From: Levilactobacillus fujinensis | Lineage (GTDB): Bacteria > Bacillota > Bacilli > Lactobacillales > Lactobacillaceae | NCBI RefSeq assembly: GCF_003946335.1 | Contig: NZ_RHNX01000002.1 | Coordinates: 1-64,000 of the forward strand | Reading direction: 5' to 3' | Length of the DNA: 64,000 nucleotides | Part shown: positions 1 through 64,000 of the stretch, in pieces | Position numbering within the stretch: position 1 is the first letter of the stretch | Layout: every line of letters begins with the position of its first letter | The notes under the pieces: generated by a model | Told to the model about the DNA's origin: nothing | What the model saw: the letters and a program-made list of their open reading frames with translations, nothing else | Database searches by the model: none | Made by a program: the position numbers and the translations under genes

Positions 1-5
1 TCATA

Positions 6-35
6 CAAAAAGAGCCCTAATCACCAAGTGATTAG
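6..35 (-). terminator. Rho-independent terminator after codA
   Basis: An 8-bp inverted repeat (CTAATCAC / GTGATTAG, 3-nt loop) is followed on the minus strand by GGGCTCTTTTTG. It lies about 70 nt beyond the codA stop codon, where the codA transcript should end. Confidence 0.5.
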
Positions 36-105
36 AACTCCAATATTTTGTTCACCAACAACAGTTGACGAAGAACCCATTTAATTAAAGCTAGTTATTC
101 TACGA

Positions 106-1341
106 TTATAGGTTCATATGAACTTGTTTCGGGTCCGTTTGCACGATAATTTTACCATGGTGAATAGAATAAAGTACTTCTGACCGTTGGTTCAAAGCAT
201 CATAGAAGTTGTCGTTATTCATAACAACTAAGTTAGCTGGCTTACCGACCTCGATACCATAGTGGTCAGTCACATGCATGGCCTTGGCCCCATGGGTCGT
301 CACGAATTGATAAGAGTTCATAATGTCATCGTAGCCCATCATCTGTGTCACGTGAATCCCCATGTGAAGGGAATCCAACATGTTGCCATCGCCCATTGGA
401 TACCAAGGATCTTTGATGTCATCTTCACCAAAGGCAACGTTAACTCCAGCTGCATTTAATTCCTTGACCCGCGTTAAGCCCCGACGCTTAGGATAAGTAT
501 CGAAACGACCACCCAAGTGGGTATTGATCAGTGGGTTAGAAATCATGTTGATGTGGGACATCTGCAATAGACGCATCAGCTTGTAAGCATAAGCATTATT
601 GTATGAGCCCATCGCCGTAGTATGACTAGCCGTCACCTGATCGCCCAAGCCAGTCTCCAAAGCCAAGGTCGCCAACGTTTCTAGTCCCCGAGAAGCAGGA
701 TCGTCGATTTCATCACAGTGGGCATCAACGAGTTTGCCATACTTTTGTGCCAATTCAACAGCGAAGTGCAGTGATTCCACGCTATATTCACGCGTGAATT
801 CGAAATGAGGAATGGCACCGATAACGTCGACACCGAGCTTAGCGGATTGTTCCATCAACTCTTTACCATGTGGGAAGGATAAGATTCCTTCTTGTGGGAA
901 CGCAACCAATTGAAGTTCAATAAAGTCTTTGACCTCATCCCGAACTTCAATCAACGCCTTGAGCGCCGTCAGGCTAGGATCGGTAACATCCACGTGAGAC
1001 CGCACAAATTGAATACCGTTGGCCGCTTGCCGTTCCAAAGCCATCCGAGCACGCGTCTTGACGTCTTCGATGCTCAATGTCTTCTTACGTTCGGACCAGA
1101 TTCGAATTCCGTCAAATAACGTTCCTGATTGGTTCCACTCCGGATCCCCGGCCGTCATGGTACTATCCAAATGAACATGTGGGTCAACAAATGGTGGAAT
1201 GATCAGCTTGCCCTGAGCATCGATCACCTTTTCATTATCTTGGGGCGTTAAATGGTCGGCAATAGCCGTAAATTTGCCATCTTCAATCCGGATATCTTGT
1301 GGTTGCTTGGCGTTTTCAATGCGCCCTTGTTGAATTAACAT
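106..1341 (-). CDS. codA: Cytosine deaminase (CodA-type amidohydrolase)
   Basis: Hydrolyses cytosine to uracil and ammonia for pyrimidine salvage in the cytoplasm. The 411-residue protein has the amidohydrolase metal motif FVDPHVHLD (His55, His57), HCDEIDD (His208, Glu211), the third metal His in TASHTTA (about 240), and the catalytic Asp in FGEDDIKDPWYP (Asp307). It closely parallels E. coli CodA along its whole length; the E. coli His before that Asp is Glu here. An in-frame ATG 13 codons further upstream exists, but the start used has GGAGG 8 nt before it. A small membrane-protein gene precedes it by 35 nt and may share the transcript. Cytosine specificity is inferred from similarity; an isoguanine- or creatinine-type activity is less likely. 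Confidence 0.88.
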   Translation of the reverse strand: MLIQQGRIENAKQPQDIRIEDGKFTAIADHLTPQDNEKVIDAQGKLIIPPFVDPHVHLDSTMTAGDPEWNQSGTLFDGIRIWSERKKTLSIEDVKTRARMALERQAANGIQFVRSHVDVTDPSLTALKALIEVRDEVKDFIELQLVAFPQEGILSFPHGKELMEQSAKLGVDVIGAIPHFEFTREYSVESLHFAVELAQKYGKLVDAHCDEIDDPASRGLETLATLALETGLGDQVTASHTTAMGSYNNAYAYKLMRLLQMSHINMISNPLINTHLGGRFDTYPKRRGLTRVKELNAAGVNVAFGEDDIKDPWYPMGDGNMLDSLHMGIHVTQMMGYDDIMNSYQFVTTHGAKAMHVTDHYGIEVGKPANLVVMNNDNFYDALNQRSEVLYSIHHGKIIVQTDPKQVHMNL

Positions 1342-1376
1342 GCGTACTTTCCTCCTGGTCGATTTAACGAACATTT

Positions 1377-1673
1377 TCAATAAAAACCGGAGATTGTCAA
1401 TCCCAGCAGTAACAGCGTGCTATCAGTGACTATTCCAATCGTAGCGGCAATCGCAACCACCGTTGTTGGTATCAGACACCACCATGGCCCCCGACGTGCA
1501 GAACGAACAATCCCTATTAAGCTTATCACAGTTAGTGCTAATCCGAACGTTAAAGTCAGCGGTTCGTTGGGAAAGTAACGATACAATACGTCTACCGCCC
1601 CCCTGACAGCTACCCAACTGGCAAAGCTTCCGACCACACACCAGCTCAATGGTCGCATAACTTCTGTTCTCAT
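1377..1673 (-). CDS. Small hypothetical membrane protein upstream of codA
   Basis: A 98-residue hydrophobic protein with three or four predicted membrane segments (about residues 10-30, 41-58, 68-86 and 88-97) separated by short basic loops such as RSARRGPWW. I do not recognise the family. The start was placed at an ATG preceded by AGAGGGGG at good spacing; the frame stays open for another 45 codons upstream, but that stretch has no coding look and no ribosome binding site. It ends 35 nt before codA, on the same strand, so the two may be co-transcribed. A role in nucleobase uptake would be speculation. Confidence 0.5.
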   Translation of the reverse strand: MRTEVMRPLSWCVVGSFASWVAVRGAVDVLYRYFPNEPLTLTFGLALTVISLIGIVRSARRGPWWCLIPTTVVAIAATIGIVTDSTLLLLGLTISGFY

Positions 1674-1838
1674 GGTAGCACCCCCTCTCAAATAGTTAGC
1701 CGCTTTATTTTTCAATTGGTAACCCGCTGATTTTCGTCTTACTAGCCGACAGCTATGGACTAAAATGACCCGGACACAAGCCGATCTGGATGTGATCATA
1801 GATGGCACTCGGTTGTGTCGTCACTGTTAGATAGCTTC

Positions 1839-2023
1839 TCATCTTCGGTTAAGAATGGTCCACTTCTCGTCATTTCGAAGTGTCTTAAAAATCTGCTTCT
1901 CAGCCACAAACAATTCTCAAACCCGGCTAGCGTCTCTGGCAACCGTCAATCCAACTAGTTCACTCATGGCCGTCTCAAATCCCTTATCCCGCGTGGCTTA
2001 AGGACGCAAGTTAGTATAACAAA
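1839..2023 (-). pseudogene. Possible decayed gene remnant
   Basis: Reading the minus strand from about 2023 gives a protein-like stretch interrupted by stops: FCYTNLRP, stop, ATRDKGFETAMSELVGLTV..., stop, ELFVAEKQIFKTLRNDEKW..., stop. The amino-acid composition looks coding rather than random, but two in-frame stops interrupt it and no start or ribosome binding site is visible. I cannot name the parent family. The rest of the 1674-2109 interval shows no gene. Confidence 0.25.
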
Positions 2024-2109
2024 ATTTATACCCGATATCGTTGGCCTTTGCCTAGTCACTTATGCTATGCTGAAGCTGTTCTAAATTTAAAGCGGAGGTT
2101 CGATGAATC

Positions 2110-2928
2110 ATGGTTGTTAATTCTTATCCACAAGCCCTCACCATTGCTGGGTCCGATAGCGATGGCAGTGCCGGTATGCAAGCCGATTTACACACCTTTT
2201 TCGCCCGTCAGGTTTACGGGGCGTCCGTCATTACTGCTTGCGTGGCCGGAAACTCTTACGGTATCCATGCCAGTGTTCCCATGCCCACTGACTTCATTGA
2301 CCAAGAATTTGCGGACCTTGCCGCTGACTACCACATTCGGGCAGCCAAGACCGGCATGCTCGCCGATTCAGAATTGATCAATGATGTCGTCAAAAACTAT
2401 CATCAAGCTGATTTTGGACCATTAGTCGTCGATCCCGTTATCATGACCAAGCACGGAAACCAGTTGCTAGAAGAAAGTGCGTTCAACACGTTGCGAACCA
2501 CCTTACTGCCGTTGGCCACCGTTTTGACCCCAAACTTTTACGAGTCCGAGAAGATTGCTGAAATGAACATTACATCTGCCGATGACATGGTCAAGGCCGC
2601 TCACAAAATGCAACAGATGGGGGCCAAAAACATTATTGCCAAGGGCAGTCATGCCAAGACCGACCAGACTGAGGTTCGTGACTTTGTCTTGCTTGAATCC
2701 GGTGAAGAGTTCTGGTTAAGCGAACCTTACCACCAAACGGACCGCGTCAACGGTACTGGCGACTCACTTTCAGCATGTATCACAGCTGAATTGGCTAAGG
2801 GGACTCCTATGAAACGTGCCATCGAAATTGCCAAACAATTCGTCAACACGGCAATCGGAAGCCCAATTGAGGTCGGCCACAAATTCGGCCCCGTTAACCA
2901 CTGGGCGGCTCAGAACCGTGATTACTAA
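2110..2928 (+). CDS. Pyridoxine/HMP-phosphate kinase (ThiD/PdxK family)
   Basis: A 272-residue ribokinase-fold kinase that phosphorylates pyridoxine/pyridoxal or hydroxymethylpyrimidine (phosphate) using ATP. It shows the family's N-terminal signature ALTIAGSDSDGSAGMQADL (usual form SGGGAGIQADL), the central VVDPVI and LTPNFYE segments, and the C-terminal anion-hole/catalytic motif RVNGTGDSLSA (usual GTGCTFSA), where Cys is replaced by Asp. The GTGD form suggests pyridoxal-kinase-like use, though ThiD activity cannot be excluded. GCGGAGG lies about 11 nt upstream of the ATG. It stands alone between minus-strand genes, so it is probably monocistronic. Confidence 0.8.
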   Translation: MVVNSYPQALTIAGSDSDGSAGMQADLHTFFARQVYGASVITACVAGNSYGIHASVPMPTDFIDQEFADLAADYHIRAAKTGMLADSELINDVVKNYHQADFGPLVVDPVIMTKHGNQLLEESAFNTLRTTLLPLATVLTPNFYESEKIAEMNITSADDMVKAAHKMQQMGAKNIIAKGSHAKTDQTEVRDFVLLESGEEFWLSEPYHQTDRVNGTGDSLSACITAELAKGTPMKRAIEIAKQFVNTAIGSPIEVGHKFGPVNHWAAQNRDY

Positions 2929-2974
2929 AAATTTTATCGCAGGCGTTGTGACGAAAGTCGCAGCGTCTTTTTTC

Positions 2975-3060
2975 TGGCAACCAGGGTACGACCATTGCCA
3001 CTAATTTAGCGGTGATATTTCCTACTGTCATCAAAACAACTGTCACCGCTGAAGCACAGC
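2975..3060 (+). repeat. Fragment of dispersed repeat family B
   Basis: The stretch CACTAATTTAGCGGTGATA followed by TTCCTACTGTC matches the core of a longer element at 41011-41188 and 5228-5345. Only the core is recognisable here. It lies in the 140-nt interval between the kinase gene and the small minus-strand gene ending at 3072. Confidence 0.45.
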
Positions 3061-3071
3061 CAGTTTACGTC

Positions 3072-3251
3072 TCACCAACGGTCTGGCCGCCAGCTACGAC
3101 CGTCGACCTCACCTTGCAGTTGACTATTACGCTGGTCCTGTTCGGTAACTAACTTATCTAGAGCCAGCCAAAATGCCCGGTCAGTGAAGTGAACTTGCTG
3201 ACTAGCCAATGTCTCAATTTGGCTGTGTAACCACTGTGCTTGCTCAGTCAT
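3072..3251 (-). CDS. 59-residue hypothetical protein overlapping the quinone reductase gene
   Basis: An ATG lies 8 nt inside the end of the upstream NAD(P)H oxidoreductase gene, preceded by AAGGAGCAGGAAG, a good ribosome binding site. The 59-residue product is hydrophilic and Gln/Trp-rich (begins MTEQAQWLHSQ, ends GRSWRPDRW), predicted mostly helical, with no membrane segment. The overlap implies translational coupling. I do not recognise the family; it may be a small accessory subunit or a regulator of the reductase. The ribosome binding site and coding-like composition support a real gene. Confidence 0.5.
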   Translation of the reverse strand: MTEQAQWLHSQIETLASQQVHFTDRAFWLALDKLVTEQDQRNSQLQGEVDGRSWRPDRW

Positions 3252-3936
3252 CTTCCTGCTCCTTAATCATGGCCAACGTATCGGCCAACGCCTCGATATC
3301 GTCCTTTTGTTGATCCAATTCAGCCTGAATCAGTCGGCCAGTCGCCTGTTGCTCAGGGGGTAGTTGGTCAATCATAGCTGGTAGCCTATGCCCAAACCAG
3401 GCTTGCCGTTGCTCTAAACTATCCGGCTGTGTCTGCGTGAGATAGCGTTGATAGTCCACGACCAATTGTAATTTTTCCGGTTCTTCCAGGTAACCAAACT
3501 GATAAATAGGAAAAGTCGGTAGCCAGCGCATGTGCGCCCGTGAAGCCACCGCAGCCAAAGGTGCCAACGCGGCGTCCAACGTAAGGCCCTCGGCCCCACC
3601 ACGTTGGAAGGCTTTCTCTGGCATCCCCGTCGTCACCACGATTCCCAACTCCTTATCGGCCAACGGAAATCGGTGGTCGCCATACACGAAGGTGCGAGTC
3701 AACACCTCATCTTCCCACTGTTTCAAACCAGCTGGTGCCGCGTACCAATATAAGGGAAACTGTAAAATGATACGGTCGGCCTGCCGTAGCTGATCTTGTT
3801 CTCGTGCGACATTGAAACTTTCTTGACTCTCCAAGTGCTCCCAAGTCACGTCTTGTGCCGGCAAACTGGCCTTTAAAAATTGTTGACTGGTAGAATCAGT
3901 TAATCTTGGGTGTGAAACTAGTACTAGGGTCTTCAT
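3244..3936 (-). CDS. NAD(P)H dehydrogenase (quinone)-like flavoprotein
   Basis: A 230-residue flavodoxin-fold protein of the KefF/YwrO/MdaB type (Flavodoxin_2). The N-terminus MKTLVLVSHPR...STSQQFLKA is the FMN phosphate-binding pattern, IILQFPLYWYAAPAGLKQWEDEV matches the family's FP.YW...P..LK.W.D motif, and VVTTGMPEKAFQRGG lies near the nicotinamide site. It should reduce quinones or electrophiles with NAD(P)H by two-electron transfer in the cytoplasm. The last 50 residues form a charged helical extension. The start follows GGAG at about 11 nt. The downstream 59-codon ORF overlaps its stop. Confidence 0.8.
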   Translation of the reverse strand: MKTLVLVSHPRLTDSTSQQFLKASLPAQDVTWEHLESQESFNVAREQDQLRQADRIILQFPLYWYAAPAGLKQWEDEVLTRTFVYGDHRFPLADKELGIVVTTGMPEKAFQRGGAEGLTLDAALAPLAAVASRAHMRWLPTFPIYQFGYLEEPEKLQLVVDYQRYLTQTQPDSLEQRQAWFGHRLPAMIDQLPPEQQATGRLIQAELDQQKDDIEALADTLAMIKEQEDD

Positions 3937-4197
3937 GCCCTATTCAACTCCTTTACGGTTCTTATCGTTGCATTTACTGTATCACAAAATTTACGAAAGT
4001 TTGACGACAACGTCTAGTTTGTTTGCGTGGGACGACCACCCCGTTAAGACTATAGTCTGCCCCAAATTTATCAGTCCCATGCCTCCAATGGACTTTTCAT
4101 TGTTCGCCACATCAATTTATCACCTGAAAACCAAATCGCTTGTGTTATTAGATAAGACAGTTTACTATTAGTGTAAATTAAATAGGTGGTGAGTCTT

Positions 4198-4437
4198 GTG
4201 AGTGAAAAAGTATTTAACAAAGCAGCATTAGCAAAATTTAACGGCCAAGACGGTCAACCAGCTTACGTTGCGGTTGCCGGTGTTGTGTACGATGTTACCG
4301 GCGTTGAAGCTTGGGCTGGTGGCAAGCATCACGGTAATCTGGCCGGCCAAGAATTGACTAGCGTTATCGACGGCCAATCACCTCACGGTCGGAAAGTTTT
4401 AAAGAACCTCCCCATTGTTGGCCAATACGAAGACTAA
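4198..4437 (+). CDS. Cytochrome b5-like heme/steroid-binding domain protein
   Basis: A stand-alone cytochrome-b5-fold protein of 79 residues. It carries the characteristic YVAVAGVVYDVTG strand, the W.GG.H..... G.DLT motif (AWAGGKHHGNLAGQELTSVI) and the terminal SPHG...L..LP.VG. The soluble domain has no signal peptide or anchor, so it is probably cytoplasmic. The start is a GTG preceded by AGGTGGTGAG; earlier in-frame GTG codons overlap that ribosome binding site and are unlikely starts. Heme or another hydrophobic ligand is possible. A ferrochelatase gene lies 31 kb away in the same window, which fits heme use if exogenous porphyrin is available. Confidence 0.82.
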   Translation: MSEKVFNKAALAKFNGQDGQPAYVAVAGVVYDVTGVEAWAGGKHHGNLAGQELTSVIDGQSPHGRKVLKNLPIVGQYED

Positions 4438-4453
4438 ATTAAACAAGTAGAAT

Positions 4454-4503
4454 AACAGACGGTTCAGAATCGAGAGAAATTTCGATTCTGAACCGTCTGT
4501 TTT
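4454..4503. terminator. Bidirectional Rho-independent terminator
   Basis: A near-perfect stem of about 19 bp (ACAGACGGTTCAGAATCGA and its complement) with a short loop, followed by TTTT on the plus strand. It closes the cytochrome b5-like gene. Confidence 0.85.
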
Positions 4504-4574
4504 GACTCTATTTTCAAAAAGAAAAGGCGCTACGATTCTTCATCGGCCCCTTTATACTTTCCTAATTCAATTGA

Positions 4575-4648
4575 TGTCGCAAGAGAGATTCGAACCCTCG
4601 ACCTACGGTTTAGAAGACCGTTGCTCTATCCAGCTGAGCTATTGCGAC
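4575..4648 (-). tRNA. tRNA-Arg (anticodon TCT)
   Basis: The minus strand folds as a standard cloverleaf: 7-bp acceptor stem GTCGCAA/TTGCGAC, D-arm TAGCTCAGCTGGATAGAGCA, anticodon arm ACGGT-CTTCTAA-ACCGT with anticodon TCT, and T-arm with GGTTCGAATC. CCA is not encoded. It reads AGA (and AGG by wobble) arginine codons. Confidence 0.96.
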
Positions 4649-4790
4649 CTAATGTGGTCTGATAACCAACAACTTCTTAATTATAGAGAAGCCAATGCGC
4701 CGTGTCAATTCCAGATATTGCAGGAGTGGTTAGTTGACGCCCCCCCTGCTTTCGGCTAGAGTTGGACTAAATCACAGGGGGGGATTTCTT

Positions 4791-5096
4791 ATGACCTACA
4801 TTCATATCGGTGCTGAAGTCGTCGTTTTCTTTGCCGCCATCACTCTGATCTATTACTTCTTCCAAATCACACAGGCTCTGGGCGAACGGAAACAAAATAT
4901 CAAATACCTCATCATTGCCGCTGTCGTTCTCTTCATTGCCTACCCCATCTCCAATCTGTCTGGCAAAGCGACCGTTAGTCCCACCAATCAGATCTCTGAT
5001 CAGGTTCGTAAGGCACAGAAGAAGCATCAGGAAAAACAGGTGTCTGCAAAGAAAGAATCTTCTAAGAAGCAGGAAAGTTCTTCGACTAAAAATTAA
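4791..5096 (+). CDS. Small membrane protein with a lysine/serine-rich tail
   Basis: The 101-residue product has two predicted membrane helices (about residues 8-24 and 39-56) and then a strongly hydrophilic tail of about 40 residues rich in Lys, Gln and Ser (KKHQEKQVSAKKESSKKQ). I do not recognise the family; such two-helix proteins are common in lactobacilli. The start ATG follows a run of seven G residues (AGGGGGGG) that acts as the ribosome binding site. It lies on the strand opposite to the adjacent tRNA gene and is probably monocistronic. Confidence 0.6.
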   Translation: MTYIHIGAEVVVFFAAITLIYYFFQITQALGERKQNIKYLIIAAVVLFIAYPISNLSGKATVSPTNQISDQVRKAQKKHQEKQVSAKKESSKKQESSSTKN

Positions 5097-5227
5097 TTTC
5101 GTGGTTGAAATTGAAATAGATGCACACAATCTGAGCTAGAGGAAGAGCATGTGCCGGCAAGGGCTTAGCTGGTACACATTAACGGTGATAATTCCTACGG
5201 TCACAAGACTAAGGTGAATAGTTTGGC

Positions 5228-5345
5228 TGGAGGCGTTCCCCACAACAAACGGAATCCCTGGCAGTCAGTGTGCGGCTGCTTTCACTAATTTAGCCGTGAT
5301 AATTCCTACTGTCGCAAGAGTAACGCAAATATTTTGGCTTTCAGC
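5228..5345 (+). repeat. Dispersed repeat family B, partial copy
   Basis: The block from GGAGGCGTTCCCCACA through GTGCGGCTGCTTTCACTAA and GCCGTGATAATTCCTACTGTC to ATTTTGGCTTTCA matches 41066-41188 with few differences. It fills part of the 5097-5510 intergenic interval, where I see no gene. Confidence 0.7.
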
Positions 5346-5510
5346 CTTAATTGTCGGCTAAAAGAAACGCTCAGTTGCCTAACTTCAAGGCCCACAACGA
5401 CAAGGTCGCAACTGTCATTAGTACGTAAGGGCTCCCACCTTTTAGCACCATAAACAACGCGCTAAAAATGTTACGATACTCTGAAGAATTTATTTTTCCA
5501 GGCACAAAGC

Positions 5511-5539
5511 TTGCAATATTCCTGTAACATTAAGATAAT
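5511..5539 (+). promoter_or_regulatory. Sigma-A promoter of the 49-residue membrane protein gene
   Basis: TTGCAA, a 17-nt spacer and GATAAT, ending 33 nt upstream of the small gene's start codon. Confidence 0.55.
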
Positions 5540-5572
5540 ATAACTGTAACCTAATGTTGAGGGGGAATTTCT

Positions 5573-5722
5573 ATGCATGCTGTTATTGCTATTTTATTAA
5601 TTATTGTAATTGCTGCTTTAGGTCAATTGTACCTGAACAACCGGACTGCTTTTCGTCAAAAGAGTAAGCATCTCGCCAATCACGACAAATTCCACAACGA
5701 TTCTGATCGGCGATTAAGTTAA
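5573..5722 (+). CDS. 49-residue single-pass membrane protein
   Basis: The ORF begins ATG with GAGGGGG 8 nt upstream, a credible promoter further upstream, and a strong terminator after its stop. The product starts MHAVIAILLIIVIAALGQLYL, one N-terminal membrane helix (about residues 3-21), followed by a basic, Asn/His-rich cytoplasmic or surface tail ending DSDRRLS. I do not recognise the family. The complete set of expression signals makes this a convincing small gene despite its length. It converges with the cold-shock gene. Confidence 0.7.
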   Translation: MHAVIAILLIIVIAALGQLYLNNRTAFRQKSKHLANHDKFHNDSDRRLS

Positions 5723-5736
5723 TCTATCTCTATCTC

Positions 5737-5768
5737 AGCGCTCGGATGCGACCGAACGCTTTTTATTT
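5737..5768 (+). terminator. Terminator of the 49-residue protein gene
   Basis: AGCGCTCGG / CCGAACGCT stem (one mismatch) followed by TTTTTATTTT. Confidence 0.8.
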
Positions 5769-5773
5769 TGGAA

Positions 5774-5812
5774 CACAAAAAAACCATCGACGGTGTGTCG
5801 ATGGTTTTTTTC
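5774..5812 (-). terminator. Terminator of the cold-shock gene
   Basis: AAACCATCGAC / GTCGATGGTTT stem with a 5-nt loop, flanked by A and T runs so that it can work in both directions. It lies about 20 nt past the csp stop codon. Confidence 0.85.
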
Positions 5813-5833
5813 GACTCGATTTAGGCTAATAAA

Positions 5834-6037
5834 TTAGTCAACAACCGAAACGTTAGCAGCTTGTGGGCCACGGTCGCCTTGTTCTACATCAAGGGATACG
5901 TGTTGGCCTTCTTCAAGAGTCTTGAAGCCTTCACTGTTGATAGCAGAGAAGTGAACGAAAACGTCTGAGCCGTTTTCCAAAGTGATGAAGCCGTAACCTT
6001 TATCAGCGTTGAACCATTTAACAGTACCTTGTTCCAT
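5834..6037 (-). CDS. Cold-shock protein (CspA/CspB family)
   Basis: A 67-residue OB-fold RNA/DNA-binding chaperone. RNP1 is KGYGFITLE (about residues 13-21) and RNP2 is VFVHFSAI (about 26-33); the length and C-terminus ([11 protein letters not shown]) are standard. GGAGG lies about 10 nt upstream of the ATG. About 150 nt of AU-rich sequence upstream (6038-6190) carries no gene and probably forms the long structured leader typical of cold-shock mRNAs. Its specific paralogue name cannot be settled from sequence alone. Confidence 0.95.
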
Positions 6038-6227
6038 AAGAATGAAACCTCCGTGCGCATAGCGCAATATATTTGCATTTGAAAGCTGGGGTAAAAAGGA
6101 GCCATTCTTAAAGAACGTCGAGCCTTTAAAACTTCCGAACCATAAATACATTAAACATAGGATAACAGGTATTTCCGATAATAGCAAATAGAAAGTGCCA
6201 AAAAGTCTATTAATTTTTAAATATCAG

Positions 6228-6839
6228 TCAATAATTTTCTGCTAACCAGTTGTGGGCAGCCATGACTTCCTGCGGGGTCAACTGATGGGTCCCACCGGTC
6301 ATTTCTAACGTTGTCGTCATCCCGGCTCGTTCGCAGTCTGCCGCCACTTGCTGGACCGTCGCCACCTGCACTAAGGGATCGTGTTGACCGGCCGATAACC
6401 AGACCCGATAATCCGGTCGTTTTGTGGTCATTGGTGCGGTTACTCGCAAGGGATGAAATAAAATTGCTGCTTGCCCAGGAATCAGCCCAGTTTGAACACC
6501 ATAGGCAGCCATAGCAGCGCCATTCGAATAGCCGACCACAATTAAATCATCACTCGACCAACGATGTTGCTGACAGACTTGTTCAACCATCATCCCCAGC
6601 CAAGCCGCCTCTTGAGAAATCTGTTCGGGATTTGCTGTCTGACTCGCCGTCTGCTGGAAATACTGTCGCTGTGCGCCCGTTCCAATGCGACCAGCGATTG
6701 TGATCAATGGACTCTGCGGCGCTAATCGCCGGCCAAACGTCAACATTTCCTCGTTCGTTCCGCCCGTTCCTTGTAACAACAACAGTGGTGGCGCGGTGTT
6801 TGCGCCCGGTGCCGTTTCAATTAGATCTGCGTCAGTCAC
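6228..6839 (-). CDS. Carboxylesterase/phospholipase-type alpha/beta hydrolase
   Basis: A roughly 200-residue cytoplasmic hydrolase of the YpfH/dienelactone-hydrolase-like group. Visible are LLLLQGTGGTNEEML (oxyanion region), nucleophile motif GYSNGA (Ser), acid Asp in SAGQHDPLV and His in GGTHQLT, which form a complete triad. An ATG two codons earlier sits only 1-2 nt from the GGAGG, whereas the GTG used here is 7 nt from it, so GTG is the more likely start. It follows a 106-residue hypothetical gene by about 17 nt, suggesting co-transcription. Substrate is unknown; short-chain esters are likely. Confidence 0.78.
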   Translation of the reverse strand: MTDADLIETAPGANTAPPLLLLQGTGGTNEEMLTFGRRLAPQSPLITIAGRIGTGAQRQYFQQTASQTANPEQISQEAAWLGMMVEQVCQQHRWSSDDLIVVGYSNGAAMAAYGVQTGLIPGQAAILFHPLRVTAPMTTKRPDYRVWLSAGQHDPLVQVATVQQVAADCERAGMTTTLEMTGGTHQLTPQEVMAAHNWLAENY

Positions 6840-6856
6840 GATCATTCCTCCTCAAT

Positions 6857-7177
6857 CTAACGATGCACGATCAATTCGATTTGACCCTTTTGAGGTGCGA
6901 AGTTCAAGCCATAGCAGTCTTCCGTTAAAATTTTTGCGTACTCTGCTAGCACATCAGCTGGTAATGGTGTGTGCGTCCGCAGATGTTCTATTAGTTCAGT
7001 TGCTGAACTGACATCTCTCAGCGTCACAAATAACAGTGCATTATTAATTAAATCATGTAGTAAATCCGTTAATAGACCGTTGGGCTTCCCCACAGCATCC
7101 GTCACCAGGACCTGATGACTCTCGACTTCTTGGTGATTGACCGAAATAAATTTTAAAACATCAAAAACTGTTTGCAC
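6857..7177 (-). CDS. Hypothetical protein in the esterase operon
   Basis: A 106-residue soluble protein with a GTG start preceded by GGGAG. It has mixed alpha/beta composition with no membrane segment and no motif I recognise (it begins MQTVFDVLKFISVNHQEVES and ends GQIELIVHR). It lies immediately upstream of the esterase gene on the same strand and downstream of mutY (73 nt), so it may belong to a mutY-hypothetical-esterase transcript. Confidence 0.6.
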   Translation of the reverse strand: MQTVFDVLKFISVNHQEVESHQVLVTDAVGKPNGLLTDLLHDLINNALLFVTLRDVSSATELIEHLRTHTPLPADVLAEYAKILTEDCYGLNFAPQKGQIELIVHR

Positions 7178-7250
7178 GATTCGTCACTCCCTCATCAAAT
7201 CGGTTCGTCTTAATTAATTAAATGATACTGCAATTTGGGGGCCACGGAAA

Positions 7251-8396
7251 CTAATTCACCCCAAACACACCCGGATGACCTTGTTTTTCGTAGCGAGCCA
7301 TAATTTTTTCCTGCACCTTGGGTAAAGGCAAGTCCACAATCTGTTCAGCCGACACCCATTTTCCAGGATAAAAAGTCAGCGTGGGCGTTTTTGCTAATAC
7401 CGCCACTAACAATTTGACCTGCCAACGTTGGTGGGTATACGTGTGGCTAACCGGTTGACCACCCACCGGGGACAACTTTACCGGCACCTGATACTCGGTG
7501 GCCCAGCGGTGCTCTAAGGTGGCAATATCGGCATCTAGACTGGCTGGTTCAGCGGTATTTTCATCCTGCAGATCAGTTTGTGTCACCAGTGGAAAGGTCC
7601 AATACCCCGTCAACATTTCCTGTGCCGTCCGTTGTGTGAGTAAAAAGCCTGCGGGCGATTGCACGATGACGGCATAGTAAGGTATTAGTTTGGGGCGCGG
7701 GGCTTTCGTTTTTAACGGAAACTCGCGAACACGGTCAGCCTTAAACGAGGCATCGAACTCCCTGACCGGTGAATGCACTGTATCCGGATTCTTACTGGTC
7801 ATGTAGCTCGACCCCAGGTCCATGATAGCTTGATTGAAGGCTCCCGGCCGAGTGGGATCAACAATCGGTTGGATAATTTGCTCGAACAACTTACGCGTCT
7901 GTGGCTTGGCAATGTCGTCTTCGATCATCAGTAGCCGACTAAAAACGCGAAAGGCATTGCCGTCAACCGCGGGAACGACCTCTCCAAAGGCAATGCTCGC
8001 AATCGCACAGGAAGTGTAAGGCCCAATTCCAGTCAAATCAGCTAATCCAGCCGCCGTCTCCGGCCATTTTCCATGATAGTCCTGTACCACCTGCTGTGCT
8101 GCACGCTGTAAGTTACGTGCACGTGAGTAATAGCCCAATCCCTGCCACGCCTTCAATAAAGTCTCTTGATCAGCTGAAGCCAGATCATTGACCGTTGGAA
8201 ATGTAGCCATAAAGTTTAAGTAGTACGGAATCACCGTGTTGACCTGCGTCTGTTGCAGCATAACCTCACTGACCCACACGTGGTACGGGTCCTGGTCTTG
8301 CCGCCAAGGTAAATCACGTCCTTCGCGGTCATACCATGCCAAAAGGGTCTGGCGAAATGCTTGAATCGTAGTTGCTGACCAGTGCTCCATAATCAT
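7251..8396 (-). CDS. mutY: Adenine DNA glycosylase MutY lacking the iron-sulfur cluster
   Basis: Removes adenine mispaired with 8-oxoguanine in base-excision repair. The 381-residue protein has the helix-hairpin-helix (LTGIGPYTSCAIASIAFG), catalytic Glu44 in WVSEVMLQQT and Asp145 in VDGNAFR, and the C-terminal NUDIX-like recognition domain (from about residue 235). The four cysteines that normally hold a [4Fe-4S] cluster (C-x6-C-x2-C-x5-C) are Met199, Thr206, Ser209 and Asp215, in perfect register. Clusterless MutY proteins are known, including from lactic acid bacteria. Two close ATGs are possible; the first is used because AAGGGA precedes it. Confidence 0.93.
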   Translation of the reverse strand: MIMEHWSATTIQAFRQTLLAWYDREGRDLPWRQDQDPYHVWVSEVMLQQTQVNTVIPYYLNFMATFPTVNDLASADQETLLKAWQGLGYYSRARNLQRAAQQVVQDYHGKWPETAAGLADLTGIGPYTSCAIASIAFGEVVPAVDGNAFRVFSRLLMIEDDIAKPQTRKLFEQIIQPIVDPTRPGAFNQAIMDLGSSYMTSKNPDTVHSPVREFDASFKADRVREFPLKTKAPRPKLIPYYAVIVQSPAGFLLTQRTAQEMLTGYWTFPLVTQTDLQDENTAEPASLDADIATLEHRWATEYQVPVKLSPVGGQPVSHTYTHQRWQVKLLVAVLAKTPTLTFYPGKWVSAEQIVDLPLPKVQEKIMARYEKQGHPGVFGVN

Positions 8397-8775
8397 CTTC
8401 CGTCCCTTCAACTCACTAATTGTTCCTATTCTAGCCAAACTCAGTGTTTTGAACAAGTGTGCGTCAAGTTATGATACCCGTCTGCTATGGAAAACAGCTT
8501 CAGCCAAGATATGGGCTTCTGGATCAGCCGCAAGCCGCGGAATTCACGTGTCACTCAGGCTGCCCCCTCAAGTTAAATCAGGTGAGGTGACCCTGACTAA
8601 CATCGTTACCAAGGCTGGCTTAAAATTATTTTACAGTACAAGCTATTTTGCAGACGTCTGCTTTTCACAGCTTCAAAATGAGCTTGCGAATCGCCTTTCC
8701 GTCTCGGCGTAACTCCCACTGCACGCAAAATTTCTTAGTCATTTCACATCAACAGCTATAGAAGGGAACTAAAGC
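8397..8775. other. Gene-free interval between mutY and oppA
   Basis: About 380 nt separating divergent genes. An open frame at 8449-8712 exists on the plus strand but has no ribosome binding site and a composition unlike protein. I see no other feature besides the promoter listed next. Confidence 0.5.
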
Positions 8776-8804
8776 TTGACGAGACCCGTTCACTCCCCTA
8801 TTAT
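8776..8804 (+). promoter_or_regulatory. Promoter of the first OppA-type gene
   Basis: TTGACG, 17-nt spacer, TATTAT, ending 33 nt before the start codon. Confidence 0.7.
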
Positions 8805-8837
8805 CAGGAAAGAATACCAACTAACGGAGTGGATAAA

Positions 8838-10493
8838 TTGAAACACTGGGAAACATTTTTAATAGGCCTGCTACTATGTATCGGGCTGGCTGGGTGCACT
8901 GTGGTCCAAGAAACGGTGTCACCTAGTGATAGTAAAGGGGTCATGACGAAGAATCAGGTACTTAACCTATCCACGTCGCATCCCCTCACCACCTTAGATA
9001 CTGACAAGATGAGTCAGTTTGGTCGGCTCAATAATACGATTGAAGGCCTCTTTTCGGCAACCGGTGATGGTCAAACCGAACTTGCCCTCGCCAAAAAGGT
9101 CACCCTTAACAAATCACGCACCACTTACACCTTTACGCTCTGGAAGGATTCCTACTGGAGTAACGGCGACCTTATCACTGCCAACGATTTCGTCTACTCC
9201 TGGCAACGGGCGCTCACACCCCAGACCAAGGCACCGGATGCCGACCTATTTGTTGGGATTCACAACGCACGGAAAATTCTTGACGGACGTCTCCCCGCCA
9301 CACAACTTGGCGTGAGTGCTCCCAGCAAGTTTAAGTTGGTCGTTCATCTCGACCATCCCATGGCAGAACTCCCACAGCGACTGACTTATCCCCTATTTGG
9401 ACCGCAAAATGAACGTATTGCTGAGAAATTTGGCAAGCGCTACGGGACGAAGCCACAGTATCAAGTCTACGCGGGTCCTTTCATGGTCGCCTCCACGGGC
9501 AACACCAAGCAGCACTGGCACATGGTCCCCAACCCCCACTACTGGGACCGGGAACACGTCTATCTCAGTCGGATCAACGTCAACGTTTATCACAATCTAA
9601 AAAAATCTTGGCATGCCTACCAGAGTGGCAAGCTAGACGAGGTTCGGCTGTGGTCACAGTCCAACATGAAATACTACGAAAAGCAGGCAGCTTACACGGC
9701 TCGTCCCTATTCTAAAATGGTGCTGCTTGCCTACCGGACAACTGGGAAGAACACCACAATTAACCAGTTGCTCCTACAAAAAACGGCTCGATTAGCCATT
9801 TCTCACGCGGTTAACCGCCAAAAATTAGCACGAGCCTCTTATGGGAGTACGTCGCTACCAGCACAGGGCATAGTTCCAGCTGGCTTGAGCCGCGGGCAAC
9901 GGGGAACAGCTGATTTTGCAGCGGCACAGCCCAATCAAAAGACCGTGGCCTACCAACCTAAACAGGCAAAAAAAGAATGGCAAACAGCGCTGAAGTCAGC
10001 CGGCGTCAAACACGTGACCTTGTCCGTGAGTTATTTAGACGCCATTTATAGTGCAAAGCTCGCTAGAAAGCTAAAACAACAACTTGAGTCCACCCTACCT
10101 GGTTTAACAATCAAGCTTAAGTCACGTGGTTGGACCGTTGATGAACAGGCTGGGCCACTTGAAGCCGACCTCACCATCCTCACCCAACGTGCGCAGTACG
10201 CCGATCCACTGGCCATGCTGGCGCTTTACACCCGTTCAAGTACTGCTAACCTGGGACACTGGTCAAACCAGACCTACGATAATTTGGTCGCCGAGGCCAG
10301 CAATGCCACTTCATTTAGTACCCACCGCTGGCAAACCTTGTTGAAGGCCGATGGTGTCCTCATGGCACAACAGGGCGTCACACCGCTATTACAACCTGCT
10401 AGCACTTACCTGATTAACCCCAAGCTTAATGGCGTTCAGTACAACACCGTGGGCACGCAATCGAATTTCAAGGAAGCTTATTTCGTCAAATAA
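8838..10493 (+). CDS. Oligopeptide ABC transporter substrate-binding lipoprotein (OppA family)
   Basis: An extracellular peptide-binding lipoprotein (SBP_bac_5, 551 residues). The signal peptide MKHWETFLIGLLLCIGLAGC ends in a lipobox (LAGC). Family hallmarks are WSNGDLITANDFVYSWQRALTP, the central MVPNPHYWD segment, and DPLAMLALYTRSS near the C-terminus. TTG at 8838 is the probable start because GGAG lies 8 nt upstream; a GTG three codons earlier overlaps that site. No permease or ATPase genes lie nearby, so this is an orphan binding protein feeding a shared Opp transporter. It has its own promoter. Family B repeats do not flank it, but a family A repeat follows it. Confidence 0.9.
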   Translation: MKHWETFLIGLLLCIGLAGCTVVQETVSPSDSKGVMTKNQVLNLSTSHPLTTLDTDKMSQFGRLNNTIEGLFSATGDGQTELALAKKVTLNKSRTTYTFTLWKDSYWSNGDLITANDFVYSWQRALTPQTKAPDADLFVGIHNARKILDGRLPATQLGVSAPSKFKLVVHLDHPMAELPQRLTYPLFGPQNERIAEKFGKRYGTKPQYQVYAGPFMVASTGNTKQHWHMVPNPHYWDREHVYLSRINVNVYHNLKKSWHAYQSGKLDEVRLWSQSNMKYYEKQAAYTARPYSKMVLLAYRTTGKNTTINQLLLQKTARLAISHAVNRQKLARASYGSTSLPAQGIVPAGLSRGQRGTADFAAAQPNQKTVAYQPKQAKKEWQTALKSAGVKHVTLSVSYLDAIYSAKLARKLKQQLESTLPGLTIKLKSRGWTVDEQAGPLEADLTILTQRAQYADPLAMLALYTRSSTANLGHWSNQTYDNLVAEASNATSFSTHRWQTLLKADGVLMAQQGVTPLLQPASTYLINPKLNGVQYNTVGTQSNFKEAYFVK

Positions 10494-10508
10494 CCGTCAA
10501 AAAGACAG

Positions 10509-10713
10509 ACTGGGACATCGCTCAAAAAAAGTTGCTCCTTTTAGAATCTAACGATTCTGAAAGGAGCAACTTTTATTTACACCACTATGGTGTCGAGACA
10601 TGCACCATAAGGCAGTTTGTTGCGCTTAACCCGACTGCAAAAATCATGTCAGAATCAGGCATAATCTCTGCTATCACGTTAATGCTCGCAACCTAACCGT
10701 CTTATATCCCACT
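10509..10713 (+). repeat. Dispersed repeat family A, copy 1
   Basis: A roughly 200-bp element bounded by ACTGGGACAT and ATATCCCACT (inverted ends), starting 16 nt after the oppA stop. It has an internal hairpin (AAAGTTGCTCC... / ...GGAGCAACTTT) followed by TTTATTTA, which would terminate the upstream gene, then a conserved tail including CAGTTTGTTGCGCTTAACCC. Three further copies are at 12688, 38107 and 56327. Confidence 0.88.
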
Positions 10714-10740
10714 TCGCTTTTTAAGTGGTTCTCACCTAAC

Positions 10741-11052
10741 TTATGGTAATTTCTTCACAGCAGTCTGTACGAGCTCTTCCCCAACAAATTCACTGGTCAG
10801 CCGTTGCATCGGCGTGAAATCGTGGCGGTCCTTGTAGGCCACCGGATACGCAGCAACAACGGCCACTTTTAAACTGTTCTCAGTCAAAAATATTTGACCG
10901 AGACCTTTGTACTTGCCCTTACTGTGTCGCCCCGTGCGCCAGGAATGGAGCTTAAAGTCGCCATCTGGTTCTCGTTTGATCTCATATTGCCCGGAAGCAT
11001 TCGCCGCAACTGGTACGCCAATGTACTGATTTACATCGTACTTAGCCTTCAT
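10741..11052 (-). CDS. Hypothetical protein downstream of lplA
   Basis: A 103-residue soluble protein whose start overlaps the last 11 nt of lplA, so the two are translationally coupled. It has a basic, beta-rich look (YEIKREPDGDFKLHSW, SKGKYKGLGQIFLTENSLKVAVVAAYPVAY) and no recognisable motif. I do not know the family. Its coupling to lplA suggests a role near lipoate metabolism, but that is inference only. Confidence 0.65.
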   Translation of the reverse strand: MKAKYDVNQYIGVPVAANASGQYEIKREPDGDFKLHSWRTGRHSKGKYKGLGQIFLTENSLKVAVVAAYPVAYKDRHDFTPMQRLTSEFVGEELVQTAVKKLP

Positions 11053-12088
11053 GCGGTGCCTCTGCTGTCAGCGCCGTAACGATTGGATTCACGGCAGCAT
11101 TCCCCAACACGTCTAACACATCCGGTTGACTTAAGACCGCCGTCACCGCTGATGGTGTGGCGTCAATGCCGGTCAATTTTTCAGAAACCCTATGCAATTT
11201 TTCCGGCGTCGCCACGGTGCCAAAAAGGGCAATGGTCTTGAGTTTCTCCGCGTGGACCGTAAAGTTTAGATGGAGCTGACCAGTCGGTAATACGACTGCC
11301 CGATACTCGCGAAAACCTGGATTGGCCCCGTAGTTCCATTCATCGGTTCGATATTTTTCGCTGAGCCGTTGATCGATGATCGCCCAATCATGTTCTGATA
11401 AGTGATATGTCTCAATTTGATCGAGCCGGTCGACTTCAAAGATATGACAAATCAGCGCTTCCTTGAAGGCCTGGATATCTAAATTCTGATATTGAGGTGC
11501 AAGATACTGGCGGAGATTCGTGATAGGAACGCGATTGGACGCGACGCCTCTATGCGGCCGGTCACTAGCAGGCAGCAGTGCCTGATGGGCAGCGTCAACG
11601 TTTAAATCATACATGATCGTCCCGCCAGCAGCGTACCCGTCACCGCTCTTAAACATGGTCATTCCGGAAAATTTCTTCCCGTCAACCACTAAAGCACTCT
11701 TGTTACTGATATCAGGTGACTCTACGCCCATTGCCGCCAGTGCCCGGAGAATTGGCTCGGCAAAGACGGTATAATCGCCAAATTTAGACCCATCTTGTGG
11801 ATCACCGTTCACGATGTGCTCAAAAATTAAATTCCGCTCGTCGTGGTAAACGGCGCCACCACCGGACGTCCGTCGCACCAATTGAACATCATGCTTGGCG
11901 AGATAGTGAAAATCTACCTCGGCCATCACACTCTGATTGATCCCGACAATTACGGCCGGTTGATTCACATACATCATTAATCCATGACCGGGTAGTTTCA
12001 GGTCATTGACCAAGTAGTTGTCGATGGATTGGTTCACAATGGCATCCGTGACGACCTTCCCTTGACGATTCGTATCAATTAAAAACAT
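11042..12088 (-). CDS. lplA: Lipoate-protein ligase A
   Basis: Activates free lipoate with ATP and attaches it to lysines of lipoyl domains. The 348-residue protein has the catalytic-domain motif RRTSGGGAVYHDERNLIFEHI, KKFSGMTMFKSGDGYAAGGTIMYDLN (lipoate/AMP-binding Lys), and the C-terminal accessory domain (KYRTDEWNYGANPGFREYR onward). The start ATG has GGGAG 8 nt upstream; an ATG six codons earlier is too close to its own G-run. A GcvH-like lipoyl protein gene diverges from it 205 nt away, a likely substrate. The 103-residue gene overlaps its end. Confidence 0.93.
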   Translation of the reverse strand: MFLIDTNRQGKVVTDAIVNQSIDNYLVNDLKLPGHGLMMYVNQPAVIVGINQSVMAEVDFHYLAKHDVQLVRRTSGGGAVYHDERNLIFEHIVNGDPQDGSKFGDYTVFAEPILRALAAMGVESPDISNKSALVVDGKKFSGMTMFKSGDGYAAGGTIMYDLNVDAAHQALLPASDRPHRGVASNRVPITNLRQYLAPQYQNLDIQAFKEALICHIFEVDRLDQIETYHLSEHDWAIIDQRLSEKYRTDEWNYGANPGFREYRAVVLPTGQLHLNFTVHAEKLKTIALFGTVATPEKLHRVSEKLTGIDATPSAVTAVLSQPDVLDVLGNAAVNPIVTALTAEAPHEG

Positions 12089-12293
12089 GCTGAATTCTCC
12101 CTTCATTCTCCCCCGATTAAGTGCTTACATTTTAGCATAGACACCGACCGGCAACAACCAACTCTGATTCGTGAAGCGGCCAACAAGCGTCTTATTGTCA
12201 GCGATTGCAAGCAAAGGGTATACTAAAGGGTAAACACTATGGCTAGTGGTTCCAATCGACTAGCCGGCTAACGACACTAGGGAGGAATTTATC

Positions 12294-12677
12294 ATGACCG
12301 AACACCCACAAACATTTTGGCAACGCCTGTTAGGCTGGTTTCACCGTGATAGCAAGCCCGCAGTTCCGGCAATCACTATAAAGGATGGGGTCTGGTTACA
12401 GATGCGCGATCAAGGACACTATCGCATGGGACTCTCCAGTGATGCCCTCGAACAGATCGGCGACATTAGTTTTGCTGATCTTCCCATCATGACCGACGAC
12501 GTTCTTGCAGCTGGCGATGATATTCTGGAGGTTGAAAGTGACAAGGCCGTTGAAAACTTCAAGACACCTTACGCTGGCACCGTGATCAAAGTGAATGAAG
12601 ACTTAACGGCTGACCCAGCAACTATCAATCAGAATAAGCAACCCGACAACTGGATTTTGGAGTTGCAGGTCGCCTAG
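12294..12677 (+). CDS. GcvH-like lipoyl-domain protein
   Basis: A 127-residue homologue of glycine-cleavage H protein. The lipoylation motif ESDKAVENFKTP (Lys84) matches ESxKA...SP of GcvH, followed by AGTVIKVNEDL and the C-terminal hairpin; the first 28 residues are an unusual extension (QTFWQRLLGWFHRDSKP). No gcvT or gcvP is seen in this window. In Firmicutes, H-like proteins serve as lipoate carriers, and the divergent lplA gene supports that here. GGAGG lies upstream of the ATG. Which downstream enzyme receives the lipoyl group is unknown. Confidence 0.85.
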   Translation: MTEHPQTFWQRLLGWFHRDSKPAVPAITIKDGVWLQMRDQGHYRMGLSSDALEQIGDISFADLPIMTDDVLAAGDDILEVESDKAVENFKTPYAGTVIKVNEDLTADPATINQNKQPDNWILELQVA

Positions 12678-12687
12678 AAAAAGAGAG

Positions 12688-12888
12688 TGTGTGACATAAC
12701 TCAAAAGTTGCCCCTTTCAGAATCTAACGGCTCTGAAAGGAGCAACTTTTATTTACACCGTTATGATATCGAAGCGTGCGCTATAAAGCAGTTTGTTGCG
12801 CTTAACCCGACAGCAAAAATCAGACCAGAATCAAGCGTAATCCTTGCTATCACGTTAATACTCGCAAATTAACCGCCTTATGTCCCAC
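12688..12888 (+). repeat. Dispersed repeat family A, copy 2
   Basis: Begins GTGTGACATAAC about 10 nt after the GcvH-like stop and ends TTATGTCCCAC, giving inverted ends. It holds the same hairpin (AAGTTGCCCC...GGAGCAACTT) and conserved tail as copy 1. After it, 12889-13064 is AT-rich with a small hairpin at about 12924-12950 and no gene. Confidence 0.88.
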
Positions 12889-13079
12889 TATAGTCTCCAC
12901 AGGTAATTTTAGAGTGAAATCAAGGGTTGCGACACTTGTCGTAGCTCTTTTATTTTGAAAAATATTTTGCCGCTTAACCCGGGTTATAGTTAATTTTCCA
13001 GTCTCGCAACTAAACGGTTCGTGCAGCCGCCACCTAAGTTTGCTAGGATTGAGACAGTTGTTAATTGGAGGAATCATTC

Positions 13080-13604
13080 ATGGAAATCGGAGAACAAATC
13101 AAAATACAACGGGAACACCAACACTGGTCACAACAGGAATTAGCCGACCGCCTAAGCATCTCGCGTCAATCGGTTTCAAAATGGGAACGTGGAACCGCCC
13201 TCCCCAGCTTTGCCAACGTCGTCACCCTCAGTCAACTCTTTCGACTAACCATCGACGACTTGATTCGTGAGGACGAACACATGATGAAACACCTGGAACA
13301 TCCGGTTACTGGACCATTTACCCTGATAGTACTAAGTAGTTCAGCTCTGGCCATCGTTGGCGCCATCATTTCCCTCAGTCTAAACATTGGGCTAACAGCC
13401 TTTGTCAACGCCACCCAATCGCTCGTCCTGATTGGCGTCCTCGGCTTGCTTGGCTTAGTCTACTGGAACCAGCGCCACCAACGTGTCCCCCTGTCCCGGT
13501 GGGTGATTGCCCTCGCCATTTTTACACTGACCCTGTTGCTTGTCCCACAAGTTGACAACTTATTTATGGGGTTTCTGGATGGACTGCGACAACAGTCCAA
13601 GTAG
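13080..13604 (+). CDS. Membrane-anchored XRE-family transcriptional regulator
   Basis: A 174-residue protein with an N-terminal HTH_3 domain (residues 3-60: QIKIQREHQHWSQQELADRL, then ISRQSVSKWERGTALPS) and three predicted membrane helices (about 83-110, 120-136 and 143-160). DNA-binding domains tethered this way usually respond to envelope signals, though the stimulus here is unknown. The ATG follows GGAGG by 9 nt; an in-frame TTG five codons earlier lies inside that ribosome binding site. It is monocistronic, ending before a strong hairpin. Confidence 0.85.
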   Translation: MEIGEQIKIQREHQHWSQQELADRLSISRQSVSKWERGTALPSFANVVTLSQLFRLTIDDLIREDEHMMKHLEHPVTGPFTLIVLSSSALAIVGAIISLSLNIGLTAFVNATQSLVLIGVLGLLGLVYWNQRHQRVPLSRWVIALAIFTLTLLLVPQVDNLFMGFLDGLRQQSK

Positions 13605-13678
13605 CTTGGTATCTGACCTGTTGATTTGGCCCTAAATCAGCTCTTCATAACAAGGTTCAATTAAACTCTAACTTAAAT

Positions 13679-13726
13679 GGAAGGCACCGATACGATCTGA
13701 TTTCTCAGACAATATCGGTGCCTTCC
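13679..13726. terminator. Hairpin between convergent genes
   Basis: A 14-bp stem (GGAAGGCACCGATA / TATCGGTGCCTTCC) lies between the convergent HTH regulator and aldo/keto reductase genes. It lacks a clear T run on either side, so termination is likely but not certain. Confidence 0.55.
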
Positions 13727-13780
13727 ACTTCGTATTTGAACACGCCATTTACCTTAGACTACCTGAGACTAACCTTCGTT

Positions 13781-14764
13781 TTACCAACGATACTGAACCG
13801 GATTCTTAATGTACTTGTCGTAAACATCGCGCACAACGGCCATTTGGTCCGCCGTAAAGGCTGGCAAGTCAGCCGCGGCAACGTTACGGGTAATCTGTTC
13901 CGGCTTGGAAGCGCCTGGAATCACGGTACTAACGGCATCAGCCATCAGGATGTAACGCAGGGCCATTTGTGCCAGTTGATTACCGGCACCCAGGCGTTCC
14001 TTCAACTCATCGGCCGCCTTGACGCCGAGTGCATAGTCCACGCCGGAGAAAGTTTCACCTTGGTCGAAGGCTTCACCATGACGGTTGAACGTCCGGTGGT
14101 CTTCCTTGCCAAATGTGGTCTCAAGCGTGTACTTTCCACTCAGCAAGCCACTAGCCAGTGGTACCCGCGCGATGATGCCAACGTTATGTTCCTGAGCCAT
14201 TTTGAAAAAGTTATCGGCTGGTCGTAACCGGAACATGTTGTAAATAATTTCAACGGCAGAAATATCGTAGTCTAACGCCTTCATGGCTTCCTCGACCCGT
14301 TCGACACTGACACCGTAATTCTTGATTTTTCCTTCTTTTTTCAGTTGATCAAGGGTAAAGAAAACTTCTGGTGTGTAGTAAACAGGCGTTGGTGGACAGT
14401 GCAATAAAACATTATCTAAGGCATCGACGTCCAGATTGGTCAGACTTTCTTCAACAAATTTCGTTAAGTTTTCGGCCGTGTACCCACTAGCAACATGGGG
14501 GTCTAGCTTCCGGCCAATTTTTGTCGAAACAAAGACCTTGTCTTGCTTCCCCTTAATGAACTTGGCTAAAGCCCGTTCACTATGACCGTCCTGATAAATA
14601 TCCGCTGTGTCAAAGAAGTTAACCCCCGCATCATAAGCCGCAGCCAATGTGTTTTGGGCATCATTTTCATCAAATGGGTCACCCCATTTTGAACCAAGTT
14701 GCCACGTTCCTAAGGAAACTTCACTAATCTTAAAACCTGTTTTACCTAATACCCGGTAATCCAT
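13781..14764 (-). CDS. Aldo/keto reductase
   Basis: A 327-residue NADPH-dependent oxidoreductase of the YajO/IolS-like branch. The catalytic tetrad is visible: Asp and Tyr in NFFDTADIYQDG, Lys in VFVSTKIGRK, and His in DNVLLHCPPTP; SVIPGASKPEQI near the C-terminus is the cofactor-binding motif. It reduces aldehydes or ketones in the cytoplasm; the substrate is unknown. A second, unrelated-subfamily aldo/keto reductase lies at 47211-48047. Confidence 0.88.
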   Translation of the reverse strand: MDYRVLGKTGFKISEVSLGTWQLGSKWGDPFDENDAQNTLAAAYDAGVNFFDTADIYQDGHSERALAKFIKGKQDKVFVSTKIGRKLDPHVASGYTAENLTKFVEESLTNLDVDALDNVLLHCPPTPVYYTPEVFFTLDQLKKEGKIKNYGVSVERVEEAMKALDYDISAVEIIYNMFRLRPADNFFKMAQEHNVGIIARVPLASGLLSGKYTLETTFGKEDHRTFNRHGEAFDQGETFSGVDYALGVKAADELKERLGAGNQLAQMALRYILMADAVSTVIPGASKPEQITRNVAAADLPAFTADQMAVVRDVYDKYIKNPVQYRW

Positions 14765-14971
14765 GTTAAGTCCTCACTTTCAGCTATCTTGATTGCCATT
14801 CTCCAACCTATTTTGCCGTTTTTTAGGAACGTCGTCAACGATTTCAACCAATATGGACGACAAAATATTTACCTTTTCCCCCTAAAAGGACTACCATGAA
14901 AATTGAAGCCGGTGGCACATGCCAAGAACAGATACCGCTGACCCCAATTTTCATTTTGGAGGTAATTGGTT

Positions 14972-15187
14972 ATGGCTGTTGTATTTAAGACTGCTTTATT
15001 GGATGAAATTATGAAGGATGTATTCGACTGGTCCGACCAGGATATGCCTGTTCGCGACGCATTGTGGGATCATTTTATGGAATCCAATGGTCACAACACC
15101 GATGAATCTGAAGCTTCTATGAAGAAAATCGATGCTAAGTCCGACGATGAAGTTCGGGCTTACGTTGAAGAAAACCTCAAGAAGTAA
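14972..15187 (+). CDS. Small acidic hypothetical protein
   Basis: A 71-residue soluble protein rich in Asp and Glu (KDVFDWSDQDMPVRDALWDH, KIDAKSDDEVRAYVEENLKK), probably all helical. GGAGG lies 9 nt before the ATG, and a strong terminator follows the stop, so expression as a single gene is convincing. I do not recognise the family. It diverges from the aldo/keto reductase gene. Confidence 0.7.
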   Translation: MAVVFKTALLDEIMKDVFDWSDQDMPVRDALWDHFMESNGHNTDESEASMKKIDAKSDDEVRAYVEENLKK

Positions 15188-15203
15188 CCGGCTGTTTCAA
15201 CCT

Positions 15204-15240
15204 AAAAAAGAGTCTGGGATTAATTCCCAGACTCTTTTTT
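15204..15240. terminator. Bidirectional terminator
   Basis: AAAAAAGAGTCTGGGA / TCCCAGACTCTTTTTT with a short TTAAT loop, just after the small acidic protein gene. Confidence 0.9.
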
Positions 15241-15249
15241 CAACTTCTG

Positions 15250-15357
15250 AGAGTGGGACAAAAGGCGATTAACTGCCCTTTTGTCCCACGTTTCAGCACT
15301 ATAAACTCGGAGATACCAAAGGCGTCTGGCGTTTTACACCAGGCTCCTTTCCAACTT
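15250..15357 (+). repeat. Dispersed repeat family D, copy 1
   Basis: Contains a hairpin GTGGGACAAAAGG...CCTTTTGTCCCAC, then GTTTCAGCACTATAAACTC and a second terminator-like hairpin (AGGCGTCTGG...CCAGGCTCCTTT). The same order and words occur at 58890-58985. Confidence 0.6.
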
Positions 15358-15981
15358 CTACATTAGTTTTGGTGTGACCCCATAGGCCGTCAAATACCGT
15401 TGCCCTGTGGCCGAATCAATCATCATTTGCGTCACACTAGTGTTTGCGGGTTCCGGTAACGCAGTGGTCGCCGGTGCCCCCAGCATCAACAAGGCCGTAG
15501 CTTTAATGGTAAGGCCATGACTGACCACTAAGATATGGTCATTGGGATGATCAACCACCTCTTCAGCCAACCACTGACCGACCCGCCGTTGAATCGTCAA
15601 ATAAGATTCCCCACCAACCGTGCTCAGCACATCTGGTAAGGCTTCCCCGGTAACCGTATCGAAATCCTGCGGTCGTTGCTCACGTAAGCCGACGAAATTT
15701 TTGCCAGTCCACTCGCCGTAAGCAGCTTCCATCAGCCGATCATCAAACTGTGGTGTCAATGACAGCACCTCAGTCAACGCGGCCGTTGTTTGGCGGGCAC
15801 GGTGGAGTGGACTGCTGACGATTTGATCATACGACCGCCCACGTAACCACTGCGCGACCCGTTCTGCTTGTTGGAGCCCAGTGACCGTTAAATGTGTGAC
15901 GGCACTATCTAACTGTCCCTGCATGACCTGGTCCACATTTGCCTGCGTTTGACCGTGTCGTATCCAATCAAAAGTCGTCAT
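15358..15981 (-). CDS. Histidine phosphatase (phosphoglycerate mutase-like)
   Basis: A 207-residue cytoplasmic phosphatase. The phospho-acceptor is RHGQ (residues 8-11), followed by SSPLHRARQT (phosphate-binding Arg), acid Glu in LMEAAYGEWTG, and the second catalytic His in VVSHGLT. The family includes cofactor-dependent mutases and broad phosphatases such as CobC/PhoE; the short length and isolated context favour a phosphatase of unknown substrate. It ends 12 nt downstream of the DMT transporter gene, so the two probably form an operon. Confidence 0.85.
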   Translation of the reverse strand: MTTFDWIRHGQTQANVDQVMQGQLDSAVTHLTVTGLQQAERVAQWLRGRSYDQIVSSPLHRARQTTAALTEVLSLTPQFDDRLMEAAYGEWTGKNFVGLREQRPQDFDTVTGEALPDVLSTVGGESYLTIQRRVGQWLAEEVVDHPNDHILVVSHGLTIKATALLMLGAPATTALPEPANTSVTQMMIDSATGQRYLTAYGVTPKLM

Positions 15982-15992
15982 AATGTCACTTC

Positions 15993-16934
15993 CTATTGCT
16001 TCTCAAATTGCGTTTCGATCTTGCGTCGTCCCTGTTGTAACAGGTAAATGGCCACGATGACCAATACCGAACCAATCACTTCCGCAACTGAAATTTTCAA
16101 GCTTAAAAATAGAATCGATAGAATAAAGGTCACCACTGGTTGCGTGGCGTCCACAATACTAATTACATCGGACGGCGCAAAGTGGCTACTGTAGAGCAGT
16201 AATGAAAAGGGTAAAATCGTCCCAACAATAATCACCGTCGCCATCGAGCCAATCAACGTACTCGTAATCGGTGGCATATTCATAAATACTGGGTGGTAGA
16301 GATTAAAGACGATTCCAGCAATAAATGTTCCCCAACCTAACACTGTAATTGGCGCGTGCCCGTAATCCCGAACCAATGGCCGCGGTAAAACCACGTAACA
16401 GGCCGCGGTAATTCCGGAACCAATCCCCCAGAGTAAAGAGTCTAACGGAATTGCCAATTGGGAGATATTACCGCGCGTGATGGCTAAGAAAACGCCAATC
16501 AGTGCCACACCAAAAGCAATTAAATCACTTCGCAATGGTCGTTCATGTTTAAATAATAGACTTCCTAGAACAATAAATAAAGGACTCAAATATTGAAGAA
16601 TGGTCGCAGCCGCCGCATTACCGCTTTGGACCGCAATATAAAAGGTTAGTAAATTAGCGCCTAATCCAATGAGCGCGTAAGCGACAATCCAGAGGATTTC
16701 CCGCCAACTATGAAAAACAGCGAACGTTTTCTTCCCGTACAAAATAAAACTGATGATCAGTAAAATAACGCCAGCACCCATCGTTCTGGCGGATAAAAAC
16801 CAACTGGTAGGAATAGCCTGTCCCTGCGAAATAAACTGTAAAACCGTTCCGGAAACGCCAAACATGGCCGATGCAACGGTGGCCCAAAAGATACCCTTCA
16901 TGACATTTTCCGTCGGTGCCCCAATATTCTTCAA
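15993..16934 (-). CDS. DMT-superfamily permease (EamA family)
   Basis: A 313-residue integral membrane protein with ten predicted helices arranged as two EamA repeats (residues about 12-152 and 168-303). The first repeat ends AATILQYLSPLFIVLGSLLFKHERP and the second SIVDATQPVVTFILSILFLSLKIS, the usual EamA positions. It likely exports or imports amino acids or related metabolites. The start is TTG with AAAGGA about 11 nt upstream; a later ATG (codon 12) has a weaker site. It precedes the histidine phosphatase gene. Confidence 0.83.
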   Translation of the reverse strand: MKNIGAPTENVMKGIFWATVASAMFGVSGTVLQFISQGQAIPTSWFLSARTMGAGVILLIISFILYGKKTFAVFHSWREILWIVAYALIGLGANLLTFYIAVQSGNAAAATILQYLSPLFIVLGSLLFKHERPLRSDLIAFGVALIGVFLAITRGNISQLAIPLDSLLWGIGSGITAACYVVLPRPLVRDYGHAPITVLGWGTFIAGIVFNLYHPVFMNMPPITSTLIGSMATVIIVGTILPFSLLLYSSHFAPSDVISIVDATQPVVTFILSILFLSLKISVAEVIGSVLVIVAIYLLQQGRRKIETQFEKQ

Positions 16935-17579
16935 AACTCGATAAATCCTTTCTCTCCCATACCCACAGTGATGGTGTATGCATCCTAAATTTGATTCGTG
17001 TTAATTAGCTGCCAGAGGTGTTTTCATAGCAGTCATAATTCCATGCATCTGTAAAACTTGTGATAGATAGATTACTCGACTAACTAATTCGTTAACCAGT
17101 ACGCCCGAGTAAATTACCAACACCTTCACATCAAAAAACGACCTAATTTAACCTGATCCATAATTTTTCTATTTTACCGAACGACCATTAGAATTTAACG
17201 GCAAAATGTCTAAAATCTAAAAGTTTTTTAACGGCACCATTTACACGATTGATACGCCAATCAGCTTTGTCCGTTTTTCTATTTGGCCACTTAGACATCT
17301 CTTCACCAGAAATGGGAGCAACCGCTTGGGCTGCTCCCATTTCACTTATTCTCTGAGTATAGCCGTCCCGTGTAAAACCGTAAACCCATTTGTCTTATAA
17401 ATAAAATAGTGACCGCAACCCACAGGTCACAATCACTACTCTACGATTACTCGAAACCAACTTACCAAGACCATGGTGCCCACAATCGAGGAAGTCATCT
17501 GACTGATTAACATTTATTACGAAAGCATCCAACCCCAGCTGCAGGTAACCAGCGTCGCCTACTCTAAGCGAGTCCCGAC
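16935..17579. other. Intergenic interval with one strong hairpin
   Basis: About 640 nt without a convincing gene. The AAATGGGAGCA / TGCTCCCATTT hairpin at 17311-17343 may end the methionine transporter transcript. The part next to the DMT gene should hold its promoter, but no clear match stands out. Confidence 0.5.
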
Positions 17580-18263
17580 CTAAGCCGTATGGTCAACCCG
17601 CCGTGCCAACCAGTCACCCACCAACTGAATGATGAAGACAATGACCAAGATAATCAGCATTGCTAAGAAAATGACATCGGTCTGGAATCGGTTGTACCCG
17701 ATGTTGACGGCTAAGTTCCCTAAGCCCCCACCACCGATGGCACCGGCCATAGCGGTCAAGTCGATCAGACTGATCAACGTTAGGACGGAGGACCGAATAA
17801 TATCCGCTAAACCTTCCTTAAGATAAACCCGAAAAATGATTGCGATGGGACCGGAACCAACTGACTCAGCAGCTTCAATCACCCCATGGTCAACTTCGGC
17901 CAGGGCATTTTGAATTTGCCGCGCGTAAAATGGTGCGGATCCGATAACCAATGGCACGATGGCTGCGGTCGTCCCAATTGCCGTTCCCACGATAATTCGC
18001 GTCACTGGTGCAATGATGGCCAGCAAGATAACGAATGGAATCGACCGGAACAGGTTAACGAATTTATCTAAAATGTTATAAACAATCCGGTTTTCCAGAA
18101 TGCCTCCGGGTTGCGTCACAATCAACCCAATCCCAATTGCCATTCCAAGAATTCCGGCAATAATTGCGGTGATGGCCGTCATGTACAGCGTCTCACCCGT
18201 TGCTTGAATGAAGTCGCTCTTCATCGTCACTGCGTTTGGAAAATACTTTGCGAACCAACCCAA
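17580..18263 (-). CDS. metI: Methionine ABC transporter permease MetI
   Basis: A 227-residue inner-membrane permease with five or six helices and the coupling-loop region EVDHGVIEAAESVGSGPIAIIF (EAA motif). It forms the channel of the MetNIQ importer for methionine. Its TTG start lies 1 nt after the metN stop, and GGGGGTGG upstream serves as ribosome binding site; the family's usual N-terminal length agrees with this start. Last gene of the metQ-metN-metI operon. Confidence 0.92.
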   Translation of the reverse strand: MGWFAKYFPNAVTMKSDFIQATGETLYMTAITAIIAGILGMAIGIGLIVTQPGGILENRIVYNILDKFVNLFRSIPFVILLAIIAPVTRIIVGTAIGTTAAIVPLVIGSAPFYARQIQNALAEVDHGVIEAAESVGSGPIAIIFRVYLKEGLADIIRSSVLTLISLIDLTAMAGAIGGGGLGNLAVNIGYNRFQTDVIFLAMLIILVIVFIIQLVGDWLARRVDHTA

Positions 18264-18264
18264 C

Positions 18265-19338
18265 TTAGGCCACCCCCGGTTTCTTTGGCTTTAAATGTGT
18301 AATGGTAATGCCAGCATCCTGACAGTATTGCCAAGCTGTGCTCAGCTTATCGGGTTCCCCGGTCATGACCACGATCAGGTTCCCTAACGGCGTATCCTGT
18401 AAAATTTCAACGTTCCCGTACAGAATGTTGGAAACGACCTCATACCGCTTGTACAACTCGGTAATCAGCGGCGCATCGGTCGTCGCCCCCACGTACTGAA
18501 GCTGAACCAACTGATGATGGTCGTCCAGTCCCAACGTGCTGGCCTGACGATAAATTTTTTCCAACGCCTGATTGATTTGCGTGGCGGTATTGATGAAGTC
18601 CTTGGTCAAGGGTTGCTTAGGCTGACTGAAAATAGTCACCAGGTCACCACGTTCGATGATTTCGCCATCTTCCATGACGGCCACCTTATTACAAATTTCC
18701 TTGACAGCTTCCATCTCATGGGTAATCAAGACCACCGTTAGGCCCAGTTCCTTGTTCAGCCGCTTCAGCAGTTCCAAAATGGCTGATGTCGTCTTGGGGT
18801 CCAACGCACTCGTGGCTTCGTCACTGACCAGAATCTCAGGATCATTGGCCAGTGCCCGCGCAATGGCGACCCGTTGCTTTTGCCCACCGGATAGTTGTGC
18901 TGGGTAATCCGTGGCCTTTTCCGTTAACCCAACCAGGTCAAGTAGATGTGCCACCTTTTCCTTCCGTTCCGTCCGCGACAACTTGCCCCCCTTTAAGGGA
19001 TAGTCAACGTTGTCCGCAATCGTCCGAGAATCCATCAGGTTAAAATGTTGAAAAATCATGCCAATCTTGGTCCGCGCTGCTCGTAAGTCACGAGAGTTCA
19101 GTGCCAAAATATCTTGACCGTTCACATCAACGCTACCGGCAGTTGGCTTTTGGAGCCGATTGATTACTCGCACGAGCGTACTTTTCCCCGCTCCGGAATA
19201 GCCGACGACGCCGTAGATGTCACCCCGGTTAACCGTCAGCGAAACCTTTTTAACGGCTTCAACGGTTTGCCCCTTATTATGGAAGGTTACGTCGATATCT
19301 TTTAATTGAATAATCGCTTCGTTAGTCACTAACTTCAT
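18265..19338 (-). CDS. metN: Methionine ABC transporter ATPase MetN
   Basis: A 357-residue ATPase. Walker A is GYSGAGKST, the Q-loop region [15 protein letters not shown], signature LSGGQKQR, Walker [13 protein letters not shown], and the H-loop ITHEM. The C-terminal 100 residues form the NIL/ACT domain that binds methionine and causes trans-inhibition in MetN proteins. The ATG follows AAGGAG closely (1-2 nt); a GTG three codons on has more normal spacing and could be the true start. Sits between metQ and metI. Confidence 0.94.
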
Positions 19339-19369
19339 TCTCCTTACTCGCCAATGCCGGCAATTTCGT

Positions 19370-20194
19370 TTACTTTAATTTCAAGTTCCAAGCAGGAATG
19401 GACAAGCCATCGTAAGCTTTTTGAATATTCTTCTTGGTTGCTTCGGTCTGGTAAGCCTTGATGATCTTCTTGAAGACAGCTTTGTTCTTGTCAGACTTGT
19501 TAACAGCTAAGATGTTGATGTATGGCTTGGAAGACTTATTGACCTTTTCTTGGAACAACGCCTTCTTAGCATTCAGCTTAGCACTGGCAGCAAATTCATT
19601 GTTGATGACCGCTGCGGTTGCGTCAGACAACGAACGAGGTGTCTGGGCAGCATCTAATGGCGTAATCTTCAAGTTCAACTTGTTTTGCGTGATGTTCTTT
19701 GGTGTTGGCAACGTGACCTTAGGATCAACCTTGATCAACCCAGCGGATTCCAGCAAATGTAAGGCCCGACCTTCGTTAGTGGAGTCGTTAGGAATGGTGA
19801 TTTGGTCACCCTTCTTGATTTGAGAAACCTTGGTGATCTTCTTGGAATACAAACGCAGTGGTGCTAAGTAAGTGTTGGCAATCCCAACTAAGTTAGTCTT
19901 GTGGGCTTTATTCCAAGCATCCAGGAAGTAGGTGTGTTGGAACGAGTTCATGTCGATTTCATGGTTAGAAAGTGCGGCGTTAGGCTGATTGTAATCTGTA
20001 AACGTGGTTAATTTGATTGTAATATTTTCCTTAGCTAATTTCTTTTGAATCGGCTTCCAGATTTTTTCGTCGGTACCCATGATACCAACCTTAACTGTGG
20101 TCCCCTTGGAAGCAGACTTCCCACAACCAGCAACAATCAATAATGGAATCAACAATAATAAGAGCCAACTAAAATGCTTAAATGATTTCTTCAT
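19370..20194 (-). CDS. metQ: Methionine-binding lipoprotein MetQ
   Basis: A 274-residue NlpA/MetQ-family lipoprotein. The signal peptide [24 protein letters not shown] has lipobox IVAGC, and the body shows the family features [16 protein letters not shown], the [28 protein letters not shown] stretch (shown here only as a region, residues about 70-98), and [15 protein letters not shown]. First gene of the operon; a methionine T-box leader lies upstream. GGGG precedes the ATG. Confidence 0.95.
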
Positions 20195-20275
20195 TCTTAA
20201 AACCCCTTTGATATCCCTAATTTTTAAATCTATCCTCAAAACGAAACGCCACAATTGAAAATAGTGACCAAAACA

Positions 20276-20545
20276 AAAAGTCCGCTCCTAAATTAATAGA
20301 AACGAACTTTGTCGTGGTACCATTCTAATTTAAGTTAGGCTAAAAAGATGCCCAGCTCCTCATTAACACTCGCCAGCTTACGCCTTCAAGTGCGTGCACG
20401 ATAATGAGTGCCAGTCATCACTACCTCATCACTCGGACTTAGTAGTGCCAATTCATTTCAGGCCATCTTCACCCCGTCGTTGGTTACCCACTTACAGCAA
20501 ATCGTAGGTTCTCTTTAAACCGTTAACAGTGGTTACTCTCCTGAT
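20276..20545 (-). promoter_or_regulatory. Methionine T-box riboswitch of the metQNI operon
   Basis: On the minus strand, the T-box sequence AATGGTACCACGAC (20311-20324) matches the antiterminator consensus TGGNACC.CG, and is followed by a terminator hairpin (AGTTCGTTTCT / AGGAGCGGACT) ending in TTTTT (20276-20310). Upstream, GGAGAGTAACC begins stem I and CTGAA-ATG-AATTGG presents an AUG specifier, so uncharged tRNA-Met should antiterminate. Confidence 0.88.
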
Positions 20546-20779
20546 CACATTGTTTTCAATCGCTTAATTTATCAGTAAGTCTAATGCAACTTTAATCCGG
20601 TGTCAAGCGGGAATTGACATAAATTATTTTATATCAGGGCCCGTCAAACTAGGATTTGACCATCATCGTAACAATTAAATCGGTTACAGTCAAGCTGAAT
20701 CTCTCACTTAAATTTCACATAATAGCTCGTGTGGTCTGCAGAAAATAACGGCTAACCGTTATTTTTTGACCGAAGCCCA

Positions 20780-21328
20780 TTATTCATCCAGCACCTGTTC
20801 CTTTAAGATACCCGCTGCCAGTAGAAACATATGTGTAACCACTGGACCCACGAACTTGAAGCCACGCCGTTTGAGATCTTTAGCCACCGCTGATCCCAGC
20901 GTTGACTGATTGACCAGTTCTTCACGGGTCACCGCTGGCAACAGCAGCGGCGTGCCATTGACGAAATTCCAGAGATAGCCCGCAAAGCTACCAAACTCTT
21001 GTTGGACCTGCAGAAGTGCCCGCGCGTTTTGAATTGTAGCGCGAATCTTCCGCCCGTTGCGAATCATCGTAGGATCCTGGGCGATGCGATCACCGTCAAT
21101 TTCCAGCTCAAAGCCGGCTACGCGCTGGGGGTCCATCCCCGCAAAAACACGCCGATAGACGGGGAGTTTGCTAGCCGCGGCCTGCCAGCTTAGGCCAACT
21201 TGAAAAACCCCGACTGTTAGCAGCTCAAACAAAATGTGGTCGTTGCGTGTTGGCGTCCCAAAATAAGCCTGGTACTCCTGTACACCGTTCGTGTCCCATT
21301 GCTGACCATCATCTGGTCCAATTGCCAC
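20780..21328 (-). CDS. Divergent DNA-3-methyladenine glycosylase I (Tag) paralogue
   Basis: A 182-residue Tag-family protein. It keeps the core FELLTVGVFQVGLSW (Glu and Trp of the base pocket), MIRNGRKIRATIQNARA and KRRGFKFVGPVV. However, it lacks the four Zn-binding residues of E. coli Tag (Cys4, His17, His175, Cys179): the N-terminus has no Cys and reads YQAYFGTP instead of YHDNEWG, and the C-terminus ends LKEQVLDE. The second Tag in this window (32653-33222) has all four. It probably binds alkylated or other damaged bases, but activity is uncertain. Confidence 0.8.
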   Translation of the reverse strand: MAIGPDDGQQWDTNGVQEYQAYFGTPTRNDHILFELLTVGVFQVGLSWQAAASKLPVYRRVFAGMDPQRVAGFELEIDGDRIAQDPTMIRNGRKIRATIQNARALLQVQQEFGSFAGYLWNFVNGTPLLLPAVTREELVNQSTLGSAVAKDLKRRGFKFVGPVVTHMFLLAAGILKEQVLDE

Positions 21329-21386
21329 AAGTATTTCCCCCTCTCACTACCTCTATCTCACTATAGCAAAGACCCGTACCAAACAA

Positions 21387-21430
21387 AAGGACGGTCCCCA
21401 CCAAGATTGCTTTTGGCGAGAACCATCCTG
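21387..21430 (-). terminator. Hairpin downstream of the second OppA gene
   Basis: AGGATGGTT...CCAAAA / CTTGGTGGGGACCGTCCTTTTG pairs on the minus strand with several mismatches and ends in a short T run. It is the likely end of the OppA transcript, about 330 nt past its stop. Confidence 0.45.
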
Positions 21431-21559
21431 CTATTTTATTTACAATTAAATTCAAAAATCACTTGCACGACACACACTGTTGGCCCCGCTGAATCTGCCC
21501 ACGAGCCAACACTGCTTCGAGTTCTAATTATCACCTAAAGGTTAAAGCCTAATTTATTC

Positions 21560-21745
21560 ACATTACTTTTGTGACCTTTGGAATTGTCACCGCTAAATTG
21601 GTGATAATTTCCGCACTCCGACTGCCAGGGGTATAAGTCGCGTTGTCTCACACCAACTCCGTCAGCTGAGGGATCGGCAGATATGGGCTCAGGCGCGGCA
21701 ATCCAACCCATATCTACCAGCCAGTAAGGCGAAGTCGCCACTGCC
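21560..21745 (-). repeat. Degenerate repeats of families B and C
   Basis: GTCACCGCTAAATTGGTGATA...CCGCACTCCGACTGCCAGGG corresponds to family B read on the minus strand (compare 58480-58560). The following GCAGATATGGGCTCAGGCGC and CCCATATCTACCAGCCAGTAAGGCG are family C words. Together they fill most of 21541-21745; no gene is visible in 21431-21756. Confidence 0.6.
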
Positions 21746-21756
21746 CTTATCCAAGT

Positions 21757-23397
21757 CTATTTGATATAAGCGTACTTGTAACTCCACTGTGTACCAGCCG
21801 TATTGTGAATGATGCCTTTAACATCAGTCCGCTGAAGGTAAGCATAGTTGGCCTGGTAAAGCGGCGTAAAGCTCTGGGTCTTGTTGATCAGCTTAGCCGC
21901 CTGAACCATATCCTGCCAGCGGGCTTCATCATTCCCGGCATCCTGGTTTTGTGCCTTGGCAATCAGCTTATCATAAGCTTTATTAGACCACTTGCCATAG
22001 TTCAAAGAGTTTGAGCTGACTGGAATCTGCAGGAATGAAATTGGATCGTTGAAATCGGCTCCCCAGTGAGACAGGTACAGGTCAAAGTCACCACTAGTCG
22101 AGCGAGACTGGGCCACGGAGGCAGGTACGTTTTGAATCGTCAGGTCAAACCCCTGCAAATTCTTTTCCAGAGCACTCTTCAGGTACTGCGTTACGGTGCT
22201 AGCCGCAACGTCATCATTCCCAGCCATGATGTTCAAATTGACCTTCTTAATTCCCAACTCCTTCAGTCCAGCCGCCCATTTTTGCTTGGCTAAGCTTGGA
22301 TTATAAGCCGTCGTATTTTTCACGGCCTGCTGTTTAGCAAAGTCCTCACCCGTCTTCGGATCACGAGCCAATCCACTCGCGACGAAGCCGGTTGGCGTCA
22401 CGGAACCATCTCCCAAAACTTTCTTGGTCAGCTGACTACGATTGATGGACAACGCGATGGCTTGGCGAATATTTTGGTTGCTCATAATCCGTCGTTTTTC
22501 CTTGTTAGCGTCTTGGAAGTTGTACTTCAAGTGAATGACAATAGAGTACGGGTACTCCTGAAAGGCACTGTTGTTTTTATAATTCTTCACTTGCTCGTTT
22601 GAAAGCTGAGCGAAGTCTAATTTTTTATTTTGATACAGACTCAGACCGGTCTGGGGGTTCGTGACCACTTGATAGTTGATCCGATGAAGTTTCACGACCT
22701 TCTTATCCCAGTACTGGTTGTTCTTAACGAAGGACCAAGTGTTGCCCGTCCCCGTCCAGTTAGTGATTTTAAATGGACCACTGTAGACCATGTACTGTGA
22801 CTTTGTCGCATACTTCTTACCGTATTTATTGATGACCTTTTCGTTTTGTGGTGCAAACAATGGATATGCCATTAAGATCTTAAAGTAAGCAATTGGCTTC
22901 TCCAATTGGATAACGACCGTCTGCTTGTTCTTAGCACTGATACCAATGCTGTCCGGGTTCGCTTTACCAGCGATGATCTTGTCACCGTTCTTGATACCAG
23001 AAAACATATTCATGTAAGATGACTTGGTCGATGGTGTTAACGTCCGTCGCCAAGAGTAAACGAAGTCCTGCGCGGTGATCTTGTCACCGTTACTCCACTT
23101 GGCGTTGTCTCGAATATGGAACGTCCAAGTTTTTTTGTCCTTTGAAACCTTCACGGTGTCAGCTAAACCAGGGGCAACCTTACCGTCCTTGCCCAACCGA
23201 TAAAAGCTTTCGAACACATTTCCTGTCTGACCATAACCCGTGGCCTTGGCAAGATCAATCGTATCTAGCTGTGCTGTCGCTGGTAACCGGAGCACCTGCG
23301 AAGGTTTTGCCGCTGATGTTGATTGGCCACAAGCTGCTAACCCCAGGCTCATAGCAATCACTGCAGCGACTAATCCAAATCCAGTCCATTTCTTCAT
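21757..23397 (-). CDS. Oligopeptide ABC transporter substrate-binding lipoprotein (OppA family)
   Basis: A 546-residue SBP_bac_5 lipoprotein with signal peptide and lipobox SLGLAACGQS. Family motifs include WSNGDKITAQDFVYSWRRTLTP, the GPFKITNWTG strand, VKNNQYWDKK and GADFNDPISFLQIPVSSNS. It should bind peptides outside the cell for a shared Opp permease; no permease genes adjoin. The start has GGGAG at normal spacing. What is special is its leader: a cysteine-rich mini-ORF and a terminator lie between promoter and gene (see 23463-23725), suggesting control by cysteine supply, and hence a role in taking up cysteine-containing peptides. Confidence 0.92.
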   Translation of the reverse strand: MKKWTGFGLVAAVIAMSLGLAACGQSTSAAKPSQVLRLPATAQLDTIDLAKATGYGQTGNVFESFYRLGKDGKVAPGLADTVKVSKDKKTWTFHIRDNAKWSNGDKITAQDFVYSWRRTLTPSTKSSYMNMFSGIKNGDKIIAGKANPDSIGISAKNKQTVVIQLEKPIAYFKILMAYPLFAPQNEKVINKYGKKYATKSQYMVYSGPFKITNWTGTGNTWSFVKNNQYWDKKVVKLHRINYQVVTNPQTGLSLYQNKKLDFAQLSNEQVKNYKNNSAFQEYPYSIVIHLKYNFQDANKEKRRIMSNQNIRQAIALSINRSQLTKKVLGDGSVTPTGFVASGLARDPKTGEDFAKQQAVKNTTAYNPSLAKQKWAAGLKELGIKKVNLNIMAGNDDVAASTVTQYLKSALEKNLQGFDLTIQNVPASVAQSRSTSGDFDLYLSHWGADFNDPISFLQIPVSSNSLNYGKWSNKAYDKLIAKAQNQDAGNDEARWQDMVQAAKLINKTQSFTPLYQANYAYLQRTDVKGIIHNTAGTQWSYKYAYIK

Positions 23398-23462
23398 AAA
23401 CTTAATGCTCCCTTTTTCCTCAAATTTAGTGGCGTGCAATCCCTAAATTGTGACGTGGTACA

Positions 23463-23508
23463 GAAAAAGCGGGTTACCCTTCACTCGCATCGTGAAAGGT
23501 AACCCGCT
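23463..23508 (-). terminator. Attenuator terminator upstream of the OppA gene
   Basis: On the minus strand, AGCGGGTTACCTTTCAC pairs with GTGAAGGGTAACCCGCT across a short loop and is followed by TTTTT. It stands 51 nt after the leader ORF stop and 65 nt before the oppA start, so it would block readthrough into oppA. A segment GGCTAAACCG at 23544-23553 can pair with its left arm (CGGGTTACC, 23498-23506). Confidence 0.85.
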
Positions 23509-23559
23509 ACACTGACAACCGGAGTCGTCGTTATGTATTGCTACGGTTTAGCCGAAAAA

Positions 23560-23646
23560 TCACGAATTTGAGCAACGCAAAGAGCACACGTTACATTCGC
23601 AACATGCAGCAGACATCAATTGAGTTTGATTTGCGTTGATCATCAT
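23560..23646 (-). CDS. Cysteine-rich leader peptide (28 residues)
   Basis: A mini-ORF with an excellent ribosome binding site (AAGGAGG, 10 nt before the first of two ATGs). Its second half reads AACCECNVCSLRCSNS, with five Cys codons (TGT or TGC, residues 15, 16, 18, 21 and 25). No signal peptide or maturation genes are nearby, so a secreted peptide or RiPP precursor is less likely than a regulatory leader. Stalling at Cys codons would leave GGCTAAACCG, 6 nt past the stop codon, free to pair with the terminator's left arm. A ribosome finishing at the stop would cover it and let the terminator form. This is the trp-attenuator logic applied to cysteine. Evidence for the ORF is strong; the mechanism is inference. 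Confidence 0.75.
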   Translation of the reverse strand: MMINANQTQLMSAACCECNVCSLRCSNS

Positions 23647-23696
23647 CGTAATTTTTCCTCCTTACTTTTTGTAATTAATCGGATTGCACAGGTATA

Positions 23697-23725
23697 AAGT
23701 TACCCTAGTTCAAAACATTTGTCAA
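23697..23725 (-). promoter_or_regulatory. Promoter of the leader ORF-oppA transcript
   Basis: On the minus strand, TTGACA, a 17-nt spacer and TAACTT. The -35 is perfect; the -10 is weak at two positions. It lies 51 nt upstream of the leader ATG. Confidence 0.6.
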
Positions 23726-23821
23726 AAGTTTTGTTTTTATCGACGAGTTGTAGTCGACATAAATGCTGTTATACCACGATTTGTATCCGGATAAAAGTCA
23801 TTGATTTTGTATCGACTGACC

Positions 23822-23950
23822 TGAGAGACACATGGTCTTGGCGACTTTCAGGCGAACCGGAAGCCCGTTCTTCGATCGAAGGCGTTCCCCACAAAAGCGA
23901 AATTCCTAACTGCCGGATGACGGCCATTTTCACACAGGCTAGTTTTCAAC
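23822..23950 (+). repeat. Degenerate copy of repeat family B
   Basis: GAGAGACACATGGTCTTGGC, CAGGCGAACCGGAAGCCCGTTCTT and GAAGGCGTTCCCCACA follow the same order as 41013-41095, with scattered changes. No gene is seen between 23726 and 24037. Confidence 0.6.
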
Positions 23951-24037
23951 CCTAAGAAGATATTCGTGAACTGCTAACATCTCAGCAATGAAAACGGTAT
24001 ACTGGACATAATGAACGAGTAGAAAGGATTTGAACGT

Positions 24038-26296
24038 ATGGACATCGAACGAACGCTTGCTGCACTCACGCTACCAGAAAAGGCGGCTTTACTTTCGGGT
24101 AAAAATAATTGGTACACTGCTGCAATTAACCGCTTAGATATTCCAGCTTTGATGATGACTGATGGCCCCTCAGGGTTACGGAAACAGGAGTCGAGTGCTG
24201 GAGCCAACGATATTAACGCCGCAGTGACGGCAATCACTTATCCAAGTGCTGCCTTGAACGCTAGCACTTGGAACCAACCACTGCTCCGACGCCTGGGTGA
24301 ACACCTAGGTGAAGAAGCTCGGGCTGAACAGGTCAGCTTATTGCTGGGACCTGGGGTCAACCTGAAGCGTTCTCCACTAGGCGGTCGGAATTTCGAATAT
24401 TTCTCCGAGGATCCCCTAGTCGCAGGTAAGCTGGGTAGCGCTTACGTTCAAGGCGTACAATCCAAGCACGTTGGCGTTTCCGTTAAGCATTTTGCTGCCA
24501 ACAACCGTGAAAATCAACGGTTTACGGCTTCTAGTGACATGTCACAACGGACGCTGCGTGAACTCTACTTACGGACGTTTGAAATTATCATTAAGGCGGC
24601 CTTACCCGCAACCGTCATGACCTCTTATAACAAAATCAATGGAACCTTAAACTCACAAAACCAACGGCTGTTACGGCAAATTTTACGTGATGAATGGGGA
24701 TTCCATGGTGCTGTCATGTCCGACTGGGGAGCTGTTGCTGATCACCCCGCTGCATTACGTGCCGGCCTTGATTTAGAAATGCCTGGTAAGGGTCAGGCCT
24801 CCGTGGACGAAATTATTCGTGCCGTCGAGACTGGCGAATTGGACGAAGGGACTTTAAATAAGTCCGTCCGTCACTTACTCCACGTGGTCAACAACTGGCT
24901 GCCAGCACCTAAGCCTGGCAAATACGACCATGCGGCTCATCACCAGTTTGCCCGAAAACTAGCCGATGATGGGATTGTCCTGCTCAAGAACCATCAGCAG
25001 GAATTGCCGTTAACCCCAGATCACGCTGGTAAGGTCGTCGTCATTGGTGAACTGGCCGACCATCCCCGTTATCAGGGTGCCGGCAGTTCCCACGTTAACC
25101 CAAGCGATTTAGTCACGCCATTAGCCGCACTAAAGAAGAGTGGCCTCAGTGCTGACTACTATCCTGGTTACCGGATCGATCAAAGTGAAACGGATGACAG
25201 CTTAGTCCAAACGGCTTTAAAGGCAGCCAGGGCGGCTGATCACGTTATCATCTTTGCCGGTTACCCAGCGAGTGCCGAATCTGAAGGCTTCGATAAGTCT
25301 TCACTGATGCTACCTGAAAACCAAACTGACCTCATCGGCAGTCTATCCAAAGTAAACGCCCATACGACAGTCGTGTTGCAGAACGGCTCTGCGGTCGAAA
25401 TGCCTTGGATTCAAAATATTGCAGCCGTCGTCGAGACCTATTTGGCCGGCGAAGCTGTGGGTGAAGCGACCTGGGATGTTATCACTGGTTCCGTCAACCC
25501 ATCCGGTCACTTAGCTGAAACTTTCCCGTTGAAGCTGACCGACACACCCATGTCACCCACTTTTGGTCAAGATCCCCATCATGAATACTATTCTGAAGGT
25601 ATTTTCATGGGCTACCGTTACTACGATACCCATGAAATGCACGTACTCTTCCCATTTGGTCATGGCCTAAGCTACACGACCTTTGAGTACACAAATTTGG
25701 CCATCGACCAAAACGAACGCGGTGCGACCGTAACTTTTGACGTCACGAACACTGGCGACTGTGCCGGTCAAGCGGTCCCACAACTCTACGTGGCCAACCA
25801 TGCTTCTCACGCGCCAATGCCAACTAAGGAATTGCGCGCGTTTACAAAAATCATGGTGGAACCTGGCAAGACTGAACCGGTCACCTTAAAGCTGGAACGC
25901 CGTGACTTCAGCTGGTGGTGCGAACGTAATCACCGCTGGCAAGCTGACTCTGGGGATTACGAAATCATGATTGGGGACTCTTCCCGCGATATGCGCCTGC
26001 AAACGAAGCTCACAATGGACTTCAAGAACTCACCGGCACCCGTCACGAGTGAGACCTACCTGTCAGCAATCGTTCAAGACCCGGAATTGCTGAAGATTTT
26101 TAAGGAAACTATCATCACACCGCAAATCAACGGTGATAACAGTGGTAATCCGTTCGTGGATACCGATGAAAATGGTGAGTCTCTGGCCTTAAAGGATCGG
26201 ATGTTCCTCAACATGCCACTTCGGGCGGTCATTGCCCTTGGGACAACTTCTAAATTAATCAATAACTTTATCTTCGTTGCTAATCAACGACGGTAA
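24038..26296 (+). CDS. GH3 beta-glucosidase
   Basis: A 752-residue cytoplasmic glycoside hydrolase (no signal peptide). The N-terminal GH3 barrel has MMTDGPSGLR, RSPLGGRNFEYFSEDP, VSVKHFAANN and the nucleophile Asp229 in GAVMSDWGA; the second alpha/beta domain begins near residue 310 (GIVLLKNHQQELPL, VVVIGELADHPRYQGAGSS), and a fibronectin-III-like domain lies near residues 590-660 (VPQLYVANHASHAPMPTKELRAF). About 90 further residues at the C-terminus resemble extensions in bacterial BglX/BglB-type cytoplasmic enzymes. It probably cleaves beta-glucosides or plant glycosides after uptake. A strong terminator follows. Confidence 0.93.
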   Translation: MDIERTLAALTLPEKAALLSGKNNWYTAAINRLDIPALMMTDGPSGLRKQESSAGANDINAAVTAITYPSAALNASTWNQPLLRRLGEHLGEEARAEQVSLLLGPGVNLKRSPLGGRNFEYFSEDPLVAGKLGSAYVQGVQSKHVGVSVKHFAANNRENQRFTASSDMSQRTLRELYLRTFEIIIKAALPATVMTSYNKINGTLNSQNQRLLRQILRDEWGFHGAVMSDWGAVADHPAALRAGLDLEMPGKGQASVDEIIRAVETGELDEGTLNKSVRHLLHVVNNWLPAPKPGKYDHAAHHQFARKLADDGIVLLKNHQQELPLTPDHAGKVVVIGELADHPRYQGAGSSHVNPSDLVTPLAALKKSGLSADYYPGYRIDQSETDDSLVQTALKAARAADHVIIFAGYPASAESEGFDKSSLMLPENQTDLIGSLSKVNAHTTVVLQNGSAVEMPWIQNIAAVVETYLAGEAVGEATWDVITGSVNPSGHLAETFPLKLTDTPMSPTFGQDPHHEYYSEGIFMGYRYYDTHEMHVLFPFGHGLSYTTFEYTNLAIDQNERGATVTFDVTNTGDCAGQAVPQLYVANHASHAPMPTKELRAFTKIMVEPGKTEPVTLKLERRDFSWWCERNHRWQADSGDYEIMIGDSSRDMRLQTKLTMDFKNSPAPVTSETYLSAIVQDPELLKIFKETIITPQINGDNSGNPFVDTDENGESLALKDRMFLNMPLRAVIALGTTSKLINNFIFVANQRR

Positions 26297-26307
26297 ACAA
26301 AGACACG

Positions 26308-26346
26308 AAAAAACATTATCCGCGATAAACGGGTAATGTTTTTTTG
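26308..26346. terminator. Terminator after the GH3 gene
   Basis: AAAAAACATTATCCG / CGGGTAATGTTTTTTT stem-loop with T run; the A run on the other side lets it also end the convergent acetyltransferase gene. Confidence 0.88.
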
Positions 26347-26367
26347 TCTCAAGATTAGTCAGGCATA

Positions 26368-26820
26368 TTAATTATTGTTTACCGTTAAAATCATATCTAA
26401 ATGCGGAATTCCGGTCTCCAAATAGATTTCACTGACTGGTTTAAATCCAAATGACGCGTAGAAATTCTGTAAGTACGCCTGGGCTTGAATCACAATCTGC
26501 TTTGCTTCCGGATATGTGGTTTGGGCTGCACGAATCGCGGTCGCCACTAAATCACGACCCGCACCATTTTCCCGTGCCGATTGTGCGACAACGACCCGCC
26601 CAATACGAACTTGTTGGCCCTCATCCATGAGCCGCGCATACGCGATCAGATTGCCGGCATCGTCGTAGCGCAATAGATGTTGTGCCGTCAAATCAAGATC
26701 ATCGACCTCCTGATACGCACAATCCTGCTCCACAACAAAGACAGCCACCCGCAGCTGATAAATTTGAAATAGCTCTCTGGAACTCAATTCGGCAAAACTT
26801 TTCTGAATCATCGTTTTCAT
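26368..26820 (-). CDS. ElaA-like GNAT N-acetyltransferase
   Basis: A 150-residue GNAT protein. The N-terminus has the ElaA pattern ELFQIYQLRVAVFVVEQDCAYQEVDDLD, and the acetyl-CoA binding motif is IGRVVVAQSARENGAGRDLV (V-x-x-x-R-x-x-G-x-G/A). It transfers an acetyl group from acetyl-CoA; the acceptor is unknown. The ATG used has GGATGG about 6 nt upstream; a TTG two codons earlier is possible. Its start lies 12 nt after the Ntn hydrolase stop, which suggests one transcript. Confidence 0.85.
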   Translation of the reverse strand: MKTMIQKSFAELSSRELFQIYQLRVAVFVVEQDCAYQEVDDLDLTAQHLLRYDDAGNLIAYARLMDEGQQVRIGRVVVAQSARENGAGRDLVATAIRAAQTTYPEAKQIVIQAQAYLQNFYASFGFKPVSEIYLETGIPHLDMILTVNNN

Positions 26821-26831
26821 TGGCAACCATC

Positions 26832-27815
26832 CTAGTTCAACTGATGAACATGCGGCGTGTGATCTAGCGGATACTCAACGGGGGTATCCCAATCTGTTAG
26901 CATTTCATCAGTCATTTTAACACCCTGTAATTCGAGATTATCGTAGGGCTCCATGTAGTAGGCCCGTTCTTCGAGACTCATATAGCCACGATATTGCGTA
27001 TAGTCGCTATGACCATCGGCCTTTAGCTTAACACCCTTAGGAATCGTGACCCCATCCATCAAGTGTTGTAACAGGTTCAGCGTACTTGGCACGTCCGACG
27101 TGGGTTGGCTAAAATGACGGTTAAACACGGTCCGAACAAACCGTGAAGGCGATGTATAATCCCCCGGTAAACCGAGTGCACCAGTACCTGGCCCCTGCGT
27201 TGTCAACTCAAACCCCATGTAATCGTGGAGCGGCAGTTCTTCAGCCGTCAACGTCCCGTAAGTGCTCAGGTTTTGTAAGTGCCAGCTTAGCTGTGGTGAA
27301 TTAGCCATCACACCCACTGGATCATCGATCAAATGAAGTTCTTGACTAGTCGCTTCCAGTACGGCCGTGTCGCCAGTCGGATCGCTAAAAATAAAATGTA
27401 AGGGCGTCGTTAATCCCAATAAAGCGACTGGGACATCTAAGATTTGAATGTGCTTTACTTTTTCACGCAAGTCAGCAACGCTCTTAGCATTCCCCAATAC
27501 CCACGCGGTCACATCATGGGGTGCCAGACCTAACTTATCCGCTGATGCTTCCTTGGCATATTTTGCATACGCTGAAAAGTATAATGCAGCAGCACCGAGA
27601 CCGTACTCATTGACCCCATCTACAAACATATAGTGACTGAGATTTCTCCCGGCACCAATAAACCCATACTTGGTGGTAAATTCACCAGCATCCCCCTGAA
27701 TCTTTTGGTTGCGTGGCATAAAAATCGGTTGGCCGCCTAATTCGAAGGCAAAGTCCATGGTTCGGGCCAAAAAATGGTCTCCCCGACTGTTTTCATAGGT
27801 CAAACTCGTACACAT
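26832..27815 (-). CDS. Choloylglycine hydrolase/penicillin V acylase family Ntn hydrolase
   Basis: A 327-residue cytoplasmic peptidase-family-C59 protein. The start MCTSLTYEN places the nucleophile Cys2 to be exposed after Met removal, followed by HFLARTMDF (Arg and Asp of the active site), VDGVNEYGLGAA and SRFVRTVFN (active-site Arg). The start is fixed by this Cys and by GGGATG upstream, although the frame stays open seven codons further. The family splits into bile salt hydrolases and penicillin V acylases/N-acylhomoserine lactone acylases; I cannot choose reliably by eye. A cre-like sequence lies at 27912-27925. Upstream neighbour of the ElaA-like gene. Confidence 0.88.
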   Translation of the reverse strand: MCTSLTYENSRGDHFLARTMDFAFELGGQPIFMPRNQKIQGDAGEFTTKYGFIGAGRNLSHYMFVDGVNEYGLGAAALYFSAYAKYAKEASADKLGLAPHDVTAWVLGNAKSVADLREKVKHIQILDVPVALLGLTTPLHFIFSDPTGDTAVLEATSQELHLIDDPVGVMANSPQLSWHLQNLSTYGTLTAEELPLHDYMGFELTTQGPGTGALGLPGDYTSPSRFVRTVFNRHFSQPTSDVPSTLNLLQHLMDGVTIPKGVKLKADGHSDYTQYRGYMSLEERAYYMEPYDNLELQGVKMTDEMLTDWDTPVEYPLDHTPHVHQLN

Positions 27816-27911
27816 CAAAATCATCCCGTTTCTCATTTATTTAACAATCATTGTAAACCTTTGAAATACGTTATGCACGGATAATCGTTAATTATATGAT
27901 TGAATTTATCA

Positions 27912-27967
27912 ATTAAACGTTTACACAATCTTACATGGGGTGACGTTTTATTGTACGAATTTTCGTA
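27912..27967. promoter_or_regulatory. Possible operator region upstream of the Ntn hydrolase
   Basis: A cre-like TGTAAACGTTTAAT (minus strand, 27912-27925) and a 14-bp palindrome TACGAATTTTCGTA at 27954-27967. The remaining gap up to the terminator at 28322 shows no gene. Regulator assignment is speculative. Confidence 0.3.
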
Positions 27968-28321
27968 TGTAACAATCGTTTCCCACCAAAATTAACTCAG
28001 TATTAAAAGTTCACCGACAAAACTGCACTATTTTATCCCATCTCATGGTTCACGGATATCCATGAGCGGTCAAGTCGTGTATTCTTAACGTGAAAAGTAT
28101 CTTGGTTTGACCCAACTACCCTGAAGGTATTGTCCAGCTGGCTGTTTCGTTACCAGCAAAAAACGACTCTGATAATTACGTACCCAATCTGATTCATATC
28201 GCTTATCCGCAGAAATGACCAGTCATTTAGACCTCCGCTAAAGTCTGACAATCACCTGTCAGCTAACTTAGGCTAACCCCTCCTTTCCCGGTACAGCCCC
28301 AGTAGTTTTCAAGATACTTTT

Positions 28322-28361
28322 CACAAAAGGAGCTGTGGCAATAGTCACAGCTCCTTTTGTG
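28322..28361. terminator. Terminator after sbcC
   Basis: CACAAAAGGAGCTGTG / CACAGCTCCTTTTGTG, a 16-bp stem with a 7-nt loop, immediately past the sbcC stop. Confidence 0.8.
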
Positions 28362-28366
28362 GTCCG

Positions 28367-31300
28367 TTATCCATTATCTGAAATGTATTTAATTGTGCTC
28401 TCACCATTGCCACCAGCAACAACTTGAAGTTGATTAGTCACTTGGTCACGTAGCTCGCTCACGTGACTAATAATGCCAATCATTCGGTGTTTACCTTCGA
28501 TTGTTTCTAACGATTCCAGTGCAGTCGCTAGGGCATCTTCATCTAGCGAGCCAAAACCTTCATCAATAAATAAGGCGTCAACATCCACACTTCCCGTGGT
28601 CTGTTGAATCACCTCCCCCAAGGCTAACGCTAAGGCCAGCGATGCGATGAAGCTTTCACCACCAGATAGCGTGTGCACACTTCGTTGACCGCCAACTTGA
28701 TCATCGTAAACGTTGATTTCAAGGCCAGAGTTTTTCTTATAGCTAGCTGATGATTCATCAATAACAAACTGATAACGGCCGTTCGTCAATTGCTGTAGCC
28801 GGAAATTCCCAACCTTTAAAATTTGCCGCAAGTAAGTTTGGAGCACATAGCGTTCTAATCCCACCTTGCTATTCGGTCCGTCGCCATTGACGATACCGCT
28901 CAGTTCGGTCAACTCCTGGGTCTTTTTCAGAGCCACTGCTTGTTGGTCGATTTGCTGAGTCACCTGCTGCACGTGCGCATCGTTTTGCTGCCAAAGGTCT
29001 TGATAGCCATGCTGCTGGGTTTGAAGCTCTTCCACTTGCTGGTTTTTCACCGTTAATGCCGTCTTAGTCGCCGCACGATCGGGTACCGGTCGATTGTCGA
29101 TTCGTTTAGTCAAATCGGCAATGGTGGTGGTCACCTGTGCGACCTGTGTCCGATAGCTTTGAAGCTGCTGGCGCTTAACTGGTAGGCTTGGTAACTCGAC
29201 TAGTTGCTCATCTATCCGGTCTTCAGATACCATGGTGTCACTATTAAAATGCGCTGTTAACGCTGACGTGACCGCCACTTGAGCTTCCTTTAGCCGCGCC
29301 TGGCTCTGCTGATACTCACTGGTTGCCGTTTGGGCCTTGGTCTTCGTGACCGCAGCTCGTTCTTGTGTTTGTTGAACATGGTCGCTGGTGGCTTGCCATT
29401 GCTGTTGGTCTGCATTCAGCTGATCACGCAGGACCCGTTCAGCTTCATTGAATTCGACCAGTGTGGCTGCTTTTTCGGGCAAACGCTGACGTTGTGTTTC
29501 AAGCTGGGTCGTCAGCCGATCCACATTTCGCTGTGCTACTTGTTTGGCATCATCTGCCGTGGCCTGAGCCGCCGTCAAAGTCGTTGCCGCAGTCGTCAAC
29601 TGTGCCAGTTGTTGCTGTGCCGTTTTGATGGCCGTGACTTGTTGCCGGTTAGCGATTATGTCACTGTCATAAGTGACCGCCAGACTAGCAACCTGCTGGG
29701 TCAACTCTTGCAGTGTCGTTGCAGCTGATTGCTCAAGGCTCTTCTGTAGGATTGTAAGCTTCTCTGTCAGGTCGTCTTTCTTCTCGGTTAAGGCCTTCTG
29801 CCATTGCGTTAGCGTTGCAGCCAAGTCACTGGCCCGTTTCTCAGTGGCACTTGCCGTTGTTTGCGCCTTCTTTACGGTCTCTTCAGCTACCTCGGCGACC
29901 GCTGTAACTGCTGGTTGCGGATGATCCGTGGCACCACAAACCGGACACGGCGTCCCGGGTTTTAACTGCGAACTAAGTCTGGCAATTTGACTCTTTAAGA
30001 ATTGTTGGTTTGTCTCCTCCGCCGCCAACCGTTGTTGCTGTGCCATCGCTTGAGCCACCGTCACCTTATCGGTTTGCGTGGTCACCTGCTGGGTTAGCCT
30101 GACAGTTTGTTGTTCAATCGTTTGTAAGTCTGCCAATTGATGATGCCAATCCCGCAAGTCGCCTGCACGTTGTGTCAATTTTTGCTGAGTTGCATACACT
30201 GTCGTCTGGGTTGCTAAAATCTTCTGCTGGTCAGCTTGGGCGACTTGATTAACGTCCACCTCGTGTTTGGCCTGACTAAAGTCAGTCGTGCGTTGCCGAA
30301 CAGTCTGCTGAGCGGTCACCAGTTGCTTACTTAATTGATTCAGCTGCTCATAAACCGGTCGAATCGCTACCTGCTGGGCCAGCTGATCTTTTTCTTGATC
30401 AATTTTCTGCTGTATGGGAGCGAGCTGTTTTTGCTGATCAACCGCTATTTGATGGACCTTATCAGCTTGTGTAACCGCCGAAATTGCTTGGTCTTGATCT
30501 TGTTGGCGTTGTTGGACCATTATCGTCGCTGTCTGCCGTGCCTGCCACTTAGGTTGCAGTTCTTGGACCCATTCCAATTCAGAAATTACCTGTTCGAGTC
30601 CGGCCATGTCGGCCTGCTGCTTAGCCAATTGGTCATGGTGTGCTTGCTGTTGGACCAGCTGTTGCTGATCATGAACCAATTGTTCTTCACTCGTATCCTG
30701 ACGTATCAATTGCGCTACTTGCGTCTTAGCTGTCGCAAGTTGCACCCCGACCTGCTCATTTGCACTTTGAATGGCCGTTTGTTGCACTGCCATTAGTGCT
30801 AATAGATTCGTTGTTTGGTGATTGGCAAGCAAGGTTTTGGCTTGGTCTGCATTTTCCGCGGTCCACTGTAATTCATTTTGCAACCGGTCTAAGGTCGCTG
30901 CCGTTTCTCGATTAGCATTTTCATTTTCTCTTAGTTTTGACTTCAATCGTGCCGCCCACCGTGCAAAAACTTCGGTGTTAAACAGTTGTTCCAGTACTGC
31001 CGCCTTATCTTCACTTGGTGCCACCAGAAACCGTCGAAACTGGCCTTGCGGTAAAAGAACAATCTGGGCAAATTGACGACCATCCATCTGCAACAGATCT
31101 TGCAGATAATCCTTGACCCGTTTCACCTTCGTCAGCTGTGTAATTTCTTGATCGCCTTCAAAAACCGTCAGTGTCACACTGGCTGGGACAATTCTCTGAC
31201 CAGTTCCGCGCTTCTTATCCAACAGTTGTTCTGGCTCGCGAATAATTTCGTAGCGCCGCTCTCGATGCGTAAAGGTAAAGCTGACCCGGGTCTGGTCCGC

Positions 31301-31516
31301 TGACGTTGCGAAGTCCGACCGCATCGCCTGCGCGGTTCGATCACCACCCGACGTTTGATCAAACAAGGCGTAGCACATGCCATCAAAGATCGTCGTCTTC
31401 CCGCTCCCGGTCTTGCCACTGATCAAAAATAGTGGTGTCGCCGAAAAGCGATTGAAGTCGACCGTTTCATCACGGTAAGGGCCAAAATATTCCATGTGTA
31501 AAGTTAACGGACTCAT
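28367..31516 (-). CDS. sbcC: Exonuclease subunit SbcC (Rad50-like ATPase)
   Basis: The 1049-residue ATPase partner of SbcD, which processes hairpins and blocked double-strand ends. Walker A is ISGKTGSGKTT (about residue 35), the long Gln-rich coiled coils run from about 180 to 860, interrupted by the zinc-hook CPVCG at about residue 523, and the C-terminal half-site carries LSGGESFIASLALALALG and the Walker B FIDEGFGSLDED. Coiled coils are very Gln/Thr-rich, as in lactobacilli. Its start overlaps the sbcD stop by 4 nt (ATGA), so the two are translationally coupled. Confidence 0.96.
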   Translation of the reverse strand: MSPLTLHMEYFGPYRDETVDFNRFSATPLFLISGKTGSGKTTIFDGMCYALFDQTSGGDRTAQAMRSDFATSADQTRVSFTFTHRERRYEIIREPEQLLDKKRGTGQRIVPASVTLTVFEGDQEITQLTKVKRVKDYLQDLLQMDGRQFAQIVLLPQGQFRRFLVAPSEDKAAVLEQLFNTEVFARWAARLKSKLRENENANRETAATLDRLQNELQWTAENADQAKTLLANHQTTNLLALMAVQQTAIQSANEQVGVQLATAKTQVAQLIRQDTSEEQLVHDQQQLVQQQAHHDQLAKQQADMAGLEQVISELEWVQELQPKWQARQTATIMVQQRQQDQDQAISAVTQADKVHQIAVDQQKQLAPIQQKIDQEKDQLAQQVAIRPVYEQLNQLSKQLVTAQQTVRQRTTDFSQAKHEVDVNQVAQADQQKILATQTTVYATQQKLTQRAGDLRDWHHQLADLQTIEQQTVRLTQQVTTQTDKVTVAQAMAQQQRLAAEETNQQFLKSQIARLSSQLKPGTPCPVCGATDHPQPAVTAVAEVAEETVKKAQTTASATEKRASDLAATLTQWQKALTEKKDDLTEKLTILQKSLEQSAATTLQELTQQVASLAVTYDSDIIANRQQVTAIKTAQQQLAQLTTAATTLTAAQATADDAKQVAQRNVDRLTTQLETQRQRLPEKAATLVEFNEAERVLRDQLNADQQQWQATSDHVQQTQERAAVTKTKAQTATSEYQQSQARLKEAQVAVTSALTAHFNSDTMVSEDRIDEQLVELPSLPVKRQQLQSYRTQVAQVTTTIADLTKRIDNRPVPDRAATKTALTVKNQQVEELQTQQHGYQDLWQQNDAHVQQVTQQIDQQAVALKKTQELTELSGIVNGDGPNSKVGLERYVLQTYLRQILKVGNFRLQQLTNGRYQFVIDESSASYKKNSGLEINVYDDQVGGQRSVHTLSGGESFIASLALALALGEVIQQTTGSVDVDALFIDEGFGSLDEDALATALESLETIEGKHRMIGIISHVSELRDQVTNQLQVVAGGNGESTIKYISDNG

Positions 31517-32649
31517 TGCGCGTCATCCTCCTTTAAGGCCGCTTGGAGCGTACTTTGCGCCCACTCTTGTTGCTGTGCCGTCAGTTTGTGTTGGGTCGCT
31601 TGTTCAAAGAAATCCGTCATCAACGTTAAGGGGTCTTGCTGAACCTGTTTGACATCTAATGTTGACTGAGTCACCTCAAGCTGATTGACCCGTTGAAGTT
31701 CCACGACCTTTGGAAACCGGGTCTTTAAACGCTGCATGACGTTACTGATCGGTGTGGTGTCCGTCAACTCTACTGCTACAAAATCGTCTGGCGTCACCGG
31801 ATAGGGATGGTCAAAGTCCATGAGATGATCAAAGCTATCAGTCAATACAACCAGATCATGTAGTGGTTTAAGCGGTTTAAATGTTACCGTAACGGGAGCT
31901 GTATCCGTATCTACAATCCAGACCCCTTTGGTATCCTCTGCCTCGCTGGTCGAAAATTTTAGGGGCGACCCACTATACTTAATCTTTGGCTCATTTTGTA
32001 AGGCCTCTTTGCGGTGTAAATGGCCTAACGCAACATAATCAAAAGGGGCCAATAGGTCTACCGGCACGGCATTTAGTCCCCCAACCTGCACCTGCGTTTC
32101 CGACTCCGAATGCTGACTCCCAGCCGCAAAGAAATGGGCAACCAATACATGCTTTTTAGACGGATCAAATAATGCCTGCATGGCCGCGACTAATCGTACC
32201 ATCGCTTCATTGACCGTCCGAATACTGTCGTCTTGAAAATATTGTCGTGCGGCAATCGGTTCAAAATAGGGCAAGAGGAAAAACTGCGTATCTCCCATCA
32301 CGATTGGCTGCAAACTATCCGCAAAACTCGTCCGCAAATAAAAATTTGTGCTGGCAAACCACTCTTGTCCGTAGCCTAAACGCACAGCAGAGTCATGATT
32401 ACCACTAATCGCAAGCAAAGGGAATTTTTGCTTGCGGTTCAAATCAACTAGCATGTCATCCAACGCAGTCACGGCAGCCTCGCTGGGAAGTGCCCGGTCA
32501 TAGAGGTCCCCGGCAATCACGACTGCATCAACATGTTCATCCTGTGCAATCGCCTTGATCTGCTCATACGCGTCGCGCTGTTCTTCCAGCAGATCATAGC
32601 CATGAAGTTTTTTACCAATATGCCAATCAGCAGTATGTAAAAAGCGCAT
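31513..32649 (-). CDS. sbcD: Exonuclease subunit SbcD (Mre11-like nuclease)
   Basis: A 378-residue Mn-dependent nuclease. The metallophosphatase motifs are complete: HTADWHIGKK (start), VIAGDLYDRALP, ISGNHDSAVR, LVAHFFAAG and ALGHLHRKE. The C-terminal region (from about 280) is the dimerisation/capping domain. AGAAGGGA precedes the ATG. It lies 3 nt after the tag stop and overlaps sbcC, so tag-sbcD-sbcC is a DNA-repair operon. Confidence 0.96.
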   Translation of the reverse strand: MRFLHTADWHIGKKLHGYDLLEEQRDAYEQIKAIAQDEHVDAVVIAGDLYDRALPSEAAVTALDDMLVDLNRKQKFPLLAISGNHDSAVRLGYGQEWFASTNFYLRTSFADSLQPIVMGDTQFFLLPYFEPIAARQYFQDDSIRTVNEAMVRLVAAMQALFDPSKKHVLVAHFFAAGSQHSESETQVQVGGLNAVPVDLLAPFDYVALGHLHRKEALQNEPKIKYSGSPLKFSTSEAEDTKGVWIVDTDTAPVTVTFKPLKPLHDLVVLTDSFDHLMDFDHPYPVTPDDFVAVELTDTTPISNVMQRLKTRFPKVVELQRVNQLEVTQSTLDVKQVQQDPLTLMTDFFEQATQHKLTAQQQEWAQSTLQAALKEDDAQ

Positions 32650-32652
32650 TTT

Positions 32653-33222
32653 TTATCCCTTCTTTATCTGAGTTTCCGGTGCCCAATCACAGTCTACCAG
32701 GTGGTCGTTGACTAACCCCGCAGCTTGTAAGAACGAGTAGACAGTTGTGGGTCCCACAAACTTCAATCCCCGTTTCTTCATTTCTCGAGAAATGTGCTGG
32801 GCCAAATCGGTCGTCCCGGGCAGCTCACTAGTCCGCGTAAAGTGATGTCGAATGGGTTGACCACCAACGAAGTGCCAGAGCCAGGTGTCGAAGTTTCCTT
32901 CCGGCCAATCTAAAATGACCTGGGCATTATTGATTGTGGCCTCTAGCTTACGCCGGTTACGAATAATTTCAGCATCTTGCAGCAACCATTCCACATCGGC
33001 AGGTGTCATAGCCGCTACTTGTTGCAGGTCAAATCCATAGAAGTCTTTCGTGAATGCAGCCCGCTTATTCAGTACTGTTTGCCAACTCAAACCAGCCTGG
33101 TAGGTCTCTAAGCAGAGCAATTCAAATAACTTTCGTCGATCATACTCAGGACGACCCCATTCTTCATCGTGATATTGCTGCATTGTCGGAGAAGATGTCG
33201 CCCAATCACACCGTTTAACCAT
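32653..33222 (-). CDS. tag: DNA-3-methyladenine glycosylase I (Tag)
   Basis: Removes 3-methyladenine from DNA. The 189-residue protein has all expected features: Zn ligands in KRCDW and YHDEEWGRPEYD at the N-terminus and NDHLVDC at the C-terminus, and the base pocket FELLCLETYQAGLSWQTVL, IIRNRRKLEATINNAQ and KKRGLKFVGPTTVYSF. The start has GGGGG 8 nt upstream; earlier in-frame starts (20 codons upstream) are not supported. First gene of tag-sbcD-sbcC. Confidence 0.95.
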   Translation of the reverse strand: MVKRCDWATSSPTMQQYHDEEWGRPEYDRRKLFELLCLETYQAGLSWQTVLNKRAAFTKDFYGFDLQQVAAMTPADVEWLLQDAEIIRNRRKLEATINNAQVILDWPEGNFDTWLWHFVGGQPIRHHFTRTSELPGTTDLAQHISREMKKRGLKFVGPTTVYSFLQAAGLVNDHLVDCDWAPETQIKKG

Positions 33223-33371
33223 TTTTGTTACCCCCATTTTTGTCTCTGTAGTTACTATACCAGATTCTCTTGCATTGCCCAAACAAACGTTCTATTTATT
33301 ATTTCATAGAAAGCGTTGCCACTACCGAAGCTTACGGACTGATACCTTATTTTTCTATCGAATTTTATCAC

Positions 33372-33400
33372 TTGACCCCAATCAGTGAAAAGCCTATGCT
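33372..33400 (+). promoter_or_regulatory. Promoter of the metzincin gene
   Basis: TTGACC, 17-nt spacer, TATGCT, ending 44 nt before the start codon. Confidence 0.65.
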
Positions 33401-33444
33401 ATTGTAAATGTTAATGTTTTGGGGAATTGAGGGAGGTTCACATC

Positions 33445-34374
33445 ATGCGCGGATTAAACCATTTAAAGGCTCGGTCACTTCTCACACTAGCTGCTACCAC
33501 TGTGTTACTAGTGCCGGCCGTCGCGACGAGTACCGTCACCGCTCAAGCGGCCAGTGTCAATCCTTCGGCTGCTACGTTAAAGAAGAGCAAAAGCTACTAC
33601 CAGAAAAATGCCAAGACTTTAGGCAAGAAATACAAGCTGGCGTTTGATGCCCAAACAGGACTGAAGAAGAACGGTAAAGCCGTGGTCTACGTAAAGACCA
33701 GCGATAAACAACTCAAGCAAAGTGTTAAACTTGCCATGGCTTATTGGAACAAAAAACTCGGGACAAAACAGTTCACCCAGGGTTCCAAGAAAAACCATAC
33801 CTTGACCTTCTCTGTATCTAAGGCGAAAGCCACTAAAAGTGATCAAAGTGACGCCTGGTGGACGCCGGCTAAGAAGCAACTCCAAGTTCGTTGGTCTTAC
33901 TATCAAGCTGAAACCCAAAACATCGGCATTGCCATGACCAATCAACTGAATGATTCCTTCTATACGACGTACTCTAACACGATTGAAGCCAAGGCTAAGG
34001 CTAATCTAGCTGCTAAGGGAATTTCGACCAGTGATAAAAATTATCAGAGTCTCTTCAATCAGGAAGCTGGCAACGTTGAAACATCCCTTCCAGCTTACAA
34101 TCAGCTGAAAAAGGACGTGACTAAGGTCAAGACGTCGTTGGCCAGTGAGGGGCGAATGTACGAATACGCTAGTACTATCGCCCATGAATTCGGTCACGTG
34201 ATGGGGCTGAACCATTCGCCCAATAAGAAAGATCTGATGTACTTTGAGAGTGGCAGCAGCAACGTTTATAGCTACAAGCAAGTTTCTGCTGGTCTTTCCA
34301 AGTATAACCCAGTCAAAACAACCGACAAAAATCGTGCCAAATTGGCTCTAAAAATTTATACAGCCGTACACTAG
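33445..34374 (+). CDS. Secreted metzincin-type zinc metalloprotease
   Basis: A 309-residue exported protein with a cleavable signal peptide (residues 1-35, ...TSTVTAQAA). The zinc site HEFGHVMGLNH (His247, His251, His257) with a later Met-turn (DLMYFES) marks a matrixin/M10-like metzincin. Between them lie a Lys-rich middle region and WNKKLG..F substrate-domain-like segments. No cell-wall anchor is visible, so it is released or held by charge. It may process extracellular proteins or cell-surface components. GGGAGG lies 8 nt before the ATG; terminator follows. Confidence 0.88.
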   Translation: MRGLNHLKARSLLTLAATTVLLVPAVATSTVTAQAASVNPSAATLKKSKSYYQKNAKTLGKKYKLAFDAQTGLKKNGKAVVYVKTSDKQLKQSVKLAMAYWNKKLGTKQFTQGSKKNHTLTFSVSKAKATKSDQSDAWWTPAKKQLQVRWSYYQAETQNIGIAMTNQLNDSFYTTYSNTIEAKAKANLAAKGISTSDKNYQSLFNQEAGNVETSLPAYNQLKKDVTKVKTSLASEGRMYEYASTIAHEFGHVMGLNHSPNKKDLMYFESGSSNVYSYKQVSAGLSKYNPVKTTDKNRAKLALKIYTAVH

Positions 34375-34383
34375 CTATCTCCG

Positions 34384-34422
34384 TAAAAAGTTGTCCTTTA
34401 TTTTTTAAAGGACAATTTTTTG
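34384..34422. terminator. Terminator after the metzincin gene
   Basis: AAAAAGTTGTCCTTTA / TAAAGGACAATTTTTT stem-loop. Confidence 0.88.
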
Positions 34423-34653
34423 TTTTCTACGACTATTAGTTCGGCCACCGTTTAATAGACGCATCCAATCAGCTATTATGAGTGCTCTAAACCAAGTCGA
34501 TCATCAATCATCATCAATCGCTATTACAGCAGCCCTTTTTGACGCTAACCGATTTTTTTTGCAATCGAACTGTAACTTAATGTAAACCAGCAGTAACCTC
34601 CCATTCGACCAGACCGTGTACAATGGACGTAAAGACTGAGGAGGATATATTCT

Positions 34654-35607
34654 ATGCATAAGACGTTACACAAACTGGGTGCTGGATTAGCTGTTTTCGC
34701 TGCGGCTTTGGCTGTTGGCGTGGGGTTGAACGCAACGACCGCTAGTGCTGCGGGGACTAAAGTTGCGGACATTTCGCAATATCAAGGAAATATTAATTGG
34801 AGCAAGGCGTCTAAGGACTTGAAGTACGCAATCATCCGTGTGCAACACGGGAGTATTGGTGACCCTGGTTACATCGTTGATACGAAGAGCAATGTCAACG
34901 CAAATGGTGCTTACAAAAATGGTGTACCATTTGGCCAATACATGTTCGCTGAATTTACAAGCGTTAAAGATGCCCAACAGGAAGCTAAGGATTTCTACAA
35001 GCGGAGCAACTCACATACTAAGTTCTTCGCATTGGATGAAGAAAAACGGATGCCAGGTGCCAAGAGTAGTGAACAAACTTACGTTAACGCTTGGTTGAAG
35101 ACCATGCGCAGCTTAACCGACAAGCCGTTAGTGATGTACTCTGGCGAATGGTACGCCAACTCCAATAAGCTCGACTTCTCGAAGTTCGATGGTACTTGGA
35201 TTGCCAAGTACAGCTCCACGAAGCCTAGTGTTTCTGGGACTTCTGTCGATTTATGGCAATACAGCAGCAAGGGTCGCGTTTCCGGTATCAGTGGCAACGT
35301 TGACTTGAACAAAGTCTTGAATAGCTCCGTTGTTAATAGTTGGTTCTCCAGCTCGAGTTCGAATTCTGCCACTCCCGCTGCCAGCTACTACACTACAGCA
35401 ACTGGTGTGAACGGCATTCAAGCCAAGAAGACCGTCTACCAATACACGTCCACCAACTTTACCAAGAGCAAACGGACGAGTAAGGTTAAGACTGGCACAA
35501 AGCTTGCCGTTACTGGCGTTGCTAAGAATAGTAAGGGTGCCTACCGGTTCCAGTTAAGCAATGGGAACTACGTCACTGCTAACCAAGCCTACGTTTCAAC
35601 TTACTAA
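34654..35607 (+). CDS. Secreted GH25 lysozyme (muramidase) with SH3-like tail
   Basis: A 317-residue peptidoglycan hydrolase. After a signal peptide ending ASA (about residue 32), the GH25 domain has VADISQYQGNINW (Asp39), VQHGSIGDP and FFALDEEK (Asp128, Glu130), the catalytic DxE pair. A Ser-rich linker (SSSSSNSATPAAS) leads to a 65-residue C-terminal basic repeat (GIQAKKTVYQYTS... KTGTKLAVTGVAKN) similar to SH3/DUF5776 cell-wall-binding modules. It probably remodels or lyses cell walls. GAGGA precedes the ATG. Confidence 0.92.
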   Translation: MHKTLHKLGAGLAVFAAALAVGVGLNATTASAAGTKVADISQYQGNINWSKASKDLKYAIIRVQHGSIGDPGYIVDTKSNVNANGAYKNGVPFGQYMFAEFTSVKDAQQEAKDFYKRSNSHTKFFALDEEKRMPGAKSSEQTYVNAWLKTMRSLTDKPLVMYSGEWYANSNKLDFSKFDGTWIAKYSSTKPSVSGTSVDLWQYSSKGRVSGISGNVDLNKVLNSSVVNSWFSSSSSNSATPAASYYTTATGVNGIQAKKTVYQYTSTNFTKSKRTSKVKTGTKLAVTGVAKNSKGAYRFQLSNGNYVTANQAYVSTY

Positions 35608-35620
35608 ACACAACTTTAAT

Positions 35621-35655
35621 CGGGACCTGAGACGACTGTCTTGGGTCCTTTTTTG
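35621..35655 (+). terminator. Terminator after the GH25 gene
   Basis: GGGACCTGAGAC / GTCTTGGGTCC stem with TTTTTTG. Confidence 0.85.
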
Positions 35656-35814
35656 TAATCGAATTTTCAATTCCGGGCTTTCCCCTACGGCTAATATGGC
35701 ACAAATTATGCTATCATAAAGTTATTACTTTTGGCAGCTGCTTGCCCAGCCAGCATTGTTTCAGATACTGACTATCCCGGCGCACACTGCCAGTCAATTC
35801 GGGAGGATACGTTC

Positions 35815-36771
35815 ATGCAATCTGGCTTATTGTTAGTTAACTTAGGGTCCCCTGCGTCGCCACAGACCGCTGATGTGCGGACCTATTTGAAAACGTTTTT
35901 AAGCGATCCCAGTGTGATTGAAATGCCAGCAGCCATTTGGCAACCCATTTTACGTGGAATGATTTTACCGCTGCGTTCTTGGCGTTCAGCCACCTTCTAT
36001 CAACACATCTGGACAAAGGACGGCTCACCGCTCATCGTCTACACCCGTAAGCTGTGTGAACAGGTTCGCGCGTTACTCCCCAATTGGAACGTCCAATATG
36101 CAATGACCTACGGCGAACCCGCCATTGATCAGACGTTGACGACCATGCGAGAGTCCTGTGACCGTATTGTTTTGTTGCCACTCTTTCCCCAATACACGCA
36201 GAGTACTCACGGCGGCATCATTCGTCAGGCCCAGGCAACCGGCGCACCACTCAGCATCGTGCGGCACTTTTATCAGGAACCCGCCTACCTCGATATCTTG
36301 GCATCACAAGTTCGACAAGCCTATCAGGAGGCCGACTATGACGCTGTCCTGTTCAGCTACCACAGCATTCCAACAGCTATGGTCAAACACGGCGACCCCT
36401 ACCCAACGGAATGTCATGCGACAACCCAGGGTGTTTTAGACCGTTTACCCGACCTGCCTAAGGACAAGGTCCAGACCGTTTTCCAGTCCAAATTTGGTCC
36501 CATGCCCTGGCAGAAACCCTACCTCAAGAATACGTTGATGCAGCTGGTCGAACTGGGTAAACGGAACGTCCTCATTGCCACGCCTTCCTTTGTCGCTGAC
36601 TGTCTGGAGACGCTCGAAGAAGATTACGTTCAAAATTACCAGACGTTTGAAGCTAGCGGTGGTGACCGTTTCCAAATGGTCCCACCCATGAATGACGATC
36701 CCCGTTTTGGTCACTTTCTAGCTGCTCTGGCCCAAAAACAACTGGCACAGGGCGGTGACGACCATGCCTGA
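35815..36771 (+). CDS. hemH: Ferrochelatase
   Basis: Inserts Fe2+ into coproporphyrin III or protoporphyrin IX. The 318-residue protein starts LLLVNLGSPASPQTADVRTYL, with the metal/porphyrin site His in LFSYHSIP and Glu in PSFVADCLETLEE; the QSKFGPMPWQKPYL segment is standard. Lactobacilli generally cannot make porphyrins, so an orphan ferrochelatase implies use of exogenous porphyrin, or iron removal. GGGAGG lies 8 nt before the ATG. Its 3' end overlaps the mntH start by 8 nt, so the two are translationally coupled. Confidence 0.95.
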   Translation: MQSGLLLVNLGSPASPQTADVRTYLKTFLSDPSVIEMPAAIWQPILRGMILPLRSWRSATFYQHIWTKDGSPLIVYTRKLCEQVRALLPNWNVQYAMTYGEPAIDQTLTTMRESCDRIVLLPLFPQYTQSTHGGIIRQAQATGAPLSIVRHFYQEPAYLDILASQVRQAYQEADYDAVLFSYHSIPTAMVKHGDPYPTECHATTQGVLDRLPDLPKDKVQTVFQSKFGPMPWQKPYLKNTLMQLVELGKRNVLIATPSFVADCLETLEEDYVQNYQTFEASGGDRFQMVPPMNDDPRFGHFLAALAQKQLAQGGDDHA

Positions 36772-38089
36772 ACCTCAGCGTCATAAGAGTTTGGATGAAG
36801 TCAACGAGAGTGTCAACGTCCCCAGCGTTTACGAAGCTTCCTTTTTTCAAAAATTTCTGGCCTACAGTGGTCCCGGTGCCCTTGTTGCCGTCGGTTATAT
36901 GGATCCCGGCAACTGGCTGACATCACTAGCCGGTGGTAGTCAATATCGTTATCAGCTTCTAGCGGTGTTAGTCATTGCCATCCTCGTTGCCATGTTTATG
37001 CAGTCCTTAGCCATTAAGCTTGGCGTCGTTGCTCGTCAGGACCTTGCCCAAGCCATCGCAATTCAAGTGCCACTACCAGTTCGAATCACTCTGTGGTTAT
37101 TAAATGAAGTCGCCATGATGGCTACGGATCTCACGGGGGTGGTTGGCACAGCCATTGCTTTAAAATTACTGATTGATCTCCCCCTACTCTATGGCATTCT
37201 CCTAACCGTCGCCGACGTTTTGATCGTATTGCTATTCTTACGATTTGGGATTCGTCGTGTCGAATTCATTGTTTTAAGCGCCATTCTCATCGTGGGGATT
37301 ATCTTTGCCATTGAAGTCGTCCGTGCTCGTCCGGCGTTGCCCGCGATTCTGCGGGGCGTTATCCCGACCACGAGTCTCCTGACAAATCATGCCAAACTGA
37401 TTCTCAGCGTTGGGATCATTGGGGCCACCATCATGCCCCACAATCTCTATCTCCATTCATCGTTAGCCCAAAGTCGTCGTTACGATCACAACAATCCCGC
37501 TCAGGTCAACGAAGCACTACGATTTGCAAAATGGGACTCCAACGTTCATTTAGCCGCTGCGCTCATCGTCAACGCCCTATTGTTGATTCTTGGTGGTACC
37601 CTTTTCTTCGGCAAGACTGGTCAGCTCACCAGTCTCCAGACCGTCTATGAAGGACTGAAAAGTAGCGCCATCGTCGGCAATCTCGCCAGCCCCATCATGA
37701 GTTGGCTCTTTGCCTTTGCTCTGCTCATCACTGGTCTGATTTCCTCCATCACCAGCACCCTATCCGGCCAAATCGTGATGGAAGGCTACATTAATTTACG
37801 CCTCCCCCTATGGCAACGACGGTTACTGACACGGTTTGTAACACTCATTCCAATTGTGATTATCGGCTTCGTTGTCGGCTTTAATGATCGGACGTTTGAG
37901 CACCTAATTGTCTACGCTCAGGTCGTTTTGAGTATTGCTTTGCCCTTCACGCTATTCCCGATGGTCGCCCTAACTAGTCAGTCGCGCCTCATGGGAGAAC
38001 ACGTTAATCGTTGGTGGGTCACGGTTCTAGGCTATGCACTGACTGCCGTGATTACTGGTTTTAACTTGCAGCTCTTATTTTCACTTTAA
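36764..38089 (+). CDS. mntH: Manganese/divalent-metal transporter MntH (NRAMP)
   Basis: Proton-coupled importer of Mn2+ and other divalent metals. The 441-residue membrane protein has 11 predicted helices; TM1 metal-binding motif is GYMDPGNW, TM6 is IGATIMPHNLYLHSS (the MPHN motif), and a 25-residue cytoplasmic N-terminal tail precedes them. Lactobacilli use high Mn against oxidative stress. The ATG within hemH has GGGCGG 9 nt upstream; a GTG three codons earlier overlaps that site. Coupling to hemH links porphyrin metallation and metal uptake. Confidence 0.96.
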   Translation: MPEPQRHKSLDEVNESVNVPSVYEASFFQKFLAYSGPGALVAVGYMDPGNWLTSLAGGSQYRYQLLAVLVIAILVAMFMQSLAIKLGVVARQDLAQAIAIQVPLPVRITLWLLNEVAMMATDLTGVVGTAIALKLLIDLPLLYGILLTVADVLIVLLFLRFGIRRVEFIVLSAILIVGIIFAIEVVRARPALPAILRGVIPTTSLLTNHAKLILSVGIIGATIMPHNLYLHSSLAQSRRYDHNNPAQVNEALRFAKWDSNVHLAAALIVNALLLILGGTLFFGKTGQLTSLQTVYEGLKSSAIVGNLASPIMSWLFAFALLITGLISSITSTLSGQIVMEGYINLRLPLWQRRLLTRFVTLIPIVIIGFVVGFNDRTFEHLIVYAQVVLSIALPFTLFPMVALTSQSRLMGEHVNRWWVTVLGYALTAVITGFNLQLLFSL

Positions 38090-38106
38090 AAAAATTGCGA
38101 TCAAAA

Positions 38107-38303
38107 CATACTACATCACTCAAAAAGTTGCTTCTTTCAGAATCTAACGATTCTGAAAGAAGCAACTTTTATTTATACCACTATAGTGTCGAAGCATGCG
38201 CCATACGGCAGTTTGTTGTGCTTAACCCGATAGCAAAAGCCATGCCAGAATCAAGCATGGTTCCTGCTATCACGTGATGCTTGCAAACTAACTGTCTGCC
38301 CAC
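38107..38303 (+). repeat. Dispersed repeat family A, copy 3
   Basis: Starts about 18 nt after the mntH stop and ends at 38303, 21 nt before the GH8 stop. The hairpin AAAAGTTGCTTCTTTC...GAAAGAAGCAACTTTT keeps perfect pairing through matching changes in both arms. The terminal repeats are worn (TACTACATCAC / CTGCCCACAC). Confidence 0.88.
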
Positions 38304-38323
38304 ACTCTCTATAGACAACTCCC

Positions 38324-39457
38324 CTACGATAACGCCGTAACCACCTGTAGCGTTGCGGAGAAATAATTCTGCTTTTCAATGCTACTTGGCAATTGCTTAG
38401 CCGTTTCTTTCTGTAGTGTCGTCTGCTTTAAAACCTTGGCGCCATAATTAACTGGTGCCGTAAAGGCCGTGTTGACATAATTGTTAACGGCCTTTCCACC
38501 CAATGTGTAAACCGCCGTAATCTTCTTTTTCTTGTTAAAGAAAGTTAACTGCTTCTTCAGCGCATTCTTGGTCGTGGCGTCCTTACTGATCTTATAAGTC
38601 TGTCCTAATCGCCAAGGTACCCGGCAAGCGTTGTAACCGACTTGATTATCGGTTCCAGATTCGATGCTGTAGGGCGTTACCGATTTCAATTTCAAACTAC
38701 TCCCGGTAACCAAAATGAAATCGGGGAACAACCCCGTCTTATGTCGTGCACTCAACTTCTTCACGGCAATTTGACTGCGCTGGGCAACCTTGATCCAGGT
38801 ACTATCCTTCGTATACTTGGCAAACGTCTTAAAGTATCCCGTCATCAGATCTGCCGTCCGTAGCTTGCTGACATCATAGCTCGACGTCGCCCAGTTTCCC
38901 ATGGTTGGCAGGTACGTGGTCTTGTTGATTTCCTTACTCTCAATGGCCGCTATCAGACTCTTTGCAGCTTGACGATAGTTGGTTTTCTTACTGCCCCACT
39001 GCTTATCCGCCAAAATCAAGGCGTATGCAATGTCCAAATCGCCATCCGTCGCGCTATTCTTCTGGGAGCCCACACTAGTCATCTTGCCCGAACGTTTAGT
39101 CTGCTGCCACGACATCAGTGGCACCTGACTGGAGACCCGGTGTGCGCGATAATACTGATACATTTGGTTAAAAGTGGTATGTGTGTTCTTCACGCCCTTT
39201 TTAGCAGCCAACACCGTCGCTAGCATGCCATACCCTTGACCTTCAGACAATGCCGTCGTTGCGCCCTGACCATTGTTGCTCTTGACATACTTCTGGGTCT
39301 TACCGCCAACGTAGACCTTCTGCCATTGCTTGTAAAGTGTCGTCGCCGAGGCGGCCTCCGCCGTCGTTGGCTTAGTCGTTAAGTTATTTATCCCCAACAC
39401 TAAACCACTAACGAGCACCACACCGGCCAACCCGATGATGACCCTATGTAATTTCAT
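38324..39457 (-). CDS. Secreted GH8 family glucanase
   Basis: A 377-residue glycosyl hydrolase family 8 protein with an N-terminal signal/anchor helix (residues 5-24) and a cleavage-like AEAA. It shows the family's catalytic acid SEGQGYGML (Glu), base region ATDGDLDIAYAL (Asp) and YNACRVPWR. Likely a beta-1,4-glucanase, lichenase or chitosanase, possibly linked to exopolysaccharide or cellulose trimming; no cellulose synthase is nearby. GGGAG precedes the ATG. Isolated gene; the repeat between it and mntH may terminate both. Confidence 0.9.
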   Translation of the reverse strand: MKLHRVIIGLAGVVLVSGLVLGINNLTTKPTTAEAASATTLYKQWQKVYVGGKTQKYVKSNNGQGATTALSEGQGYGMLATVLAAKKGVKNTHTTFNQMYQYYRAHRVSSQVPLMSWQQTKRSGKMTSVGSQKNSATDGDLDIAYALILADKQWGSKKTNYRQAAKSLIAAIESKEINKTTYLPTMGNWATSSYDVSKLRTADLMTGYFKTFAKYTKDSTWIKVAQRSQIAVKKLSARHKTGLFPDFILVTGSSLKLKSVTPYSIESGTDNQVGYNACRVPWRLGQTYKISKDATTKNALKKQLTFFNKKKKITAVYTLGGKAVNNYVNTAFTAPVNYGAKVLKQTTLQKETAKQLPSSIEKQNYFSATLQVVTALS

Positions 39458-39683
39458 CTGTCCACAACTCCCTTTCGTTCTATAACGCTGGCACTAACGC
39501 TAACCAGCTCATTACATTCATTATAGTCCCGCGACTTTCTATCGACGAGGGACAGAATTCAAAAAAAGAGTGTGCCCAGGGCGAATAGCTGACGAACATT
39601 AAGACTGACAAGCGACTAATCTCGGACTTGGATTATTTACTTGTCAGATTTAAGTGAAGTCAGTGCCAGTCTAATTTTGGAAC

Positions 39684-39722
39684 AAAAAACGGCAGCGCCC
39701 ACTTCAGCACCACCGCTTTTTT
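39684..39722 (-). terminator. Terminator of the MerR-cupin-CMD operon
   Basis: On the minus strand, CGGTGGTGC pairs with GCGCTGCCG (wobbles included) and is followed by TTTTTT. Confidence 0.75.
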
Positions 39723-39730
39723 ATTAATCA

Positions 39731-40051
39731 TTAATCCGTAAAGATTTCCTTAGCAATATTGAATGCAGACCAAGCCTTTGGCCAACCCACGTAGAAGGAC
39801 AGGTGAGTGATGACTTCGGCGATTTCATCCTTCGTAATTCCATTGCCCTTACCAATCTTCAAATGAGCGGGTAGCTGTTCAAAGTTACCGGCAGAAATCA
39901 ATGCAGAAATGGTAATCAGACTCCGTTGGTGCGCAGATAATTTGTCTTCTCGTGACCATACTTGACCGAATAAAACATCATCGTTTAATTCCGCAAATTT
40001 AGGGGCAAAATCGCCCAAGTTGTCGCGGCCAGCCGTTTGTTTCTTTGCCAT
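39731..40051 (-). CDS. Carboxymuconolactone decarboxylase family protein
   Basis: A 106-residue AhpD-like/CMD protein (LSAHQRSLITISALISAG, LPAHLKIGKGNGITKDEIAEV, HLSFYVGWPKAWSAF). It lacks the CxxC of alkylhydroperoxidase AhpD, so a peroxidase role is unlikely; a decarboxylase or binding role is possible. The start (second ATG) has AGGAGG 8 nt upstream. It is the last gene of an operon with a cupin and a MerR regulator, a pairing often seen together for handling reactive aldehydes or quinones. Confidence 0.88.
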   Translation of the reverse strand: MAKKQTAGRDNLGDFAPKFAELNDDVLFGQVWSREDKLSAHQRSLITISALISAGNFEQLPAHLKIGKGNGITKDEIAEVITHLSFYVGWPKAWSAFNIAKEIFTD

Positions 40052-40063
40052 ATTCATAGCCTC

Positions 40064-40471
40064 CTAGAGTGCGTTGTAAGTTGCATCATCGACTGGTTCC
40101 AGCCATTCTGGCGTTCCCGCGGTAATCGCAATGTGGCTGAACCAACTATCTTTGGTTGCACCGTGCCAGTGCTTAACGCCGTCCTTGGTAACGACCACGT
40201 CACCAGGAACCAAATGACGAGCGGGTTGGCCTGCTTCTTGGTACCAACCTTCACCACCAGTGACCAATAAAATTTGGAACCCATCGTGATGAATGTGCCA
40301 ATTATTCCGGCAACCTGGTTCAAAGGTCACGTTGCCGACACCCACGTTCACATCGGGATCATTAACTAAACCGTTTAAATAACTTTGGCCGACGAAGAAT
40401 TTTTGATACGCCTCGTTTTTATCACCTGCTGGGAAAATAACACCATTCTTAACGTCTTCATTCTTGACCAT
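40064..40471 (-). CDS. Cupin-domain protein
   Basis: A 135-residue single-domain cupin. Motif 1 is NNWHIHHDGFQILLVTGGEGWYQEAG (two or three metal His and a later Glu), and motif 2 ends in PGDVVVTKDGVKHWHGA (His). It begins at the ATG following AAGGAGCGG; this start lies inside the 3' end of merR (14-nt overlap), so it is coupled to the regulator. It probably binds a metal and a small organic ligand. Its downstream partner is the CMD protein. Confidence 0.88.
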   Translation of the reverse strand: MVKNEDVKNGVIFPAGDKNEAYQKFFVGQSYLNGLVNDPDVNVGVGNVTFEPGCRNNWHIHHDGFQILLVTGGEGWYQEAGQPARHLVPGDVVVTKDGVKHWHGATKDSWFSHIAITAGTPEWLEPVDDATYNAL

Positions 40472-40901
40472 TTTTATCCGCTCCTTGCTCATTGAATTGT
40501 TGTAGGTAATCTTGAAAGCTCTCAGTATCCGCAATCGTCTGATCAACTTTGCCGTCGTACCAATCGATTTTGTGGCTCAAAACTTCCAAATGCATCTGTA
40601 ATTCGGCAATGTCGGCTTCGGCATCGGCTTTAACTTTTTGCAGCATGTCACGACGTTCTTCAATCGTCGCGTCGCCCTGCGCCCGCAATCGGACGTAGCG
40701 TTTCAGATCGTTCAGTCGCATGCCAGTTCCCTTTAAATGAAGAATAAACCCGACCCAACGAATATCCTCTTCCAGGTAATAGCGAACATCGTTGTCATCC
40801 CGGTGGGCAACGATTAGTCCTTGATCTTCATAATATCGGAGTGTGTAGGTCGAAAGCCCCACAAGTTTGGCAAACTCGCCAATGCGATACTGTTTCGTCA
40901 T
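40458..40901 (-). CDS. MerR-family transcriptional regulator
   Basis: A 147-residue regulator. The N-terminal winged helix YRIGEFAKLVGLSTYTLRYYEDQGLI is typical MerR, followed by a dimerisation helix (residues about 85-130). It has no Cys in the HTH region, so it is not a classic metal sensor; it resembles AdhR/YfmP-type aldehyde or drug sensors. GGGAGG lies 8 nt before the ATG. It leads the operon with the cupin and CMD genes, and its own promoter carries a MerR-like palindrome. Confidence 0.9.
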   Translation of the reverse strand: MTKQYRIGEFAKLVGLSTYTLRYYEDQGLIVAHRDDNDVRYYLEEDIRWVGFILHLKGTGMRLNDLKRYVRLRAQGDATIEERRDMLQKVKADAEADIAELQMHLEVLSHKIDWYDGKVDQTIADTESFQDYLQQFNEQGADKNGQE

Positions 40902-40935
40902 CACGATGACCTCCCTCAATTGCTTACAAGTCTTA

Positions 40936-40966
40936 GTAAACACCTTAAAGTGCACTCTAAGGCAAG
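40936..40966 (-). promoter_or_regulatory. MerR-type promoter and operator
   Basis: On the minus strand, TTGCCT, a 19-nt spacer and TTTACT. The long spacer is the hallmark of MerR promoters. Spanning it is the near-palindrome CCTTAGAGTGCACTTTAAGG (20 nt; 40943-40962). Confidence 0.7.
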
Positions 40967-41010
40967 GAAAAACGGAAATTTTCTTTATTTTCAATGACAT
41001 CTACACCAAA

Positions 41011-41188
41011 AAGCCTGGGAGACACCTGATTTTGGCGGCTCTCAGGCGAGCTGGAAGCCCGTTCTTTGGCTGGAAGCATTCCCACAGCAAGCGGCATCCC
41101 TGGCAGCCAGAGTGCGGCTGTTTTCACTAATTTAGCCGTGATAATTCTTACTGTCGCAAGAGTAACGCAAACATTTTGGCTTTCAATT
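41011..41188 (+). repeat. Dispersed repeat family B, best copy
   Basis: Runs from GCCTGGGAGACACC through TCAGGCGAGCTGGAAGCCCG, GGCATCCCTGGCAGCC, TTTCACTAATTTAGCCGTGA and CTGTCGCAAGAGTAACGC to TTTTGGCTTTC. It lies between merR and tetR. Confidence 0.75.
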
Positions 41189-41200
41189 TTCAGTAAAAAG

Positions 41201-41770
41201 TTAATCAATCGCCGAAAACTGGTCAATCGCCAATTGCATGGTCTGTTCAAACCGGTCATCGACCTGCTGGGCGGGCAATTGTAGAAAGCCACCCATTTCC
41301 TGCATGATAAAACCAAATAACGCGGACCGGTACAGTGTCGATTCCACTAAGCCAGACGACTCGTCCTCTGCCAAATGGAGGCTAGCGAACATCTGGTGGT
41401 ACAGTGTGACCAATGCCAAATGGGTCTGTTGAAGCTGCTGCAGGTCGTTGGGATTTAGCAAAAGCGGGGCCAAGTGTTGTTGTTCGTGGCAGCCCTGACG
41501 AAATTCGCGAGCAAACACCATGAGCGCTTCCTTCCCAGACACACCCATCAAATGCCGCATCAATCGCTGTTCAATCTCGTGAACGAAAGCGACCCCAACT
41601 TGATCTAGCAAATCGTTCAAACTATCAACATAATTATAAATAGATTGTGGTCGCACATCCAACGCATCGGCCAGCGACCTAATCGTCAGTTTATCGATAC
41701 CATTTTCCGCAATAAGTTGGTTTGCTTGTTCAATTACCTTTCCCTGTGTTAATGTCCGCCGTTTAACCAT
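41201..41770 (-). CDS. TetR-family regulator
   Basis: A 189-residue repressor. The N-terminal HTH is NGIDKLTIRSLADALDVRPQSIYNYVDSLNDLLDQV, and the C-terminal half (WHG-like TetR_C) binds an unknown ligand. It is divergent from the MFS gene, with a perfect 11-bp inverted repeat between them, so it most likely represses the MFS-DUF4811 operon and itself. GGGGC precedes the start weakly. Confidence 0.9.
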   Translation of the reverse strand: MVKRRTLTQGKVIEQANQLIAENGIDKLTIRSLADALDVRPQSIYNYVDSLNDLLDQVGVAFVHEIEQRLMRHLMGVSGKEALMVFAREFRQGCHEQQHLAPLLLNPNDLQQLQQTHLALVTLYHQMFASLHLAEDESSGLVESTLYRSALFGFIMQEMGGFLQLPAQQVDDRFEQTMQLAIDQFSAID

Positions 41771-41821
41771 ACTGTTGCCCCTTCCAAAGCCCTTTTCGCC
41801 ATTATACCCTGTCTAAAATTT

Positions 41822-41850
41822 AAAATAAACTGATAATAACAGTTTATTTT
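41822..41850. promoter_or_regulatory. TetR operator between tetR and the MFS gene
   Basis: AAAATAAACTG - 7 nt - CAGTTTATTTT, a perfect inverted repeat with 11-bp arms in the divergent intergenic region. Confidence 0.75.
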
Positions 41851-41923
41851 CTTCTTAAAACAGTCTATAATCATTTTTAAATTTAGCGATAGTTTATCGC
41901 CGAGATAAAGAGGGCAATTTCTA

Positions 41924-43366
41924 ATGAAAGATACAAACGGACGACCATTCAACCGTGTCTGGTTAATGGTCACCCTAATGTGCGGCACATTCTGTACGGC
42001 GCTGACCACCAACATGCTAGTCACAGCCTATCCCACGTTAATGACGCGCTTCGCAATTTCCAGTGCCACCGTTCAGTGGTTAACGACCGGCTTTCTGCTA
42101 GTCATGGGAATCATGATTCCAATCAGTGCCTGGTTGGTCAACAACTTCAGTCTGCGAACCATCTACCTGGCCGCGCTCAGCTTTTTCCTGGTTGGGTTGG
42201 TCATCAGCTACACGGCAACTGGCTTTGGTATGATTTTCTTAGGTCGACTGGTCCAAGCCATCGGGGTCGGTATCACGTTTCCCACGATTCAGACCGTATT
42301 ACTAGTTACTTTTCCCGCTGATAAACGCGGATCGATGATGGGCCTCGGCGGTATCGTCATTGGTCTTGCGCCAGCCTTAGGACCGACCGTTTCCGGCTGG
42401 ATTCTCGACAACGCCACTTGGCGCGACCTGTTCGGCGTCATGATTCCTCCGGTTGTTTTGGTTTTGATCTTATCTCTGGCCTTCGTGCGACCAGTCATTC
42501 CAGTTAAAAAATCACCGATCGATACGCTGGCCATTATTCTATCGACCATTGGCTTCGGTAGCCTGCTCTACGGCTTTTCCGAGGTTGGCGAAAATGGTTG
42601 GGGCTCTACCAGCGTTATCATTGGCATCGTGGTCGGTCTCATCTTCATTGGCCTCTTCGCTCGCCATGAGTGGCCCCAGGCCGATCCATTTCTTAACGTC
42701 CGCCTCTTGAAGATTCCGTCATTTACTATTGCGTCGTTCGTCACAGCGCTCTCCAACACCGCCATGATTGGGATTCAAGTCGTCTTACCCATGTATCTCC
42801 AACAGGTTCGTGGTCTCAGTCCCTTTCACTCTGGATTAATGATTCTGCCTGGCGCCTTAGTCTATGGTGTTGTCAGCCTCATCAGTGGTAACCTGTACGA
42901 CCGCATGGGTGGCCGCCGTTTGGCCTTGATTGGGACCTTTCTCCTGACACTCGGCACGTTGCCATTTGCCCTGCTAACACGGAACACACCTTATAGTTAC
43001 ATCATCTGTGAATACACCGTCCTCATGATTGGGGTTGCCCTGGTCACCATGCCGATTACGGCAGCTAGTTCGATTGATCTCAAGGGACTGCAGCTGAGTC
43101 ACGGAACGGCCGTCAATAGTACCATGCGTCAGGTCACGACCTCCATGGGAACAGCGATTTTGGGGAGTGTGCTGGCAAATGTCATGTCTAACCACACACC
43201 GGCACATAGCCTATTGGCCAGTGCGCCATTAGCCTACCAAAACCAAAGTTACGCGGCAGCAATGTCTGGCTTTCACGCAGCATTCTTGGTTGCGACGGCA
43301 TTTGGCATTATCGATTTGATTTTCGCAATCTTCATTAAGGATCATCGTCGGGAGGTGACAGCATGA
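41924..43366 (+). CDS. MFS multidrug transporter (DHA2/EmrB-QacA type)
   Basis: A 480-residue drug:proton antiporter with 14 predicted helices. It has the family's TM1 pattern (FCTALTTNMLVTAYPTLM), motif A-like region after TM2, motif C GIVIGLAPALGPTVSGWIL in TM5, and GLSPFHSGLMILPGALVYG between TM8 and TM9. AGAGGG lies about 8 nt before the ATG. It overlaps the following DUF4811 gene by 4 nt and is divergent from a TetR gene, so it is probably induced by a toxic compound. Confidence 0.93.
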   Translation: MKDTNGRPFNRVWLMVTLMCGTFCTALTTNMLVTAYPTLMTRFAISSATVQWLTTGFLLVMGIMIPISAWLVNNFSLRTIYLAALSFFLVGLVISYTATGFGMIFLGRLVQAIGVGITFPTIQTVLLVTFPADKRGSMMGLGGIVIGLAPALGPTVSGWILDNATWRDLFGVMIPPVVLVLILSLAFVRPVIPVKKSPIDTLAIILSTIGFGSLLYGFSEVGENGWGSTSVIIGIVVGLIFIGLFARHEWPQADPFLNVRLLKIPSFTIASFVTALSNTAMIGIQVVLPMYLQQVRGLSPFHSGLMILPGALVYGVVSLISGNLYDRMGGRRLALIGTFLLTLGTLPFALLTRNTPYSYIICEYTVLMIGVALVTMPITAASSIDLKGLQLSHGTAVNSTMRQVTTSMGTAILGSVLANVMSNHTPAHSLLASAPLAYQNQSYAAAMSGFHAAFLVATAFGIIDLIFAIFIKDHRREVTA

Positions 43367-44112
43367 TTCTCATCGCATTATTTCTAGGCATCATCATCTT
43401 TGTCGGCGGTTTTCTGCTCATGCCCACCAAAGGACAACGACTCACGATCGGTGGGCTAGGCCTCATCATTCTGGTCGCCAGCGCCACGCTGATGATCGGT
43501 AATGATAATTGGCATTGGGGGATGCACCATCACACCGAAACGGCGACAACAAGCATCGCATCCATTTCGCCCGACAAGCAATTGAACGTGTTAATCTATC
43601 AGCCAGTTCGAAAATCAAATACAGAAAAAGTTTACGTCTACCGCAAAGCAACTCAAAAGCAACAACGTCACACTACCGCTAGCCTAAAAACGACGAACAG
43701 CGTCCACTACCGTCACGTACACCAAGCCAAATTAATCACAAAAACGACGACCTGGCGCTATAATAGTGGGTTCTGGCGCTGGTTATTTTCTTGGACCGGG
43801 ACACATCACGAGTTAGTTGGACATCAAAATACCTTTGTGTTGCCTAACTCATGGGTCACACTAAGCACGCACCAGGCGAAATGGCTGAGCAGCGCCGTTA
43901 AGAAACGGGAAGCAGCTGCCAAGACGACCCTGACGCAAACTGTAACGACCACGGTCAAAAAGGAAGCTGCTGCCAATCCAAGCTTAACAGCTAAGGAACT
44001 GGCTCAGATCAAGCAAAAAACTGAGAAGTCCGTTCAAAAGGTAGCGCAACAGCAAGCTGTAACTATTCTAAACCAACTGATCAAGCAGGCTAAAATGCAA
44101 TCTGTCCATTAA
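43363..44112 (+). CDS. DUF4811-type membrane protein paired with the MFS exporter
   Basis: A 249-residue protein with two N-terminal membrane helices (1-20 and 27-46) and an extracellular domain beginning WHWGMHHHTETATTS, then a basic C-terminal region with a helical, Ala/Lys/Thr-rich stretch. I recall this arrangement as DUF4811, found next to MFS drug exporters in lactobacilli. The start overlaps the MFS stop (ATGA) and has GGAGGTGA upstream, so the two are coupled. It may be an accessory subunit of the exporter; function is unknown. Confidence 0.8.
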   Translation: MILIALFLGIIIFVGGFLLMPTKGQRLTIGGLGLIILVASATLMIGNDNWHWGMHHHTETATTSIASISPDKQLNVLIYQPVRKSNTEKVYVYRKATQKQQRHTTASLKTTNSVHYRHVHQAKLITKTTTWRYNSGFWRWLFSWTGTHHELVGHQNTFVLPNSWVTLSTHQAKWLSSAVKKREAAAKTTLTQTVTTTVKKEAAANPSLTAKELAQIKQKTEKSVQKVAQQQAVTILNQLIKQAKMQSVH

Positions 44113-44116
44113 TAAT

Positions 44117-44150
44117 AAAGAGCCTGGGAAAAATATCTCAGGCTCTTTTG
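44117..44150. terminator. Terminator after the MFS-DUF4811 operon
   Basis: AAAGAGCCTG / CAGGCTCTTTT stem-loop 5 nt past the stop. Confidence 0.85.
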
Positions 44151-44235
44151 TTATTCAAGTTTATATGACCGAAACGTGTGACTAAAGTTAAGCAACGTTG
44201 CCCAATTGTAGCCTTTGGTTCCGTTCACTTTTTGC

Positions 44236-46566
44236 TTATTTTCGGCGACGCCATAAAATAACAATCAAGCTCCCTAAGCTCACCCCAATGATTCGGGCCA
44301 ACCAATTTTCAGCTGATCCCGTTGCAGGGAGTACTTTATTCGTCGGCTGTACGGTATCATCCGTATGACCTTGACTAGTCGTTTGGGGAGTCGCACGCTG
44401 CCTCTTTTTTCCCTTACCATCTGCTGATACTGCTGATTGCTCATCAACTGTTCCTTCATCAATAGCATCGCCATCACCACTACCTGTCACAAGGTCATTA
44501 GCGCCCCCTGAAATCGATCTGGTCACTTGCCGGTCAGTAACAACCAGTTGCACGACGAGCCGTTGACCATCACCAGTTGTTAGGGTAACCGGGTAACTCC
44601 CAACGGCTCTCAAATTTACCTGACTCAAATCTAAGTAGACCACCTCTGATTGGCCCTGTCGGTTTGTCGCGACTGCTTGAAAGTCGCGCAACGTTGGCGC
44701 ATCATCCCCCACATAAGTCGTGTAGTTTCGAGCAGTCAATCGCCGTAAATCAGTGACTGTCAACTTTGGCGTACTAATATGCGGGTGCACAATGGGCAAC
44801 ACCGGTCGTATCGGCATAATCCCCGGTGTTTCTGGCGTCACAGGCAGAATTGGCGTACCTGGAACGGTTGGCTTGGGGGCCGTTGGTTTGGGGACTACCG
44901 GCGCTGGTTGGCTGGGCTTGGGCTGCTCCGGTTTCGGTGCTTCTGGTTTCGGTGACACCGGCTTCGGCAACTCCGGCTTTGGTGATACTGGCTTCGGTAC
45001 TTCTGGCTTCGGTACTTCTGGCTTCGGTACTTCTGGCTTCGGCAACTCTGGCTTCGGCAACTCCGGCTTCAATTCTTCTTGCTCTGGCTGATACACGAAG
45101 AATACCGCACGTTCAGTCTCTTGATAGCTGCCAGTCTGCAGCTTAGGCTCGGCTACTAAGTGTAAATGCGGATACTGCTTTTCAGCCAACACATAGGAAT
45201 CACCTAAAAGTCCCCGTGTCGTCGTGCTATCCAGTAGTTTTCCCGTTGACCCATTAAGGTAATATGCGACTACTTGACCCAAGCGCTTACGGTAGGTCAT
45301 CGTCACCTCACTTGGATCACTCTCAAAGTTTCCTAATCCATCGTCTGACCGTTGCAGTAACTGATATTTGTGGGCATCTAGCTCTGGAAGCTGGTACGCC
45401 GTTGTCACACGACCCGTAATGGTCTGATCCTGCTGAATTGCTTTACCATCTTCGTCTAAATAGTGGACCAACACGGACCCCATTCTTGGTTGCCAAACAT
45501 AAGTCTCCGGCTGCGAACCATCGTATTGCAGCATTAATTGATCCGCCGTCCAGACCTGTTTGCCTACGGGATCTTTGACTGTCCCCTTCCCAACATTTTG
45601 CCAAAATCCGGTATACAACCTATTTCCACTGGTCATGCTGAGGCCCGCCGACTGCAATTTCTGCGAATCATGCAGCACTGATTTAGGTCCGAGCTTTAAT
45701 TCGTGCAACTCGCCTAAACCATTCAGCATGCCTGAATATCCATGGTAGTCTGTTTTGATGTGGGTTAAATCAAATGAAGACAGGTCCAACGATTTTAAGT
45801 TTTCCATTCCTTGAAACGTATTTTTTGCATAGTTTAGTTGTGGTGTTTGCCAACCAGAAACATTTAAGCGCCTCATCGACGACCCGGAAAACATTTCGGA
45901 TAAGTCGGTCGCCTGCGCTAGTGTCCAACCACTTAAATCTAAGCTATCCGTCTGCAGACCGCTAAACATGTTCGTCGTCCGTGAGACGTGTCTCATATCC
46001 CAGCGATTCATCTTGATCTGATCTACCTGTGCTCCAGCAAACAAATCCATAACCATCGAGAGGTGCGACGTATCCCAACTATTCAAATCCAATGTGCCAG
46101 TAATTCGGTCACCTGTAAAAAGGCCCTGCATTGACCTAACTTGACTAGTATCTATATTTTCTAAGCCCTTTATTTCCCCAATATCTCCTAAATCACCAAA
46201 TGTATATCCCGCACTTGATGGTAATTTGACAGGTCCCTCAATAGAGATACTATGAATTTTTTCTTTAAATTCGCCCCACTTTGACCAGCTTCCACCGGTC
46301 GGTTCGAGTGTTCCCGCATGGATATGCAAAACCCCATAGCCGTCGATCTGCCATTTACAGGTTCCATTTTTTCCTTGATATGTCTGTGCAAAGAACCCAT
46401 TTGCCCGTTGTGTCCGGTGCTGAACCGCTGCCCGCGCCTTGGCCTGCGCCATAGGCGGTTGGGTTAACATGTCCCAGTAACCACCAAGGCTCATCCCTAA
46501 TAACGTCATCGGAATCCCCGATTTCCAGAATCGCTGCTGCCAGGTTCGTCGTCTACGTTGAAACAT
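44236..46566 (-). CDS. LPXTG-anchored BspA/MucBP surface protein
   Basis: A 776-residue surface protein. An atypical basic N-terminus (MFQRRRRTWQQRFWKSG) precedes an export segment. Residues about 100-330 hold BspA-like DUF285 repeats (LDLNSWDTSHLS, MNRWDMRHVS, LDLSGWTLAQATDLSEMFSG). A MucBP-like region follows (VLVHYLDEDGKAIQ, VVAYYLNGSTGKLL), then Pro-Lys-Pro-Glu repeats (about 500-560), an Ig-like bacterial domain (YTTYVGDDAPTL...), and the sorting signal LPATG, a hydrophobic helix and RRRK. It likely mediates adhesion. Start is the ATG after GGGGATCTGGGG. An upstream TTG is also possible. Confidence 0.92.
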   Translation of the reverse strand: MFQRRRRTWQQRFWKSGIPMTLLGMSLGGYWDMLTQPPMAQAKARAAVQHRTQRANGFFAQTYQGKNGTCKWQIDGYGVLHIHAGTLEPTGGSWSKWGEFKEKIHSISIEGPVKLPSSAGYTFGDLGDIGEIKGLENIDTSQVRSMQGLFTGDRITGTLDLNSWDTSHLSMVMDLFAGAQVDQIKMNRWDMRHVSRTTNMFSGLQTDSLDLSGWTLAQATDLSEMFSGSSMRRLNVSGWQTPQLNYAKNTFQGMENLKSLDLSSFDLTHIKTDYHGYSGMLNGLGELHELKLGPKSVLHDSQKLQSAGLSMTSGNRLYTGFWQNVGKGTVKDPVGKQVWTADQLMLQYDGSQPETYVWQPRMGSVLVHYLDEDGKAIQQDQTITGRVTTAYQLPELDAHKYQLLQRSDDGLGNFESDPSEVTMTYRKRLGQVVAYYLNGSTGKLLDSTTTRGLLGDSYVLAEKQYPHLHLVAEPKLQTGSYQETERAVFFVYQPEQEELKPELPKPELPKPEVPKPEVPKPEVPKPVSPKPELPKPVSPKPEAPKPEQPKPSQPAPVVPKPTAPKPTVPGTPILPVTPETPGIMPIRPVLPIVHPHISTPKLTVTDLRRLTARNYTTYVGDDAPTLRDFQAVATNRQGQSEVVYLDLSQVNLRAVGSYPVTLTTGDGQRLVVQLVVTDRQVTRSISGGANDLVTGSGDGDAIDEGTVDEQSAVSADGKGKKRQRATPQTTSQGHTDDTVQPTNKVLPATGSAENWLARIIGVSLGSLIVILWRRRK
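44930..45070 (-). repeat. In-gene tandem repeat encoding PKPE(V/L) units
   Basis: Repeats of about 15 nt, read as GGCTTCGG(T/C)A(A/C)(C/T)TCTGGC on the plus strand, encode PKPEVPKPE/PKPELPKPE. They are the wall-spanning stalk of the LPXTG protein and probably vary in number by recombination. Confidence 0.85.
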
Positions 46567-46740
46567 CCCCAGATCCCCTTCAATTCTCAAATTGTTACGC
46601 CAACAAGCTGCTTAATTCTGCAAATATAGTTAATGATGTTAATTTCATTTTGCACGTTTAGTATATCAGATGGTTGCTGGTGATGATAGTTAAACGTGTT
46701 ATAATTTTTATTATATTTTAACGATGAAAATTAAATAACA

Positions 46741-46839
46741 GACTAAAGGACTATCCCAGTCATTACGCCTCACACCGCCCTTTTATTGGCGATAGCTCAA
46801 AAATCCGTTGCGCCAGTGTTCTGGGATTATTATTTAGTC
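46741..46839. repeat. Short element with 19-bp imperfect terminal inverted repeats
   Basis: GACTAAA...TATCCCAG at one end and CTGGGATTATTATTTAGTC at the other agree in about 14 of 19 positions, enclosing about 60 nt. Could be a miniature inverted-repeat element or a long hairpin. Confidence 0.4.
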
Positions 46840-46974
46840 ATTGATCTTTTTAATAACTGGTTGTCTTTCTGCACGCCGTCCCCAATTACTGCTCACCACT
46901 GATACTTCCCAGTCCATAAAAAAACACCATCCCCAACCGGACAGTGTCTCTCTTTTAATCGATTCTAATATCAC

Positions 46975-47165
46975 GAGCTGCAGGTTGAAACCCAAGCTTG
47001 GCAGCTCGATATTTTCGAAGCTTCTAGTTGTGTTCGCCCCATTCCAACCCATATCTGCCGATCGGTAAGGTGATGACTGGCCTAAATCGCCTAATTTTAG
47101 GATCAGGATCGTTGTACCAACAAGCATCAGTGGTGTTTTGGAACTTTCAATCTTTAGTCACGCGT
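46975..47165 (+). repeat. Dispersed repeat family C, copy 1
   Basis: Shares with 58690-58880 the words AAGCTTGG...CTCG, TTCGA.GCTTC.AGTTGTGTTCGC, CCAACCCATATCTGCCG, GGTAAGGTGATG, CCTAATTTTAG and GTTTTGGAACTTTCAA. No gene is visible between 46840 and 47210. Confidence 0.65.
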
Positions 47166-47210
47166 AACCCCTAGCCCATCTTCTGAGTACGACCCGTTAT
47201 CCTTTCAAAT

Positions 47211-48047
47211 TCAATCAAATTCCTCATACTCATTTGGATCCTGGCCGTCGATTCGGCCGTCCGGTTGACTTAAGTCATTGATGGCCTGAATCTCGTCTGG
47301 TGTCAACTTAAAGTCGAATAAGTCTAAATTTGTTCGCTGATGAACCAGATTGCTGGCCTTGGGGATTGGCACCACGTTACGTTGGACGTGCCAGCGTAAA
47401 ATAATCTGGCCGACGTTTTTGCCATACTTTTTCGCCAAGTCAACGATGACGGGCTCTTTTAGTGCCGCGCTCCCACGACCCAATGGACTCCAGGCTTCCG
47501 TGATGATGCCACGTTTGGTATCTTCTTTAAGCATCCGGTCCTGCACCCAGTATGGGTGAACCTCAAGCTGGTTGACTGCTGGTACCACGCCAGTCTCCTT
47601 GATCAACCGATCCAGGTGTTCCGGTTCAAAGTTAGAAACGCCAATCGACCGAATTAAGCCGCGTTGCCTGGCATCGACCATCGCCTGCCAAGCCTGAACG
47701 TACAAGTCCCGTTTCGGTAACGGCCAGTGAATCAAGAAAAGGTCAAAGTAGTCTAGCCCCATACGGTACAGGGACTCCTGAATCGCCGTGGTAGCGTCTG
47801 CATACCGATGATACTTGCCGGGAAGTTTCGACGTCACAAAAAAATCTGCTCGTGGAATGCCTGATCGCCGAATTGCCTCACCCACAGCACCCTCATTATC
47901 ATAATTGGTCGCCGTGTCTAAGCTACGATAACCATCTTTAATCGCTGCTAAAATTTGATTGACGCCTTGACCACCACGGACCTGGAACGTTCCCAGGCCC
48001 AGTGCTGGCATCTGAAATCCATCGTTCAACGTTACATCTGGAATCAT
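47211..48047 (-). CDS. Aldo/keto reductase (2,5-diketo-D-gluconate reductase type)
   Basis: A 278-residue cytoplasmic NADPH-dependent reductase. It has FQMPALGLGTFQV at the N-terminus, the catalytic SLDTATNYDNE (Asp, Tyr), FFVTSKLPG (Lys), LIHWPLP (His), RSIGVSNFEPEHLDRL, and VVPIPKASN at the cofactor site. It differs in subfamily from the reductase at 13781. GGAGG precedes the ATG. Substrate unknown. It follows the three MFS genes on the same strand but is separated by 58 nt. Confidence 0.9.
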   Translation of the reverse strand: MIPDVTLNDGFQMPALGLGTFQVRGGQGVNQILAAIKDGYRSLDTATNYDNEGAVGEAIRRSGIPRADFFVTSKLPGKYHRYADATTAIQESLYRMGLDYFDLFLIHWPLPKRDLYVQAWQAMVDARQRGLIRSIGVSNFEPEHLDRLIKETGVVPAVNQLEVHPYWVQDRMLKEDTKRGIITEAWSPLGRGSAALKEPVIVDLAKKYGKNVGQIILRWHVQRNVVPIPKASNLVHQRTNLDLFDFKLTPDEIQAINDLSQPDGRIDGQDPNEYEEFD

Positions 48048-48105
48048 AAAAAAACCTCCTGCGTTTTACTAATTTCAGCTTAACGCAGGAGGTTTTAGTT
48101 GTGAA

Positions 48106-49293
48106 CTAATCCGTTGCTAATTGCTTGGCCCGGTGATCTTTAATGACGCGATTCAAAATAACGGCTAGGACCAATGAAATGGCAGCGTATACTGCGGCAC
48201 CCCAACTGATATGGTTCAAACCAACCGTTCCCAACATCCCCGAAGCCGTCGCTGACCCCAGAGAAATGCCAAAGTTAAAGAAGATTGAATTAAGCGATGA
48301 CGCCAACACAGCCGATTGCGGGTAATCCGCCTCGGCAATGTTCAGAAAGTGAATCTGAATTGGCGAGTTTAAAATTGTCACGATCAACGTCAAGATTAAA
48401 ATAACGGCCAACCCACTAATTTTACTACCCAAAGCCAGCGGCATCAGGGCTAACAGAATGACATCGGCGACATAGAATCGTGGCATGATGCGTAACCCAT
48501 CTCGTTCCGCCAGCATACCGGATAACCGGTTGCTGATGATACTCATAATCCCAATGACAAATAACAACCAGTTCAGACTCGTTGTACTGAACCCTAAAGC
48601 AGTCGTCAACAAGGGACGAATGTAAGTGTAGTAAGCGTACATGGTAGCCGCAGTAAACAGAACCAAGGCAATGCCCACGTAAATGCGGCGATCCTTTAAC
48701 AGGACCAACTGCTTCTTAATGCTACCTTGAACCTGCTCCACGTGACGCGGCAATAGCCAACCTAACAGGACGCAGGTGATTGCGCTGACCCCTGAAATCA
48801 GGAAGAAGGCATCGTGCCAACTATAGGCCGTACTGATAGCCGTCCCAATTGGCACACCGAAGACCGATGCAATGCTGAATCCCGCGAAAATCCATGAAAC
48901 CAGCCCTGCCCGCTTCTCTCGTGGTGCGATGGTACTCGCGAACGTCATGATCAGGGAAATGATCGCCCCGGCCACAACCGCCGTGATGATCCGCGATAGG
49001 AGCAGAACGCCATAGTTCATAGCAAACCCACTCAACGTATTCCCAATCAAGAAGATCACCATTAACGTCATTAGCGTCTTGTAGCGACTAAAACGATTGG
49101 TCAAAATGGTAATGAACGGTGTGCTAACAGCATACACCGTGGCAAATATCGTGACTAAATAGCCAACGGTTGCCTGCGCAATTTGATATTCCTTTGCAAT
49201 GTCGGAGAGGACCCCAACAACGATAAATTCATTGCAGCCCAACATAAAGGCCACTAACACAAACACAATGGCTTGCCAACGATACTTGTTCAC
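48106..49293 (-). CDS. MFS transporter (AraJ/PbuE-type), paralogue 3
   Basis: A 395-residue permease with 12 predicted helices. It starts KYRWQAIVFVLVAFMLGCNEF, a segment nearly identical in the two neighbours upstream. Conserved features are GYLVTIFATVYAVSTPFITILTNRF (TM2 and motif A), GVPIGTAISTAYSWHDAFF (motif C) and YYTYIRPLLTTALGF. It is DHA1-like and should be a proton-driven exporter of a sugar, nucleoside or drug. GTG start with GGAGG 10 nt upstream. Third of three tandem paralogues. Confidence 0.9.
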   Translation of the reverse strand: MNKYRWQAIVFVLVAFMLGCNEFIVVGVLSDIAKEYQIAQATVGYLVTIFATVYAVSTPFITILTNRFSRYKTLMTLMVIFLIGNTLSGFAMNYGVLLLSRIITAVVAGAIISLIMTFASTIAPREKRAGLVSWIFAGFSIASVFGVPIGTAISTAYSWHDAFFLISGVSAITCVLLGWLLPRHVEQVQGSIKKQLVLLKDRRIYVGIALVLFTAATMYAYYTYIRPLLTTALGFSTTSLNWLLFVIGIMSIISNRLSGMLAERDGLRIMPRFYVADVILLALMPLALGSKISGLAVILILTLIVTILNSPIQIHFLNIAEADYPQSAVLASSLNSIFFNFGISLGSATASGMLGTVGLNHISWGAAVYAAISLVLAVILNRVIKDHRAKQLATD

Positions 49294-49398
49294 GGTTTCT
49301 GTTCCTCCGGATTTCCTATAGTCTTCTACTTACCAGAGTACACTATCTCGACCTAAATTATCAGGGGGAAGGCTCATGTAATCGTCTCCAAAGTGAAA

Positions 49399-50586
49399 TT
49401 AATTTTCGAGAGCGTTTTCTTCATGGTGCACAGCAATCGCCCGATTTAAAATGACCGCTGTAATGAGTGCTAATCCAGCAAATAGTAGCCCACCCCAGCC
49501 TAATTGCCGCAGTCCCAAGTGACTCAGACTCACAGCAGCTGTCGCCGACCCTAGTGAGATACCAATGTTAAAGAAGATGGCATTTAGTGACGATGCAAAC
49601 GCCGTGGCCGTCGGATAGTCTTCCTCTGCAACGTCCAGAAAGTGGACCTGAATCGGGGAGTTGACCACCGAGATAATCAACATCAATACCAGTAGTAACG
49701 CGTACCCGGTCCACGCGTTAGTCAGCGCTAATGGCATGAGCAAAAATAAGATAATGTCCGCAACGTAAAATTTGGGCATCGTCTTTAGTCCGTGACGCTC
49801 CGCAACGGTTCCGGACAGCCGATTGCCTAAAATACTCATGATACCGATGACCACGAGTAACCAATTCAAGGCTTGCAGACTAAAGCCCAATCCCGTCGTC
49901 AATAGCGGGCGAATGTAAGTATAAAAGGCGTACATCGCAGCGGCCGAGAACAAGACCAGAACAGCGCCCAAATAAACGCGACGGTCTGTCAGTAAAACGA
50001 GTTGATCTTTAATACCACCGGATACGTGTTTCATACCGCGGGGCAAACTAATCGCCAACACAATACAGGTCAGTAGGCTCAAAATGGAAATCATGTGGAA
50101 TGCCGCGTGCCAACTGTAAGCCGTACTGATGGCCGTCCCCACGGGTACCCCCACGACAGCCGCAATGCTGAAGCCGGCTGCCAGCCAGGAAATCAACATC
50201 GCTCGCTTATTGCGCGGCGCGATTGCATTGGCAAAAACAATAATCATTGCCTCAATCGAACCCGCGACCAAGGCTGAAAGCAGTCGTGAAATAACAAAGG
50301 TACCGTAACTACCAGCAAATCCACTCCAGGTATTCCCAATCAAGAAGATGACCATCAAGACCATCAACAGTGGGTAACGACCAAAGCGATTGGTCAAGAT
50401 GGTAATCACGGGCGTTCCCGCAGCATAGGCAATCGCGTACAGTGTCACCAAATACCCCGCTGTAGCGACCGTAACGTGTAGTGAACTGGCGATATCTGAG
50501 ATTACCCCGACCACCATAAATTCATTGCAACCTAACATAAATGCAACTAATACCAATGCACTAGCCTGCCAGCGGTATTTGGTCAT
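49399..50586 (-). CDS. MFS transporter (AraJ/PbuE-type), paralogue 2
   Basis: A 395-residue, 12-helix permease closely related to its neighbours (TKYRWQASALVLVAFMLGCNEFMVVGVISD at the start). The second of two close ATGs is used because AGGAGG is 8 nt from it and only 2 nt from the first. It lies 22 nt after the stop of paralogue 1. High similarity along the whole length indicates tandem duplication with divergence. Confidence 0.9.
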   Translation of the reverse strand: MTKYRWQASALVLVAFMLGCNEFMVVGVISDIASSLHVTVATAGYLVTLYAIAYAAGTPVITILTNRFGRYPLLMVLMVIFLIGNTWSGFAGSYGTFVISRLLSALVAGSIEAMIIVFANAIAPRNKRAMLISWLAAGFSIAAVVGVPVGTAISTAYSWHAAFHMISILSLLTCIVLAISLPRGMKHVSGGIKDQLVLLTDRRVYLGAVLVLFSAAAMYAFYTYIRPLLTTGLGFSLQALNWLLVVIGIMSILGNRLSGTVAERHGLKTMPKFYVADIILFLLMPLALTNAWTGYALLLVLMLIISVVNSPIQVHFLDVAEEDYPTATAFASSLNAIFFNIGISLGSATAAVSLSHLGLRQLGWGGLLFAGLALITAVILNRAIAVHHEENALEN

Positions 50587-50607
50587 TGTCATTGCCTCCT
50601 TTTTTAA

Positions 50608-51792
50608 CTAATCAAGCGCCTTAACGCGTCGATGCGCCGCAATCGCCCGGTTCAATAGAATCGTCAAGACAAGTGCGATCACAGCAAACAACAGACTGCC
50701 CCAACCAAGGTTTCTGAGGCCAAAGTGTGTCAGTGAACCCGCAGCCGTGGCCGATCCCAATGAGATGCCAACATTATAAAAAATGGCATTGAGTGAGGAA
50801 GCAAAGGCCGTTGCCTGTGGATAATCTGCTTCGGCCACATCCAAGAAATGGACCTGAATCGGCGAATTGATGATTGGGATGATCAACATCAACACGAGCA
50901 AAACTGTGTAACCGGGCCATCTTGCGGTCAATGCAAACGGCATAACCAAGAACAATCCAATCTGTGCCAAGTAAGCCCACGGTAGCGTGCGGACACCACT
51001 TCTCCCAGCAATCGTTCCGGATAACCGGTTACCGACAATATCCATAACTCCCAGTAATGACAACATCAGCGTCATCGTTTTTAAGTCGAAACCTAACTGG
51101 GTTGTCAGTAATGGTCGAATATACGTGTAGTACGCATACAACGTCGCCGCCGAAAACAAGACCAACACCGCACCCAAATAAATCCGCCGGTCCGTCAACA
51201 AGACCAGCTGATCCTTAATGCTCCCAGAAACATGCTGCACATTCTTCGGTAACAGCCGGCCTAAAATCAGACACGTTATCAGGCTCAATACCGAGATCAA
51301 ATGGAAGGTCACGTGCCAGCTGGTTGCGGCGCTGATGGCTGCACCCACAGGGACCCCCACCACGGAGGCCACACTAAAACCGGCCGCAATCCACGAAATC
51401 AGCATCGCCCGCTTCTGGCGCGGGGCAATATCGTTGGCAAAAACAATGATCATAGCTTCGATTGACCCCGCCACGGCCGCCGTAATCAGCCGTGATGCTA
51501 GGAACATCCAGTAATTGCTGGCAAACCCACTCCACGTGTTGCCAATCAAAAAAATTACCATAAGCGTCATTAACAGTGGGTAACGGCCAAACCGATTGGT
51601 TAGTACCGTAATCACTGGCGTACTGATGGCATAGACGATGGCAAACATGGTTACGAGATAGCCCGCCGCAGCGACCGTAACGTTCAACGAATGGGCAATA
51701 TCCGAGATCACTCCGACCACCATAAATTCATTACAGCCTAACATAAATGCGACCAGTACCAGTGAAATGGCTTGCCAACGATATTTTTTCAC
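50608..51792 (-). CDS. MFS transporter (AraJ/PbuE-type), paralogue 1
   Basis: A 394-residue, 12-helix permease (KKYRWQAISLVLVAFMLGCNEF). The GTG start has AGGAGG 8 nt upstream; the frame stays open 33 codons further without coding character. It is the first gene of the tandem, with a cre-like site just upstream (51808-51821), so catabolite control is possible. Its close relatedness to the two following genes is discussed as a finding. Confidence 0.9.
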   Translation of the reverse strand: MKKYRWQAISLVLVAFMLGCNEFMVVGVISDIAHSLNVTVAAAGYLVTMFAIVYAISTPVITVLTNRFGRYPLLMTLMVIFLIGNTWSGFASNYWMFLASRLITAAVAGSIEAMIIVFANDIAPRQKRAMLISWIAAGFSVASVVGVPVGAAISAATSWHVTFHLISVLSLITCLILGRLLPKNVQHVSGSIKDQLVLLTDRRIYLGAVLVLFSAATLYAYYTYIRPLLTTQLGFDLKTMTLMLSLLGVMDIVGNRLSGTIAGRSGVRTLPWAYLAQIGLFLVMPFALTARWPGYTVLLVLMLIIPIINSPIQVHFLDVAEADYPQATAFASSLNAIFYNVGISLGSATAAGSLTHFGLRNLGWGSLLFAVIALVLTILLNRAIAAHRRVKALD

Positions 51793-51807
51793 GGTCGATG
51801 ACCTCCT

Positions 51808-51821
51808 TGAAAGCGTTTTAA
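51808..51821. promoter_or_regulatory. cre-like site upstream of the MFS tandem
   Basis: TGAAAGCGTTTTAA fits the CcpA operator consensus TGWAANCGNTNWCA at 13 of 14 positions. It lies 16 nt before the GTG start codon. Confidence 0.5.
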
Positions 51822-51959
51822 AGATGCTAATTAACAGTGTACACCACCCCAGTTCGTCGTGGCAAAGGTAAATTGAAAAATTCATCCGCATAACTTACTA
51901 ATTAATAAACTTATTTCATTAATATTTACTCTTCAAATTTGAGCCCCCAATTATTCGCA

Positions 51960-52115
51960 TTCCGCTTACGACAATCGGGATTGCCATCACTAAATTAGTA
52001 CCGATAGCCGCCCGCCAACTGCCAAGGATTCCGCTTGTCGCGAGGAATATCGCCAGTCAACGGACGGTTTCCGACCTGTCTGCAAGTCACCAAGATCAGG
52101 TATCTCTCAGGTCAT
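51960..52115 (-). repeat. Degenerate copy of repeat family B
   Basis: GCCATCACTAAATTAGTACCGATA, AACTGCCAAGGATTCCGCTTGTCGCGAGGAATAT and AAGTCACCAAGATCAGG follow the order of the minus-strand copy at 58480-58612 with many changes. No gene is seen in 51822-52207; a hairpin (AAATAG...CTATTT) at 52124-52186 may terminate the TetR-ABC transcript. Confidence 0.5.
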
Positions 52116-52207
52116 TCCACAAAAAAATAGCTATACCCGTCAAACCAGCTTATACAATCACTGGGCTTTCCAGGCATAACTATTTGTAGGTGGACACACC
52201 ACCATTT

Positions 52208-52846
52208 TTACTTACTGATTGTCCGCACGACTTGTTCCGTAATGATTTGCAGGTCTTCTTCCTCACCTTTAACGATGTCGGGGGCAAAATTTGCTTGAAC
52301 CACATACACCATTAACTGCCCAGCAAGAATACGAATCATCCCTGCAGCATCAATATCGTCGCGTAACTGGCCCGTTCGCCGAAAGTTATTCATGAGCTCA
52401 CCGAGAAAATTGAAGTTATTAGTCACTACTAATTTTCCAAACAGTTGCCGCATTTCTGCATTAGTCAGCATTTCCGTAGCCAAGATTTTAACGGCTTCTT
52501 CATTACCTTTGATAAAGTGATAACGGTCCGTGACGATGAAGCTCACCATTTCTGGCAAGGTTTCACATGCACTGATGCCGTGGAAAAAATCATCACGGTA
52601 TGCTGGGAAGAGGTGTTGCATGACCGGCTTCACGATTGCTAACAGGAGGTCCTGTTTCGTGTGAAAGTACTTAAAGATCGTTGCCTGGCTGATGCCTGCC
52701 TTTTCAGCCACTTGAACAGTCGACGTGCCATCAAAACCGGTTTCGGAGAAGAGCTCCATGGCGGCCACCAACGCCGCCTTTTTACCCTTTGGCATTTTTT
52801 CTCGATTTAGCCATTCTCGGTAATTGCTGAAGATATTTGGCTCCAC
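52208..52846 (-). CDS. TetR-family regulator of the ABC exporter operon
   Basis: A 212-residue regulator. HTH: ALVAAMELFSETGFDGTSTVQVAEKAGISQATIFKYFHTKQDLLLAIV; the ligand domain is helical. GTG start (codon VEPNIFS...) is chosen because GGGTGA precedes it; other starts nearby are possible. It lies 94 nt after the permease gene and on the same strand, so it is the third gene of the ABC operon and probably represses it by the palindrome at 54913-54936. Confidence 0.88.
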   Translation of the reverse strand: MEPNIFSNYREWLNREKMPKGKKAALVAAMELFSETGFDGTSTVQVAEKAGISQATIFKYFHTKQDLLLAIVKPVMQHLFPAYRDDFFHGISACETLPEMVSFIVTDRYHFIKGNEEAVKILATEMLTNAEMRQLFGKLVVTNNFNFLGELMNNFRRTGQLRDDIDAAGMIRILAGQLMVYVVQANFAPDIVKGEEEDLQIITEQVVRTISK

Positions 52847-52940
52847 ACCACTCACCCTTTCTATCCTAAATTAATTTTTGCTCATTTCAAACGTATAACC
52901 ATTATACACGGTCTCGTGGACAATCTGATTTAATTTCAGG

Positions 52941-54161
52941 TTAAACTTTTCGATATCGCTTCAATCCAATAATATTGAGGAAGGTCAGGATTACCAAGAA
53001 GACTAAGAGCACCAGAATGTTCCACCCTTCGTCAAAAATCGATGACCCCCGCATGATAATAGCGTTCACGGCATCTCCAGAGTATTTCAGTGGAATGATG
53101 TAGGAAATATCACTGACCCAGTTGGCCATAGAGTCCAACGGGATAATCCCGGAGAAGAAGACTTGAGGAATGATAACCAGTGGGATAAATTGCATCATTT
53201 GGAATTCAGAGTTAGCAAATGTTGAGAGTAGAATCCCGAAGGCGAGGGCGACCAAGGCTAGAATCAGGTTGATAACCACAACGCTTGCCATATTTCCAAC
53301 CACTTCGATTCCCAGTAACCACACGGTCGTCAAAACAATTACAATCGTTTGAATAACGGCTAAGATACCATAGCTCAACATGTAACCAAAGACGATGGAG
53401 GATCGCTTAACCGGCGTCGCTAACAACCGATCCAAGGTTCCCGTCGTCCGTTCCTTTAGCAGTGCCATCCCAGAAATCAGGAAGACGAAGAAGAAGACGA
53501 AGAAGCCCATCAAGATTGGTAGCATTTTAGCAAAGTAACCCGTGTCCTTATCACCATAGACGTAATGGTTCGTAATCTTTGGTGTGCTCTGACTAGTACT
53601 CTTCGTCGCATTGTTAGTCGACGTTGACTTTGTGGCAGTAGCTTGCTTTGCGGCGGCTGCAGCGGCAGCTGAGTTGGTCGTAGCACTCGCAGCGGCTTGT
53701 TGCTTCTGCATAGCTTGCAGCTGTGCCTGCAACTTAACCATGCCCGTTGTGCTCTTCTTCAATGCTGACTTCAATTGACTAATACTCGTCGCAGTCAGTC
53801 CATTCTTGAAGGCCAACTTAACTGCTGCTGTCTTGCTAGAGTCAGTGTTTGCGTACGTTAAACTATAATTGTTGCCATTTTTCTTAATGATGGCATCAAT
53901 TTTCTCGTTATTCAACGCTTTCTTCGCAGCACTCTTGGTATCATAAGACTTAACATTAACGTGCTTGATGTTCCCCATTTCCTTATTTAATTTCTGGGTA
54001 ACGGAGACCGTTCCAACATTCACATTAGTCGTCGAATTGGTGTTGAAAATAACACTCATCAATAACATCACTAGAATTGGCGCAACAAACATCAAAGCCA
54101 ACGTCCGCTTATCCCGGAAGAGTTCCTTTAGAACCCGATTCATAATTGCTATTGTTCTCAT
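52941..54161 (-). CDS. ABC-2 type exporter permease
   Basis: A 406-residue permease with one N-terminal membrane helix (about 24-40), a large extracellular domain containing an Ala/Gln/Ser/Thr-rich low-complexity stretch (about residues 150-195), and five C-terminal helices. It includes KERTTGTLDRLLATPVKRSS and FSGIIPLDSMANWVSDISYIIPLKYS, typical of ABC-2/NatB-like drug or lipid exporters. Its ATG overlaps the ATPase stop (1 nt). It partners the upstream ATPase gene. Confidence 0.92.
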   Translation of the reverse strand: MRTIAIMNRVLKELFRDKRTLALMFVAPILVMLLMSVIFNTNSTTNVNVGTVSVTQKLNKEMGNIKHVNVKSYDTKSAAKKALNNEKIDAIIKKNGNNYSLTYANTDSSKTAAVKLAFKNGLTATSISQLKSALKKSTTGMVKLQAQLQAMQKQQAAASATTNSAAAAAAAKQATATKSTSTNNATKSTSQSTPKITNHYVYGDKDTGYFAKMLPILMGFFVFFFVFLISGMALLKERTTGTLDRLLATPVKRSSIVFGYMLSYGILAVIQTIVIVLTTVWLLGIEVVGNMASVVVINLILALVALAFGILLSTFANSEFQMMQFIPLVIIPQVFFSGIIPLDSMANWVSDISYIIPLKYSGDAVNAIIMRGSSIFDEGWNILVLLVFLVILTFLNIIGLKRYRKV

Positions 54162-54883
54162 TATTCAACACCCTCCGCCTTTAAGAATACGTCTTCAATC
54201 GTATTAACTTGGTATTGTGCTTCCAACGCTGCTGGTTTATCAAATGCCATAACCTTGCCGCCCAACAGTAGCGCCACCCGGTCACACAACTCGGCCTCAT
54301 CCATCACGTGGGTCGTAATTAAGATGCTACGACCCTCATCCCGAATGCTACCTAATTCTTTCCAAATCTGTCGCCGCAATGCGGGATCGATCCCAACGGT
54401 GGGTTCATCCAAGATGAGTAGTTCTGGATTTCCCAGTAAGGCGATGGCCAACGATAACCGCCGCATCATCCCACCAGAGTAACCGGAGACCCGCTTGTCT
54501 AAGTCCCCCGTTAAATCAACGACCTTAGCGGCATGGTCAACTTCCTTTGTCATCTCTTGCTTGGAAATCCCCTTCATGATGCCATAAAATTTCAAATTTT
54601 CTCGACCTGACAAAGTGTCGTACAGGGCATCAGTCTGCACCATGTAGCCGATTCGACCTAGCAACTGTCGATTAGGCATAACCGTATCGAAGACTTTAGC
54701 GGAGCCCCCACTAGCAACTTCCATCCCCAACGCAACTTTGATGACGGTCGACTTACCGGCCCCAGATGGTCCAATCAGACCAATGATTTCGCCTTTGTTC
54801 AAACTCATGTTAATATCCTTTAAAACCGTCTCGTCACCAAATTTTTTCGCAAGGTGATCGAGCTCAATAACTGCATTTGTCAT
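54161..54883 (-). CDS. ABC exporter ATPase
   Basis: A 240-residue ATPase of the ABC-2 (NatA/DrrA) class. Walker A GPSGAGKST, signature SGYSGGMMRRLSLA, Walker B LLILDEPTVG and H-loop ITTHVMDEA are present. GGGAGG lies 8 nt before the ATG. It is the first gene of an operon with the permease and TetR gene; the near-consensus promoter and operator lie just upstream, and a MarR gene is divergent. Likely exports a drug or lipid. Confidence 0.94.
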   Translation of the reverse strand: MTNAVIELDHLAKKFGDETVLKDINMSLNKGEIIGLIGPSGAGKSTVIKVALGMEVASGGSAKVFDTVMPNRQLLGRIGYMVQTDALYDTLSGRENLKFYGIMKGISKQEMTKEVDHAAKVVDLTGDLDKRVSGYSGGMMRRLSLAIALLGNPELLILDEPTVGIDPALRRQIWKELGSIRDEGRSILITTHVMDEAELCDRVALLLGGKVMAFDKPAALEAQYQVNTIEDVFLKAEGVE

Positions 54884-54912
54884 AATAATGCCTCCCAAAA
54901 CATTTTTTCGGT

Positions 54913-54974
54913 AGGTAAGTGAGTAATTACTTACCTGATAAAGTGAGTATAGACTCACATAAACATTTTGTCAA
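54913..54974 (-). promoter_or_regulatory. Promoter and operators of the ABC-TetR operon
   Basis: On the minus strand, TTGACA (54969-54974), 17-nt spacer and TATACT (54946-54951), a consensus promoter. A palindrome GTGAGT-N4-ACTCAC overlaps the -10 (54943-54958), and AGGTAAGT-N8-ACTTACCT lies just downstream (54913-54936). The second has the same layout as the site at 57595-57618. Confidence 0.85.
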
Positions 54975-55007
54975 CAGATGCTTGCTTATTTTTTTTAATG
55001 GTTTATC

Positions 55008-55019
55008 GTGTATATACAC
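55008..55019. promoter_or_regulatory. Palindrome upstream of marR
   Basis: GTGTATATACAC is a perfect 12-bp palindrome 21 nt upstream of the marR start, a plausible MarR self-repression site. Confidence 0.5.
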
Positions 55020-55040
55020 AGTAAAGATGGAGGTGATCAA

Positions 55041-55469
55041 ATGACTCATCATTTTACACAGACCTGTGCCTATTTCACCGCGGCACGCTATATGCGTTCT
55101 ATCGAACAACTAGCTGATAAAATCTATGCGCCAACGGGGATGAAACCGGCTTACGCCTATATTATGATGACATTGGAAGACAGCAATCCCTTAACGATTC
55201 AACAGCTCAGTCGTCGGCTTGGTTACGAGCGTTCCAGCATTTCCCGGATGGTCAAGACCTTGGCCGCCAAGCAACTGGTCACGTTGACACCACAGGGGCG
55301 GGCAACACTGATTAGTCTATCAGCCACTAGTGCCGCCTTTCTCCAATCCGCCAATGACTGTCTGATGGTCTTTGGTCAAACGACCACTGATCTGCTGGGT
55401 GACCAAAAGGCGCCAATGACCAAGTTATTAACATCCAATAATCAAAAAATTCGGGAGGAATTATCATGA
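55041..55469 (+). CDS. MarR-family regulator
   Basis: A 142-residue MarR protein. The winged helix carries LTIQQLSRRLGYERSSISRMVKTLAAKQLVTLTPQGRA. The ATG follows GGAGGTGATC at 2-8 nt. Its stop overlaps the start of the alpha/beta hydrolase gene (ATGA), so the two are coupled, and it may regulate this pair in response to a phenolic or similar ligand. It is divergent from the ABC operon. Confidence 0.9.
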   Translation: MTHHFTQTCAYFTAARYMRSIEQLADKIYAPTGMKPAYAYIMMTLEDSNPLTIQQLSRRLGYERSSISRMVKTLAAKQLVTLTPQGRATLISLSATSAAFLQSANDCLMVFGQTTTDLLGDQKAPMTKLLTSNNQKIREELS

Positions 55470-56311
55470 TTAGTTATCACACCACAAAAATTCAAGACTT
55501 ATCAATTTTCTACCGTGAAGCTGGCCAACCAGACCTGCCCACACTAGTTCTATTCCATGGATTTCCCTCAGCCAGTCACATGTTCCGTGACCTCATGCCA
55601 CGCCTTGAAAAGCACTTCCATCTAATTGCGCCGGACTACCCCGGATTCGGCCAATCCAGCGCCCCTGACCGTCGTCAATTTGCCTACACCTTTGACCACC
55701 TCACGGAAATCATGGCGGCATTCGTGACAAAACTAAACTTAACTCCTGCATACTTCTATGTGTTCGACTACGGCGCACCTATCGGCTTTCGCATTGCTGC
55801 GCAACACCCAGACTGGATTAAGGGCATCATTAGCCAAAATGGAAATATCTATCAAGAGGGTCTGGGGCCAAAGTGGGCCGACCGACAAGACTTCTGGAAT
55901 CACCCGACACCTGAAAAGCGTGCTAGCTATCGCACCGCCTTTGCGCCGGCGACCATCAAGAACCAATATCTGACAGGAACATTGCCTGGTCAAGTCAGTC
56001 CCGACGGTTATACATTGGACATCGCCTATACACATGCCCCAGGTTATACTGAACGGCAGTTAGATCTTATCTTCGACTATCAAAATAACATCAAACTTTA
56101 TTCGGAATTTCAAGCCTACCTACGAACATATCAGCCGCAACTCCTTGCCGTTTGGGGAAAAAACGATCCTTCATTTATCTTCCCAGGGGCGGAAGCCTTC
56201 AAACGTGACGACCCAAATACTGAGGTCGACCTGCTCGACTCTGGTCACTTTGCGTTGGAAACCCATGCTAGCACAATTGCCCAATTAATTGTTCAGTATT
56301 TTAATGTTTAG
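55466..56311 (+). CDS. Alpha/beta hydrolase of the epoxide hydrolase/haloalkane dehalogenase type
   Basis: A 281-residue cytoplasmic hydrolase. HGFPSASHMFRDL is the oxyanion region, and the nucleophile elbow is YVFDYGAPIG with Asp instead of Ser, followed by acid Asp in GKNDPSF and His in SGHFALE. Asp as nucleophile is characteristic of epoxide hydrolases and haloalkane dehalogenases. Substrate is unknown; context with a MarR regulator suggests detoxification of an organic compound. The ATG lies in the ATGA overlap with marR and has GGAGG upstream. Confidence 0.88.
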   Translation: MISYHTTKIQDLSIFYREAGQPDLPTLVLFHGFPSASHMFRDLMPRLEKHFHLIAPDYPGFGQSSAPDRRQFAYTFDHLTEIMAAFVTKLNLTPAYFYVFDYGAPIGFRIAAQHPDWIKGIISQNGNIYQEGLGPKWADRQDFWNHPTPEKRASYRTAFAPATIKNQYLTGTLPGQVSPDGYTLDIAYTHAPGYTERQLDLIFDYQNNIKLYSEFQAYLRTYQPQLLAVWGKNDPSFIFPGAEAFKRDDPNTEVDLLDSGHFALETHASTIAQLIVQYFNV

Positions 56312-56326
56312 CTTCATGAAGTTACT

Positions 56327-56530
56327 GTGGGGGACATAACTCAAAAAGTTGCTTCTTTCAGAACCCAATAATTCTGAAAGGAGCAACTTTTATTTACGCC
56401 ACTAGGGTGCCGAAACGTGGGACTTAAAGCAGTTTGTTGCGCTTAACCCGGCAGCAAAAATTATGCCAGAATCAGGCATAATCCCTGCTACTACGTTAAT
56501 GCTCGCAAACTAACCGCCTTATGTTCCACT
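56327..56530 (+). repeat. Dispersed repeat family A, copy 4
   Basis: GTGGGGGACATAAC at the left end (15 nt after the hydrolase stop) and TTATGTTCCACTC at the right form the inverted ends. The hairpin core and conserved tail (CAGTTTGTTGCGCTTAACCC...) are intact. Confidence 0.88.
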
Positions 56531-56539
56531 CTGAGCAAT

Positions 56540-57364
56540 TTAGTTTGTCTGATCAATTGCATTGTAAACGGTACTGGTCTTTGCTTTCACGTACCAGCCA
56601 ATCCCAATCTGGGTAGTCGTCGGACTAATCAAGTTCAAACGGTGCCCCCAATCGGAATCCGCATCATCATATAAATAGCCATCGGCAGCGTCCTTGCCAA
56701 AGTTAAATCCTAAGGAATTGTAACCGGACATATAGAGACACTCCGACCAGGTCGACCAGTCGCCAACACCAAACTGATCTGCTTCCTTTTCAAACATGGC
56801 GTTCCCCTGCGCATCAGTATGTGAGAGTGTATTGCTATCAGCATTATCCTTTGCCCGTTGGTTGGCCAGATTAGTCAGCTTGTCATTCATGGTCAATGGC
56901 GCCACGCCTAACTTCGCGCGTTCCTGATTGACAATGACTAAAAAGTTCTGGGACATCTTAGTCGCATCAAAGGTCGCCTTAGCGGCTGATTTGGCGACTG
57001 ATGTTCCCTTTTTAGCCGGTTTCCCCGCTTTTAAATAGCCATGCCAAATCCAGCCTTTCACTTTTCCTTTACCTATGTAGTAGTAAATGGCCCGTTGATG
57101 GTTCGCCTTGCGAATCGTCGCGTGTTTGGTGACGTATAACGTCGTTCGCGGATAGTTCTTAGCGTTGTGGGCCACCTTAGTCAGGGTCGTGTCGTGGTAA
57201 ATTTTCCCCTTAGTTGCATGATAGGCCGTTGCTGACACCTTAGTCGTCTTGAGCACGATTGCTTTAGTCGATTGACTTGCTGCCACAGGAGTCACCCCGC
57301 TCGTAATTCCTCCGATTGCCAGTGCGAGGACCAGTACCAGCTTTAGCTGTCGTAATATTTTCAT
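56540..57364 (-). CDS. Secreted CAP-domain (SCP-like) protein
   Basis: A 274-residue exported protein with signal peptide (residues 1-29, ...VAAS). Residues about 30-115 form a basic, GW/SLAP-like wall-binding module, and the CAP domain (about 130-272) carries VNQERAKLGVAPL, ANQRAKDNADSN, SHTDAQGN, a Glu in WSECLYM and HRLNLISPTTTQIGIGW, the conserved CAP motifs. Function of bacterial CAP proteins is poorly known; peptidoglycan or lipid binding is possible. Family A repeat follows its stop. Confidence 0.9.
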   Translation of the reverse strand: MKILRQLKLVLVLALAIGGITSGVTPVAASQSTKAIVLKTTKVSATAYHATKGKIYHDTTLTKVAHNAKNYPRTTLYVTKHATIRKANHQRAIYYYIGKGKVKGWIWHGYLKAGKPAKKGTSVAKSAAKATFDATKMSQNFLVIVNQERAKLGVAPLTMNDKLTNLANQRAKDNADSNTLSHTDAQGNAMFEKEADQFGVGDWSTWSECLYMSGYNSLGFNFGKDAADGYLYDDADSDWGHRLNLISPTTTQIGIGWYVKAKTSTVYNAIDQTN

Positions 57365-57555
57365 TGTTCGCTTGCCTCCTTGTATAGATTAAGTATAGGG
57401 GTGCAACCACAATAGCACAACCTGTTAACCACTATTCCCTATTAATCAATTTATTTTTGACCGTGATCAAGGCGGCCAATCACCCTTAAACCATACGGTA
57501 AGATTCATATCTACCCGACGTTATTTTCAGCCTTAAATCCTTTTTCTAAAATATT

Positions 57556-57618
57556 TTGACATTTAAAATGGTCCGCTGTATAGTGTAGCCAGGTAGGTGA
57601 GTAATCAATCACTCACCT
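57556..57618 (+). promoter_or_regulatory. Promoter and operator of the SDR pseudogene
   Basis: TTGACA (57556-57561), 17-nt spacer and TATAGT (57579-57584), then AGGTGAGT-N8-ACTCACCT (57595-57618) right after the expected start of transcription. Same operator form as at 54913. Confidence 0.85.
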
Positions 57619-57649
57619 GTTAAGTCCTACACTGAAAGAAGACGTTATC

Positions 57650-58452
57650 ATGAGATTAGAAAACAAGGTTGCTTTAGTTACCGGCGCTACTAGCGGCATT
57701 GGTGAAGCTATCGCCCGACTGTATGCTACTGAAGGCGCTAAAGTTTTAATCGGCGGTCGTAAAGAAGAACTCGGGACAACCATCGCTAACGACATCAAGT
57801 CTCAGGGTGGTGAAGCCAGCTTCGTTCACCTCGAGGTCACCGAACAATCAAACTGGGATAACGCCGTCAAGGTGGCCCAAGAGACTTACGGTGGCCTGGA
57901 CATTTTGGTCAACAACGCTGGCACCAACGCCGCAACCGCCTTTCCAAACGTCGACATCGACAAGTGGAACGACATTATGGCCGTTAACGTTACTGGCCCA
58001 ATGATGGGGATTGAAACCTGTGCCCCATTGCTAAAGGTTTCTGGCGAAGGGGCGATCATTAACATTTCTTCCCTCGGTGGCATGTACGGGACGCCTTCGA
58101 CGGCTTACTCTACTTCCAAGTGGGCCATTCCAAGAACGCGGCCTACTCTTACGCTGACTGGGGAATCCGGAGCAACGTTATCGAACCAGGATTCATTGGC
58201 GGGACGAACATGACCAAGGCCATTTTGGAGCGAGCTCACGGTCAAGATGTCATGGGCCAAATGACGTTACTCGGCCACTCCGGTAAAACCAGTGAATTAG
58301 CTGGTGCCGCCCTGTTCTTGGCCAGCAAGGATTCTTCCTACGTCACTGGGATCGATGTGCCCGTTGACGGCGGTCTTTACAGTGCCGGCTACTATGGTAC
58401 CGTCAAGGCACAACTTAGCAAGCAGATTCAAACCGCGGCTAAACAAAAATAA
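57650..58452 (+). pseudogene. Frameshifted short-chain dehydrogenase/reductase (SDR)
   Basis: The first 160 codons encode an SDR: NAD(P) motif VTGATSGIGEA, NNAG, NISSLGG and catalytic YSTSK. After TSKWAI at about 58129 the frame shifts: the same family continues in a different frame from 58132 (KNAAYSYADWGIRSNVIEPGFIGG...TGIDVPVDGG). The missing residues between WAI and SKN imply a net deletion of about 10 nt. The joined protein would be about 267 residues. The gene retains a strong promoter and operator but cannot make a normal enzyme, unless a sequencing error is responsible. Confidence 0.88.
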
Positions 58453-58479
58453 GTCGTCATAGGAATGAGAGTAGAAAAT

Positions 58480-58612
58480 GTCACGGCTAAATTAGTGAAA
58501 ACAGCCGCACTCCGGCCGTCAGGGATTCCGCTTGCTGTGGGGAACGCCTTCGGCCAAAGGACGGGCTTCCGGCTCGCCTGAAAGCCGCCAAGCTCAGGCG
58601 TCTCCCAGTCTC
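58480..58612 (-). repeat. Dispersed repeat family B, minus-strand copy
   Basis: CACGGCTAAATTAGTGAAAACAGCCGCACTCC, CAGGGATTCCGCTTGCTGTGGG, CGGGCTTCCGGCTCGCCTGA and AGGCGTCTCCCAG are the reverse complement of the copy at 41011-41188. Confidence 0.75.
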
Positions 58613-58629
58613 CCAGGTCGTCCCACGAT

Positions 58630-58880
58630 GTCAGCCGAGAGGTCGGCAGATATGGGCTCAGGCGCGTCGTTCTACTTAGTCGGTGGGTGGATTTCCTGCT
58701 GGCTTAGTAGAAAACCAAGCTTGTAGACTCGGTGCTTTCGAGGCTTCAAGTTGTGTTCGCACCGTTTCCAGCCCATATCTGCCGGCTGGTAAGGCGATGG
58801 ATGGACAACGTTGCCTAATTTTAGACCCAGTATCGTTGTGACAACAGTCATAATCTGTGTTTTGGGACTTTCAACCTTCA
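58630..58880 (+). repeat. Dispersed repeat family C, longest copy
   Basis: Includes GGCAGATATGGGCTCAGGCG and its inverted partner CCAGCCCATATCTGCC (58640-58660 and 58769-58784), then GGTAAGGCGATG, CCTAATTTTAGACCCAGTATCG and GTTTTGGGACTTTCAACCTT. The inverted halves may fold into a long stem. Confidence 0.65.
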
Positions 58881-58889
58881 GTTAGCAGT

Positions 58890-58985
58890 CTTAAGCGGAG
58901 TCAGTTGCCTCTTGTCCCCCGTTTCAGCAATGTAAATTCGAAGATACCAAAGGAGTCTGGGGCTTTTTCCCAGACTCCTTTTTGA
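58890..58985 (+). repeat. Dispersed repeat family D, copy 2
   Basis: CGGAGTCAGTTGCCTCTTGTCCC, CGTTTCAGCAATGTAAATTC, AAGATACCAAAGGAGTCTGG and CCAGACTCCTTTTT match 15260-15357 in order. The last two form a terminator-like hairpin. Confidence 0.6.
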
Positions 58986-59034
58986 TGTACCAAGGTTTAA
59001 GTATAACCCAATAACGTTTCTAGACGCATAATCC

Positions 59035-59155
59035 ATGTTGCCTCAGACTAACTCCGTCGATCGGTAAGGCAATAACCGGTTGCCGCTGTCTAATTTTAGG
59101 CCCAGCATCGTTGTGACAACAGTCATAAGTGATGCCTTACCGCTTTCAGCCTGAA
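59035..59155 (+). repeat. Partial copy of repeat family C
   Basis: CTCCGTCGATCGGTAAGGC, TGTCTAATTTTAGGCCCAGCATCGTTGTGACAACAGTCAT and CGCTTTCAGCCT match the last third of the copy at 58630-58880. With families B, C and D it fills the gene-free 58453-59177 interval. Confidence 0.6.
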
Positions 59156-59177
59156 CTTCAGCGTTTATATTGATGAC

Positions 59178-59498
59178 TTATAATGTCACCGAAGTCCCAT
59201 CGCAATAACGCGTCAATTCTGGTGTCGTTGGGTACCGCCCCTGTTTGACGATTTCGTTATCCACCATCGTGATTGGCAATGCCGCACCACCCTTAGCCGC
59301 AATCAAATCGGCCACACGCTGATCACAAATGAACTGGCTACCGTCCTGCATCAGGTCATAACGTACCAGTTGCACATCTTCTCGTTGATTCAGTGTACGT
59401 GTTGCCATGGAGATACGGGCCAGATCGGCCACCAGTCCACTTTCCATTTGACCAGTCGCACAGCTAGACGTGCCTTCGTAAATCTTAATCTGCGTCAT
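59178..59498 (-). CDS. ArsD-like protein with an incomplete metal site
   Basis: A 106-residue protein aligned end-to-end with ArsD, the arsenite metallochaperone and weak repressor of ars operons (MTQIKIYEGTSSCATG..., LPITMVDNEIVKQGRYPTTPEL near the end). In ArsD three cysteines (12, 13, 18) bind As(III); here they are Ser12, Cys13 and Met18, so a normal chaperone function is doubtful. GGAGGAG precedes the ATG. It lies downstream of an arsA fragment; no arsB, arsR or acr3 gene is nearby. It may be a relic or serve a new role. Confidence 0.75.
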   Translation of the reverse strand: MTQIKIYEGTSSCATGQMESGLVADLARISMATRTLNQREDVQLVRYDLMQDGSQFICDQRVADLIAAKGGAALPITMVDNEIVKQGRYPTTPELTRYCDGTSVTL

Positions 59499-59591
59499 CT
59501 TGCTCCTCCTCAACTCCGGACCGATTTGCAACCGATCACGTGCTTTCAAACTGTCCACCGGCTCATTAATCACGGACCATGTCTATTTGAA

Positions 59592-59605
59592 TGATAGCGC
59601 TTTCA
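59592..59605. promoter_or_regulatory. cre-like site upstream of the arsD-like gene
   Basis: TGATAGCGCTTTCA fits TGWAANCGNTNWCA at 13 of 14 positions, about 95 nt upstream of the ATG. A second lies at 59973-59986. Confidence 0.4.
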
Positions 59606-59658
59606 GTTCGAATTCGCAACCAAAGCTTTTTGTAACCTTTTTCACACTAATTTTCATA

Positions 59659-59932
59659 TCAGCCTATCACGTGCTCGCGATAATCTATAGTTGTATTCGG
59701 ATTGAAGTTAGCCACATCCTGGCTCGGCACAGTTGCAATTGATCGATGTCGATTCGTCAGAAAAGGTCCCGCAAATTGCTGCCCGGGTCCGTTGATTAGG
59801 ACCACACGATAATCCTGATCGACCAACTGAGCCACCGAACTGACTGCAATCGTGTGCTTGTCCACACTCCCTTTACCGGTAAAGAAGAAATACTTGATCA
59901 ATCTTCGGTGTTCCCGGACAGTTACTTATCAT
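59659..59932 (-). pseudogene. Fragment of arsA (arsenite-pump ATPase)
   Basis: The stretch KYFFFTGKGSVDKHTIAVSS and YRVVLINGPGQQF matches the first about 80 residues of ArsA (normal ATP-binding motif GKGGVGKTS). Walker A residues are changed (Gly to Ser, Gly to Asp, Thr to His), and the reading frame stops after about 80 residues; full ArsA is about 580. An ATG at 59930-59932 with AAAGGGTGAG upstream begins the same protein but in another frame, so a 1- or 2-nt indel lies near 59902. It is a clear pseudogene, adjacent to the arsD-like gene and downstream of a TetR gene. Confidence 0.75.
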
Positions 59933-59972
59933 GCCACTCACCCTTTCTACGTGCCGTGTATCTATATTTGTA

Positions 59973-59986
59973 TGGTAGCGTTTTCA
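59973..59986. promoter_or_regulatory. cre-like site upstream of the arsA fragment
   Basis: TGGTAGCGTTTTCA matches the cre consensus at 12 of 14 positions. It lies in the 59933-60124 gap, which otherwise shows no gene. Confidence 0.35.
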
Positions 59987-60124
59987 CAAATGAACAGCAA
60001 GCTAAACCATCTGGAAAATAGGGAGTAAAAAAAGGGCGCCCTGACAACTGTCGCGGCTCCCAATCTATATTGCTGAAACTTATGCGAAAGTGACAGCTGA
60101 CTCTACTCCCACTCTCTTCACTTT

Positions 60125-60721
60125 TTAAACTAACGCCAACACGAGTCGAATTTCACGGCGAATATCCTCCCGGTTCATTGCCGCCGGGTTGCGACTATCG
60201 CGAATCAGCAATTCATCATAGACCGTTCGTTGAAAAATGGACATGATCAGCTGCGCAATATCTGCCAGTCGTTCCTGGCGTTCAGGTCGTGGGTCAACTT
60301 CTCGAAGGGCCACTGCAATCCGCTTCTCAACACCGGCAATTGTGCTAATTAGCCATTGCGATTGTTCGTCGGATAGCAGTGTTCGTTCCCTAATCGTAAT
60401 CAGAAAGGACTGATAACCAGCATCATTGTTGAACGATTTCCAGAAGGTGTTGAACAAGTTCACGACACGTTCCTCCAGGTTATCTGACCGCCAACCTTGC
60501 AATTGGATTTCTGCCATATTTTTCCGGACAACGATTCCTTCGTGGACGATGGTGTCCAGCAACTGCCGTTTACCCTTGGGAAAATAGTAGTACAATAACC
60601 CTTCCGCGATACCCGCTTGCTCATTGATCATCCGGGTAGATGTCTCCGCGTAGCCTTTTTCCGCAAATAACTCGCGGCCCACGTCAATAATATTCTGCCG
60701 CTGCTGGTCACTCTTCTTCAT
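60125..60721 (-). CDS. TetR-family regulator
   Basis: A 198-residue regulator. HTH: IIDVGRELFAEKGYAETSTRMINEQAGIAEGLLYYYFPKGKRQLL. The ATG after GGAGCGACGATTG is used; a GTG five codons earlier also exists. It is 157 nt downstream of the acyltransferase gene on the same strand and may control the GT8/acyltransferase operon, or the ars remnant downstream. A palindromic operator is not obvious nearby. Confidence 0.88.
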   Translation of the reverse strand: MKKSDQQRQNIIDVGRELFAEKGYAETSTRMINEQAGIAEGLLYYYFPKGKRQLLDTIVHEGIVVRKNMAEIQLQGWRSDNLEERVVNLFNTFWKSFNNDAGYQSFLITIRERTLLSDEQSQWLISTIAGVEKRIAVALREVDPRPERQERLADIAQLIMSIFQRTVYDELLIRDSRNPAAMNREDIRREIRLVLALV

Positions 60722-60878
60722 CAATCGTCGCTCCACTCACTTTTTCTTCTATAAGGTAATACTTGAATTCGTCGTCTAACGTAATTATACCGCCAAAGGC
60801 CGAAACCTCATAAAAACCTGTCATGTTTGTCCAAGTAAGATGGCCCTTCAGGTGTTGGCCACCGAACAACGGTTCATA

Positions 60879-61772
60879 TCATACCGTCTTCCCTTCTTCA
60901 ACGCCAACCGGCAGGCGTTCACCCCGCCAACCAGCAACATCGTCCGGTTCAAACCGATACGTTAACGACTTCCCATAAGCTTCCTCATAAGCTGCCTTCT
61001 TCTGTTGGTAATCGATGGCCATCATGGCGCGGCTGTTATCCCGTACCGACTTATTGGGATCCGGATAGATTGGCTTGAGCACGTGCATTACGTAACGGGT
61101 CTGGTCAAATTCGGCATTGTCCACCTGCGGCAAGTCCACGATTTCCACGAAGCAGGAGATGATAGGTACCTGGAACTTTGCCGCGTAGTAATAAGCGCCT
61201 CGCTTACCTGGCCGCGGCTTACGGTAGTTGAACCACATTTCCTGTTCGGGATAAATCAAGAGATATTGCTTTGCGGTCAACACCTTTTCGACCAATTGGG
61301 GAAAGACGCGGCCAGCATACTCCTTATCGTCACTGATGGGAATCGTATCGTAGTAGCGCATGAGGTAGCCGATGAAGCCCCCCATTTCTAAATTAGTGTC
61401 GCGACTAACAATGTACAGTCGCTTTTTGCTCGTTCGCTGCACCAACCGACGAACGACCGTGTTATCCAGTGGGTTGAAGTGATTACTGGTAATAATGGCG
61501 CCACCGGTAATCCCTTTGAGATTAGCAACCCCTTCAAAAGTAGTTCGGCGGTTGAAGTACCGGGTTGCTAAACTTGCTACACGTCGTGACACATGATTAT
61601 TCATGCGGTAACGCCATGTCCCATCCTGGTGGAGATATTGTTGGATAACGGTCTTTTGCTCAGTTTTAGTGAAGACCGGATCATTAACTTCGACTTTAGC
61701 ATTCAGATTGCCGGCCACCGCGTCCCGTTCAATGTTGGCCACAACTTTTTCCTTCATACCACCAATAATCAT
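60879..61772 (-). CDS. 1-acyl-sn-glycerol-3-phosphate acyltransferase-like protein
   Basis: A 297-residue membrane-associated acyltransferase of the PlsC superfamily. The HX4D motif is NHFNPLD, followed by IVSRDTNLEM, the EPEQ-like LIYPEQEMW and a C-terminal amphipathic region. The first 60 residues lack typical helices. The start is the ATG with GGAG 8 nt upstream. Last gene of the tight acyltransferase-GT8-GT8-acyltransferase operon. It probably acylates a glycolipid or surface sugar; glycerol phosphate is a possible acceptor. Confidence 0.85.
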   Translation of the reverse strand: MIIGGMKEKVVANIERDAVAGNLNAKVEVNDPVFTKTEQKTVIQQYLHQDGTWRYRMNNHVSRRVASLATRYFNRRTTFEGVANLKGITGGAIITSNHFNPLDNTVVRRLVQRTSKKRLYIVSRDTNLEMGGFIGYLMRYYDTIPISDDKEYAGRVFPQLVEKVLTAKQYLLIYPEQEMWFNYRKPRPGKRGAYYYAAKFQVPIISCFVEIVDLPQVDNAEFDQTRYVMHVLKPIYPDPNKSVRDNSRAMMAIDYQQKKAAYEEAYGKSLTYRFEPDDVAGWRGERLPVGVEEGKTV

Positions 61773-61777
61773 AGTGC

Positions 61778-62716
61778 TCACTCCAATTCTGTTCGAATCT
61801 GCTGGACGTCATCACTGCTGAGTTGTGAAAACTTCTCGAGTTGCCCTAAGAGTCCCTGTTCCGTCGTGTGGTCCTGCTCACGCTGCTGATCCGTGTAAGC
61901 TTTTTGAATCGCCTTAATTTCATCATAGTATGGTGATTTTGGTGCCAGTTCCCAGAAATAGCTACCGTTCTGGGCGTCACTGTAATGCCAAGGTTTGCCG
62001 AACAAACTGTAGTGAAGAATCTTTGGGTCCTGGACCCGTGCCTGAGTTGTTGGCATCACGTTCCAAGCTTGGTCCAATTGCAACACGCGATTCCGGCACA
62101 ACAAGTTCAAGTAGTCTTGGTCAGGCGCGATAAATTCAACGTGATAGGCAGTCAGTAGATGACTGAATGTTTCATTGAACCGTTCCGCGCGCATTTGCCG
62201 TAAGTTCATTAGCATCACGCCGGAATTGAAGTAATCGGCGATTGGTAACTGTAAATGCTGCTCCACGTACTGAATACTCTGAGGGTTATCCGCTGCAAAG
62301 GTATCTGCGACAGCGCCCACCAAGTTCGTCCCCAACTCATAATGAAATAAGTTGGCGATATCCGTCGTGGTCACAACATCTGCGTCCAGGTAAATTGCCT
62401 GGTCGTATTGCGGAAACATGGCTGCAATGAATAGCCGAAAATAGATGGTCAACGTAAAGGTATCACCACGTAACTTCATGTGTTCACCCTGTAGCGCACT
62501 CAGGCGATCGGTCATCGGTACAAAGTGAATTGCCACATTGGCGGTCGCTAAACTTCCCAACCGTTCCTGATTTTCCGGACTCAGATCATCATACAAAACG
62601 TTTAGCTCGTACTGGTTCTCCGGTGTTGCGTGGGCAACAATTGAGGTAATTGCCACAGAAAGAAACGGTGCATAGGCATCATTGATTGAAAAGAAAATTG
62701 GAATAGGTTGGGTCAT
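61778..62716 (-). CDS. Glycosyltransferase family 8
   Basis: A 312-residue GT8 enzyme (retaining, metal-dependent). It has IPIFFSINDAYAPFLSVAITSI at the N-terminus, the DxD motif IYLDADVV, YFNSGVMLMNL, and the C-terminal LHYSLFGKPWHY. A helical, charged tail of about 40 residues follows. It transfers a sugar, probably galactose or glucose, from a nucleotide sugar. The second of two adjacent ATGs is used since AGGAGG is 8 nt away. Lies between another GT8 gene and an acyltransferase gene. Confidence 0.92.
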   Translation of the reverse strand: MTQPIPIFFSINDAYAPFLSVAITSIVAHATPENQYELNVLYDDLSPENQERLGSLATANVAIHFVPMTDRLSALQGEHMKLRGDTFTLTIYFRLFIAAMFPQYDQAIYLDADVVTTTDIANLFHYELGTNLVGAVADTFAADNPQSIQYVEQHLQLPIADYFNSGVMLMNLRQMRAERFNETFSHLLTAYHVEFIAPDQDYLNLLCRNRVLQLDQAWNVMPTTQARVQDPKILHYSLFGKPWHYSDAQNGSYFWELAPKSPYYDEIKAIQKAYTDQQREQDHTTEQGLLGQLEKFSQLSSDDVQQIRTELE

Positions 62717-62729
62717 CATAAAGTCCTCC

Positions 62730-63551
62730 TTATAAGGTAACAATTAGTTTTTGATAGTCATTTAGAATGTCATCGTATTCATGTAATTTTAATTTACTGT
62801 GCATTTCGTCGACCTGCCATGGTTTGACCGTCAGCGTATGCAACCAAGGAAAGAAGCGGAAACTTGTCGTGAAATGTTGAAAGACCGTATTGCCTTGTAG
62901 CCGCCGTTGCTCGTTGTATCGTCGTGGCAGTAACCGCTTATGGGTGACTAACTTATTAAGGGCCGACTGATCCGGCATGAACATCCGTTGCGTTTGGCAC
63001 ATCACCCGACAACGGGCAAAGAGTCCGGTACGTCTGATTTCAGCCAAGTTGAGCAGCAGAATCCCAGAATTCAAATAATCGAAACGGTCCCAATTCTGAT
63101 GAAAGAACCAGCGACCATAGTGATCTAGGGCCCCAGCCAGTTCGAGTCCCGTCAGATTTTGATGATAGAATGGCTGACAATTCAAGCGGCAGATTACGTC
63201 GGTATCTAAATATAAAAGTTTGGCGGGCAGCTCGGTAACCTGATCGGCGTACAGTCGGAGCATGCAACACGGTGTAAAAATCGTGTCCAAGTTAGCCGTT
63301 GGCGGGGCTGTTGCAACTAAGGCTGTCACGTCAATCAGTGTCACATGATTTTCGGGATTGGTTGTCTGAACTAATACGTCAAGCTCCGTTGCTGTCTGCT
63401 GGCTTAACGGATAGTATTTTTGATCACCATTTTGCATAAACGCCGTCAGAATATAGATGTTCAGTGGCTCCTTGACCTGCCTCGTTAGCGACAGGATTGA
63501 GATCAACAACCCCCGTTTCATATTGGTATCTCCACAATAAAGAATATTCAC
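62730..63551 (-). CDS. Glycosyltransferase family 8
   Basis: A 273-residue GT8 enzyme distinct from its neighbour. It has NILYCGDTNMKRGLLISILSL, the DxD motif LYLDTDVICR, FDYLNSGILLLNLAEI, PDQSALNKL and a C-terminal FRFFPWLHTLTVKPW. The GTG start used has GAGGAGG 8 nt upstream; a GTG one codon earlier is closer to it. Only 13 nt separate it from the next GT8 gene, and its upstream neighbour ends 3 nt before its start. Confidence 0.9.
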   Translation of the reverse strand: MNILYCGDTNMKRGLLISILSLTRQVKEPLNIYILTAFMQNGDQKYYPLSQQTATELDVLVQTTNPENHVTLIDVTALVATAPPTANLDTIFTPCCMLRLYADQVTELPAKLLYLDTDVICRLNCQPFYHQNLTGLELAGALDHYGRWFFHQNWDRFDYLNSGILLLNLAEIRRTGLFARCRVMCQTQRMFMPDQSALNKLVTHKRLLPRRYNEQRRLQGNTVFQHFTTSFRFFPWLHTLTVKPWQVDEMHSKLKLHEYDDILNDYQKLIVTL

Positions 63552-63554
63552 CAC

Positions 63555-64000
63555 TTATTCCTCCTCATAATCGATATAAGTTGCGTTGCTCATGGCCGTA
63601 CGCTTCGTCATGCACGCTTGAATCTGATTGGCCAGCTGATGTTGTTGCTGCTTAGCGGACAGGCTCCGATCCGGCTCAAATGGCCCATCAACGTAAGCAA
63701 TTCGCTTGGGCCGCCGACACCACCACCGTTTACGATAGGTCGTCGTTAAACAGTAGGCTGGGACGTGCGCCGCAATTGGAAAGTGAAAGGCACTAAAGTT
63801 AAATGGTCGAATCCCGGTATAATACGGCCAAACGTGCTCTTCAGGATAAATGACCACCCATTCCCCCGCCCGCAATTTTTCCGTGACGGTCGAGTTGAAC
63901 ACGCGCATCTGTCGAAGACTCTGTGGCGTTGGTAGCGCACCGCCGAGACAAGTCAAGGGGCCAATCACCGGAATTCCCAGATTGGCCGGACTAGCTAAGA
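63555..64000 (-). CDS. Acyltransferase (5' end outside the window)
   Basis: A PlsC-like acyltransferase whose start lies beyond the right edge; the frame is open to base 64000. The visible 147 residues contain FNSTVTEKLRAGEWVVIYPEEHVWP (EPEE-like motif) and a basic segment TYRKRWWCRRPKRIAYVDGPF, then a helical C-terminus. The HX4D motif must lie upstream of the window. It starts the operon as seen here and ends 3 nt before the GT8 gene, so the genes are probably co-translated. Confidence 0.82.
   Translation of the reverse strand, partial: LASPANLGIPVIGPLTCLGGALPTPQSLRQMRVFNSTVTEKLRAGEWVVIYPEEHVWPYYTGIRPFNFSAFHFPIAAHVPAYCLTTTYRKRWWCRRPKRIAYVDGPFEPDRSLSAKQQQHQLANQIQACMTKRTAMSNATYIDYEEE

Follow-up and report, generated by a model that had tools for sequence, protein, structure and literature searches.

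The window, the whole 64,000-nucleotide stretch of DNA that was analyzed, very probably carries a trp/his-type transcription attenuator ahead of oppA, one that is ribosome mediated and senses how much Cys-tRNA is available. The mechanism itself is of a known type, and our literature search found no such cysteine leader for lactobacilli. Our results support the interpretation given in a preliminary description of this locus.

The promoter, Shine-Dalgarno (SD) sequence, cysteine-containing open reading frame (ORF), terminator, and oppA gene listed in that description were all present on the minus strand, to which every coordinate below refers. The perfect −35 box TTGACA lies at positions 23725 to 23720 and is followed, after a 17-nt spacer, by the −10 box TAACTT (23697 to 23702), a weak element that reads TATCTT in several relatives and that the promoter scan did not list because it matches TATAAT at only 3 of 6 positions. 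The leader ORF MMINANQTQLMSAACCECNVCSLRCSNS, with its SD AGGAGG at 23657 to 23662, comprises 28 codons (23646 to 23560), five of them for cysteine (codons 15, 16, 18, 21, and 25), as had been described, and gave no Pfam match. Its constant regulatory codons are Cys15 Cys16 Glu17 Cys18 (TGT TGC GAA TGT; 23593 to 23604), codon 17 being variable among relatives. The preliminary description had not mentioned that the tandem Cys codons sit within a conserved hairpin, GCATGTTGC-GAAT-GTAACGTGT (23607 to 23586), which is possibly an RNA polymerase pause hairpin; the form CATGTTGY...AACRTG with longer loops was also seen in some other genera.

Downstream, the segment GGCTAAACCG, said to begin 6 nt past the stop codon, was found after the TGA at 23553 to 23544, and it can pair with CGGGTTACC with the one bulge and one mismatch previously noted. 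The proposed 17-bp terminator with a T-tract was recovered as an intrinsic terminator (23464 to 23508) with a stem of 17 pairs (23508 to 23468), identified both by the scan and by covariation. The oppA gene (21757 to 23397) has its ATG at 23397 and its own SD, AAGGGAG, ∼50 nt beyond the terminator; it encodes a family 5 solute-binding lipoprotein (PF00496, 261.7 bits) and has no adjoining oligopeptide permease gene. The leader RNA folds with a z score of −6.6 relative to dinucleotide shuffles, and no Rfam family matched over the leader within the window.

Leader DNA with the upstream TTGACA and the SD was found in 35 of 35 genomes of Levilactobacillus, and a translatable short ORF with an SD is kept between promoter and gene among these relatives. 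Every one of the 35 leaders encodes ACC[EQVK]C, hence the tandem CCxC codons, and the distance from the ATG to this core is a multiple of three at all 35 loci, at five different lengths. Cys codons number five at 11 loci and four at 24; of the five described, Cys15, Cys16, and Cys18 form the constant core, whereas Cys21 and Cys25 are not conserved. The early stop is not conserved, with ORFs of 28 or 30 codons at 5 of the 35 loci, and the distance from core to downstream motif is 35 nt at 20 loci, 36 nt at 11, and 37 nt at 4. These distances differ by single nucleotides, so that past the core the frame is not maintained; selection thus acts on the RNA and not on the peptide tail. The terminator was kept in 34 of the 35 genomes (33 in one scan and L011 in another), with 9 pairs showing changes on both sides; the congener L035 has the leader and lacks the terminator.

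The leader RNA adopts the classical four-segment layout, in which segment 2 pairs alternatively with segment 1 or segment 3. Segment 1, GAAAAATTACGA (23646 to 23657), is the SD/start region of the leader itself, a partner of segment 2 that the preliminary description had missed. Segment 2, TCGTGATTTTTCGGCTAAACCG (23544 to 23565), forms the 5′ strand of the antiterminator, and segment 3, CGGGTTACCTTTCACGA (23490 to 23506), which pairs either with segment 2 or with the 3′ arm of the terminator, comprises the terminator 5′ arm and loop. A small hairpin (23509 to 23537; core 23529 to 23514) separates segments 2 and 3, and its columns 148:173 covary (AU 24, CG 6, GC 1, and unpaired 2). The antiterminator pairing described before is thus present; its extent was understated, since TCGTGA (23565 to 23560) additionally pairs with TCACGA (23495 to 23490), which makes it about twice as long, and to it is added the third pairing that sequesters the leader SD.

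Pairs of both alternatives were counted across 33 loci. The 1:2 pairing was formed in 85.3% of cells against 31 to 64% in slid controls, with both-side changes in 6 of 13 pairs; for 2:3, the values were 86.0% against 32 to 46%, with both-side changes in 5 of 15 pairs. The conservation of Cys codons and stem arms, suggested earlier as a check, was borne out by four to five Cys codons at 35 of 35 loci and by compensatory changes in 1:2, 2:3, and the terminator (3:4). Some proposed pairs are frequently broken, namely, 18:110 and 129:187 (17 of 33 loci each) and 131:185 (14 of 33), and 1:2 shows no excess of further pair types, since 476 of 500 shuffles give at least as many. The case is weaker for the sequence of the window taken alone, where the 2:3 pairing was equaled by 7 of 100 shuffles; in this test, the figure was above 5 of 100 at 7 of 30 unique loci. 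Phylogenetic relatedness is left in by the permutation and shuffle tests alike.

We then simulated ribosome positions at 34 loci. With a ribosome stalled at the three core Cys codons, 6.9 to 17.9 pairs formed between segments 2 and 3; with the ribosome at the stop codon, segment 2 was masked and these pairs fell to 0.0 at 30 loci and 4.8 at 4, the latter being the clade of the window; without a ribosome, there were 0 to 7.7. By computation, the antiterminator is mutually exclusive with the terminator, freed on stalling and masked at the stop. Antitermination must be kinetic, since 2:3 (−11 to −19 kcal/mol) is less stable than the terminator (−26 to −38 kcal/mol).

From the sequence, we infer ribosome stalling, which way oppA is regulated, and what OppA binds, as follows. 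RNA polymerase would start from the TTGACA promoter and a ribosome would translate the leader. When Cys-tRNA is ample, the ribosome would reach the stop codon and cover segment 2, so that 3:4 forms and RNA polymerase stops ahead of oppA. When it is scarce, the ribosome would stall at the constant Cys-Cys-x-Cys codons within the Cys-codon hairpin, leaving segment 2 free to form 2:3, which would block the terminator and allow oppA to be made. The default output would be off because, when no ribosome is present, segment 1 would take up segment 2, and the terminator would form. Working with a transporter encoded at another locus, OppA would then import cysteine-containing peptides or glutathione.

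T-box leaders (RF00230) do the same job in the same genome, binding tRNA directly with no need of translation. Three other oppA paralogues and metQ have them, with the T-box motif and scores of 75.7 to 83.5 bits that fall below the RF00230 gathering score of 93. We rejected a T-box riboswitch for the cysteine leader, which had no RF00230 match at the gathering score; none of the 24 RF00230 matches of the genome at an E value of ≤0.001 lies on it.

Applying one rule to the OppA orthologues fetched from other Lactobacillaceae, we found a Cys-rich leader before 8 of 9 (orthologue G058 had none), while the same rule returned 1 doubtful ORF among 11 OppA paralogues. Accidental passes do occur under this rule, since a second ORF also satisfies it at two orthologue loci (L230 and L231). 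A CC pair occurs in 26 of 26 rows of peptide profile A5 and in the 8 orthologue leaders, and the arrangement among genera varies (CCEC, CCPCC, CCCS, and CCCC), the peptides sharing little but Cys. Between genera, the Cys codons are kept, the SD-sequestering pairing mostly so, while almost all other bases differ. The 1:2 pairing is found again in unrelated letters, with z ≤ −2 in 19 of 28 leaders and in 9 of 11 further ones, and it is close to chance in L220, L227, and L230. In one genus (15 loci), the base at the third position of a Ser codon (T, C, A, or G) tracks the SD flank (A, G, T, or C), with a G-T wobble at one of them. The comparison points to an RNA switch that is conserved in layout rather than in sequence.

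The leader is present in at least 12 genera of Lactobacillaceae (six plus six more). R1 matched in 12 genomes outside the genus, of which 10 proved real and 2 false on reading, and of 20 loci read from peptide profile A4, 12 were leaders and 8 were not (these at E values of 0.002 to 0.05); the R1, R2, and A4 tallies are lower bounds because some leaders share little but the Cys run. Profile A5 run on 395 Lactobacillales genomes for a wider origin gave 22 weak places (E values of 5e-4 to 0.014), and the 18 of them that were read held no leader; no OppA orthologue at an E value of ≤1e-135 was found in 40 genomes of other families, a set without a positive control. Plasmids gave no DNA match to the leader and no tblastn match to a related leader peptide, short Cys-rich peptides being poor tblastn queries, yet the four plasmid oppA orthologues fetched from 413 matching records all carry leaders. 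On two Ligilactobacillus salivarius plasmids, sufC, sufD, and a cysteine desulfurase gene lie downstream of the oppA orthologue. Related leaders also lie before cystine-type ABC genes, an SDF-family symporter gene, and metA-cysK, the last an operon headed by such a leader in genome G231, where CysK exceeds the NCBIfam cutoff. The metA-cysK and cystine-type ABC genes place the regulated genes of relatives in cysteine metabolism, evidence that is indirect for OppA itself.

One related leader precedes an OsmC-like gene, which bears on whether the Cys-rich nascent peptide could itself be the sensor, with CC-x-C or CC-P-CC binding a metal or reacting with thiols, persulfide, or oxidants and arresting the ribosome to report thiol or metal state and not Cys-tRNA. 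The spacings CCxC, CCPCC, and CCC do resemble metal- or arsenical-binding motifs. However, neither the spacing nor the residues other than Cys are constrained between genera, unlike those of arrest peptides, the genes downstream encode OppA, cystine-type carriers, and CysK, and the constant Cys residues in the genus number only three. We regard this reading as very unlikely and give an equally small chance to direct sensing of thiol redox state, persulfide, or metal by the nascent chain besides Cys-tRNA supply; were direct sensing true, a set of genes for sulfur uptake in lactobacilli would be gated through chemistry at the emerging peptide.

A model of mainly translational control, in which the SD pairs with the end of the ORF so as to tie leader translation to some other process and the terminator does no more than end a short transcript, could draw on the recurrence of 1:2 across many of the tested leaders. 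The sequestered SD, however, belongs to the leader and not to oppA, whose own SD stands clear of the terminator by ∼50 nt, and both the terminator and its exclusion by 2:3 have been retained; we rejected the pure form of this model and judge it less probable still. Least probable is a functional Cys-rich micropeptide gene ending at the terminator, despite its good SD and promoter and its conserved ORF. We rejected it because 1-nt changes in length shift the frame of the tail in an RNA that is itself conserved, peptides in other genera share little but Cys, and there is no Pfam match.

The attenuator reading has close precedents. Attenuators of the trp, his, and leu operons combine a short leader ORF, tandem regulatory codons, exclusive 1:2, 2:3, and 3:4 pairings, and a terminator before the gene, all of which our leader shares; it differs in its Cys codons, its occurrence in Lactobacillaceae before a peptide-binding lipoprotein gene, and its use of its own SD/start region as segment 1. 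Polycysteine short ORFs were reportedly described in mycobacteria by Canestrari in 2020, and these too place runs of Cys codons upstream of cysteine genes. Cys leaders of this sort precede cys/cbs operons in Actinobacteria; in the available portion of the study from 2005 that describes them, terminator hairpins are reported not to be conserved for the Mycobacterium leaders, unlike the terminator and antiterminator here (PMC1262725).

The uORFC-8-2 motif, located upstream of cysS in Rhodobacterales, has tandem Cys codons in a stem followed by a terminator, and stalling on low Cys-tRNA was proposed for it in the accessible text (PMC8632094). By that description it resembles our leader, but it belongs to Alphaproteobacteria and a cysteinyl-tRNA synthetase gene and not to oppA in Lactobacillaceae (PMC8632094); the gene downstream here is not cysS but encodes a family 5 solute-binding protein. 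Within Firmicutes, the hisZ and hisS* leader peptides of bacilli are described, in the part of the source at hand, as ordinary leader-peptide attenuation replacing T-boxes, like our leader but with histidine and hisS-family genes (PMC2965389). For the gene product, CtaP of Listeria monocytogenes, a binding protein annotated as OppA and linked in the excerpt available to high-affinity cysteine transport, is alike by description in annotation and cysteine link (PMC10269559).

If our reading is correct, at least 12 genera of Lactobacillaceae use a cysteine-specific leader-peptide attenuator, which would predict the substrate class of an orphan OppA annotated as a generic peptide binder and would offer a handle on cysteine supply in food strains. 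T-box control of amino acid genes is a known trait of lactobacilli. In Lactobacillus paracasei, the cysK2-ctl1-cysE2 cluster showed high 5′-untranslated-region coverage by a mechanism not identified in the part of the report available (PMC6004538), and this region may be a candidate place for a leader of the same kind.

Read along the minus strand from a GH3 gene (plus strand, 24038 onward) to oppA, the locus shows all the elements claimed in the preliminary description and in the order it gave: a promoter with a perfect TTGACA, the Shine-Dalgarno (SD) sequence AGGAGG, a 28-codon leader ORF (MMINANQTQLMSAACCECNVCSLRCSNS), a terminator with a 17-pair stem and T-tract, and oppA itself (start 23397), whose product is a solute-binding lipoprotein of family 5. 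Shuffled versions of the leader RNA fold much less well than the native sequence (z = -6.6), and Rfam gave no family over the leader at gathering scores. Downstream of oppA lie a methyladenine glycosylase gene and a metQ-metN-metP set; no oligopeptide permease gene adjoins oppA in the window, and the genome encodes an OppC-type permease at another place (G000:C29).

All 35 Levilactobacillus genomes gave the leader in a DNA search, each time with an SD at the ORF and TTGACA upstream. The Cys codons central to the earlier proposal are conserved in every one of these congeners, with four per leader in 24 loci and five in 11. Their core, ACC[EQVK]C, is in frame with the ATG in 35 of 35 loci, at five different distances that are all multiples of three. 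Past the core the frame shifts through single-base length differences and the bases are nevertheless conserved (core-to-motif distance of 35, 36, and 37 nt in 20, 11, and 4 loci, respectively), which argues that translation matters as far as the Cys codons and RNA pairing beyond them. In the window, such a 1-nt difference (23544-23585) gives the early ORF end of its lineage, and the tail known from relatives can still be read there in another frame.

Four segments make up the predicted alternative folds: segment 1 (GAAAAATTACGA), at the SD and start; segment 2 (TCGTGATTTTTCGGCTAAACCG); segment 3 (CGGGTTACCTTTCACGA); and segment 4, the 3' arm of the terminator. Pairing 1:2 would sequester the SD, 2:3 is the antiterminator, and 3:4 is the terminator. 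In 30 of 35 loci the ORF spans segment 2 almost to its end before stopping, and in five (28 or 30 codons, window included) it stops inside TCGTGA; for both stop positions a terminating ribosome would sit on segment 2. One locus (L035, on G006:C45) has no terminator hairpin, with leader and segment 2 intact, reflecting either a natural deletion, perhaps leaving oppA always on, or a loss in assembly.

Pairs were counted on 33 aligned loci, L035 and L011 being left out since the terminator pattern mismatched both. Pairing 1:2 was formed in 85.3% of cells (31 to 64% for slid partners), with changes on both sides at 6 of 13 pairs, and 2:3 in 86.0% (slid partners, 32 to 46%), with such changes at 5 of 15. 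Covariation was seen at nine terminator pairs and two small-hairpin pairs. The expectation that relatives keep the alternative pairings is supported by the both-side changes and the terminator covariation. Three pairs of 1:2/2:3 are disrupted in 14 to 17 of the 33 loci. The number of further pair types in 1:2 was not above that of shuffles in these 33 loci. Duplex energies were -19.9 versus -16.0 for permuted partners in 1:2 (26 unique) and -16.0 versus -14.0 in 2:3 (25 unique), with 0 of 1,000 permutations as low in either case, in a kind of test that kinship between species inflates.

We simulated RNA polymerase at the end of segment 3 with a ribosome at the three core Cys codons, at the stop, or absent. 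With the ribosome at the core, 6.9 to 17.9 pairs between segments 2 and 3 were expected across 34 loci; at the stop the value was 0.0 for 30 loci and 4.8 for the four loci belonging to the window's clade, and without a ribosome 0 to 7.7. At most 5 of 100 shuffles of segment 2 scored as high in 23 of 30 unique loci, and 7 of 100 did so at the window's own locus. Attenuation sensing Cys-tRNA with three states is the best account: a stalled ribosome would turn oppA on, and a finished or absent ribosome would leave it off. Stalling, read-through, and the OppA substrate are what we infer.

As an orthology control, OppA was searched against 39 genomes of 39 genera; 19 had matches at E ≤ 1e-110, at 49 places in total. 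The ten best (one per genome) share 53 to 62% identity, apart from the rest at 48% or less. A Cys leader was scored as an ORF of 12 to 60 codons with an SD and at least three Cys codons within 480 nt. Nine of the ten were fetched, the leader of the tenth (G071) being already known, and eight of the nine carried a leader, the exception being G058. Among lower-scoring places (ranks 11 to 20 and 22 of 49), 1 of 11 passed, an apparently accidental ORF of 12 codons starting with TTG. Of 413 plasmid records with an OppA match, four were examined (Lactobacillus amylolyticus, L. intestinalis, and two Ligilactobacillus salivarius); three showed a Cys leader on reading and the fourth (L229) by model alignment. 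In a tree of 30 OppAs, 19 leader-bearing proteins and that of G058 form one group (support 91/96, too low for the tool's star), and three leader-bearing OppAs fall elsewhere (two of one genus, plus L220), which ties the leader to one OppA lineage while showing it attached to others as well.

The first covariance model (R1) matched 37 of 397 Lactobacillaceae genomes. Of these, 25 belong to the genus, and 10 of the 12 matches from outside it proved to be Cys leaders on reading. A peptide profile gave more matches, of which 12 of 20 loci read were leaders, and a second model (R2) matched 58 of 388 genomes, all seven new places being Cys-rich leaders. Cys runs in other genera read CCPCC, CCxxCC, or CCC. 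Pairing of the SD region with the distal ORF, computed with each leader's own letters, reached z ≤ -2 in 19 of 28 leaders (range, -0.4 to -5.5; L221, where the scan found no T-tract terminator, is left out) and in 9 of 11 further leaders (-0.2 to -6.6), among which L230 and L237 have uncertain terminators. For the 28, the 2:3 figures were set aside, as the automatic terminator search often included an upstream hairpin. All four letters occur at the third position of a Ser codon in one genus, tracking the SD-adjacent base (15 loci), at L119 via a G-T wobble and at L080 with a mismatch at the neighbouring pair. Of 22 weak places from an order-wide search outside the family, the 18 that were read contained no leader. 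One genome (G252) has two copies with near-identical terminators, before an ABC permease gene (L119) and before oppA (L083). At L231 a second short Cys-run ORF, which contains MAKSCCCWMMTKN, lies between the first leader's terminator and oppA and close to the latter; it may act as another leader or have arisen by chance.

Genes behind related leaders, taken jointly rather than singly, point to cysteine. At L081 they form an ABC operon for whose permease and binding protein cystine models are the best matches, below cut-off. L119 and L216 stand before two further ABC operons of the polar amino acid type, the L119 permease matching GlnP best, also below cut-off. The leader at L087 is followed by a MetA-like gene and then by CysK, which scores over the TIGR01139 cut-off, and that at L220 by osmC-oppA. 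On both L. salivarius plasmids, sufC, sufD, and a cysteine desulfurase gene come after oppA (L228, 2468-6599, and L229). Two leaders (L217 and L218) precede a symporter of the SDF family, which includes the cystine carrier TcyP; relatives with solved structures transport glutamate and aspartate. Upstream of the plasmid oppA at L228 is a ROOL RNA (1040-1581).

CtaP of Listeria shows that an OppA-like protein is able to serve cysteine uptake (PMC10269559); we liken it to the window OppA by function. PMC5864092 concerns branched-chain amino acids in Listeria. Related work covers hisZ/hisS* leaders (PMC2965389), cysS leaders (PMC8632094), actinobacterial Cys leaders (PMC1262725), and the L. paracasei cysK2 untranslated region (PMC6004538), with PMC13236596 and PMC2494555. 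Among the matches listed, from a collection with few subscription papers and no bioRxiv preprints, none describes a cysteine leader peptide for lactobacilli. The attenuation principle is ordinary; the amino acid, clade, and target are new as far as searched.

The second oppA paralogue of the window (8928-10484, plus strand, 35% identity) had no leader match in the DNA, R1, and R2 searches. The genome has 24 T-box matches, five over the gathering score; those before three other oppA paralogues and the window metQ all score below it, the last (20295-20557, minus strand, 83 bits) lying before a lipoprotein gene of metQ type and metNP. A cspA thermoregulator match (91 bits) occupies 5777-6136 on the minus strand.
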